From a virus, in the IMG/VR virus record IMGVR_UViG_3300043449_001598, positions 1 through 33,719 of that record: a stretch of DNA of 33,719 nucleotides; one strand, 5' to 3'. Each line of letters begins with the position of its first letter. Position 1 is the stretch's first letter. The notes under the pieces were generated by a model. It had not been told where the DNA came from and searched no databases. It saw nothing but the letters and a program-made list of their open reading frames with translations. A program made the position numbers and the translations under genes. This document shows positions 1 through 33,719 of the stretch, piece after piece.

Positions 1-127
1 AGTTGAGCATGTCGGCCACGGCTCCGCGGTTGGCGTAGTCGGTGCCCTTGTCCCTCACTTCCTGCACAATGAACTGGCCGAACGTCAGCGCACTGGCGCC
101 AGCGTTGGTCTTGCTCTTGGAATCCTC
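1..127. repeat. Terminal direct repeat, left copy (circular-contig overlap)
   Basis: The first 127 bases are identical to bases 33593-33719. The identity stops exactly at the window end and lies inside one open reading frame that continues correctly across the join. This is best read as the overlap left when a circular genome is assembled (127 is a common assembly word length) and not as a biological terminal repeat. Confidence 0.95.
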
Positions 128-283
128 ACCCCACATGGCAAGCAAGCCCTGCACGCGCACGGCTGGCACCTGCATGATGTTCGTCGTCGTAGCGGTGCCG
201 TCGTTAGCCACGATGCTGATGGTGACGGATTGGGCGGAGGCGCTGATGGCGCCAGCCAAGATGATGGGCAGGATGTGTTTCAT
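1..283 (-). CDS. Secreted-type phage protein, N-terminal part (gene crosses contig junction)
   Basis: The ATG at 283 lies 2 bases after the stop of the fibre gene. The reading frame runs off the left edge and continues at the right edge to a TGA at 33489-33491, giving a 128-residue protein once the 127-bp overlap is removed. The N-terminus is a typical Sec signal: basic MKH, a hydrophobic run (ILPIILAGAISA), then SASAQS as a likely cleavage region near residue 18. The rest is soluble, with no domain I recognise. Its position just after the fibre suggests a fibre accessory, assembly or host-surface protein (inference). The stop overlaps the next start (ATGA at 33489-33492), so it is co-translated with the 82-residue gene downstream. 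Confidence 0.8.
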   Translation of the reverse strand, partial: MKHILPIILAGAISASAQSVTISIVANDGTATTTNIMQVPAVRVQGLLAMWGEDSKSKTNAGASALTFGQFIVQEVRDKGTDYANRGAVADMLN

Positions 284-285
284 GA

Positions 286-3200
286 TTAGAGCGGGGTAAC
301 GGTGGCAGCGGCGTCGCTGTTAATGCGAATCTGCCACTTGGCTTTGAGGGTGGTCTGGGTCAGGGAGCTGGTCGCGTTGCAGTTAATTGTGAACGTGTTG
401 TTGGTGGTGCTGGTCACGGTGATGGCCGTGGTCAGCGTGCCCGTGCTGCCAATGGTGCTTTGCGTTGGAGTGGAGACGTTGCTGCTGACGTTGGTTCCCT
501 TGGCCACGGCCGACACGGTGAACATGTCCGTGGTGGCTTGGAAATCCGTGGCATCGTCCGCGTGGGTGGTAAGGAACACATGAACGCCTGCGTATTTGCT
601 GGCAGGAAGCGCGATGGTGACGAAGCCCGTGGCAGCGCCTTCGGTCAGGGTAGTCTCGCCGGCGTAGATGTATTCCCGGACGCTGTAGCTGTTGGCGGTG
701 TTGGTGGAGGATGCTCCTGTTAGGCTGGTGTTTTTAATGAGCGCACCACCAATTCCGGTGCCGGTGCTTTGCCCGCCGTTTATGCTGAGCGATGCACCAG
801 CTTTGTCGGTGCCGCTGCCGTCGTGGGCTTTGATGGTTTGGGTGGTGGTGGTGGCGGCGTCGGTTCCTAGTTGGAGAACGGCGGCTGCGTCTCTTGATAA
901 ATATGTGTCGTCCGTTGTTCCAAAGTTTACTTTTGTGGACATTGAAATCTGATTTTTATTCCAATAGAAAACACCAACAGCATCCTCTCCGACAGCAAAG
1001 GACGTGTTGCCAAAAACAAACCTGGCTCCACCTGCGGCTTCCATTATTCCGGTTCTGCGAATCTTAAATTGAGATGACCCATCCACTTGGAGGTCAATTA
1101 GGGCGGAGGTTGTTGTGCTGTTTGTATTAGAAACATTTAGCTTAATTCCTGTGAATGTAGCTGCGGAATTGCTCCACGTCTGACTAATATCAAGCGCCGG
1201 AACGCTGCTTGTAATGACGCCACTGTTTACGCGCAACGCGTTTGTATTGTTTCCGTATACCCACAGATTGGTAATCAACGGCGTGTCCTTAATTGTCAGC
1301 GTCGTGCTAGCTCCAAATTGGTTAGCGTTTGTGGCACCGCTCAGCTTGCCGTCCAGCTGCGTCTGAATATCACTGGTCACATTGTCGATGTACCCCAGCG
1401 TCGCCACCGGCGTGGTCAGCTCGACAAAGTTGCCGGCGGAGTCCGTGCCCAGCACCCGCTCCTGGTCTTGAAGTGTGCTCTTGAATCCGCTGGCCGTGAC
1501 CGTGGCGCCAGCCTCGAGTCCACCGACGAGGTAGAAGTTGCCATCGCTGGCCACGCGCACGGTGCGATTGGTGCCACCAGCCCAGACCTCAAGGATGTTG
1601 GTGGCAGCGCTGGCTGAGCCATCCACGCGCAGGGACGGCAGGCTGGCCGTGCCGTGGGCGATGAGGTTGGTCACCAGCGGGCTGGTCTTGATGGTCAACG
1701 TGGTGTCCGCACCGAACTGGTTGGCGTTGGTCACCAGCGAGACACCTCCGCCTCCACCCGCGGCCGCGCTGCTGATGTGCAGGTCCACGCTGCCGCTGGT
1801 GTTGGTGGCGCGGAACACCATGTTGGACCCGTAGATGATGTTCAGGTTGGTCAGCAGCGCACCCGACACGGACACGCCGTTGGTGTAGATGCTGGTGAGA
1901 GAGTTGGTGGCGCTGGCCGACACGCCCGGCACGCGGCCATCCCAGACCGACCAGATGAGCCACCGCGCATCGCTGGCGCTGTAGACCAGCTGGGCCGTGG
2001 CGCCGTTGGTCAGAATGGTGTCGGCGCTAGTCGGACTGCTGAGGCGGTAGGCTGCCACGGCTTCCAAGCCGGAGTTGTGGTTCAGGACGGCGTCGTAGCC
2101 GGTGCCGTTGCGCAGGCTCAAGCGGTGCCCATCACGTGGGGTGGTTGAGCCAAAGATGATGCCGCTGATGCTCCATGCCGCGGTCGGGCTGCCGGTGATG
2201 TTCACCACGGAGTTTGTGCCCATGTTCAGGCGGTTGGCTCCATTGGCCATCGTGGTCAGCGTGGCGATTGGCGTGGACAGGTCGCCAGCCAGGACGTTGG
2301 TCTGGCCGGCCACGGTGACAAGGTTGGACAGGGTGCCGCGGATGAACCCCGGAATTGACAGGACGTGGTTGGCCGTGCCTAGGCGCAGCTGGTTCGTGGT
2401 GGTGCTCGACACGGCATTGCCGAGGTGGTCGGGAGGGCCAAGGGCAAGGCTGTTGTCATTGGCAGCATTGGCTCCGTAGCCAATTCCAATCGACTTGGAA
2501 CCTGATGCCGTTCCAAGAATGGCTAGCGTGTAATCGCTTAACGCCGTGCCATTGATTCCAATGGCGCCTTCTGATGTTGTTGAGCTGTCAGCGCCAATAA
2601 TGATGCTGCCGTCTCCATAGGCTTGGACGTTGGCTCCAATGGCGACTGCATTGTTGGTTGCAGAAGCTTGGTTTCCAATTCCAACGGAATAAGTTCCTTC
2701 GCTTCTGGCCTGATAACCAACTGCGACCGCATAATCATTGGAGGAAACACTCTCTGTTCCGATTGCCACACCGTTGATACCAGATGCCTTTGAGCTATTT
2801 CCCATGGCCATGCTCAGCGAGCCACTAGCCAAGGCATTGCTGCCCACCTGCAGGCTGTTTCCACCGCTGCCTTCAGAACGGATGGCGTTGCCGTAGTTGA
2901 CCAAGTTGGAGGTGACAGGACTGATATTGGTCACCGCCCGCGTGAACCCATTGGTCAGCGCCACGGCACCACTGGCCCGCAGCGTCCCGTTGAACTGGAC
3001 CGGAGCGATGACCACCTGCTGGGTGCTGGCTCCTTTGTTAAGGTAGTTGCCCAGCGGCGTGGCGTTTGTAGCGAGTAGGTTGGTGGCGTAGGTGTTAAGC
3101 CCGGCTACGACGTCGCTGGCTTGGTTGGTGCGGTTGGTCTCGCCGACCACGTTGGCCAGCGGGTAGAGCATCGGGAAGGTGCTGCTGCCAGCCTGCGTGG

Positions 3201-3552
3201 ACAGCGTGAGATAGCCCCACGACCCGCTCAGGCTGGCGCTGATGGCGCTGCCAACCAGCCGGAAGCTGTTGGTTCCGCTGCCGGCATTGGTGTTGCCATC
3301 CGCCAGCGTGAGCCCGCTCCACGGATAGGCGGCGAACTGGTTGAACAGGTTGGTCTTGGTGGCGTTGATGCTGGTCAGGTTGGTGGCAATCGTGGTTGCC
3401 CTGGTCGCATTGGTGAAAAAGCGCAGGCCGCCATTGACCGTGATGCTGTCGCCTGTCACGGCCCGATTGGTGACCGTGACGGTGAGCGTGATGCGCTGGC
3501 CCAGAGCAGGCAGGGCCAAGGCAAGGAAAAGGAATGCGAGGAGCTTCTTCAT
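286..3552 (-). CDS. Large fibre/adhesin-like protein with signal peptide and YadA-type head repeats
   Basis: This 1,088-residue protein has a clear Sec-like N-terminus (MKKLLAFLFLALALPALGQ), unexpected for an ordinary tail fibre. The body is rich in Asn, Thr, Ser and Ala. Around residues 230-375 it carries a run of short degenerate repeats of the form S-x-A-[IVM]-G-x-x-[AS], typical of YadA/Hia-type trimeric adhesin heads. Later sections (residues ~600-800) contain two copies of an ANQFGA(D/S)TTLTIK motif. It is the last large gene of the tail module, so the simplest role is host recognition by a trimeric fibre. A prophage-encoded exported adhesin is the alternative. DNA at about 890-1310 and 2450-2800 is visibly more AT-rich than the rest, suggesting domain exchange. 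Its start overlaps the previous stop (ATGA). Confidence 0.8.
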   Translation of the reverse strand: MKKLLAFLFLALALPALGQRITLTVTVTNRAVTGDSITVNGGLRFFTNATRATTIATNLTSINATKTNLFNQFAAYPWSGLTLADGNTNAGSGTNSFRLVGSAISASLSGSWGYLTLSTQAGSSTFPMLYPLANVVGETNRTNQASDVVAGLNTYATNLLATNATPLGNYLNKGASTQQVVIAPVQFNGTLRASGAVALTNGFTRAVTNISPVTSNLVNYGNAIRSEGSGGNSLQVGSNALASGSLSMAMGNSSKASGINGVAIGTESVSSNDYAVAVGYQARSEGTYSVGIGNQASATNNAVAIGANVQAYGDGSIIIGADSSTTSEGAIGINGTALSDYTLAILGTASGSKSIGIGYGANAANDNSLALGPPDHLGNAVSSTTTNQLRLGTANHVLSIPGFIRGTLSNLVTVAGQTNVLAGDLSTPIATLTTMANGANRLNMGTNSVVNITGSPTAAWSISGIIFGSTTPRDGHRLSLRNGTGYDAVLNHNSGLEAVAAYRLSSPTSADTILTNGATAQLVYSASDARWLIWSVWDGRVPGVSASATNSLTSIYTNGVSVSGALLTNLNIIYGSNMVFRATNTSGSVDLHISSAAAGGGGGVSLVTNANQFGADTTLTIKTSPLVTNLIAHGTASLPSLRVDGSASAATNILEVWAGGTNRTVRVASDGNFYLVGGLEAGATVTASGFKSTLQDQERVLGTDSAGNFVELTTPVATLGYIDNVTSDIQTQLDGKLSGATNANQFGASTTLTIKDTPLITNLWVYGNNTNALRVNSGVITSSVPALDISQTWSNSAATFTGIKLNVSNTNSTTTSALIDLQVDGSSQFKIRRTGIMEAAGGARFVFGNTSFAVGEDAVGVFYWNKNQISMSTKVNFGTTDDTYLSRDAAAVLQLGTDAATTTTQTIKAHDGSGTDKAGASLSINGGQSTGTGIGGALIKNTSLTGASSTNTANSYSVREYIYAGETTLTEGAATGFVTIALPASKYAGVHVFLTTHADDATDFQATTDMFTVSAVAKGTNVSSNVSTPTQSTIGSTGTLTTAITVTSTTNNTFTINCNATSSLTQTTLKAKWQIRINSDAAATVTPL

Positions 3553-4181
3553 GGGAAAGGGAGAATCTGGTCAACCGCCGTGCCGTTGTCGTCCACGCCC
3601 AGCACGCGCTGCCATTGGCCGTTGTTGCTGACGATGACCTTGAACACGCCCTGACGCATGATGGGCGTGTCATAGATGCCATCCGATTCGTCGGCCGTGC
3701 GGTAGGTCTGGGTCGGGTCCGGGCTCGTGCTGGTGGGTTGGGTGACTGAGTTCTTGACCGTGATGGATTGCTGATAGACCGGTGTCCATCCGCCACCGCT
3801 CTGGCTAAACTCAATTTGCAGGTAGGCCGTGACGCTGGTCGCGCTGCCCACGTAGCTGTTCATGCCGGCCGTGTTGAGGTCGAGCGTGCCAGTGAACGTG
3901 TTGGTCCCGCTGTCTGCCGTCCAGCTGGTCTGCTGAACCAGTGGCGAGGCATCGTCCAGCGTGTCGTTCAGAGACACGCGCAGGCTCAGGTTGCTGACGG
4001 CTTTGCGCTCATAGAGAGGCAGCACGCTGGTGGTGCTTTCCTCCACCAAGCAGACGGTCATGGGAACGCTCTGATACTTGAACAGCGGCCCGATGCTGGC
4101 CTCGCCACCGTCGATGTCCGACTTCTGCAGGCGCTTCTCGGCGATGTTGACAAAGATGTTCTGGGTGACGGTGGTGCTCAT
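3549..4181 (-). CDS. Tail tip/baseplate-region protein, unknown
   Basis: The 210-residue protein has no cysteine-rich or membrane segments apart from ordinary beta-rich sequence. The first half (residues ~35-75) reads like a beta-sandwich that lists values and responses. The C-terminal ~50 residues (GVFKVIVSNNGQWQRVLGV) resemble modules that attach receptor-binding proteins to the tail. It lies between a 224-residue structural protein and the fibre gene and overlaps both by 4 bases, so it is probably a distal tail or baseplate-upper-type component (inference from position). No family is recognised with confidence. Confidence 0.6.
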   Translation of the reverse strand: MSTTVTQNIFVNIAEKRLQKSDIDGGEASIGPLFKYQSVPMTVCLVEESTTSVLPLYERKAVSNLSLRVSLNDTLDDASPLVQQTSWTADSGTNTFTGTLDLNTAGMNSYVGSATSVTAYLQIEFSQSGGGWTPVYQQSITVKNSVTQPTSTSPDPTQTYRTADESDGIYDTPIMRQGVFKVIVSNNGQWQRVLGVDDNGTAVDQILPFP

Positions 4182-4852
4182 GCTTGGATTGGCCCTCCGG
4201 CCACGTACATGTAACGGGTGACGGTCTGGCCGCCTTCCTGCACGCAGACCGCCACGCGCTGGTATTTGGGCCGGTAACAGCGCGCGTCCACGTTCAAGTC
4301 CAGCCAGGTCAACCGGACCTCATTGCGCAACACGCCGGTCTTGTCTTCCGGTTCGCAGGCGTAAATCTCCGAGCCGACCTCGTAGGCCGGAAACAACACC
4401 TCGTTGATGAAGCGGCTGTTGTCGCTGGTGTTGGTCAGCCGGCGGGTGTTGCCGTAGTCGCCAGCCGTTGGAAAACTGATGGTGAAAGTGTAACCAAGCG
4501 CCGTGTTGGTGGTGCCGCCGAGCGTGCTGACCCGCAGCTGGACGGGCTTGGCCACGTAATACGTGGTCGTGTCGGCGTCATCGAGTTCGCCGTTGTCTTT
4601 GAGCTTTCGGCATTCAAGCCAATCGTTCTCCAAGGCTCGCACTTGGAACCGTTGGATGGTGCTGCCGTCCTCGCCATCTTCGCCACCGGACACACGGTCG
4701 AGCTTGATAACCTGACCGTAAGCCGTGTGATGGACGTTGTAGCCTAGACCGCGCTGGATGCGCAGGCTTTGGGCCAGGTCGCCAAGCTGGTTGATGGCTT
4801 GGGCGTAGCGCTTCATCGGCCCGCGTTCCGGGAGTGCCGTGGGCTTTACCAT
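4178..4852 (-). CDS. Tail tip-region structural protein, unknown
   Basis: I chose the ATG at 4852 because it overlaps the upstream stop (ATGGTAA), which fits the tightly packed operon. The longer frame starting at 4894 would overlap the upstream gene by 49 bases. The resulting 224-residue protein is beta-rich. Residues ~110-200 carry cysteines in CEPED and DARCYRPKYQRVAVCVQ. The segment near the start (MKRYAQAINQLGDLAQSLRIQRGLGY) looks like an amphipathic helix often seen at the start of phage neck/tip proteins. Function is unknown; a baseplate or minor tail role is inferred from its place after the tape measure. Confidence 0.6.
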   Translation of the reverse strand: MVKPTALPERGPMKRYAQAINQLGDLAQSLRIQRGLGYNVHHTAYGQVIKLDRVSGGEDGEDGSTIQRFQVRALENDWLECRKLKDNGELDDADTTTYYVAKPVQLRVSTLGGTTNTALGYTFTISFPTAGDYGNTRRLTNTSDNSRFINEVLFPAYEVGSEIYACEPEDKTGVLRNEVRLTWLDLNVDARCYRPKYQRVAVCVQEGGQTVTRYMYVAGGPIQA

Positions 4853-5631
4853 GCGGCCTCCGTCGTGGATGCGGTGTAGAAAAGCGACGACCACTGCGAG
4901 AGGATGAACTCGCTGTTTTGGTCGATGTACATTCCCTCGACGCTGCTAGTGCTCGGACGGCGCCTCCAGCCCCAGATGTAGTCGCTGGAAATTGGCGTCA
5001 GTGCGCTGCTGTCCGGGACGCTAAAAGCAATGTCATCAGGCAGGCCAAGCTGTGCTGTGCTGTAGACCAGCAAACCGTCGCCAATCGCTGCCACGTTGGA
5101 GCTCCCGCGAGGTATCTTGCGGCTCCTGCGGATGACCACGTATTCCAGCTCGTAGCCGGTCACTCCGTCGCGCAGGTAGCGCACCACCTTTTCAAACAGT
5201 GGATAAATGCTGGCGTTTGGCTTGTTGCCTTTGTTCGTCGCGACATCTTCTGCCAGCTGCCGGTAGTATGGGGACTCAACATCTCCAAGCTGGTCCAGCA
5301 TGGTGTCATATTCCCTCGCCTCCTGCGCAATGGCCGGGACTTGAAAGATGTCCTTTTCCACGAACTCCACGCCGACCTCGTAGCGCTCGACGTAGTCGTC
5401 CACGCCCGAGGTTTTGCTGGAGGTTGGCGACTGGATGAGCACCCGGCCAACGCCTCCGTCCATCGTCACGCTGACGTTGCTTTGGCCGCCAATGTTCTTG
5501 TTGTAAAAACCAATGGCGCTCAGCGTGCTGCCCTGGTATTCGCTCTCCATCATCGCAGCGTTCTGCTGCGGGTCCCAGCGATACTCCTTGCGGATGAGCT
5601 GGATGGCTTTGCTTCCCTTGACGATGGCCAT
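4846..5631 (-). CDS. Structural protein downstream of tape measure (distal tail-like)
   Basis: The 261-residue protein starts 2 bases after the tape measure stop, the usual place of a distal tail protein or tail hub subunit. It is mostly beta-rich, with no signal peptide or membrane segment. Residues ~95-130 are helical and charged (AIAQEAREYDTMLDQLGDVE), and a basic stretch lies near residue 170 (VIRRSRKIPRGSS). I do not recognise a family. The assignment is by gene order only. Confidence 0.6.
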   Translation of the reverse strand: MAIVKGSKAIQLIRKEYRWDPQQNAAMMESEYQGSTLSAIGFYNKNIGGQSNVSVTMDGGVGRVLIQSPTSSKTSGVDDYVERYEVGVEFVEKDIFQVPAIAQEAREYDTMLDQLGDVESPYYRQLAEDVATNKGNKPNASIYPLFEKVVRYLRDGVTGYELEYVVIRRSRKIPRGSSNVAAIGDGLLVYSTAQLGLPDDIAFSVPDSSALTPISSDYIWGWRRRPSTSSVEGMYIDQNSEFILSQWSSLFYTASTTEAAW

Positions 5632-5633
5632 GG

Positions 5634-6731
5634 CTAAAGGTCCCTCACCACGATTCCGCGCACTTCAAGCACGCGCTGGATTTGCTGCAAGGTGGAGGTG
5701 TTCTTGCGGATTTCCTGATAAACGCTCTGGGAGGCGCCACCGCTAAAAGCACCAATGCGCCCGAGCTGGTCGGCTGCTTGCAGTGGCCTGCCCGCAGCCG
5801 GCGCCATTGCCTGTAGCTTTTCCTCCTTCTTGTTCTTGTCCACCTCGAACAGCCCTTGGCCGTTCATCTGGTTGGCTTGGTCCAGCACCTTCTTGACGTC
5901 CTGCGCCTGATTGGCCTGTCCTGCCTTGTTGCCGCCAATGCCAAGCAGGTTCTTGGCAACTGCGGCGAATGGATTGCTGAGCATGACCGCCATGTCGCTC
6001 AGCGCCGCTGCCCGTTCCAATGGGCTCTTGTTCTTGGTGGTGACCGACTGAATTGCCTTTGTGAACGTGTCGATGGCACCGCCAAAGGTGGTGGCGGCAA
6101 TGACCTTTAGCTGCAGGGACAGCGCCTCCAGCGACTTGGTTAATTTGTCTACCCGCTCAATGTCCTCATTGGAGAACATGGCTGGCACTTCCACGTCCTG
6201 CAGGTTGGCCAGCACCGTGGCCAGCTTGGATGCTTTCGTTCCAAACATCTCCACCATGTCAGCCTGCTCCTTGGTGCTGATTCCTCCCTTGGCCATGTTG
6301 TTGGCCAGCTCGATGACTAAACTGGAATTGCTGCGCAGCGGGCTGTTGAGCTTGTCCAGCGTCAGGCCGTATCGCTCAAAGGCTTCGCGCAGGTCACCGG
6401 CGTTCTCGACGGCCTCCTTGCGGGCACCACCCATTTTGGTGATGGCCATTCCAAAATCCTCAAAGGCAAGACCGCTTTGCTTGAGGGCAAAGTCAATGCG
6501 CTGCACTTCGTCTGTGGTGACGCCGAACTGCTCGGAAAGGTCTTTGATGCGGTTGACGGTTTGAGCCAGGTCACGCGCAAAGGCAGTGACAGCAGCCACG
6601 CTAAAAGCGCTGGCCAGCTGGTTCTTGAGCTGCGAGCCAAACTGGCTGGCCTGTTTGCCAGCCTTGTTGATGCCCTGCTGGAAGCCGGTCGTGTCCAGCC
6701 CCAGCTTGGCGACGAGACTAAGCAGTGCCAT
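5634..6731 (-). CDS. Tape measure protein (short)
   Basis: The N-terminus (LVAKLGLDTTGFQQGINKAGKQASQFGSQLK) is the classic start of a tape measure protein: a beta strand followed by a long Ala/Gln/Lys-rich helix. The rest is largely helical, with a hydrophobic patch (SAFSVAAVTAFA) near residue 45 and coiled-coil-prone sections. It lies right after the presumed tail chaperone and overlaps it by 14 bases. At 365 residues it is short for this family. If tape length sets tail length, the tail should be short, roughly 50 nm by the usual rule of about 1.5 Å per residue (established relation, applied by inference). Confidence 0.85.
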   Translation of the reverse strand: MALLSLVAKLGLDTTGFQQGINKAGKQASQFGSQLKNQLASAFSVAAVTAFARDLAQTVNRIKDLSEQFGVTTDEVQRIDFALKQSGLAFEDFGMAITKMGGARKEAVENAGDLREAFERYGLTLDKLNSPLRSNSSLVIELANNMAKGGISTKEQADMVEMFGTKASKLATVLANLQDVEVPAMFSNEDIERVDKLTKSLEALSLQLKVIAATTFGGAIDTFTKAIQSVTTKNKSPLERAAALSDMAVMLSNPFAAVAKNLLGIGGNKAGQANQAQDVKKVLDQANQMNGQGLFEVDKNKKEEKLQAMAPAAGRPLQAADQLGRIGAFSGGASQSVYQEIRKNTSTLQQIQRVLEVRGIVVRDL

Positions 6732-7365
6732 TGGCGCCTCCTTGTCTTTGAGCCAGCTTGGCCGCCAGCGCTTCGGCCACGGCTTGGGCCTCCTCGATGG
6801 CGCTGCGGTCGGTCATTTGGATGTGCCCATCCAAAGCCTTCAGGGTGACGTAATCCCAGAGGCTAACGGCCCAGCTGCGGTCCATCATGACTTCGTCGCT
6901 GAACCCGAAGGCGCGCTGGAGGCTGGCCTTCACCATCTGCACGTGGGGACAAGCCACCTCGCGCACGTCGTTTGCGTCGTAGCTGTAGTGAGGAACCTTG
7001 GAATGCTCGCGAATGTAAGCCTCAAAGGCTTGGCTTTGGGCCGTGATGTCGATGGGTTGCACCTTGCGGCCCAGCACCCGGTCTCGCCACGTGTTGCGCG
7101 TCAGTCGCGCAGCCCAGACTGCCATGGCCTTGGCGGTGCCGGCTTGGTCCTCCAGCGTGCGCAAGGCTTCGCTGTAGGTCTGGGAGCAGATGGCCACGGC
7201 CATGGCCAGCTCCGTCCAGGCATCGGCCTGATTGGCCTCCGGGCAGACGTAAGCTGACTCGATTCTGTGCAGCAGGATGATGTGCCCGATGGACAGTGGC
7301 CGGAGCCGGAGGCCGAGCACATGGCGCGGCTCCGGGACCGTGGCGACGTAGAACTCGCTGGCCAT
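6718..7365 (-). CDS. Probable tail assembly chaperone
   Basis: The 215-residue, mostly helical protein lies between the tail tube gene and the tape measure gene, where tail assembly chaperones are found. The start (YVATVPEPRHVLGLRLRPLSIGHIILLHR) resembles the 'L-R-P-L-S-x-G-H' opening seen in other phage proteins at this locus. The C-terminus is Ala-rich and charged and overlaps the tape measure start by 14 bases. I see no separate downstream frame or slippery run that would point to the programmed frameshift typical of lambda G/GT. Confidence 0.6.
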   Translation of the reverse strand: MASEFYVATVPEPRHVLGLRLRPLSIGHIILLHRIESAYVCPEANQADAWTELAMAVAICSQTYSEALRTLEDQAGTAKAMAVWAARLTRNTWRDRVLGRKVQPIDITAQSQAFEAYIREHSKVPHYSYDANDVREVACPHVQMVKASLQRAFGFSDEVMMDRSWAVSLWDYVTLKALDGHIQMTDRSAIEEAQAVAEALAAKLAQRQGGANGTA

Positions 7366-7383
7366 TGGGGCGGGGAGGTATGC

Positions 7384-7827
7384 TTAGACCGACGTGGACA
7401 AATCCGATTCGTCGCTGTTTTCAAGCACGAGGTCGATTGTGGCAGCGCCGTCTACGGTGCGGTTCTGGGTGGCACTGATGACGTAGAAGTTGGTATCGAG
7501 CTTGCCGGTGCCGCTGCTAATTGTGTCGGTGATGCTGATTTTGTCGCCGGGCTTAGGCAGCAGGTTTTCACTGGATGTTGCGGCGTTGGCCAGCGTGCTG
7601 CCGGCAGGCACCACGGAGATGCGCAGCGTCTTAGTAAACCCGCTGAACACGACGGTCTTAATCTCTCCGCCAGTTTCCTTGATTCGGGCGACTTCGCTGT
7701 TGCGCTCGAATGACAGCGATTGCGTCATGTGGTTGGTTCCACCAACGCTTTCAGTGATTACGCCGCCGGCCATCGTGATGGTTCCAACGCTCCAAACAAC
7801 GCCGAGTCCTTTGATTGTTGCTGCCAT
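7384..7827 (-). CDS. Major tail tube protein
   Basis: The 147-residue, beta-rich protein opens MAATIKGLGVVWSVGTITMAGG and ends with an ATIDLVLENSDES-type strand, as expected for the single-domain tail tube proteins of long-tailed phages. It follows the tail terminator candidate by 2 bases and precedes the tail chaperone and tape measure. No Ig-like C-terminal extension is present. Assignment rests on size, beta pattern and position. Confidence 0.75.
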   Translation of the reverse strand: MAATIKGLGVVWSVGTITMAGGVITESVGGTNHMTQSLSFERNSEVARIKETGGEIKTVVFSGFTKTLRISVVPAGSTLANAATSSENLLPKPGDKISITDTISSGTGKLDTNFYVISATQNRTVDGAATIDLVLENSDESDLSTSV

Positions 7828-7829
7828 AA

Positions 7830-8267
7830 TTAGAGGTCTGTTGCGGCCGCCAAGCAGTCGAGTTCCAACTCGCTGATTTGCAGCCTTTCTTCGGTTCTTT
7901 CGGTCACGCGCGGGTTGAGAACCCCAATCACGTGAAAGTTGCTTTGCGCACCGGTGGCACCGCTCAGCAGGGAGGCGATGTCATCGCGCATGAACACGTC
8001 AAACGCGTCAGCCGCCAGCTGGCCGTGGTCGCTGCTGGCTGTCTCGTCGATGCTCGTGGATAAGCGCACCACCAAGGTGCACAGGAAGTTGCCACTGCCC
8101 TGGATAAACTCCTGACCTTGCTGGCCGATGAAGGTCATGCTCGGCACCACCTGCGTGGAATCGTTCAACCCAGCCTGCGTGGTGATTGGCGCCGTGGCCG
8201 TGGCCGTGTAGACAGCGGCCGCTGCGCGTTCCAGCTTTTGCAGGAGGTTGTTGTATTGGGTGGGCAT
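7830..8267 (-). CDS. Tail terminator / head-tail completion protein
   Basis: The 145-residue protein sits between the HK97 gp10-like neck protein and the tail tube, the usual place of the tail terminator (lambda gpU-like). It has an N-terminal helix (YNNLLQKLERAAAAVY), a central stretch of strands (NFLCTLVVRLSTS) and a helical section (GQLAADAFDVFMRDDIASLL), which fits the alpha/beta fold of that family. It starts 1 base after the previous stop. The function is inferred from position and fold impression. Confidence 0.6.
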   Translation of the reverse strand: MPTQYNNLLQKLERAAAAVYTATATAPITTQAGLNDSTQVVPSMTFIGQQGQEFIQGSGNFLCTLVVRLSTSIDETASSDHGQLAADAFDVFMRDDIASLLSGATGAQSNFHVIGVLNPRVTERTEERLQISELELDCLAAATDL

Positions 8268-8268
8268 G

Positions 8269-9015
8269 TCAGCGCACTCCGTTCTTGGCCATGTCCTGCT
8301 TCATGCGCTTGGCCAAGGTGGCAATCATGTCTGCCTTGCTGGCGTTGATGGCCTTTTGTAGGCCGGCCGTCGCCACTCCCATGGCATTGCCTCCACCGCC
8401 GAACCACGCGCGATACACCGGGCGATAGCCGACTGCCTCATTGCTGGCCACAGCCTCCATGTTTCCAAAACGCCAGACGGCGGGCTTGAATGAGCCGCCC
8501 AGTTTTTTGCCGGAACCAAAGCGCTTGATTTGCTGCGGAGGCCGCTTGCGAACAAAAGCCTTCGCCATGGTAAATGCCTTAATCCATCCGGCCGAAAGCA
8601 TGGCGACGGACTTGACCTTGTGCGCAATCATGGCGCGCACGATGTCCTGCGGCTTTGGATTGCCCTTGAGGTATTTGTAGTCAGGCAACGGGCTCTTGCC
8701 GGTCTCGTTCTTAATCTTCCAAAACAGCCGCCAGGCCAGGCTGTTCTCGTAGTCGTCGCGAATCTTGCGCGTCTTGGTGTTGACCGTCTGGCCCTTGCGC
8801 TTGCCGCTCTTAAACGTCTTTTGAACGTAGCCGGTCTGGCCCATCTGCCATTCAATCCGGCCCTTGTCGGCCTTCTTGGTCATGTCCATGGCATTGAGCA
8901 GCACGCGCATCATCTGCCCGTTGAGGAAATCCGGCAGGCTGCGCTTGCTGGTGGCCAAAAGTTCCTTGGCCGCCTGCTGCCACTCTCGGGTATCGACTTG
9001 GATGGTGGGATTCAT
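8269..9015 (-). CDS. Neck / minor tail protein (HK97 gp10-like)
   Basis: I chose the ATG at 9015 because AGGAAG lies 6 bases upstream and because the longer frame would run into the divergent ligase gene. The 248-residue product is basic. It begins with a strand and a helix (IQVDTREWQQAAKELLATSKRS) typical of HK97 gp10-type proteins, followed by Lys/Arg-rich segments and a C-terminal helix (LQKAINASKADMIATLAKRMKQ). It would join the head to the tail. It is the first gene after the plus-strand ligase interruption, so it is either driven by its own promoter in the 37-bp divergent gap or by read-through across the ligase. Confidence 0.6.
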   Translation of the reverse strand: MNPTIQVDTREWQQAAKELLATSKRSLPDFLNGQMMRVLLNAMDMTKKADKGRIEWQMGQTGYVQKTFKSGKRKGQTVNTKTRKIRDDYENSLAWRLFWKIKNETGKSPLPDYKYLKGNPKPQDIVRAMIAHKVKSVAMLSAGWIKAFTMAKAFVRKRPPQQIKRFGSGKKLGGSFKPAVWRFGNMEAVASNEAVGYRPVYRAWFGGGGNAMGVATAGLQKAINASKADMIATLAKRMKQDMAKNGVR

Positions 9016-9017
9016 GC

Positions 9018-9045
9018 TTGACTTCCTAGGCCGCTTGGGTATTGT
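9018..9045 (+). promoter_or_regulatory. Candidate promoter for the plus-strand ligase gene
   Basis: TTGACT (9018-9023) and TATTGT (9040-9045), separated by 16 bases, match a housekeeping-type promoter well. Transcription from it would start near 9052, at the ATG (9053), so the mRNA would be almost leaderless, and no Shine-Dalgarno is visible. The -35 box overlaps the region just upstream of the divergent neck gene. Confidence 0.5.
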
Positions 9046-9052
9046 GTCGCGC

Positions 9053-9730
9053 ATGAACGACATCAAGCCTGCCTTGTGCTCCAGCATGGACTTCGATGTC
9101 GGAGTCTACTGGCAGGGTGACGGCTGGATTGTTGAGGAAAAAAAGGACGGCATTCGTTGCATGGTGCACGTCGGTCATGAGTCCGTTGCCACGGGGCGCC
9201 GGGTGGATGACGCCGGCCGCATCCAGCCGCTCATGCGCCAAGAGGTTGCCCAAGGCTGGGCTGAGGAGCTCATTGGCTGCGTCTTTGACGGAGAGCTGAT
9301 GGAGGATGGCACCTACTGGATTTTTGACCTCGTGCGCGACCGCGGGGACGACCTGCGCCGCCAGCCGTTGGCCGAGCGCAAGGCTGCCCTGCGCAGCCTG
9401 GCCGACTGGCTGCCTGCCCACGCCAAGATTCTGCCTTGGTTCTCCAACGTGCGGGAGCTGGGCGCCTTCGACGAGGGCATCGTCTGGAAAGACCTTGGTG
9501 CCAAATACGTGAGCAACGAGTGGATTAAAGCCAAGCGCACGGTCACCGTGGACGTTCAGGTGCTGGCCTACGAAGGCGGTGGCGTGGCCCTGACGGCCGG
9601 CAACGGCCGCGTCCAGGGCGTGCCCGAGGACATCACGCCGGGCACCATGATTGAATGCACCAGCTACGGCGTCTGGCCGAGTGGAAAGCTCAAGAGCGGG
9701 CGATTCATGCGGGTGCGCCTGGACAAGTGA
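9053..9730 (+). CDS. Minimal ATP-dependent DNA ligase
   Basis: The 225-residue protein carries the ordered motifs of ATP-dependent DNA ligases: motif I KKDGIR (Lys30 as adenylated nucleophile, Asp32, Gly33, Arg35), motif III FDGELM (78-83), IIIa IFDLV (90-94), IV EGIVWK (141-146) and V WIKAKR (157-162). A short OB-fold-like tail follows, ending GRFMRVRLDK. There is no N-terminal DNA-binding domain and no long C-terminal extension. At 225 residues it is shorter than the small viral and LigE-type ligases I know (about 260-300). It would seal 5'-phosphate nicks. It is the only plus-strand gene inside the structural operon, has its own promoter-like sequence, and ends 2 bases from the convergent connector gene: the signature of a later-acquired 'moron'. 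Confidence 0.85.
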   Translation: MNDIKPALCSSMDFDVGVYWQGDGWIVEEKKDGIRCMVHVGHESVATGRRVDDAGRIQPLMRQEVAQGWAEELIGCVFDGELMEDGTYWIFDLVRDRGDDLRRQPLAERKAALRSLADWLPAHAKILPWFSNVRELGAFDEGIVWKDLGAKYVSNEWIKAKRTVTVDVQVLAYEGGGVALTAGNGRVQGVPEDITPGTMIECTSYGVWPSGKLKSGRFMRVRLDK

Positions 9731-9732
9731 CC

Positions 9733-10293
9733 TCATCGGCGACCTCCCACCTCATCCATCAAATCCAACACGAGAGCGGAGCCGGGCTGGTCGCGCTGCA
9801 CGCGGGCCACGCGGTAGCTCGTGCTGCGGAAAGTGACCGCCGCGCCTTCGGCCGGGATGGTTGAGATGTCTGCGCGGTCAATGACCACGCGCACCATGTC
9901 GGCGTTGGTTAATCCTCCAAGCTCCAGGTCCGTGCCCGTGACCACGCTGAAGGCATGGCAGCTGTAGGTGGTGGCGCCGATCGTGATGTTCTCCACCGGC
10001 ACGTCGTCGAGCACGTAGCACTCGCAGCGATACCAGCCGTTGACCTTCTTGGTGAACAGGACTGTGAACTGGGTGCTGTTGGTGGAGTCGGTGAACTGCT
10101 CGCCCGGCACCGGAGCCGCAGCCACGGCGGATTGAAGCAGCTCCACAAACGTGGCCGGCACGGGCCGCTCAAACGTCTGACCGCGCTCCACGAGCGCCGT
10201 GATGGTGTTGCCCTTGAAAGTCAGCGAGTCGCCGCTGACGCCCAACAGGGACGCCATGGCGCTATTCAGCAAGGTGGCTGCGACGCTGGGCAT
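9733..10293 (-). CDS. Head-tail connector / head closure protein
   Basis: The 186-residue protein opens with a helical stretch (SVAATLLNSAMASLLGVSG) and ends with strands (TFRSTSYRVARVQRDQPGSALVLDL) of the type seen in head completion proteins of siphoviruses. It lies between the capsid genes and the neck protein. There is no obvious Shine-Dalgarno before the ATG at 10293, and an internal ATG (MASLLGVSG) is an alternative start. Function is inferred from position and strand pattern. Confidence 0.55.
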   Translation of the reverse strand: MPSVAATLLNSAMASLLGVSGDSLTFKGNTITALVERGQTFERPVPATFVELLQSAVAAAPVPGEQFTDSTNSTQFTVLFTKKVNGWYRCECYVLDDVPVENITIGATTYSCHAFSVVTGTDLELGGLTNADMVRVVIDRADISTIPAEGAAVTFRSTSYRVARVQRDQPGSALVLDLMDEVGGRR

Positions 10294-10302
10294 CTAAAGT
10301 GG

Positions 10303-10338
10303 GGCGGCGCCGAGGGAGGAAGCGGCCTCGGCGCCGCC
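10303..10338 (-). terminator. Strong GC hairpin between capsid-region genes
   Basis: A perfect 12-bp inverted repeat (GGCGGCGCCGAG / CTCGGCGCCGCC, arms 10303-10314 and 10327-10338, 12-base loop) sits in the 120-bp gap between the 144-residue secreted protein and the connector gene. On the minus strand only CCCACTTT follows, not a long T run, so it may be a partial terminator, an attenuator or an mRNA-stability element that lowers expression of the genes downstream. The rest of this gap shows no gene. Confidence 0.55.
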
Positions 10339-10413
10339 GGAATACCCGGCTTGGTGGGTGGTGGACACAGCGTGCACTTCGCGTGTCTTTGGGCTGGCCG
10401 GGTGGTAAGGCGA

Positions 10414-10848
10414 TTACGGAGCCGAGGGCTTGACCCAATAGCGGAAGGTATTGGTCATCGCCTGGCTGTTGCCATTGGTGATGTATCGCAAGACCAGGTA
10501 GTTGTACCCCTTCACGTTGAAGTTGGTCACAACCGTGGTTGCCGTGCCGCCAGCCGCCGCGCGGGCCATGACGAAGCCATTGTTGTCAGGGCTGGCAGCC
10601 AGCGTGGTGCCATCAAGGCTGGGGACGAACTCGACGCCAGCGAGCGAGGTGCCAGCGCCGCCAAGGGTTTGAGTCCATTCCACAGCCACGTTCTGCTGGC
10701 GCCGCACGTCGATGACGAACGAGCCGGCCGGGGTGTTGGAGGTGACGCCGCTGCCCACCAAGATGGTCGGGAGAGTGACCAGCTGGGCAGACACGGTGTT
10801 GAGCGCCACGGCCGAGGCCGCAGCGATGAGGAGGTGTTTGAGTTTCAT
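10414..10848 (-). CDS. Small secreted-type protein in the capsid module
   Basis: The 144-residue protein starts with a textbook Sec signal (MKLKHLLIAAASAVALNTVSAQ; cleavage probably after VSA). The mature part is beta-rich and Thr/Val/Asn-rich (VEFVPSLDGTTLAASPDNNG and a closing strand LVLRYITNG). It lies just downstream of the major capsid gene and a 132-residue protein, overlapping that one by ATGA. Decoration proteins often occur here but do not carry export signals. It could be a capsid decoration protein with an odd N-terminus, or an exported protein riding in the late operon. I do not recognise a family. Confidence 0.7.
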   Translation of the reverse strand: MKLKHLLIAAASAVALNTVSAQLVTLPTILVGSGVTSNTPAGSFVIDVRRQQNVAVEWTQTLGGAGTSLAGVEFVPSLDGTTLAASPDNNGFVMARAAAGGTATTVVTNFNVKGYNYLVLRYITNGNSQAMTNTFRYWVKPSAP

Positions 10849-11243
10849 TGCTTGGATTCTTTGGTGGGTTTGGTTCCGAACAGGGACCGCTTGAGAGCCG
10901 CCTTGCCTTGGTTGGCCTTGTCGATTTCAGCCTGACGCACGGCTGCCGCGGCCTTCTCGGCCTCAGCTTTCTGGGCAGCCTGCTTGGCCAGCCAGTCGCC
11001 GCGCTTCTCGACCTTCTCGCGCACGTAGTCTTCCGCCGCCTTGACAGCGGCCAGCGTGGCCGCGCTCAGGATGCGAGCGCGGCCATCGCTGGTCTGGAAG
11101 TCAACGCGCACCACGCCCGCCGGCAGGCCCTCCACAGCGTAGCTGTTGAAGGCCGCCGACTGCTCGTGGATGGGCTGCCGGGAATCAGCGAGGATGACCT
11201 CGCTGCCGTCAGCCTTGATGCCAATGGTGCGTGCGGTTCTCAT
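10845..11243 (-). CDS. Capsid-adjacent protein, unknown
   Basis: The 132-residue protein has two parts. The first (residues 1-60, RTARTIGIKADGSEVILADSR) is a small beta-rich region. The second half is a Lys/Ala/Glu-rich helix (residues ~65-115) likely to be a coiled coil. It starts 10 bases after the major capsid stop and ends overlapping the secreted protein (ATGA). A head accessory or assembly role is plausible from position. No family is recognised. Confidence 0.6.
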   Translation of the reverse strand: MRTARTIGIKADGSEVILADSRQPIHEQSAAFNSYAVEGLPAGVVRVDFQTSDGRARILSAATLAAVKAAEDYVREKVEKRGDWLAKQAAQKAEAEKAAAAVRQAEIDKANQGKAALKRSLFGTKPTKESKQ

Positions 11244-11253
11244 TGGTCACTGG

Positions 11254-13215
11254 TTAGGAGGTGACGAGGACTTCGGCCTGGGTGGTGTCGCCGGCGCCGG
11301 CGCCGAACATGCACTCGTAGGAGGCCCACTGGACGCGGGTGGCGGTGTTGTACCAGACCGTATACATCACGGTCAGGCCGAGCTCTTCCACCGTGAAGGT
11401 GCCGTTCACATCGAACTGGCCGGTGGGCGGGTTGGCCGGCATGCCGGAACCGATGGCGAGCGCGTCAGGACCGCACACGAACCCGACGGCGTTGGTCGCC
11501 GCAGAGGTCCAGCGGTTCTGCTCCGCGATGAGGTCAAACCCGTAGGCGCCCTGTTCACCCAGCGCGAAGCTCTCGCGGTCGGTGGGCAGGAGGTAAGCCA
11601 GGTGACCACCATCCAAGAGCAGGTTCTTGGACCGGTAGTTCTTGGCCGCGGCGAGGACGGGCTTGAGCGAGTCGGCCGCGAACGTGGCCGCGACACCAAC
11701 GCTAATCCCGGTGCCGTAGTTGGCCGTCGTCAGGACCGCCGTGTAGACGTCGCTGAGCAGGTTGGCAAACGACTGGGCGTTCACCAGCGCGATGTCCTCA
11801 AGGCTGAACCCGAAGTTCCGGTCCGACTGGTCAACCTGGAAGCTCTGGGTCTTGTGCGCCATCGTCACGCTGATGGGCGCGAGGGTGGAGTCGCCAGACT
11901 CAAAGTTGGTCGGATTAGTCTGGCCGGTGGAACCAGCCGTCGCCTTCTTAACCTGCACACTGGCGCCGGGCCGGATGACGTCGGCGGTGAACAGGCGGGA
12001 GAACGCGCGGAGCGGCGCCAACCGGTTGTTGGCCACGGTCACCACGGCGTCCGCGAGGACATCGGGCTTGAGCGTGGAGCTGATGGTGTTGCCGGCCATC
12101 GGGGCAAACCGCATGAGCTGAGCCTGCAGGCCCTCGCCATGCTGCTTGCGCCACGCGATGCGCTTCTTGGCGGTGCTCGCGTTAATGCGCGGGCTCTCGC
12201 AGTTCAGGAAGATGGTGGACTGGCCGAGGTTGCGGTATTCCTCGATGACCGGGTTGCCCAGGTTCTCGATGACGGGCTTGACCGGCGCGGCGGCCTCGAC
12301 GGGCAGCTTGCGCAGCGAGTCCATGATGGTCTCGTCCGCGATGACGCGGGGAAGCCATTCCGTCTCGTTGAGGGTGGGCCGGTGCTGCGCCAGGGCGCGG
12401 AACTCGGCGGTGATGCGCAGCTCGCGCTCGCGCTTCAGGGCAGCAGTAATGGCGTTGATGTCCTTGCTGTGGTCAATGACCTGCACCGGAGTCTCAACAC
12501 CAACCGCCGCCACGGGACCACTGGAGGTCGTGGTCGTGGGTTGGTTTTGCATGGGGTTCTGTGGTTCTCCGCCGGCGGGGAGTTGCGGCGGTGGGGTTGT
12601 GTTCGCCACCAGCGCCGCCGGCACGCGCCGGAGTTGCGGGTGGAAATTGAAGTGCGCCGCCATCTGGACAGGCGCTGTGGTCTGGTCGGCAAAGCCAGCC
12701 AGCACGGCCTCGCGGCCGTTCATCCAGGTCTCGTCCGCCATCAACTGCCGGATGGCTTCCTTGGTCTTGCCGGTCTTCTTGGAGTAGATGCCGGCGAGGA
12801 TGTCGGCGTGCTGCTCCAGCCGGTCGGCCATTTCGCGCATGTCCTCCGCCGTTCCGGCCACCATGCCGGACGGGTCGTGAATCATGTAAAGGCTGTTCTC
12901 CGGGATGATTAGCTTGGACCCAGCCAGAGCGATGATGCTGGCAATGCTGGCTGCCACGCCGTCCACGCGCACCGTCACCTGCTCGCGGCGCTGCTCAAGC
13001 TGATGGTAGATGGCGAGTCCGTCCCAGACGTTTCCGCCGGGCGAGTTGATGGCGACCGTGATGGGCGTGCGGGCCGGAATGTCCTTGAGCGCTTCCGCAA
13101 ACTGCTTGGCCGATACACCTTCGTTGCCGAACCAGTCCGTCCCAATCTGGTCGTAGATGAGAATCTCATGACCATCTTTGCCGTTGCGAATGCTGAACCA
13201 GGTGGAGTTGCTCAT
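11254..13215 (-). CDS. ClpP-like prohead protease fused to major capsid protein
   Basis: One 653-residue frame holds two functions. Residues ~15-180 are a ClpP/S14-type protease: SPGG (58-61), the serine nucleophile in GVAAS (Ser90), the histidine in MIHDPSG (His113), and an acidic site near Asp161. Residues ~200-260 are a Pro/Thr/Gln-rich linker (QNPMQNQPTTTTSSGP). Residues ~340-653 match an HK97-fold major capsid protein in size and composition, with an E-loop-like Ser/Thr/Asn-rich part (SVQVKKATAGSTGQTNPTNF). The protease would mature the prohead and probably free the capsid subunit by cleaving the linker or scaffold region. It overlaps the portal stop by ATGA. No separate capsid gene exists elsewhere in the window. 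Confidence 0.85.
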   Translation of the reverse strand: MSNSTWFSIRNGKDGHEILIYDQIGTDWFGNEGVSAKQFAEALKDIPARTPITVAINSPGGNVWDGLAIYHQLEQRREQVTVRVDGVAASIASIIALAGSKLIIPENSLYMIHDPSGMVAGTAEDMREMADRLEQHADILAGIYSKKTGKTKEAIRQLMADETWMNGREAVLAGFADQTTAPVQMAAHFNFHPQLRRVPAALVANTTPPPQLPAGGEPQNPMQNQPTTTTSSGPVAAVGVETPVQVIDHSKDINAITAALKRERELRITAEFRALAQHRPTLNETEWLPRVIADETIMDSLRKLPVEAAAPVKPVIENLGNPVIEEYRNLGQSTIFLNCESPRINASTAKKRIAWRKQHGEGLQAQLMRFAPMAGNTISSTLKPDVLADAVVTVANNRLAPLRAFSRLFTADVIRPGASVQVKKATAGSTGQTNPTNFESGDSTLAPISVTMAHKTQSFQVDQSDRNFGFSLEDIALVNAQSFANLLSDVYTAVLTTANYGTGISVGVAATFAADSLKPVLAAAKNYRSKNLLLDGGHLAYLLPTDRESFALGEQGAYGFDLIAEQNRWTSAATNAVGFVCGPDALAIGSGMPANPPTGQFDVNGTFTVEELGLTVMYTVWYNTATRVQWASYECMFGAGAGDTTQAEVLVTS

Positions 13216-14696
13216 TGTTCGTCCTCCTGCGCGATGGCCACGGACGTGTCCATGGCGCTGGGCAGAGTGGCCTGTGTTTGGGAAATCTCCGCGACCTCAA
13301 CGCCATACTGCGCGGAAAGGTCGCGGATGAACTTGGCTTGCTCGGCCCGCTTACGCAGTTCGGTCTGCCAGCTCAAACCCAAGGAACCGTAAATGACCTC
13401 GTAGTTCGTGGCGCCGGCGGCCAGCTCGGCCAGCATCGCTGCGCTGTTCCGGCCGACGTCCACGTTGGGTGCCCGCGGGGGCAGGATGCTCACCTTGCGC
13501 CAGTCACCGGGAGGCCCGGCCAATGCGCGGTCGGTGGCGATTCCGAAGGAAATCACATAGCCCCAGATGCGGCGCTGCACATCGGCCAGCACGGCATGGC
13601 GCGACCGGAAGAAGCTCGTCGCCATGTCCAGTGCGCCGCGATACACGGTGCCCTGCATGGAATCCGGGAAAACGATGCAGTACGGAATCTCCACGCCGGC
13701 GCAGACGAGCTCCCGCTTTAGGCGCCAGTATTCCACGGTGGTCACGCTGGGCCGCTGACCGGGATTCTGGTCAACCTCGTCGCCATGCTGCAGCACGCGG
13801 GCCATGCCGCCGCTGATGCTCTGGTAATAACTGAGCTTGTTCTCCGTGGTGCCGACGCCGCCGTTGGTCTCGGTGTTGTCCGTCCAGCGCATGCGGCGCA
13901 GTGACGCCGGGTCCAACTCGCCGTTCTTGGTCTTAATCCAGAGAGCCGTGGAGGCGTTCTGCTTGGCCGCCTGCATCTCCAGCATGTGCAGGTCGTCGAG
14001 GTCGTGGAGCTCGTTTAGGACGGCGTGAAAGAACGACAGGCCGCGCACCTGGCCGGGACGGCTGGGCTCGAAAACGTGAATGACGCTGTCGGCCGGCTTG
14101 GCTGGGCCAAACGTGAAGACGCCCGCCTTCTTCTCCTCCGCAAAGTAGTAGGCCATCGGCCGGCCGCGCTCGTCCACGCGCACGCCGTCAATCACCATCG
14201 GGTCCTGCGCAAACTCCGGCGGCGTCTGGCAGAGGTGACCCTCGATGAGTTGGATGCGCGGGAAGCTGCGCCCGTTCTGCGCCTGGCCGGCCGTCAGCAC
14301 GACAAACACGTCGCCGTCAATGAACCAGCTGCGCGCGATAAGGTTCAGCAAAGTGCCGAAGCCCTGCCGGCTAGACAGGTCGGGAATCTCGCACCAGGTA
14401 TCCCACCACTCCTTGGCGCGGATATTCCAGTCCGGGTCCGAGCTCACCGGAGTCAACTGCGGGTTTGCACCCACTACGAAGTTCTCGAACTTGCCCGCCA
14501 GCGCCTGCACCAACGGATTGTTCTTCTCGAAATACCGCACCTTGCGCGCAATCTCCGCGCGGGTGTATTGGCTGATGTCAAAGCGCGCCGAGGTCAGCGT
14601 GCCAGGGATGCGGCTGCGGTGGGTGCTGGAGTGGGCACCCTCATACTTGTTGCGCGTCCCGCGCAGCAGCTTAAGTAAGCGACTGCGCAGTCCCAT
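13212..14696 (-). CDS. Portal protein (lambda gpB type)
   Basis: I place the start at 14696 (MGLRSRLLKLLRG) because the frame from 14738 would overlap the upstream gene by 68 bases. The 494-residue product has the marks of the lambda-type portal family: YFEKNNPLVQALAGKFENFVVG near residue 55, the DGDVFVVL strand, a central region IQLIEGHLCQTPPEF, and a C-terminal section DMATSFFRSRHAVLADVQRRIWGYV. Twelve copies would form the DNA-entry ring. It follows terminase and precedes the protease-capsid fusion, as in lambda-like late operons. Confidence 0.85.
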   Translation of the reverse strand: MGLRSRLLKLLRGTRNKYEGAHSSTHRSRIPGTLTSARFDISQYTRAEIARKVRYFEKNNPLVQALAGKFENFVVGANPQLTPVSSDPDWNIRAKEWWDTWCEIPDLSSRQGFGTLLNLIARSWFIDGDVFVVLTAGQAQNGRSFPRIQLIEGHLCQTPPEFAQDPMVIDGVRVDERGRPMAYYFAEEKKAGVFTFGPAKPADSVIHVFEPSRPGQVRGLSFFHAVLNELHDLDDLHMLEMQAAKQNASTALWIKTKNGELDPASLRRMRWTDNTETNGGVGTTENKLSYYQSISGGMARVLQHGDEVDQNPGQRPSVTTVEYWRLKRELVCAGVEIPYCIVFPDSMQGTVYRGALDMATSFFRSRHAVLADVQRRIWGYVISFGIATDRALAGPPGDWRKVSILPPRAPNVDVGRNSAAMLAELAAGATNYEVIYGSLGLSWQTELRKRAEQAKFIRDLSAQYGVEVAEISQTQATLPSAMDTSVAIAQEDEQ

Positions 14697-15072
14697 AGCG
14701 GAGGTCGGTGAAGTCGGCGGGGTCCAACTCGAACACACCGTCGCCGATGCGGTGTGCCATCTCCGTGTAAATCTGTGCGTCCGTGGGAGCAGCCGTGCCG
14801 CTGTTAATCAGCGCCGTCTTGCTCCTGTCATGCAACCGCTCCATCTCGCCTGCCAAGGCCAAGGCCGTGCCGACCGGGTTGGCGCCAGAGCTGCCGCCGG
14901 TTGAGTAGCTGACGGAATGGCCGTTGCCGGAGACGGCCGCAATGGCACCACCCGATGCCTGAGTGAAGAGGGAATCCAGCTGCGCCTGAATGGCAACAAG
15001 CAGAGAGCTCGCGCCCCTGTTACGGTAAACGCGAGAAAGCCATGCCTGCTTATAGGCAGCGGTATAATCCAC
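14671..15072 (-). CDS. Head-tail joining region protein, unknown
   Basis: The 133-residue frame starts with GTG at 15072 (an AGGC lies 4 bases upstream) and overlaps the portal start by 26 bases. It begins with a short helical part (YTAAYKQAWLSRVYRNRGAS). A Gly/Ser-rich middle (SGGAIAAVSGNGHSVSYSTGGSSGANP) and a helical end follow. Lambda gpW occupies the same slot between terminase and portal, but this protein is twice as long and not clearly related. Name withheld. Confidence 0.6.
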   Translation of the reverse strand: MDYTAAYKQAWLSRVYRNRGASSLLVAIQAQLDSLFTQASGGAIAAVSGNGHSVSYSTGGSSGANPVGTALALAGEMERLHDRSKTALINSGTAAPTDAQIYTEMAHRIGDGVFELDPADFTDLRYGTAQSLT

Positions 15073-15108
15073 TGCCTACATGGTCTTTGGTATTACATAA
15101 TACGGTAA
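15021..15108. promoter_or_regulatory. Operator-like repeats upstream of the head genes
   Basis: In the gap after the LuxR-type gene there is a near-perfect palindrome GTATTACATAATAC (15090-15103; 6-bp arms, 2-base centre). TACGGTAA appears twice as a direct repeat (15021-15028 and 15101-15108). Both overlap the start region of the head gene at 15072. A DNA-binding protein, perhaps the adjacent HTH protein, could act here (inference). Confidence 0.4.
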
Positions 15109-15143
15109 GACCTCAAAAAGGCTGTATACAAAATGGGGACAGC

Positions 15144-15347
15144 CTATGTGTTTTGTTGACTGAAGCGCGACACCAGCTGCGCGCGGCTCCTGGCCTGATG
15201 CCGGCGCATTGCCCGGTCCAAGTGCATGCGCACCGTGTGCTCGCTGACGCCAAGCTCGTGCGCTGCCTCCTTGGTCCGCGCGCCCTTGATGAGAAGGCGC
15301 ATGATTTGCCTCTGCCGTGGTGTCCAGTCCGTGGGAGTGTGTTTCAT
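15144..15347 (-). CDS. LuxR/GerE-type helix-turn-helix protein
   Basis: The 67-residue protein is essentially a single GerE domain: WTPRQRQIMRLLIKG, then KEAAHELGVSEHTVRMHLDRAMRR, where the GVSEHTVRMH stretch is the recognition helix turn. I chose the ATG at 15347 because it overlaps the terminase stop (ATGA) and has AGGAA 3 bases upstream. There is no receiver or ligand domain. It sits between the large terminase and the head genes and is followed by palindromic operator-like DNA (15090-15103), so a role in late-gene control is plausible. Confidence 0.8.
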   Translation of the reverse strand: MKHTPTDWTPRQRQIMRLLIKGARTKEAAHELGVSEHTVRMHLDRAMRRHQARSRAQLVSRFSQQNT

Positions 15348-17167
15348 TTGTTCCTGAATATCTCGTAACTTTCCGCCCAGGCGCACTGCATGACCTCGCA
15401 GTCGTCCAAGTGGTCATCCATCCGTTCCGTCCGCTTTTCCCAAAGTAGTGTTGTCTTGCCGGTAATCCGGTCGCGCCGTTCCCGCTTCACCTTGCTGTTG
15501 AGTTGCCGCCAGTATTCCTCAGACGCGCAGCCCTTGCCCACCTGCCACTTGATGCCAGCCCGACCTTCGCGAAGCTGCATGAGCCGCTCCTTGTAGAAGT
15601 GCGCGTTGAAGTTGAAAAGATACGCCCGATACATGCCCGCCATCTGGCCGCCGGGATAGGGTTCGCGGTTGTTGTGCAGGTCCCAGTAGCGCTCCCGGCC
15701 CGCCTCATCCTTCCAAGTGCGCGTGTGCTCATAGCCCTTGGCCGGCATCCAGCCCGTGATGAACTGGCCCTGCTTGGTGCTAAAGCGCAGGCAGGATTCA
15801 TACACGTCCGCCGCGTTGTAACCGGAGTCCACCACTACATCCATGTCATCGACATGATGCTTTAACTGCAGGTCACGAATATCCTGCCAAGTGCTGGCGT
15901 AGCCGCTGGCAATGCCTTCGCTGTCCCCGGTGCGCATGTTCCAGCTGCGCACCACCCACCAGAAGAACGGCGCCCGTTGCTGCACGTCCACCGTCAGGAA
16001 CCGCTGCCACGTCTCGTCTTGCTGCTCAATGGTATCTTGGCTCACCACCTCCACCTGTGCGCGCACGGTTTCCTGCATCACATAGGGTTCCGCGAGGTCG
16101 CCATTGATAAAGCCCTGCAGCCCGAGCAGCGATTGCTTGGCCTGCAAAAACTTGACTGCCATGCGGCCGAAGCTCGTCTCCGGCGTGCTGGCGTAGAGGC
16201 TGGACAGATGGCGGGACCGGAACCCGGCCGGCGCCGCAGCCGTTGGGCGCCAGACTCCAGCGCGCACCATTTTCGTCTTGTGGCCATCGAGAATATGACC
16301 ACCACAGTGCGGGCACTCAGCACGGGCTGACCGCTCCACGCGCTCCAGGTCCCACGTCCCGTCCGGCTTCCGCGCGTCCTGGTCCCACCGCACGTAGGCT
16401 TCTTTGCCCGTGGGCGGCAGCACGGTGAACTCCTTAGACCACGCCAGCAGGACTTCCTTTTGGCAGTGGACGCAGGGCACAAAGTATCGGCGCCGGTCAC
16501 CTTTTAAGAACTCCTGCCAGATAAGGCCATGCAGCACCGTGGGCGTGCTCACCTTGAACCGCTGGGCATTGGTGAAGGACTTGGTGCGCTGCTCCGCCAG
16601 GTTGACGGCGTCGGCCTCGCCCCGCCCGCCCTCGTCGAACTTGTCCACCTCGTCGAGGATGACCCGCCGCGCCGGCCGGCTTGCCAAGTTGGCCGGGCTG
16701 TTGGAACCCACGAAGTTGATGACGGCCGAGCCAATCTGTTGCTGCGCCGTTTTAAACGCATGCCGATCATTGCCGCTTGGGATGAGCTTGGCCGTGTCCT
16801 TGCTCGACTTGAGGATCGGTATCCACCGGGTTTCGCTGAACGACCGGCACAAGTCCGTGTTCGGCATGACCCACAGGACGGCGCATGGGTCGTTGATGAT
16901 GGTCCACACCACACCGCAGACGATGGCTGTGGTTTTCCCGGTCTGGCTGCCAAAGCAGGCCACCTCGTCCGTGACCCGCGGATTGCCGAAGTCGTCGATG
17001 AACTCTCGGCAGTATTCCCGGCCAAGGAACCGCACCAGTCCTTCCGCCTGGGTTTGCGGCGCCGGGATGTAGACGTTGCGCTCACACCACTGGCTGACCG
17101 TTTCCTTAGGCGGTGGCGCCAGGCAGCCCTTGGCAAAGGCGATGAGATGCTCTTCGAGTGATCTCAT
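15344..17167 (-). CDS. terL: Terminase large subunit (lambda GpA family)
   Basis: The 607-residue protein has the domains of GpA-type terminases. The ATPase has a Walker A-like GSQTGKTT (73-80) and Walker B RRVILDEVDKF (168-178). A zinc-ribbon-like insertion has paired CVHC (232-235) and CPHC motifs. The C-terminal nuclease has acidic strands VDVQQ, VVVDSGYNAADV and a final DDHLDDCEV. It cuts concatemers and pumps DNA into the prohead. Its relationship to GpA predicts cos-type ends, but no cos site is proven here. It overlaps the small subunit by ATGA and the LuxR-type gene by ATGA. Confidence 0.95.
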   Translation of the reverse strand: MRSLEEHLIAFAKGCLAPPPKETVSQWCERNVYIPAPQTQAEGLVRFLGREYCREFIDDFGNPRVTDEVACFGSQTGKTTAIVCGVVWTIINDPCAVLWVMPNTDLCRSFSETRWIPILKSSKDTAKLIPSGNDRHAFKTAQQQIGSAVINFVGSNSPANLASRPARRVILDEVDKFDEGGRGEADAVNLAEQRTKSFTNAQRFKVSTPTVLHGLIWQEFLKGDRRRYFVPCVHCQKEVLLAWSKEFTVLPPTGKEAYVRWDQDARKPDGTWDLERVERSARAECPHCGGHILDGHKTKMVRAGVWRPTAAAPAGFRSRHLSSLYASTPETSFGRMAVKFLQAKQSLLGLQGFINGDLAEPYVMQETVRAQVEVVSQDTIEQQDETWQRFLTVDVQQRAPFFWWVVRSWNMRTGDSEGIASGYASTWQDIRDLQLKHHVDDMDVVVDSGYNAADVYESCLRFSTKQGQFITGWMPAKGYEHTRTWKDEAGRERYWDLHNNREPYPGGQMAGMYRAYLFNFNAHFYKERLMQLREGRAGIKWQVGKGCASEEYWRQLNSKVKRERRDRITGKTTLLWEKRTERMDDHLDDCEVMQCAWAESYEIFRNK

Positions 17168-17577
17168 GCGCTGGCTGCGGTTAGCACCTCGCCCACCCAG
17201 TCCTCCAGCACCGACTTGGCCAGCTCCGGGTCGGTTGGGTTAAGCCGGCTGGCCAGCCCGGTGGGTGCCGCCACTAGCTTGGACCGGATAGGCGCCAGCC
17301 GGTCGGCAATGAGCTTCTCCGCCGCCTCCCGCTCGATGATGTTGCCCTGGGTGATTTGGTTCTCTAGCTCCTTGGCGTCGGCCTCCGCTCTGGTCTTCCT
17401 GGTTTGCTCCATCTTGAGGTCGCCGCCCATGTAGCCCGCGAAGACCTCGCGCAGGGTGTATTTCTTGCCGGGCTCAACCGCCAGCCCGGACTTCACCATG
17501 TTCTTGGCTAGGGTTTCCTCGTGGATGCCTAACGCCAAGGCTGCCTCCTTGAGGTTGAAAGCTAGGGTCTTTTTCAC
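17164..17577 (-). CDS. terS: Terminase small subunit (Nu1-like)
   Basis: I chose a GTG at 17577 (VKKTLAFNLKEAALALGIHEETLAKN) because the upstream frame looks unlike protein. No clear Shine-Dalgarno supports it, so the start is uncertain. The 137-residue product begins with a helix-turn-helix (LKEAALALGIHEETLAKNMVK). A basic/acidic coiled coil (EQTRKTRAEADAKELENQIT) follows, then a C-terminal helix, as in Nu1-type small subunits that bind packaging sites. It overlaps the large subunit by 4 bases. Confidence 0.75.
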   Translation of the reverse strand: MKKTLAFNLKEAALALGIHEETLAKNMVKSGLAVEPGKKYTLREVFAGYMGGDLKMEQTRKTRAEADAKELENQITQGNIIEREAAEKLIADRLAPIRSKLVAAPTGLASRLNPTDPELAKSVLEDWVGEVLTAASA

Positions 17578-17804
17578 GGAGGCGATTCTAGAGGCCGCAG
17601 TGCCGGATGGTGTCCAGATACCATCCGAACGCCAAGACGCATGGGAAGGCCCTTTCTGCGCGAATGCGGGCCAATCCAGTATATTTCCACGCACGAGCGA
17701 TTCGAGGGGTCGGCACCCGCTGCGCTCCACTTTGGCGTAAAAGATTCCTTATCAACGACTTACATCGGTTTCTCATAATTGCGAATTGCATAAGTCCCAC
17801 ACTA
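17578..17804. promoter_or_regulatory. Gap between early and late operons with hairpin and repeats
   Basis: These 227 bases hold no convincing gene. A hairpin with 8-bp arms CGGATGGT / ACCATCCG (17604-17611, 17620-17627, 8-base loop) lies 27 bases upstream of the terminase start. On the minus strand, GTTGATA occurs twice. The region is AT-rich (TTATGCAATTCGCAATTATG) next to the ParB-like gene. It is the natural place for the late promoter and for a cos/pac site recognised by the small terminase. Confidence 0.45.
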
Positions 17805-18140
17805 TCAACGGTTTGCGCCAATCTGCTGGCTTTGCTCCTTGTCCAGCCCATCAAAGCTCTGCATGAGCAGCTGCTTGCCAACCATCATCAGCACGCCTTC
17901 ACCGTGGCACCATGCTGCCGTCAGCCTGTGGTGCCCATCCAGCAGCTGTCCGTCATAGCCCAGCCGGATGGGTGAGCGGTATGGATCCCAGCTGCCCTGC
18001 CTCATGGCCTGCCATAGCTCAGCCACCAGCTCGACCTTCAGTGCTGGGTTGCCTTTGCTCTGAGCCAGCCAGGCATCAGCCAGTGGTCGGGTCACTAGGA
18101 CTAGCTGCACCAGCTCCACGATTTGTTTGGTCTTGGTCAT
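17805..18140 (-). CDS. Small ParB/Srx-like protein
   Basis: The 111-residue protein has a good start (GGAGA 6 bases before the ATG at 18140). Residues 55-78 contain SPIRLGYDGQLLDGHHRLTAAW, the loop 'D-G-x-H-R-[LI]-x-A' that marks the ParB/sulfiredoxin nucleotide-binding fold. It lacks the helix-turn-helix half of true ParB partition proteins, so a partition role is not supported. Related short phage proteins may be nucleases or nucleotide-binding regulators. It is the last gene of the early operon. Confidence 0.65.
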   Translation of the reverse strand: MTKTKQIVELVQLVLVTRPLADAWLAQSKGNPALKVELVAELWQAMRQGSWDPYRSPIRLGYDGQLLDGHHRLTAAWCHGEGVLMMVGKQLLMQSFDGLDKEQSQQIGANR

Positions 18141-18186
18141 CTCATCTCTCCTGTTTTTTTAGATTTCGAACCCCAAGGCGCTGCAG

Positions 18187-18217
18187 TGGGAGAGGCGGCT
18201 TTAAGAAGCCTCTCCCA
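18187..18217. terminator. Ten-bp hairpin after helicase gene
   Basis: A perfect inverted repeat TGGGAGAGGC / GCCTCTCCCA (arms 18187-18196 and 18208-18217, 11-base loop) can also refold with an inner GGCTT/AAGCC stem. It lies 47 bases before the ParB-like start. No T run follows on either side, so it may mark a processing or stability element and not a simple intrinsic terminator. Confidence 0.45.
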
Positions 18218-18243
18218 ACTAAGCGCCAGCGATGGTGTTTCTA

Positions 18244-18362
18244 TCTTCTGGCATATTCTAAGGAGACCAGAAGTTCCAGAAGTTGATTGCAAGCCGTTGA
18301 TTGCTAGGCGCATCCAACTTCTGGATGGGGTCCAGAAAAAAAGACCATCCAGAAGTTGATTG
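18244..18362. repeat. Iteron-like repeats and long inverted repeat (candidate replication origin)
   Basis: The 9-mer CCAGAAGTT occurs at 18267, 18276 and 18349, and inverted at 18316. GTTGATTG occurs at 18282, 18296 and 18355. A 14-bp inverted repeat (18315-18328 / 18345-18358) encloses a 16-base A-rich loop. This lies just downstream of the primase and helicase genes, a common place for phage origins. It could also be an operator. The remaining bases of this 240-bp gap hold no gene. Confidence 0.5.
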
Positions 18363-18378
18363 GAAGTGGTTGGAAGCC

Positions 18379-19452
18379 TCATGTTTTTTGGCCGTTCCAA
18401 CGGTATGCAAACACCCTTGTCCCTTGCTGCTCGACCTTGGTTATGGTGCCGGCTTGCCGCAGGTTGCTCAGTCTCTCGGCGGTGGTGCTGTCTGCCATCT
18501 TGAACCGGGCGTAAGCTCTTTGCTGGGCCACGATTGTGTTGACCGTGTCATCCGTTTCAAAGATGCACTGCAGAAAGTCCTTGTCGGTCGCCAGCTTGTG
18601 GCCGCTTTGCGGTGTCCTTAGTGCGGCCGGGTTGAGCTGGCCGTCCACCCGCATCAGCGGGAATTGCCAACGAACCACAAACTCGTCGCGCTTGGGCAGG
18701 TTCCGAAGGATGGGGGTGACTGAGAAGCAATCGGCTTCCTCGTGGGGCGTCATCACTAGGATGGCGTCCGGGTCACGCACCCAAGTGCCGGCGCCGCTCA
18801 TGCGGTCCATTGCCTGCTTGGTGGTGCTGTCGCCCTTTGCAAAGTGATGGGCCAGGGTAAGGGCGGCATTGTGGCGCTTGGCCACCGCCTCAAACTCATT
18901 GAACAACCCGGCAATGTCGCCGTTGCTGTTCTCGTCCCTGTCTCCAAGAACCTTGTAGGCCGGATCTAGGATGATTAGCTCAAACTGGTGTTCGGATAGC
19001 TGTTGATCCAACTGTGGCCGCAGCAGGGTCATGTCGCAGTTGTGGCCGCGCAGGTTCCAAACGGCCAGATTCTGGCGGCAAGCAGGTTGGGCTCCTGGCT
19101 TGGACATGATGACAGCCTCCAGCCGTTGTTTGAGCGCCCACGGATGCAGCTCAAAGTTGATGTAAATGACCTTGGCCTTGGTGGTATCCAGCCCCCACCA
19201 CTGATTTCCGCTGGCCACGCTGACGGCCATGTCCAGCAGGCACCAGGTCTTGTTGCTCTTGCTGGTCCCGCCTAGGACGAGCTTGCAGCCCTTGTGGAGC
19301 ACGCCGGCAATCAGTTGCTTGGGCACCTCCAGTTGCTGGGCTTCGACCTCGCCCCAAAACTGAATAAGTGGCAGCTGCGGGGCCACAACGCCCAGTTCCA
19401 CGGCCGGGTCCACTTGGTCTTCCTCCGCCCAGTCCTTGATTTTGATGGTCAT
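18379..19452 (-). CDS. RepA/RecA-like replicative helicase
   Basis: The start at 19452 overlaps the primase stop (ATGA). The 357-residue product has an N-terminal ~45 residues, then a P-loop variant GGTSKSNKT (61-69) and a Walker B LIILDP (159-164). An AHHFAKG segment near residue 201 corresponds to motif H3 of RepA-type (superfamily 4) helicases. The C-terminal ~80 residues look like a winged-helix domain (LQCIFETDDTVNTIV ... TTAERLSNLRQAGTI). It would unwind DNA at the fork together with the primase. Confident as a helicase or loader; the exact subfamily is uncertain. Confidence 0.8.
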   Translation of the reverse strand: MTIKIKDWAEEDQVDPAVELGVVAPQLPLIQFWGEVEAQQLEVPKQLIAGVLHKGCKLVLGGTSKSNKTWCLLDMAVSVASGNQWWGLDTTKAKVIYINFELHPWALKQRLEAVIMSKPGAQPACRQNLAVWNLRGHNCDMTLLRPQLDQQLSEHQFELIILDPAYKVLGDRDENSNGDIAGLFNEFEAVAKRHNAALTLAHHFAKGDSTTKQAMDRMSGAGTWVRDPDAILVMTPHEEADCFSVTPILRNLPKRDEFVVRWQFPLMRVDGQLNPAALRTPQSGHKLATDKDFLQCIFETDDTVNTIVAQQRAYARFKMADSTTAERLSNLRQAGTITKVEQQGTRVFAYRWNGQKT

Positions 19453-20444
19453 TGCATCCAGTTCCTCAACCACAACAGCTTTTGGACTTTGCCGTCCCGC
19501 AGGGCGCCAGGCACGCGCACTGGCTGGCTGTAGGTAAACAGCTTTGGGTCGCATTGCAGGGCGGTCAGCAGCGCTTTGAGGCGCTTCTCCAGCACGACGT
19601 TTTTGGGCTTGTGAAACCACCCGTGGAGGCTTTTGCCGGCGGTGTCCACGATGGCGTAAAGCTTCATGCGCAGGCGGTTGTTCAGGTAGGCGAACACGGC
19701 ACCAATCTGGTCCCTATTCAGGATGTCGGATTCCACGACAAGAAACCTGTGCCCGTTCAAGTTGGCGTTGCACCGGCTGTAGCTCCCCGGCTTGAAGCTG
19801 GAGCCGCAGGTGAAGTTCCCCATGGGCGGGGTGTCCAGCCATGCATCGATGGGCTTGAAATGTTGGCCATGCCTTGGCTGGCCCGTGCTGGTGGTGTCCC
19901 CGGTCCAGATGGTGCAATCCTTGGGCCAGATGGTCAGCCACATTCGGAACTGCTCTATGGGTTCGAGGCTGTAGGTCGGCCAAGGCGAGCTGTCCAAAAT
20001 GTCGGCCATGGGCCAACTGAATCGCTGCTGCAGTTCAGGGCTGAACCGGCGCGCCTGATTTGCAAGGCTCTCAAGCACAAGCGCCTCCTTCCTGTCCTTC
20101 CCATTGGCCTTGGCGGTGGCCTCGATGACCTCGCGCGGGACCACCTGCCCGGTGGGCTGGAGCACGTCACCACTCCTGATGACCCGACCACCGGGCAGCT
20201 GGATGGTCCAGCTGGTCTGGCCCAGCCCACGGCGCAACTCCCGGTTGGCTAGGTTGACGGCTGGAGCGCAGGAGGCGTGGAAGCAATGGATGGTGGGTGC
20301 ACCATCAATGTGGACTTGGCAATCGCGCTTGGCGGTCTTGCTTGTGTGCATGGCCTCCCCAGGACACCGGCAGAACCCGTGCACCTCGGTCTGCCAGTCG
20401 ATGGCACCGAGGAGCTGGGTGGCGATGGTGTGGGGGGAGGGCAT
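19449..20444 (-). CDS. Primase (zinc finger plus AEP-like domain)
   Basis: The 331-residue protein begins with a zinc-finger-like set (C25, C27, H33, then C54 and C59: CFHASC). The core has FLVVESD (234-240) and VDTAGKSLHGWF (266-277), the acidic strand and the 'S-x-H-G' motif of archaeo-eukaryotic-type phage primases. It ends in VRVPGALR.GKVQ, typical of such proteins. It would make primers for the phage fork with the helicase encoded immediately downstream. No good Shine-Dalgarno precedes the ATG at 20444. The last hairpin of array 1 lies about 33 bases upstream. Confidence 0.75.
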   Translation of the reverse strand: MPSPHTIATQLLGAIDWQTEVHGFCRCPGEAMHTSKTAKRDCQVHIDGAPTIHCFHASCAPAVNLANRELRRGLGQTSWTIQLPGGRVIRSGDVLQPTGQVVPREVIEATAKANGKDRKEALVLESLANQARRFSPELQQRFSWPMADILDSSPWPTYSLEPIEQFRMWLTIWPKDCTIWTGDTTSTGQPRHGQHFKPIDAWLDTPPMGNFTCGSSFKPGSYSRCNANLNGHRFLVVESDILNRDQIGAVFAYLNNRLRMKLYAIVDTAGKSLHGWFHKPKNVVLEKRLKALLTALQCDPKLFTYSQPVRVPGALRDGKVQKLLWLRNWMQ

Positions 20445-20476
20445 GGGGTTAGGTGGTCAATGAATCAGAAAGCTGT

Positions 20477-20958
20477 CCCCCGATTGCTCGGGGGATGATG
20501 GTTGCCATGCCAAGCTTTGCCTGGCCCGGCCTGGCCGAGCCCCGCCACGCCATGCCGTGTAAATCTTCCTGCCGCATTGCTGCAGCAGGTGGTGTTTGCC
20601 TCGCCCAGCCGTGCCGGGCCTTGCCAAGCCAAGCCCAGCAGCGCCCCGTAAATCTTCCCCTTGGTTTCCCAGGGGGTGGTGTTGCCATGCCCAGCCTAGC
20701 ACTGCCATGCCGAACCCAAGCAGGCCAAACCCCGGCCGGCCCCGTAAATCTTCTCCCCATTGCTGGGGAGTGTTGTTGCCTTGACGTACCGTGCCTCGCC
20801 ATGCCCTGCCTTGCCCAGCCCAGCCCTGCCCTGCCTCGCCCGGCCCATCCGGGCCTTGCTGCGCCATGTAAATCTTCCCACCCGATTGCTCGGGTGGGTG
20901 GTGTTGCTTTGCCGCGCCGCGCCGCGCCGCGCCCGGCCATGCCGTGCCACGGCATGCC
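20477..20958 (-). repeat. Hairpin/pentamer array 1 (five hairpins), unrecognised structured element
   Basis: Five hairpins lie at 20477-20494, 20568-20589, 20657-20676, 20753-20770 and 20877-20898. Read on the minus strand, each is preceded by AACACCAC or a variant, and four of the five are followed by GAAGATTTAC (degenerate after the hairpin at 20477). The tetraloop is GCAA in four and GAAA in one. Stem sequences differ between copies (CCCCCGA, CCTGCTGCA, CCCCCTGG, CTCCCCA, CCCACCCGA) yet nearly always pair. Between hairpins are 9-17 tandem GGCNN pentamers. Spacing of hairpin starts is about 89-124 bases. The array fills the gap between the 156-residue gene and the primase gene. It is not protein-coding in a conserved way. 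Confidence 0.85.
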
Positions 20959-20977
20959 AAAATGTCTCGGAGCGCCT

Positions 20978-21448
20978 TCATCGAGCCTGCATGAACAGGA
21001 ACCGCTTGGCGTAGGTCTCCGCGTCCTTTTCAAGGCGCATCACTTCTGTGCTGCTCAGCTTGGAGGTGTGCAGCTTGGCCGTGCTGAAACTCAGCCGGGC
21101 CGCCCTCAGCATTTGGCGCATGGCCGCCTTGTTCATGCCACGGGCGATGCGGCGGGTGTTCTTCACGTCCTCCACCCACCAGCTCTGGCCGTTCTTGCCT
21201 TTGCTGGTCAGGTGGTAGCCCATGCTCTCCAGCCGCTCGGTCAGGTTGGCCATAGCGATGCCGAAGGCAACCGTGCCCATCTTTAGGTCCATCTGTTCCT
21301 CGAAGAAGGCCAAGGGCCAGCTGGCGCCATGGTCTAGGTTGGGCTTCATGGCATCCAATGCCCGCTCCACCCGTTGCGACTTGAGCGGCTTGCCGGACTG
21401 CACCACTCGTTCCACTGCTGTCTCGTTGATGTTGGTCTGTTCAATCAT
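20978..21448 (-). CDS. Unknown protein bracketed by the two arrays
   Basis: The 156-residue protein is helical and basic in its C-terminal half (NTRRIARGMNKAAMRQMLRAARLS ... MRLEKDAETYAKRFLFMQAR). Its middle (WPLAFFEEQMDLKMGTVAFGIAMANLTERLESMGYHLTSKGKNGQSWWVED) looks like a small winged-helix-type domain. The start lies 24 bases from a hairpin of array 2 and has no clear Shine-Dalgarno. The stop is 20 bases from array 1. I do not recognise a family. As the only gene placed between the arrays, it may bind or process them (speculation). Confidence 0.65.
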   Translation of the reverse strand: MIEQTNINETAVERVVQSGKPLKSQRVERALDAMKPNLDHGASWPLAFFEEQMDLKMGTVAFGIAMANLTERLESMGYHLTSKGKNGQSWWVEDVKNTRRIARGMNKAAMRQMLRAARLSFSTAKLHTSKLSSTEVMRLEKDAETYAKRFLFMQAR

Positions 21449-21463
21449 AGGTTTGCTATTGGT

Positions 21464-21776
21464 TAAATCTTCCCGCCCCGGTTAGGGGGCGGGTGGTGTT
21501 TGCCGTGCCAGGGCTCGCCTTGCCTCGCCATGCCGGGCAACGCACTGCCGAGCCTCGGCCAGCCAAGCCGCGCCGTGCCGTAAATCTTCCCGCTGGTTTC
21601 CCAGCGGGTGATGTTTGCCTTGCCTCTCCAAGCCTCGCCGGGCCTCGCCATGCCGTGCCTAACCCGGCCGCGCCGCGTAAATCTTCCCACCCGATTGCTC
21701 GGGTGGGTGGTGTTGCCATGCCCGGCCAAGCCGCGCCAAGCCTTGCCCCGCCATGCCAGGCCTTGCCCCGTAAATC
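21464..21776 (-). repeat. Hairpin/pentamer array 2 (three hairpins)
   Basis: The same element as array 1. Hairpins are at 21472-21493, 21589-21608 and 21686-21707, with minus-strand loops CTAACC (UAAC centre), GAAA and GCAA. The third hairpin is identical to the one at 20877. About 10-15 GGCNN pentamers separate them. The GATTTAC box closest to the upstream gene (21770-21776) overlaps that gene's TGA stop codon. The box nearest the 156-residue gene is slightly degenerate (GATTTAA). The array fills the whole intergenic gap. Confidence 0.85.
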
Positions 21777-22356
21777 ACAGTTGCTCACAGATGAATCTCC
21801 CAAACTTGGGCCGCCAGTCTCCCAGACCAATCAGCGTTCCGGCGTCATTGACGGCCTTGAGCAGGTTCTTGGCGTTGATGATGGTGTCGTCGAACTCCAG
21901 CTGGAATTGCAGTGTCCAGCCGGTCGGGAACATGGGCCGGATGCGAATCAGCCGGGACTTCTGCACCGCGACACCCTTGCGCAGGATGAAGTTGCCCGCG
22001 TCGTAGAGCTTGCGCATGTCCTTCGGACCCTCGTATTGCAACTTGATGGCCGACTGGGAGCAGAACACGGCCGCGGCCACGTCCTTGCCGATGCGGCTTT
22101 TCTGCGCGCCCAGCTGGATGCACCGCTCGATGTTGTCGCTCGGGATGTAGGCACCCAGGTCGTCGGACCAGTAGAGTCCGGCCTGCCACTCCAGCCAGTC
22201 CCGCTCCTCGTAGTCGGCATCGGTCAGCTTCTTGCTGCCTTTGCTGACGATTTCCTTGATGCGCCGCGTAAGTGGATTGGTTGGGTCTGCCATCAATCCG
22301 TTGTGCATCACCAGCGGCCGCAGCCCCGTCAATTTCAACTGTATCGTCTGTATCAT
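21775..22356 (-). CDS. Conserved phage protein (RAMP-like signature), function unknown
   Basis: AGAGGAAG precedes the ATG at 22356. The 193-residue product matches a phage family I recognise from its phrases: LRPLVMHNGLMADPTNPLTRRIK, then GLYWSDDLGAYIPSDNIERCIQLGAQKSRIGKD, and the C-terminal GLGDWRPKFGRF. The late Gly-rich 'G-D-W-R-P-x-F-G-R-F' loop recalls the RAMP fold of Cas7-type RNA-binding proteins, but no enzymatic residues are evident and CRISPR is absent. The family usually occurs in phage replication regions. The stop overlaps the array box. Confidence 0.6.
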   Translation of the reverse strand: MIQTIQLKLTGLRPLVMHNGLMADPTNPLTRRIKEIVSKGSKKLTDADYEERDWLEWQAGLYWSDDLGAYIPSDNIERCIQLGAQKSRIGKDVAAAVFCSQSAIKLQYEGPKDMRKLYDAGNFILRKGVAVQKSRLIRIRPMFPTGWTLQFQLEFDDTIINAKNLLKAVNDAGTLIGLGDWRPKFGRFICEQL

Positions 22357-22402
22357 CTTTGCTTCCTCTTGTTGTTTGTTGTTAGTGCACCGCGAAATCC
22401 CT

Positions 22403-22669
22403 TCACACCCACCACTTGTCCTTTCCCCTCTCCCACTCCATCGCCGCCCGGTGGAAATCACTGGCGCGCCGGATGATGGCGTCAGCCTGTGCCTGGCTCA
22501 GCCGGGCCGGGTTGGCCGCGCCCAACTTCTCCTGCATGTAGGCCAGGTAAACGCGCTCCACCTCTGAGCCAAGGCTAAGCGCAGCCTCCTGCTCGGGCAG
22601 GGTGAGGTCGCGCAGGCCGATGGCGGCTTCCACCTTGGCGACGAGGTCTGGTGGGCAAAGTGGGGTCAT
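22403..22669 (-). CDS. Small early protein, unknown
   Basis: The ATG at 22669 overlaps the previous stop (ATGA), so I use it and not the longer frame. The 88-residue protein is helical and acidic/basic mixed (MTPLCPPDLVAKVEAAIGLRDL ... AMEWERGKDKWWV). No domain is recognised. It belongs to a row of short early genes. Confidence 0.6.
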   Translation of the reverse strand: MTPLCPPDLVAKVEAAIGLRDLTLPEQEAALSLGSEVERVYLAYMQEKLGAANPARLSQAQADAIIRRASDFHRAAMEWERGKDKWWV

Positions 22670-22953
22670 CGGCTTCCCTTGCATGCCGCACCGTTCTTGC
22701 GGCGCTTGGCCACCTCCTTGGCACGCTGGGTTGGCGTCAGGCTGGCCCACCAGGTCTTGGCTGACCGCACAGCCTTCGGGTTGGGGCCAAAGCGCGACAG
22801 GTCTTCCGTGATGGGTGGCCGATAGGCTGGCCCGGATGGCAGCCGCTCCGGCTCCGGCTTGTGAGCGCCGTGGTAATCGTGGTCGAAGGTGAACACGTTG
22901 CGCCGCTGCACCTTGATGCCCAACCGCTCCTTCAGTTGGTCGTATTTGGTCAT
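22666..22953 (-). CDS. Small basic early protein, unknown
   Basis: The 95-residue protein starts MTKYDQLKERLGIKVQRRN at 22953, 4 bases after the previous stop. The C-terminal part is basic (KEVAKRRKNGAACKGSR), with a WWASLTPTQRAKE segment that resembles the conserved 'W-x-x-[LM]-[ST]-P-E-[EQ]-R-x-x-x' helix found in small phage and host proteins. It may contact DNA or RNA. Function unknown. Confidence 0.6.
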   Translation of the reverse strand: MTKYDQLKERLGIKVQRRNVFTFDHDYHGAHKPEPERLPSGPAYRPPITEDLSRFGPNPKAVRSAKTWWASLTPTQRAKEVAKRRKNGAACKGSR

Positions 22954-22957
22954 GGGA

Positions 22958-23305
22958 TTAGCCCACCAGTTGATGCGCCCGCCGCCGGATGGCGTTGGCC
23001 CGGCCGGCCATCTTCTTGGCTTGGCTGTCAAACCACGCCACGCAATGGCGCACCTCCTCAGCCGTGGCAGTCTCGATGTGGCGATAGCCCATCTGGCCGG
23101 AGATGACATCCGGGCTGGCCGCCTCCGCCATGGCGCGAATGGTGCGCCGGCTCTGCTCGTTGGCCGGCATGGCCAAGGTCTCCGCCAGCTGTGCCGCGGT
23201 AACCCAGCAGCCCAGGTTGAACAGCAGCCGGGTAAATGCCTCCACCTGCCATGTGTGGATTTCGGGCTGCTTCTTGGTCAGCGTCAGTTCAAGTTGCGCA
23301 ATCAT
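22958..23305 (-). CDS. Winged-helix-like phage protein
   Basis: The 115-residue protein has a pattern LLFNLGCWVTAAQLAETLAMPANEQSRRTIRAMAEAA followed by a beta-hairpin-like ISGQMGYRHIETATAEEVRHCVAWF. This suggests a winged helix of the type found in phage regulators and replication accessory proteins. The C-terminus is basic (KKMAGRANAIRRRAHQL). It may bind DNA in the replication region. Specific role unknown. Confidence 0.6.
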   Translation of the reverse strand: MIAQLELTLTKKQPEIHTWQVEAFTRLLFNLGCWVTAAQLAETLAMPANEQSRRTIRAMAEAASPDVISGQMGYRHIETATAEEVRHCVAWFDSQAKKMAGRANAIRRRAHQLVG

Positions 23306-23307
23306 GG

Positions 23308-23556
23308 TCAGTCTCCAGTGTAGGTGGCACCAAAGGCGCCGCGGCTGTTGGTGCGGTTAGGGTTCATGCCCTCCAGCTCAGCCTTGACCCGGTCACTGAG
23401 CCGGTCGCGGGCCTCGTTCTTGATGACCAGCAGCCGGTTGCGGATGGCGTTCAGCTCCGCCATGCGCTCGTCCTTCACGTAGCGCAGGCAGGCTCCAAGG
23501 TTGACCGCGCTGTGGTTGAGCAGGGACGTAAAATGCTCGTATTCGTGGCGTTGCAT
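23308..23556 (-). CDS. Small early protein, unknown
   Basis: The 82-residue protein starts MQRHEYEHFTSLLNHSAVNLG. It has a helical, charged middle (DERMAELNAIRNRLLVIKNEARDRLSDRVKAEL), probably a coiled coil, and a disordered Asn/Gly-rich end. It sits 4 bases after the secreted protein gene. No domain is recognised. Confidence 0.6.
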   Translation of the reverse strand: MQRHEYEHFTSLLNHSAVNLGACLRYVKDERMAELNAIRNRLLVIKNEARDRLSDRVKAELEGMNPNRTNSRGAFGATYTGD

Positions 23557-23560
23557 GGCG

Positions 23561-23932
23561 TCACCTCACAGGCCGCAGGTTGCCAATGCCCAGCACCACC
23601 CAGGACGGCTTGACGTCGCAGTCGGCGTGCTTCTTCTCCAGTGCCGCCACCGGAAACCCCGGCGTGGTGTCCACCAGCTGCCACTGGATGGGCCGCGTGG
23701 ACGCCAGCGGGAACCAGATGCGCGCGGCGGTGTTGCTCGTGGGTCGCAGGATGGCCCACTGGCGCCACGGCTTGGTGCCGTCGGCCACCAGCAGTCGGTA
23801 GCTGTGCCCGGCCTCAACGCGGACGTCGGCCACGTCAATGGTCGGGCAGTCCCGGTCGCACTTCTTCTTGTCTCCGGCCGAACTGGTCAGGGCCAGCAGG
23901 GCGATGGTCAATGTCGTCAGTGTTTTCTTCAT
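23561..23932 (-). CDS. Small secreted protein in the early operon
   Basis: The 123-residue protein has a clear signal peptide (MKKTLTTLTIALLALTSSAG) followed by a Lys/Cys-rich start of the mature region (DKKKCDRDC). The later part is a beta-rich domain (RVEAGHSYRLLVADG ... WQLVDTTPGFPVAAL). Four cysteine-type positions could form disulphides. It overlaps the 76-residue gene by ATGA. Export from an early operon suggests a role at the cell surface, for example superinfection exclusion or host conversion (inference). Confidence 0.7.
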   Translation of the reverse strand: MKKTLTTLTIALLALTSSAGDKKKCDRDCPTIDVADVRVEAGHSYRLLVADGTKPWRQWAILRPTSNTAARIWFPLASTRPIQWQLVDTTPGFPVAALEKKHADCDVKPSWVVLGIGNLRPVR

Positions 23933-24159
23933 TGGATTGGTTGATGCTTGGTCAGTCGTTGAGCGGTGCGTATTTGTTGGGTCTCGTCCATCATGGCCCA
24001 GCTGTTGCGAGCGATGCGGGCGAGGATGCCCTGCATGGCCACCACATCAGCCATGAGGCCGGGACTTCTTGCCGGCTTGCACGCTTGCTGGAGCGCGAAC
24101 AGCGCGTCCTGCGCTTCGGCCAGCCTTGCTGCCACGTTGGTGTAATGGTTTGGGGACAT
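23929..24159 (-). CDS. Small helical protein, unknown
   Basis: The ATG at 24159 follows the helicase-methyltransferase stop by 8 bases. The 76-residue protein is helical (NVAARLAEAQDALFALQQACK ... MADVVAMQGILARIARNSWAMM), with heptad-like spacing. It overlaps the secreted protein gene by ATGA. Unknown function. Confidence 0.6.
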   Translation of the reverse strand: MSPNHYTNVAARLAEAQDALFALQQACKPARSPGLMADVVAMQGILARIARNSWAMMDETQQIRTAQRLTKHQPIQ

Positions 24160-24167
24160 TGGGTTGG

Positions 24168-26411
24168 TCAGGAGTTGGATTCTGCAAAGGTGAACAGGTC
24201 GCCGCGGGCGGCCTCGGCTTCCGCCATTCGCAGGTTGGCCACGGCTTGTTTCCAATAGCTGGGTTTAAGTTCCACGCCGAAGAACCGGCGCCCAGTCAAC
24301 AACGCCACGTAGCCCTCGGATCCGATGCCCGCGAATGGGGACAGCACCACATCTCCCGGATTGCTCCAGAGCTCCATGGCGCGCTCGATCACGTCCAGCT
24401 GCAGCGGGCAGATGTGCCGCTCATCCTTCTCGTCGCGGGCGCTGTCCTTTTGCAGGGTGCGGCTGGCGTTGATGTCCATCCAGACCGGGCTGGCGTAGCG
24501 TTGCCACAGGTCGATCGACAGCCGACCTTCGCTGACAAACGAGTTGTCACCAATCCAGCGGTCCAGTTCGCCCTCCACCGGCTGCGGGTTCTCGCCCGGC
24601 TTGCGCATGGTCACGAGATAGTCCGGCACTCCCTGGCGGCTCATGCAGGAGTCCTTGACGACCTGCTTGTGAAGCAGCCCCAGCGCCTTGGTCCGCTGCA
24701 TGGCGGTCACCGGGTCTTTCCAGATGCAGACCTCGGAATGGAAGATGAACCCGGCATCACGAAATACGCGGATCAGGTCTCCGCGGAAGTCGTGCAGCCC
24801 GATGTAGCCGTGATGGCTCTTGCTGGTGGGCAGGTTCATGCAGTGGAAGCTCACCAGCCGGCCGGCCTTGGTAACCCGGTAAAGCTCGCGCACCAGAAAT
24901 CGGAAGTGCTGCTCGAACTGCTCATAGTCCTTGCAGTTGCCCATATCCCGGTTGCTGGCCGAGTAGGTGTAGAGGCTGGCAAAGGGTGGACTGAAGATGC
25001 TGTAGCCAATGGACTCGTCGTCCAGCTTGGCGACGGTCTCGACGCAATCACCCAGCGCCATCGTCCAATTCTCCCCGCGGGCCACGTCATTGACGTAGGC
25101 ATCCTCCATACGTTGAACGCCTTTGATGTTCTGTTCGTTGATTGAGTGCATGTGTTTCACCATTTCATCTGCCATGCGCGCGGCATCGGCTTCCTTGCGT
25201 TTGATGTTGCTCACCACCGCGCCCTCGGCGGAGCTCGTGATGATGTAAACTCTGACCTCCTGCTTCTGGCCGAACCGCCAGCAGCGGCGAACAGCTTGAT
25301 AATATTGCTCCCAGCTATCGCTCAGCCCCACGAACGCCACGTTGCGGCAGTGCTGCCAATTCATGCCGAACCCGGCAATGGACGGCTTGGTGACCAGGAC
25401 ACGAATGGCGCCATCGCTGAACGCCTGCAGCTGCTCGGCTTTCTCGTCAGGTGTGTCGCTGCCCTTTACCTGCACGGCTCCGGCAATGGCGTCCTCGATG
25501 GCGTCTGCCTCAGAGTTGAGGTTGCACCAGATAATCCACGGCTCGTCGCTGGCGTTGACCAGCTCCGCGCACTTGGTCACGCGGGCCTCTACGCTTTCCC
25601 GGCGCGCCCCGATGCGCTCCTGCAGTGTCTGAGCCTCCATGGCGAACAGGAAATTGCCCTTGGCCTCGTGTTCCACCGTCACGTCCTGAATGCGCATGGG
25701 TGGGAGGACGAATCCGCCGTCATCGTAGCCCAGGTCGCTGGGCTTACGGATCATGACCGCCCAGCTGCACACCCAGCGCCAGAAGTCCTGCTCAGCGTGG
25801 CCCTTCAACCGCCATTTGCTGGTGTCCCCGCCGTCGTGGACAAAGAACATGGACAGCATCTCGGTCCGGGTCATGGCGCCCACAAACTCGGCATGGTTGC
25901 CCAGCTCCATGTGGTCGTTGGGAGCCGGCGTGGCGGTGCAGGCCAACCGGTAGGGCGTTTTGGCAAACCGGCTGATGAGCAGGTTGCGGAACTTGCCATC
26001 GAAATGCTTGATGATGCTGCTCTCGTCGAGCACCACGCCGGCGAATTTGGCCGGGTCAAACTCCTCGACCATCTCGTAGTTCGTGATGGTGATGGTGCCA
26101 GGCGTTACTTGTTTTTGGCTCCGGCAGTAACGGACCTCGATGCCCAGCTTCTTCCCTTCAGCCTTGGTTTGCTTGGCCACAGCCAGCGGCGCCAGGATGA
26201 GCACGTCGCCGGGGATTTGTTCCGCCCAGGATAGCTGCATGAAGGTCTTGCCCATTCCGCAGTCGGCAAAGATACAGGCCCGGCCGCGGCGGAGTGCCCA
26301 CTTCACAATGTCCCGCTGGAACGGGAACAGCTTGCTATGCGGCTCCCTTGGTTCCAGCCCTGCGGGCGGGACCATGGCCAGTTTTGATTTTAGAAACGTT
26401 TGGTAGTGCAT
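24168..26411 (-). CDS. Helicase-DNA methyltransferase fusion protein
   Basis: AGGAG lies 7 bases before the ATG at 26411. The 747-residue protein has two modules. Residues ~30-400 are an SF2 (SNF2/type I restriction-like) helicase: DCGMGKT (50-56), DESS (129-132), TAT (159-161), and a C-terminal motif VI-like QAVRRCWRFGQ (372-382). Residues ~450-740 are a beta-class amino-methyltransferase: catalytic SPPF (474-477), then a target region, then the SAM-binding SPFAGIGSEG (691-700). Putting SPPF before the SAM site is the beta order. It could methylate phage DNA during translocation, protecting it from restriction, as proposed for DarB-like proteins. No restriction nuclease domain is seen. Confidence 0.85.
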   Translation of the reverse strand: MHYQTFLKSKLAMVPPAGLEPREPHSKLFPFQRDIVKWALRRGRACIFADCGMGKTFMQLSWAEQIPGDVLILAPLAVAKQTKAEGKKLGIEVRYCRSQKQVTPGTITITNYEMVEEFDPAKFAGVVLDESSIIKHFDGKFRNLLISRFAKTPYRLACTATPAPNDHMELGNHAEFVGAMTRTEMLSMFFVHDGGDTSKWRLKGHAEQDFWRWVCSWAVMIRKPSDLGYDDGGFVLPPMRIQDVTVEHEAKGNFLFAMEAQTLQERIGARRESVEARVTKCAELVNASDEPWIIWCNLNSEADAIEDAIAGAVQVKGSDTPDEKAEQLQAFSDGAIRVLVTKPSIAGFGMNWQHCRNVAFVGLSDSWEQYYQAVRRCWRFGQKQEVRVYIITSSAEGAVVSNIKRKEADAARMADEMVKHMHSINEQNIKGVQRMEDAYVNDVARGENWTMALGDCVETVAKLDDESIGYSIFSPPFASLYTYSASNRDMGNCKDYEQFEQHFRFLVRELYRVTKAGRLVSFHCMNLPTSKSHHGYIGLHDFRGDLIRVFRDAGFIFHSEVCIWKDPVTAMQRTKALGLLHKQVVKDSCMSRQGVPDYLVTMRKPGENPQPVEGELDRWIGDNSFVSEGRLSIDLWQRYASPVWMDINASRTLQKDSARDEKDERHICPLQLDVIERAMELWSNPGDVVLSPFAGIGSEGYVALLTGRRFFGVELKPSYWKQAVANLRMAEAEAARGDLFTFAESNS

Positions 26412-26614
26412 TTGTTTCTCCTGCTGCCGCCCTAAGCCACCCGTTGTTTCGGAACCCACGATTCCACGGGTGGCCCAGTGGGCGCTTGCGCTTTTTGCTT
26501 AGGATGTCGGGCATGAAAGGATTGCCTGCACACCACCCACACGGGCTGTGTCACCGTCTGAATTGGACAGGATGAACTGTTCCACGGCGCGGCTGTAGCC
26601 GGGCAGGCAAAGGG
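26412..26614. other. Gap upstream of helicase-methyltransferase with inverted repeat
   Basis: These 203 bases contain no convincing gene. A 9-bp inverted repeat GCCACCCGT / ACGGGTGGC (26436-26444 and 26466-26474) lies shortly before the helicase-methyltransferase start, with a smaller GGAA/TTCC complement inside its 21-base loop. A leader or regulatory hairpin is likely. A frame starting at 26514 overlaps the helicase start and has no ribosome site. Confidence 0.4.
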
Positions 26615-26794
26615 TTATTCCGTGGTGACCAAATGCACCTGGCGACGGCCGGCATGCGGCAGCACACGCACGGCATTGGTGACTTCCAGCAGATGATTTT
26701 CCGGGTAGCTGGTGATTTCTAGAGGCAGCACCACCTTGACCTCGACAAGCGGGTCCTGGGTGCGCAACAGGTCGATGAGTTCGGCGACAGTCAT
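26615..26794 (-). CDS. Small early protein (59 residues), unknown
   Basis: The strong AAGGAG 6 bases upstream of the ATG at 26794 and the tight 11-base spacing after the SSB-like gene support it. The 59-residue product starts MTVAELIDLLRTQDPLVEVKVVLPLEI and forms a likely alpha/beta fold: a helix, then three strands (LLEVTNAVRVLPH, RQVHLVTTE). No family is recognised. Confidence 0.7.
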   Translation of the reverse strand: MTVAELIDLLRTQDPLVEVKVVLPLEITSYPENHLLEVTNAVRVLPHAGRRQVHLVTTE

Positions 26795-26805
26795 GGTGGC
26801 TCCTT

Positions 26806-27405
26806 TCAGAAAGGGACGTCGTCCTCGGGCGGTTCAGGGATGACCTGCTTGGCGGCAGGCTTAACCGGGGCCGGCTTGGGCGCCGGTGCTGGCGCAGGAG
26901 ATGGCACCGCCACAGCGGTCATTGGCCGGGCTTGCGCATCCTGCTCAGCCCACTTGGCAATGCGCTCGCGCGCAGCCTGCGGGTCATAGTCACCACTTGG
27001 GCTCAGCTTCTTGGTCGGCTTGCTGACCGCGTCAATCTGCGCGTAGGTCCGGCCGTCGTCGCGGGTCACGTGGCTAACCACGAGCGTGCAGCACGCGCCG
27101 ACCAGCTTGGAGAGGTCGATGCTTTCACCGGGCGCAACCGGCTTGCCACGCCACTTGCCAAGAAACTCCGCCAGCCGGCTCTTGGGATGAACAGAGGCGG
27201 TAAACCGCTTGGCGATGGTAGCCGCGCGGCCATCAGCCAGGCGTTCCTCGCTTTCAAACACCAGCCGCAGCATGGGCACCATCCGCTCCTGCCCTTGCCA
27301 GACCTGCTTCTGCGGTCCGAGGTCAATCAAGTCCACGCACACGGCCGGGTGGATTCCCTCCGGGTGGGGCACGTAAGCCGTGCCGCTTTTAGCTTGCAGT
27401 ATCAT
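26806..27405 (-). CDS. Single-stranded DNA-binding-like protein
   Basis: GAGGAA precedes the ATG at 27405. The 199-residue protein has an N-terminal OB-like part (YVPHPEGIHPAVCVDLIDLG ... MLRLVFESEE, then SRLAEFLGKWRGKP and LVGACCTLVVSHV.RDDGRTYAQIDAV). A Pro/Ala/Lys-rich linker leads to an acidic C-terminus PEPPEDDVPF, the classic SSB tail ending in Phe. It should coat single strands at the phage fork and recruit partners through the tail. It overlaps the nuclease gene by 17 bases. Confidence 0.75.
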   Translation of the reverse strand: MILQAKSGTAYVPHPEGIHPAVCVDLIDLGPQKQVWQGQERMVPMLRLVFESEERLADGRAATIAKRFTASVHPKSRLAEFLGKWRGKPVAPGESIDLSKLVGACCTLVVSHVTRDDGRTYAQIDAVSKPTKKLSPSGDYDPQAARERIAKWAEQDAQARPMTAVAVPSPAPAPAPKPAPVKPAAKQVIPEPPEDDVPF

Positions 27406-27754
27406 TGCGTTCCTCTTGTTGGTTGTTGCTTCCTTCTGGCGGCAGTGCACCGCGCAGAAACTTGAAAAACGTGCTGGCATCCATGGTCACAAGCCACTCG
27501 CAGTGGTTGCGTTTGTGCGCCACCACCGGCGTCTTGGCCTGCCCGTCCCGCCGGGCCTGCGCCATGGCGTCCTCGATGTTCAGCCGCTCCACGCACTTGA
27601 CCTCGAAGTGGCACCAATCAAGTGCCTCGCACACCACATCCGGCGAGTCCGTCCCGCCGGCAAACTGCTGGCCACGCCGTGCGTCCCAGCCGTTTTCGCG
27701 GAGCTGGTCGCGCCACATGCGTTCCCCGCGGGCTCCCTTCTGGCGGCTGTTCAT
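27389..27754 (-). CDS. PD-(D/E)XK nuclease, probable Holliday-junction-type resolvase
   Basis: The 121-residue protein opens with the typical 'S-R-Q-K-G-A-R-G-E-R' helix. It continues with GGTDSPDVVCE and then CHFEVKCVERLNI, the conserved Asp and the E-x-K pair of the PD-(D/E)XK fold. Small phage proteins of this type resolve recombination junctions or trim DNA. It lies among replication genes, consistent with recombination-dependent processing before packaging. The start overlaps the small membrane peptide gene by ATGA. Confidence 0.7.
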   Translation of the reverse strand: MNSRQKGARGERMWRDQLRENGWDARRGQQFAGGTDSPDVVCEALDWCHFEVKCVERLNIEDAMAQARRDGQAKTPVVAHKRNHCEWLVTMDASTFFKFLRGALPPEGSNNQQEERNDTAS

Positions 27755-27837
27755 CGGCCAGCCCTCGTGTTGAGGATGAGCACGCCAATGGTGACCATGG
27801 CGCCCAGGGCAAAGGCGGTGAAGTGGTCAACGGTCAC
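27751..27837 (-). CDS. Tiny membrane peptide (28 residues)
   Basis: A GTG at 27837 with a very strong AAAGGAGG site 6 bases upstream starts a 28-residue peptide. It is largely one hydrophobic segment (FTAFALGAMVTIGVLIL) with a short basic tail. Its stop overlaps the nuclease start (ATGA), which supports translation. It is probably a membrane-inserted early peptide of unknown function. It overlaps the upstream gene by 11 bases. Confidence 0.6.
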   Translation of the reverse strand: MTVDHFTAFALGAMVTIGVLILNTRAGR

Positions 27838-28018
27838 GTTTGGCCTCCTTTAGCCTTTTAGCCATTTCCACGTATTGCTTCCAGTCATAGCTATACTTGT
27901 CCTCGATGCGCATTCGGGCGGCCGGCTCGGAAAGCAGCCATGCTCCGGCTACGCCTTTGATAAAGCTGCCGCCGTATTTCAGCATTGCATTCACCACCTC
28001 GTGTTTAGTGACGTTCAT
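27827..28018 (-). CDS. Small early protein, tandem copy A
   Basis: I chose the start MNVTKHEVVNAML at 28018 because its neighbour (28252) starts with the same residues. The 63-residue protein is the closer-to-downstream copy of a tandem pair. They share MNVTKHEVVNAMLK.GG.FI and then diverge. The middle has a short hydrophobic segment (IKGVAGAWLL) and the end is charged (EMAKRLKEAKRDR). Unknown function. Confidence 0.6.
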   Translation of the reverse strand: MNVTKHEVVNAMLKYGGSFIKGVAGAWLLSEPAARMRIEDKYSYDWKQYVEMAKRLKEAKRDR

Positions 28019-28039
28019 TGGATAAATGCTTTGCAATCC

Positions 28040-28252
28040 TTATCGGTCCTGCCGAATCCCGTAGTCATGACGCACCTCCTGCTTGCAGCGGTGGGCTAAA
28101 ACCATGTAGCTGCTCCACTCGTCGCTCCAAGTTGTCTCAATACGGCTGCGGTTGCTTGCGTCCGCTTTAAGCCAGGCCACAGCTAGGCAGTAGATAAAAT
28201 CACCGCCGTCTTTCAGCATTGCGTTCACGACCTCGTGCTTGGTGACATTCAT
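28040..28252 (-). CDS. Small early protein, tandem copy B
   Basis: The 70-residue protein is a paralogue of the adjacent gene (identical first 14 residues, then partial similarity). It starts within the ATGA of the tiny 25-residue gene. The middle includes YCLAVAWLKAD and the end is charged. The pair arose by duplication. Unknown function. Confidence 0.6.
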   Translation of the reverse strand: MNVTKHEVVNAMLKDGGDFIYCLAVAWLKADASNRSRIETTWSDEWSSYMVLAHRCKQEVRHDYGIRQDR

Positions 28253-28326
28253 TCAGCCAGGGCGTTGAGCAGGTGGACCAATGCGGCGCCGACAAACAGG
28301 GCGGTGATGAGGAGTGGGATGGTCAT
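28249..28326 (-). CDS. Tiny membrane peptide (25 residues)
   Basis: The frame MTIPLLITALFVGAALVHLLNALAE is almost wholly hydrophobic. It starts 2 bases after the ribbon-helix-helix stop and ends overlapping the start of the next gene by ATGA, both signs of a real operon gene. No clear Shine-Dalgarno is seen, but re-initiation from the upstream stop is possible. Likely a single-pass membrane peptide. Confidence 0.5.
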   Translation of the reverse strand: MTIPLLITALFVGAALVHLLNALAE

Positions 28327-28328
28327 AG

Positions 28329-28502
28329 CTAGATGAGGTTGAAGAACCGGGAGAGGGCCATCTCGACCAGCGCGGTCTGCGTCCTGCGTTGCTTCACGGA
28401 CTCCTTTTTGAGGATGCCATCCAGCTTGGGATGCAGCTTGAAGTTGCGGTGAACTTTGCGGTGTTTAGCGGCGGGCTGCGCCGTCCGTTGCGTGCGATGC
28501 AT
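28329..28502 (-). CDS. Ribbon-helix-helix regulator (first gene of early operon)
   Basis: The 57-residue protein has the Arc/CopG pattern: a strand (HRNFKLHP) followed by two helices (KLDGILKKESVKQRRTQTALVEMALSRFFNLI). It is the first gene of the leftward operon. The ATG lies 6 bases past a 14-bp palindrome (28509-28522) and a TATATA box (28512-28517), so its mRNA may be leaderless. It probably binds the palindromes between itself and the divergent gene at 28600 and so controls early transcription (inference). Confidence 0.65.
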   Translation of the reverse strand: MHRTQRTAQPAAKHRKVHRNFKLHPKLDGILKKESVKQRRTQTALVEMALSRFFNLI

Positions 28503-28599
28503 GTTTCGGTTGTATATACAACAGTAACACGCCGCAACAAAAAAATAGTTACGCGAACCCTTGCGTAACTACGAACCCGCGTTTAGCTTCGTGTTGGCA
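28503..28599. promoter_or_regulatory. Divergent control region with two palindromes
   Basis: This 97-bp gap separates two divergent ribbon-helix-helix genes. A perfect 14-bp palindrome GTTGTATATACAAC lies at 28509-28522, overlapping the minus-strand -10 (TATATA). A second inverted repeat has arms GTTACGC/GCGTAAC at 28548-28554 and 28563-28569. These are strong candidates for operators of the two regulators. Confidence 0.6.
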
Positions 28600-28800
28600 A
28601 TGAAAACCAAGCCTCGAAAAATACTGCGGGCCTACCGCCTGGACGCTGATGTGTTCCGGGAATTGGTGCGCAGAAGCGACCTGCTTGGCATCCCCCAGAC
28701 CCGGCTAATTGAGGACGCACTGCGGCTTCATTTTTCGGGCGGGCTGAACAAATTGCTGTCTGACAAGATGGCAACCTTGAAAGGGCCGAAAGCAGCGTGA
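28600..28800 (+). CDS. Ribbon-helix-helix protein (divergent partner)
   Basis: The 66-residue protein opens MKTKPRKILRAYRLDADVFRELVRRSDLLGIPQTRLIEDALRLHF: a short basic strand (ILRAYRL) and two helices, the MetJ/Arc/CopG arrangement. It is the only plus-strand gene before the integrase and lies divergent to the minus-strand RHH gene. A role in the lysis-lysogeny choice or in integrase control is plausible. No Cro/CI-type HTH repressor exists elsewhere in the window. Confidence 0.65.
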   Translation: MKTKPRKILRAYRLDADVFRELVRRSDLLGIPQTRLIEDALRLHFSGGLNKLLSDKMATLKGPKAA

Positions 28801-28835
28801 ACATCGAGCCCCTGGCCTCCACCCAAAACAATGCC

Positions 28836-28865
28836 TTGACGGACGCGTAAACCTTTGGGCACGAT
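28836..28865 (+). promoter_or_regulatory. Possible promoter upstream of tRNA fragment
   Basis: TTGACG (28836-28841) is a good -35 element. The best -10 at 18-base spacing, CACGAT (28860-28865), is weak. A start near 28872 would lie about 12 bases before the tRNA-like sequence. In a prophage this site could drive the rebuilt tRNA gene. Low confidence. Confidence 0.3.
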
Positions 28866-28884
28866 GCCCATCCCAACTTCGGAT

Positions 28885-28924
28885 GGGGTCGTAGCTCAGT
28901 TGGTAGAGCACCACAATGGCATTG
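28885..28924 (+). other. attP core: 5' half of a tRNA-Ala(GGC) gene
   Basis: GGGGTCG (acceptor), TA, GCTC-AGTTGGTA-GAGC (D arm), A, CCACA (anticodon stem), and the loop with anticodon GGC at 28918-28920 follow exact tRNA numbering up to position 40. After that the sequence leaves the tRNA pattern: no T arm, no TTC loop. It is therefore not a working tRNA but the phage copy of a host tRNA-Ala gene's 5' half, directly before the integrase. Confidence 0.8.
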
Positions 28925-28942
28925 GGCGTAGGAAACCCAATG
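28920..28942 (+). repeat. Inverted repeat covering integrase start codon
   Basis: Arms CATTGGG (28920-28926) and CCCAATG (28936-28942) flank a 9-base loop. The integrase ribosome site (AGGA, 28930-28933) lies in the loop and its ATG forms the last three bases of the right arm. It may be the integrase core-binding pair at the crossover, or a hairpin that limits integrase translation, or both. Confidence 0.5.
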
Positions 28943-29878
28943 AGCGACACATACGACTCCCAAAAAAACCCCCTAAGGTATTCGTTCCAGCTGCCGAATA
29001 CTTTGAACATGAGTGTGGAGACTCATTCGGTTGGAGTTGTTCCCGCAGTAGTAGCTGGTGAAGGCATCACGATTGGAAAAGCCATTGAGGCTTTGATTGT
29101 GGCCAAGAGGCTGGCGAACCTGCGGGAACGATATATCACATCACTTCGCCAGCTGCTCTTGCAGTTTGCGCGAGGACGCGAGGAGCGTGCCATTGCATCG
29201 TTCACCGTGGAGGACATCGAGGCCTGGCTTGCCTCGCGCAACGACACGTTGCAGACGCGCATTGGCAACGTGGGCAGGCTCTCGTCTCTCTTCGGTTTTG
29301 CCGTGCGACGTGGATGGATTGTCAAGAATCCATGCGACCAGCTGGAGCGCATCCGTGTTGAGCCGGCCATTCCCCGCATCCTTTCACCGGACCAAGCGGA
29401 ACGGCTGATGCGCTGGGTGCAGTTCCAGCGTCCCGAGGCGCTGGGCTATTTTGCCAAGACGTTGTTCTGTGGCATCAGGCCCGAGGAGACGGAGAAACTG
29501 GAAGCCAGCTCGATTGATGAGGTGCGCCGCATCATTGTGCTGGACGCTGCTGCCTCCAAGGTGCGCAACCGGCGCATCATCCACCTAAACGACACGGCAG
29601 CAGCCTGGCTGGCTGAAGCCCGACGATTGGGTTGCCTTGGGCCGGTCAGCTCAGCGACGCGCCGGCGCTGGATTAAGGAGGCGCGGGAACACCTTGGATT
29701 TCGAAGCTGGCCGCAGGACATCCTGCGCCACAGTGCTGCCAGCTACCTGCTCAGCCGCACACAAAACGCGGCTCAGGTGGCTGAGTGGCTGGGGAACTCC
29801 GTGGACATGCTGCGCGGGCACTACAAGGAGCTTGTGAGCACGGCCGACACGGACCGGTTCTGGGCCTTGGCGCCCTAA
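28940..29878 (+). CDS. int: Tyrosine integrase
   Basis: I chose the ATG at 28940 because AGGA lies 6 bases before it. The 28916 ATG lies inside the tRNA fragment. The 312-residue protein has an N-terminal SAM-like arm (residues ~45-140, IGKAIEALIVAKRLANLRERYITSLRQ) and a catalytic domain. Active-site candidates are Arg180 (GIRPEE), Lys207 (ASKVRNRR), Arg263 (ILRHSAASY) and Tyr295 (GHYKEL). The usual HxxR histidine is Asp260, and Asn286 sits at the later His/Trp position (LGNS). Both substitutions occur in related phage integrases. It should integrate at a host tRNA-Ala(GGC) gene. Its 3' end overlaps the convergent gene by 4 bases. Confidence 0.9.
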   Translation: MSDTYDSQKNPLRYSFQLPNTLNMSVETHSVGVVPAVVAGEGITIGKAIEALIVAKRLANLRERYITSLRQLLLQFARGREERAIASFTVEDIEAWLASRNDTLQTRIGNVGRLSSLFGFAVRRGWIVKNPCDQLERIRVEPAIPRILSPDQAERLMRWVQFQRPEALGYFAKTLFCGIRPEETEKLEASSIDEVRRIIVLDAAASKVRNRRIIHLNDTAAAWLAEARRLGCLGPVSSATRRRWIKEAREHLGFRSWPQDILRHSAASYLLSRTQNAAQVAEWLGNSVDMLRGHYKELVSTADTDRFWALAP

Positions 29879-30282
29879 CGAAACTCCACCTTGCACTCCG
29901 TCCTATTGCCCACGTCTTTCAGCCGCAGCATGACAGCCTGGTCGGCCGGGACGGCGTTGGTTGGCAACTCATTGGCCAGCTGCCATGGCTTGCTTGAGCT
30001 GGGCCGGAAATACACCAGCGCCCGTTTGCCGGCGGGCTGGATGAAGGACACCATGGCGTCCAGCACGAGGACGGGCGGATTGGTGCGGGTCTGGGCCAGC
30101 AGGCTGGCAGGCAGCAGGAGGGCCAGCAGGGCGGTGACCACCTTGCGTGGCCTGCCCTTGGGCCACCCGCCTTTCTTGCCGTTGGCGCGGCTGGCGGCCG
30201 ACTTGGCTGGGCTGGTGGATTTGCCGCCCTTGCGGCCTAGCTTGGCGAGGTAATCACGAACGGCTTGAGGAGGCTTGCTCAT
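29875..30282 (-). CDS. Basic N-terminus plus membrane/signal segment, unknown
   Basis: The 135-residue frame starts MSKPPQAVRDYLAKLGRKGGKSTSPAKSAASRANGKKGG.PKGRPRK, the typical basic, AT-hook-ended sequence of many small DNA-binding-like proteins. It is followed by a hydrophobic run (VVTALLALLLPASLLAQ) that looks like a signal or membrane segment and then a beta-rich domain (NPPVLVLDAMVSFIQPAGKRALVYFR). An in-frame GTG before the hydrophobic run could start a separate secreted product. So it is either a membrane-anchored protein with a cytoplasmic basic tail, or two products from one frame. Last gene of the late operon. Confidence 0.55.
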   Translation of the reverse strand: MSKPPQAVRDYLAKLGRKGGKSTSPAKSAASRANGKKGGWPKGRPRKVVTALLALLLPASLLAQTRTNPPVLVLDAMVSFIQPAGKRALVYFRPSSSKPWQLANELPTNAVPADQAVMLRLKDVGNRTECKVEFR

Positions 30283-30476
30283 TGCGCGGTGGTTGTACAA
30301 CGGACCGGCTGGCCAGTCAAATCGGCCAGCCACTGGCGGGCCTCGGCCTCGGTGGCGAACGGCGGCCAGCGATGGATGCGCCCGGTGGTGTAGTTGAACT
30401 GCTCGACAATCCACATGCCGTCAGCGCGCTGCTTGCACAGCCAAGGTCCGTAACGATGGGCGGTATTGGTTTGCAT
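30279..30476 (-). CDS. Small late protein, unknown
   Basis: The 65-residue protein starts MQTNTAHRYGPWLCKQRADGMWIVEQF and has a small beta-alpha pattern rich in aromatic residues. It overlaps the next gene by ATGA and follows a 47-base gap. Unknown function. Confidence 0.6.
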   Translation of the reverse strand: MQTNTAHRYGPWLCKQRADGMWIVEQFNYTTGRIHRWPPFATEAEARQWLADLTGQPVRCTTTAQ

Positions 30477-30523
30477 GCCGATACAATACCCAATCGGCTT
30501 GGGTTAGCAAGCGCTAAAGTGAT

Positions 30524-30736
30524 TTATTTGGGCCGGCGGCGGGCAAGCCAGCGAAGGGGGAAATGACGGTCCAGCCAGGCCGCTCTGGCTTGGCAGCCAC
30601 AGCCTTGGGGTTTGAGCCGGTAGACCAGGCGTTCAATGCCCAGCCGGCGCAGGATGGTGGCGATGCGGGTGCCGAGGCCGGGTGGCGGGACTGGAGGGCG
30701 GTAGACCTCGCCCTTGGCGTGCTGCATCCACTCCAT
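30524..30736 (-). CDS. Small Cys-containing late protein, unknown
   Basis: The 70-residue protein ends with PQGCGCQARAAWLDRHFPLRW, close to a 'G-C-G-C-x-x-R-x-x-x-L-N/D' motif found in small phage proteins of this position. It follows the 339-residue gene by 3 bases. Unknown function. Confidence 0.55.
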   Translation of the reverse strand: MEWMQHAKGEVYRPPVPPPGLGTRIATILRRLGIERLVYRLKPQGCGCQARAAWLDRHFPLRWLARRRPK

Positions 30737-30739
30737 GGC

Positions 30740-31759
30740 CTAGCTGCGGCAACGCGTTATGGTGATGTGGGCGTCGTAGCTGGTCGGCCCAAAGATGGGG
30801 CGGCGCGCTCCGCCGATGTCGTCCAGCCCGTCGCTAAACTCCAGCACCTGAACCGACTGGCAGTTAAGGTTGTCGTTGAGCAAAGGGCTAAACTGTGGAC
30901 AAACGGTTGGCGTTGGAATGCTCTGCAGGTTCACCGTCTCGACTTGGTAGAACTGGCTCAAATCCACCCGGCTAAACCAAGCGCGCCAGATGAAGTCCAC
31001 CCGGCGGAACCCGCACTTGCTTTGCGACGTGGCAGGGTCTTGCCATGGACCGGCTTGCGAATACCAGTAGGTGACCGGAGGAGTGATGCTGGCCTTGCGC
31101 ATCATGCCGCCAATGGCGCCATCGTCCACGTCACGCACGTCCCCTGACTGGCAGCGCGGTGGCAACGCAAAGGTGGTGCCCTGGCTGATGTTTCCAAAGC
31201 GGTCAAAGCTGATGCGGCTCCCAGTCAAAGTCTCGAAATTGCCGCTGGTGAAATTAAGCAGCTCATTCCACGGACCAAGCAATTCCTGCCACGTGATGGG
31301 ATTGGAGTAGGCGATTTCGTATTCCCACCGCACGCTCGGAAGCACGTTTCCGGCGCTGTCAAAGCAACGCACCGTGAAGGTCTCACCGGTCTGATTGCAG
31401 TTGAACGCGGTCACGCGCCCAACCGTGTTGCCGCACATGAAGTTGAAATCGTTCAACGCAATGGGAGCCGTGTAGGTGGCGGACTCGTCCAGCTGCGTGC
31501 CGTTGGATGGCACGAGCTTGTAATCGTAGGTGGTGATGCGGTCGGCCTCGACCACTTCGGTCACGTTGTTGTATTGCCGAACCGTCTCCACCATCGTCTT
31601 GAACAACTGGCAGGTGTTGACGTTGAGCCAGAAGGTGGCCGTATACAGCACCTCCTTGGTGACCAGATTACCGCACGCAACCAGGTTTCCCGGCGCTCCC
31701 TGACAACACGTCAGCAACGGCGTGCCATCGGCCGGCCTTGTGCAGTCAAAGTCGCCCAC
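30740..31759 (-). CDS. Cysteine-rich late protein, unknown
   Basis: The 339-residue protein has many cysteines (LLTCCQGA, LVACGN, NTCQL, MCGN, NCNQ, VRCFD, RCQSG, KCGF, VCPQ, NCQS, ITRCRS), suggesting disulphide or metal binding, but no signal peptide. The rest is beta-rich. It is the largest gene in the lysis-side block and lies after the holin- and lipoprotein-like genes. It could be a receptor-binding or virion-exposed protein. I see no lysozyme, amidase or peptidase motif. Function unknown. Confidence 0.6.
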   Translation of the reverse strand: MGDFDCTRPADGTPLLTCCQGAPGNLVACGNLVTKEVLYTATFWLNVNTCQLFKTMVETVRQYNNVTEVVEADRITTYDYKLVPSNGTQLDESATYTAPIALNDFNFMCGNTVGRVTAFNCNQTGETFTVRCFDSAGNVLPSVRWEYEIAYSNPITWQELLGPWNELLNFTSGNFETLTGSRISFDRFGNISQGTTFALPPRCQSGDVRDVDDGAIGGMMRKASITPPVTYWYSQAGPWQDPATSQSKCGFRRVDFIWRAWFSRVDLSQFYQVETVNLQSIPTPTVCPQFSPLLNDNLNCQSVQVLEFSDGLDDIGGARRPIFGPTSYDAHITITRCRS

Positions 31760-31762
31760 GGT

Positions 31763-31951
31763 TTACGGGTCGATTCGCCAATGGATTGGCTTGGTGGCCT
31801 CGTTGCGAAGCTGCTCCAGCTGGCCTTCCAGGATGGTCCATTGGCGGGCATCCAACGCGCTGTCCTGCTTGGCAATGGCGACGAGCTTCTGGATGAGCTC
31901 GACGAGCTGGATGACGCCAGCGATGAGGGCGGTGAGGGCTGCGAAGTTCAT
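31763..31951 (-). CDS. Small membrane-associated protein (holin-like candidate)
   Basis: The 62-residue protein begins with a 27-residue hydrophobic, amphipathic helix (MNFAALTALIAGVIQLVELIQKLVAIAK) and ends charged. It overlaps the lipoprotein gene by ATGA. Size and position are compatible with a holin or antiholin partner, but this is inference. Confidence 0.5.
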   Translation of the reverse strand: MNFAALTALIAGVIQLVELIQKLVAIAKQDSALDARQWTILEGQLEQLRNEATKPIHWRIDP

Positions 31952-32397
31952 GGAATGGCGGCGGTCAGGCCCTTGATGCTGATGGCCATGGCCTGGCTTT
32001 CGGCCAGTAGTTCACCAACTGGTAACAAGGCAGCGGTCAGGTTGGCGCGTGTCTCCACGCTCTTGCCCGCCTTGTAGGAGCGCAGGGCATCATGAGCCAC
32101 GGCCAGCACGCCGGGCACATGCCGCCGCAGCTTGTCGGCCACGGGCTTGAGGTAGGCCACCTGCGCACGGTGCCGGTATTCCCATTCCAGAAACGCATCG
32201 GTGGTGGTGTAAAGCGCGCGCATGGACTGCTCAGCACGCACCACCACCGGGTCCTGACCTGGCTTGATGATGCAGCAACCGGAAAGGATGCCAGCTAAGA
32301 TGACCACCGGTATCAGACGACAGGTCCGAAACACTTGGCACCGCTCCGCTACAGAGAGGCGAGACATGGTCAGAAAGAACGAGCTGGCAAAGTTCAT
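31948..32397 (-). CDS. Lipoprotein (spanin-like candidate)
   Basis: I place the start at 32397, overlapping the upstream stop by ATGA. The 149-residue protein has a hydrophobic segment ending in a lipobox (VILAGILSGC), so the cysteine should be lipidated, followed by a helical domain. In the lysis block, a lipoprotein like this may be an outer spanin, although it is longer than lambda Rz1 and no paired inner spanin is evident. Confidence 0.6.
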   Translation of the reverse strand: MNFASSFFLTMSRLSVAERCQVFRTCRLIPVVILAGILSGCCIIKPGQDPVVVRAEQSMRALYTTTDAFLEWEYRHRAQVAYLKPVADKLRRHVPGVLAVAHDALRSYKAGKSVETRANLTAALLPVGELLAESQAMAISIKGLTAAIP

Positions 32398-32669
32398 GGC
32401 ATGGGTTGGTTGACGCCCTTGGCGGTGGTGGGCAGCTTGACGCTGCAAAGCACGTTGACCACAAAGACAAGAACACGCCATGGAAGGCTGTTAAGCAACC
32501 GCTGAATGCCAGCTTGTTCTGCGGGCAGGGCCTGCTCGGCAAACTCCTTCAACTTGGTGTTGAAGAACGAGAACACGATGCGCAGCACGGTGACCCAGCT
32601 GGTGAATGCCAAGGTCAGGCCGAACTCGCCCTTGAGGCTGGCCATGAGGACGTCAAGTTCGCTGTTCAT
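32394..32669 (-). CDS. Two-TM protein, holin candidate
   Basis: The 91-residue protein has two hydrophobic stretches (about residues 18-36, LTLAFTSWVTVLRIVFSFF; and 62-77, LPWRVLVFVVNVLCSV) separated by a polar helix, as in class II holins. It overlaps both neighbours by ATGA in the putative lysis block. Holin identity is inferred from topology and position. Confidence 0.55.
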   Translation of the reverse strand: MNSELDVLMASLKGEFGLTLAFTSWVTVLRIVFSFFNTKLKEFAEQALPAEQAGIQRLLNSLPWRVLVFVVNVLCSVKLPTTAKGVNQPMP

Positions 32670-32881
32670 TTGAGGCCCTTGGTAAGGAGGTAGACAATGA
32701 TGGCGCCCAGAATGGGCCCGCCGATGCCGGCCAAGAACAACGGCACAGCCAGCTTTGCGACGATGTCGCCGACCTTGTCCTCCAGTGCGCGCATGCGGTG
32801 TTCCAGTTCGCTGAATCGTTCGGCGGTGTTTTCAATCTTCACGTCGATGGCGCCTTTCCACTCGTTCCATTCCGGGGTCAT
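32666..32881 (-). CDS. Coiled-coil plus C-terminal TM protein (XhlA-like)
   Basis: The 71-residue protein has a coiled-coil-like first half (KIENTAERFSELEHRMRALEDKVGDIVAK) and a single C-terminal transmembrane segment (AVPLFLAGIGGPILGAIIVYLLTKGL). This matches the layout of haemolysin XhlA-type phage lysis proteins. It overlaps the holin candidate and the DUF1508-like gene by ATGA. Confidence 0.6.
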   Translation of the reverse strand: MTPEWNEWKGAIDVKIENTAERFSELEHRMRALEDKVGDIVAKLAVPLFLAGIGGPILGAIIVYLLTKGLK

Positions 32882-33060
32882 TGGATTCCCTTCTTCAGGC
32901 GGACACCGCCGCTAGACAGGCTAGTGACCAGGTTCACAAGGCTGCCTTCGGCCTTGCGCTTTTCCACGTAGGCTTCGGCGCTGGTGGCGACAATCCGGCC
33001 GCCGCGCATCATGCGCCAGCGCCAGCCGTCCTTGGATTTGTAGAGGTGAGCGTATGTCAT
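32878..33060 (-). CDS. YegP/DUF1508-like small protein
   Basis: The 60-residue protein reads HLYKSKDGWRWRMMRGGRIVATSAEAYVEKRKAEGSL, the single-repeat pattern 'Y-K...W-R-W-R...G-[RK]-I-[IV]-A.S.E.Y..K..A' of YegP/DUF1508 proteins. It lacks the second repeat found in bacterial YegP. Its role in phages is unknown. It starts the lysis-side cluster and overlaps the next gene by ATGA. Confidence 0.65.
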   Translation of the reverse strand: MTYAHLYKSKDGWRWRMMRGGRIVATSAEAYVEKRKAEGSLVNLVTSLSSGGVRLKKGIQ

Positions 33061-33243
33061 TAGAAGTTTTCAGCGGCCGTTGGTTGATACGTTTTCCACG
33101 AGGTCGGCTTCTACCGGTCGTGTTTGTCCCTAACGTCCCGGCGGTGGCGCAGGCTGCGTGGCCCTTGGCTCAACTGGGAGTTGCTGGCTTGTCCAAAAAA
33201 CATGCGTTGGAATCAGACCTTTTGCGTTTCCCGGCCGCTGAAA
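33061..33243. other. Intergenic gap without a gene
   Basis: The 183 bases between the 82-residue gene and the DUF1508-like gene show no supported reading frame with a ribosome site and no striking repeat. It may hold a promoter for the lysis-side genes, but I see no clear boxes. Confidence 0.4.
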
Positions 33244-33492
33244 TCATACGTGCTTAAGCGCCAGCCGACGCGTCTTGCACAAATGCTTGGTGTAGGTTTC
33301 GCTGTAGGACTGGCCGCACCACTTGCACTCCGTGCGTGGGCTTTTCTTGAAGTGCCACTCCTTGGCAGGCAGCGCATCAAAGCGCATGCCGATGACGCCG
33401 CGGGCCTTGAGGCGCTCGATGACCTGACGGATGTCCTTGGGCAGGCCGATGCGGCTGGGGTCGAACTTGGGCTGCTGGGGCTTGTTGTTCAT
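33244..33492 (-). CDS. Small zinc-finger-like protein
   Basis: The 82-residue protein ends with ECKWCGQSYSETYTKHLCKTRRLALKHV, where CxxC, a spaced His and a Cys form a zinc-binding-like set. The N-terminal half is basic and helical (DPSRIGLPKDIRQVIERLKARGV). It overlaps the junction-crossing secreted protein gene (ATGA). Probably nucleic-acid binding; function unknown. Confidence 0.6.
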   Translation of the reverse strand: MNNKPQQPKFDPSRIGLPKDIRQVIERLKARGVIGMRFDALPAKEWHFKKSPRTECKWCGQSYSETYTKHLCKTRRLALKHV

Positions 33493-33719
33493 TGCCCGAC
33501 CTGGTTGATGTATTGGACGGCGTTAGTTTTCTGCGCTGCGGTCAGGCCGGGCCACACGGTGACCAGCTTGGCCGGAGGGTTGGTGATGCCCCAGTTGAGC
33601 ATGTCGGCCACGGCTCCGCGGTTGGCGTAGTCGGTGCCCTTGTCCCTCACTTCCTGCACAATGAACTGGCCGAACGTCAGCGCACTGGCGCCAGCGTTGG
33701 TCTTGCTCTTGGAATCCTC
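33489..33719 (-). CDS. Secreted-type phage protein, C-terminal part (gene crosses contig junction)
   Basis: Continuation of the gene starting at 283. The visible end reads GITNPPAKLVTVWPGLTAAQKTNAVQYINQVGQ and stops with TGA at 33489-33491, overlapping the next ATG. See the entry at 1-283 for its properties. Confidence 0.8.
   Translation of the reverse strand, partial: EDSKSKTNAGASALTFGQFIVQEVRDKGTDYANRGAVADMLNWGITNPPAKLVTVWPGLTAAQKTNAVQYINQVGQ
33593..33719. repeat. Terminal direct repeat, right copy
   Basis: The exact copy of bases 1-127. It should be counted only once in the circular genome. Confidence 0.95.

Follow-up and report, generated by a model that had tools for sequence, protein, structure and literature searches.

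A probable Viral Interference Programmable Repeat locus with hairpin-tailed pentamer arrays in a temperate phage

The locus lies in a stretch of viral DNA of 33,719 nucleotides (the window), an entire IMG/VR record, whose proteins include a terminase (TerL), a portal, a head protease, a tape measure, a helicase/primase-like ATPase, a fused helicase-methylase and an integrase. With this gene set, and the integrase among it, a temperate tailed phage is the most likely source, and no DNA similarity of the window to sequenced phages was found. We note that the fused protein (24168-26459) joins a SNF2-like helicase to an N6/N4 DNA methylase and is 61.5% identical to a protein of Synechococcus phage S-CBS3. 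The genes around the arrays are oriented leftwards. On the minus strand, a gene for a 193-residue RAMP-fold protein (21775..22356) is followed by a first array of three units (A to C), a gene for a 156-residue protein (20978..21448) and a second array of five units (D to H). Together the two arrays comprise eight pentamer tracts between 20469 and 21776. The first-pass annotation had split eight minus-strand units over two arrays; they are present where it placed them and, as judged by shuffling, lie far beyond chance. It had also described the arrays as flanking one gene; this holds for 20978-21448, but the gene of the key protein at 21775-22356, just upstream, was overlooked. The stop codon of the latter overlaps the first GATTTAC box.

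On the minus strand, each unit runs from pentamers through AACACCAC or a near variant to a hairpin and then to AAGATTTA. A YNNGG pattern was readable in all eight tracts, in one register within each, and we prefer it to the GGCNN pentamers first proposed, since in most units the final C of GATTTAC already opens the first repeat; the tracts as such were correctly recognized. The putative guide tracts and their 3′ tails all lie on the minus strand. In the first array, candidate vrRNA A has 11 repeats (21716..21770) and a tail composed of AACACCA, a 9-bp stem, a GCAA loop and AAGATTT (21679..21714); B has 12 repeats (21618..21677) and a tail hairpin with a GAAA loop and an AAGATTT junction (21582..21616); and C has 16 repeats, 4 of them degenerate (21503..21582), with a CTAACC-looped hairpin that closes the array (21465..21501). 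The second array opens with D, whose 10 repeats (20912..20961) are not preceded by a GATTTAC box and whose tail (20870..20905) is identical to tail A. It continues with E (18 repeats, 20779..20868; tail hairpin, 20746..20777), F (12 repeats, 20685..20744; tail hairpin, 20650..20683) and G (10 repeats, 20599..20648; tail hairpin, 20561..20597), and finishes with H (11 repeats, 20505..20559), whose tail (20469..20503) is a terminal variant. These readings correct the earlier count of 9-17 pentamers per unit to 10-18, and they loosen the architecture that had been thought fixed. No GATTTAC box precedes D, with which the second array opens; AACACCAC varies as AACATCAC, AACAACAC and AACCATCAT, and H terminates in ACAGCTTT, not AAGATTTAC; and the hairpins mostly carry the expected tetraloop, of GNRA type (GCAA or GAAA), the exception being CTAACC.

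Perfect runs extended to at most 11 repeats, and the minus strand held 6 runs of 6 or more repeats while the plus strand held none; in 300 dinucleotide shuffles of the region and 30 of the whole window, no run was longer than 4. Several degenerate pentamers occur within C, E, F, G and H. The NN letters are distinct among all eight units, and all 16 NN dinucleotides are in use across 483 tracts. Given the low-complexity look of the sequence, an assembly artefact or a satellite repeat made by slippage was considered, and to this we assign a negligible probability: slippage would not yield diverse NN letters, and the same architecture with other NN letters recurs in many independent contigs and in the isolated phages SUSP1 and wV8. 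These independent records exclude an assembly artefact.

We then compared the protein encoded at 21775-22356 with known families. An iterative family profile matched PDB 36pp, "SUSP1 Vipr protein" (chain 36pp_D), at E=1.3e-47, far ahead of other matches; in the same search CRISPR Csm5 appeared only at E=0.6, among chance matches. By blastp, the window protein is 33.5% identical to SUSP1 Vipr over 191 residues (E=3e-39). Its AlphaFold (AF2) model, with a pLDDT of 96.7, matched the fold of Csm3-type RAMPs (E 2.6e-6), and its C-terminal G-loop, GLGDWRPKFGRF, is a conserved motif of the GxGDxRPxxGRF type. All 69 aligned family members (69/69) fall in PHROG 4652, a group of unknown function, and in the Vipr tree SUSP1 and the window protein share one 27-row group with a support of 86. 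Among the PADLOC and NCBIfam Cas models, only stray matches were obtained. No close Vipr was found in GTDB genomes, where relatives were 36-40% identical and mostly from Alphaproteobacteria. Fifteen such bacterial-genome homologues were retrieved (L180-L194), including one on Bradyrhizobium plasmid pBb1S5b, and tracts lie nearby in 14/15.

The PDB 36pp match led, through a literature search on the name Vipr, to a preprint on VIPR (Viral Interference Programmable Repeat), a CRISPR-like system of RNA-guided DNA recognition in phages that was first described in April 2026 and published in April-June 2026 (PMC13142463). The published tracts are intergenic, with 9-16 tandem YNNGG repeats, hypervariable NN letters and a GGY/NN code (PMC13142463). 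We asked how regularly such tracts accompany vipr. The exact boxes of the window units matched no other viral contig; the productive query was the pentamer pattern (GGCNN)7GGC, which matched at least 120 stretches. Loci selected in this way are laid out alike but have different hairpins, and a protein with the signature PLLMHN...GxGDxRPxxGRF recurs next to their arrays; by iterative profile the Vipr family was present in 85/120 of them, among the matches listed, compared to 0/24 loci selected by terminase. Conversely, tracts were found in 28/28 viral and 14/15 genomic loci fetched by Vipr alone. In the array-selected loci, again among the matches listed, 642 segments lay on the vipr strand and 20 on the opposite strand, at a median distance of 30 nt, and in the vipr-selected viral loci the corresponding numbers were 144 and 0. 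The terminase-selected loci are not a clean negative control for tracts, since three of them (L010, L018 and L019), related to the window phage through terminase, carry YNNGG tracts; L010 also holds a vap homologue at 1006-1467. In phage wV8 (EU877232; L177), the repeats annotated in GenBank as "DR_4" (2759-2816 and 4152-4209) flank a vipr-vap pair and coincide with sequence that matches the SUSP1 vrRNA tail.

The tails were analyzed as a set of thirteen distinct sequences from the window and two relatives, L151 and L172. Their consensus is an AACA(C/A/T)CA-like flank, a stem of 6-9 bp with a frequently GNRA-type loop, and AAG(A/C)TTT. The basal pairs are formed in 77/78 cases, compared to a shuffle mean of 54, and 0/10000 shuffles reached 77; compensatory changes were seen at all six basal-pair positions, and within a single array most units have stems of different sequence. 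In addition, GATTT occurs 5′ of array-first units that have no upstream hairpin, namely, unit A of the window and twice in L151, and it may therefore act as a 5′ leader besides being a 3′ flank. The compensatory changes bear on a reading of the arrays as acting purely as DNA, be it as an origin, as a packaging site or as a protein-binding site. Intergenic position and inverted repeats would suit such elements, but neither the paired changes in the hairpins nor the strict link to the vipr strand (144 to 0) would be expected of them, and the SUSP1 relatives are expressed as RNA (PMC13142463), so that we consider this reading highly improbable. The same strand link, the position next to the vipr and vap-like genes and the unit-specific NN letters lend no support to the earlier suggestions of a region for replication or priming, or of a mobile repeat that invades intergenic gaps.

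The gene flanked by the two arrays (20978-21448) gave no pairwise blastp match to SUSP1 vap1, yet an iterative profile built from it reached SUSP1 vap1 at E=5e-21, and homologues are present in 26/28 vipr-selected viral loci. Its AF2 model (pLDDT 86.3) consists of a predicted winged helix and a C-terminal helical hairpin; fold matches were weak and mostly to winged-helix DNA-binding proteins. The vap of type II systems is described as "predicted DNA binding" (PMC13142463), and the model fits that description. Among the VIPR types I-VII, the resemblance of this gene to vap1 and the grouping in the Vipr tree point tentatively to type II or a near relative.

Taken together, these data indicate, with a probability that we put at about 95%, that the locus is the VIPR of a temperate phage, with a leftward vipr gene, array 1 (guides A-C), a vap-like gene and array 2 (guides D-H). 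Direct observations behind this assignment are the homology of vipr and vap, tracts that keep a YNNGG register and lie on the vipr strand, and tail hairpins whose pairs covary. The testable structural features of VIPR are all present: a vipr gene encoding a RAMP homologue with a G-loop; tandem YNNGG tracts of 10-18 repeats, of which one (18) slightly exceeds the published range; a constant structured 3′ tail, albeit of a structure unlike that of SUSP1; an accessory vap gene, identified through the SUSP1 vap1 profile; and carriage by a phage or provirus, which is typical but not obligatory. The locus therefore belongs to a described class and not to a new repeat class. Because its architecture equals that of VIPR, the label "undescribed" given in the first-pass annotation no longer holds, although its statement that no such class was known was reasonable for a class published so recently. 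A match to a known family did emerge, by way of Vipr and PDB 36pp; Rfam gave no match above chance, the lone miRNA match (E=0.44) being far below the gathering score. The further suggestion of a structured RNA or protein-binding scaffold proved partly apt, in that the units are, by homology, guide RNAs that end in a hairpin and to which a RAMP protein binds.

In SUSP1, vrRNA is bound by Vipr and pairs through its NN letters with double-stranded DNA, one base being skipped per step, and binding represses transcription; the targets are rival phages or satellites, and Vap1 strengthens protection (PMC13142463). By homology, eight guide RNAs would arise from the window locus and lead Vipr, through their NN letters, to a gapped DNA target. 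Extending the SUSP1 scheme, a minus-strand transcript would be cut near the AAGATTTA junctions to yield eight vrRNAs of roughly 85-130 nt, and Vipr subunits would assemble along each YNNGG tract, with the protein holding the constant GGY letters. The N letters, two per repeat, would then pair with double-stranded DNA, one target base being skipped between pairs, and the bound complex would block transcription of a rival phage, satellite or prophage, aided by Vap as a DNA-binding protein. For Vipr, a processing enzyme, or both, the tail hairpin may serve as a constant 3′ handle. The placement of one Vipr subunit on each pentamer and the processing site are our own proposals and do not come from the SUSP1 paper.

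We searched for targets of these putative guides. With a 1-nt skip, neither guide A (11 repeats, exact) nor the 9-repeat cores of B, E and F matched in IMG/VR, and guides A and H found no target among 37 kin records at up to 3 mismatches. When 466 guides were compared with 1.7 Mb of fetched loci, which for guides C, D and G constituted the target search, 1-nt-skip matches were not above those of shuffled guides, and none of the eight guides targets the window itself in this manner. These negatives are weak evidence, as the searches were small or confined to exact matches. The lack of a natural target in the searches made (IMG/VR exact, kin records) would also fit arrays that act as Vipr-bound RNA decoys or sponges, e.g., against host CRISPR or another RNA-binding defence, for which a RAMP protein and a repeated GGY motif would equally form a sink. 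A sponge would have no need of variable letters, however, yet the tracts draw on 16 NN dinucleotides and all eight units differ, and the SUSP1 homologues work as programmable guides (PMC13142463). We consider decoys very unlikely and retain the reading of the arrays as guide RNAs.

The window and its closest relatives, L151 and L172, may tentatively be viewed as a VIPR subtype in which a tail hairpin and the shared AAGATTTA junction would form the cut site of the array and in which stems would be kept different, limiting recombination within the array; on present evidence we think this somewhat doubtful. Such a tail and processing scheme is absent from the main text of the VIPR preprint (PMC13142463). 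In four other loci with VIPR-type arrays, L047 (minus strand, after the tracts), L135, L178 (Gordonia phage Trine) and L032, the tails resemble a tRNA acceptor stem plus T-arm (GGTTCGANTCC), for which host RNase P or RNase Z would be candidate processing enzymes; tRNA-like array tails are likewise unmentioned in the preprint's main text. In L036, L143, L050, L122, L126 and L140, very short separators (GTTCA, GGAAC, GGCAGGC) replace the hairpins, which indicates that unit separation varies widely among VIPR-like loci.

It has been proposed that CRISPR RAMP systems descend from VIPR and that VIPR is a phage-versus-phage weapon, with a gapped guide code unlike that of any other RNA-guided system (PMC13142463). 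To this the window adds an unusually clear locus, in which eight guides can be read, a vap homologue is present and the tail is well defined, and the 28 fetched relatives provide a clade for studying how arrays are processed, how tails are recognized and how targets are chosen. The VIPR pattern was, moreover, recognizable from raw sequence alone.

Among known systems, Class 1 CRISPR (Csm3/Cas7) shares with the locus a RAMP protein fold and arrayed guide units that carry a constant handle. No CRISPR repeat-spacer array was detected in 19500-22800, and no cas genes were recognized among the window proteins scanned; the window locus differs from Class 1 systems in the lack of a repeat-spacer array, in its gapped pentamer guide code and in its single small protein domain. 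The SUSP1 VIPR (KT454805; PDB 36pp; PMC13142463) is much closer, with Vipr and vap1 homologues and one-strand intergenic YNNGG tracts with structured tails. SUSP1 uses mostly TNNGG, whereas the window locus uses CNNGG, and one guide lies upstream and three lie downstream of vipr-vap in SUSP1, whereas the window has three between vipr and vap and five past vap. The SUSP1 tail is a pseudoknot (PMC13142463), which has no obvious counterpart in the window tails; these form a simple, mostly GNRA-capped hairpin flanked by AACACCAC and AAGATTT. L151 (IMGVR_UViG_3300042261_000601) differs in having at least 11 guides, other NN letters and an often shorter stem, but its Vipr is 73% identical, its arrays lie on both sides of a vap-like gene located within 6777-7469, and its tail (CAACAACACTCCCC...GGGGAGAAGATTT) is near-identical to that of the window.
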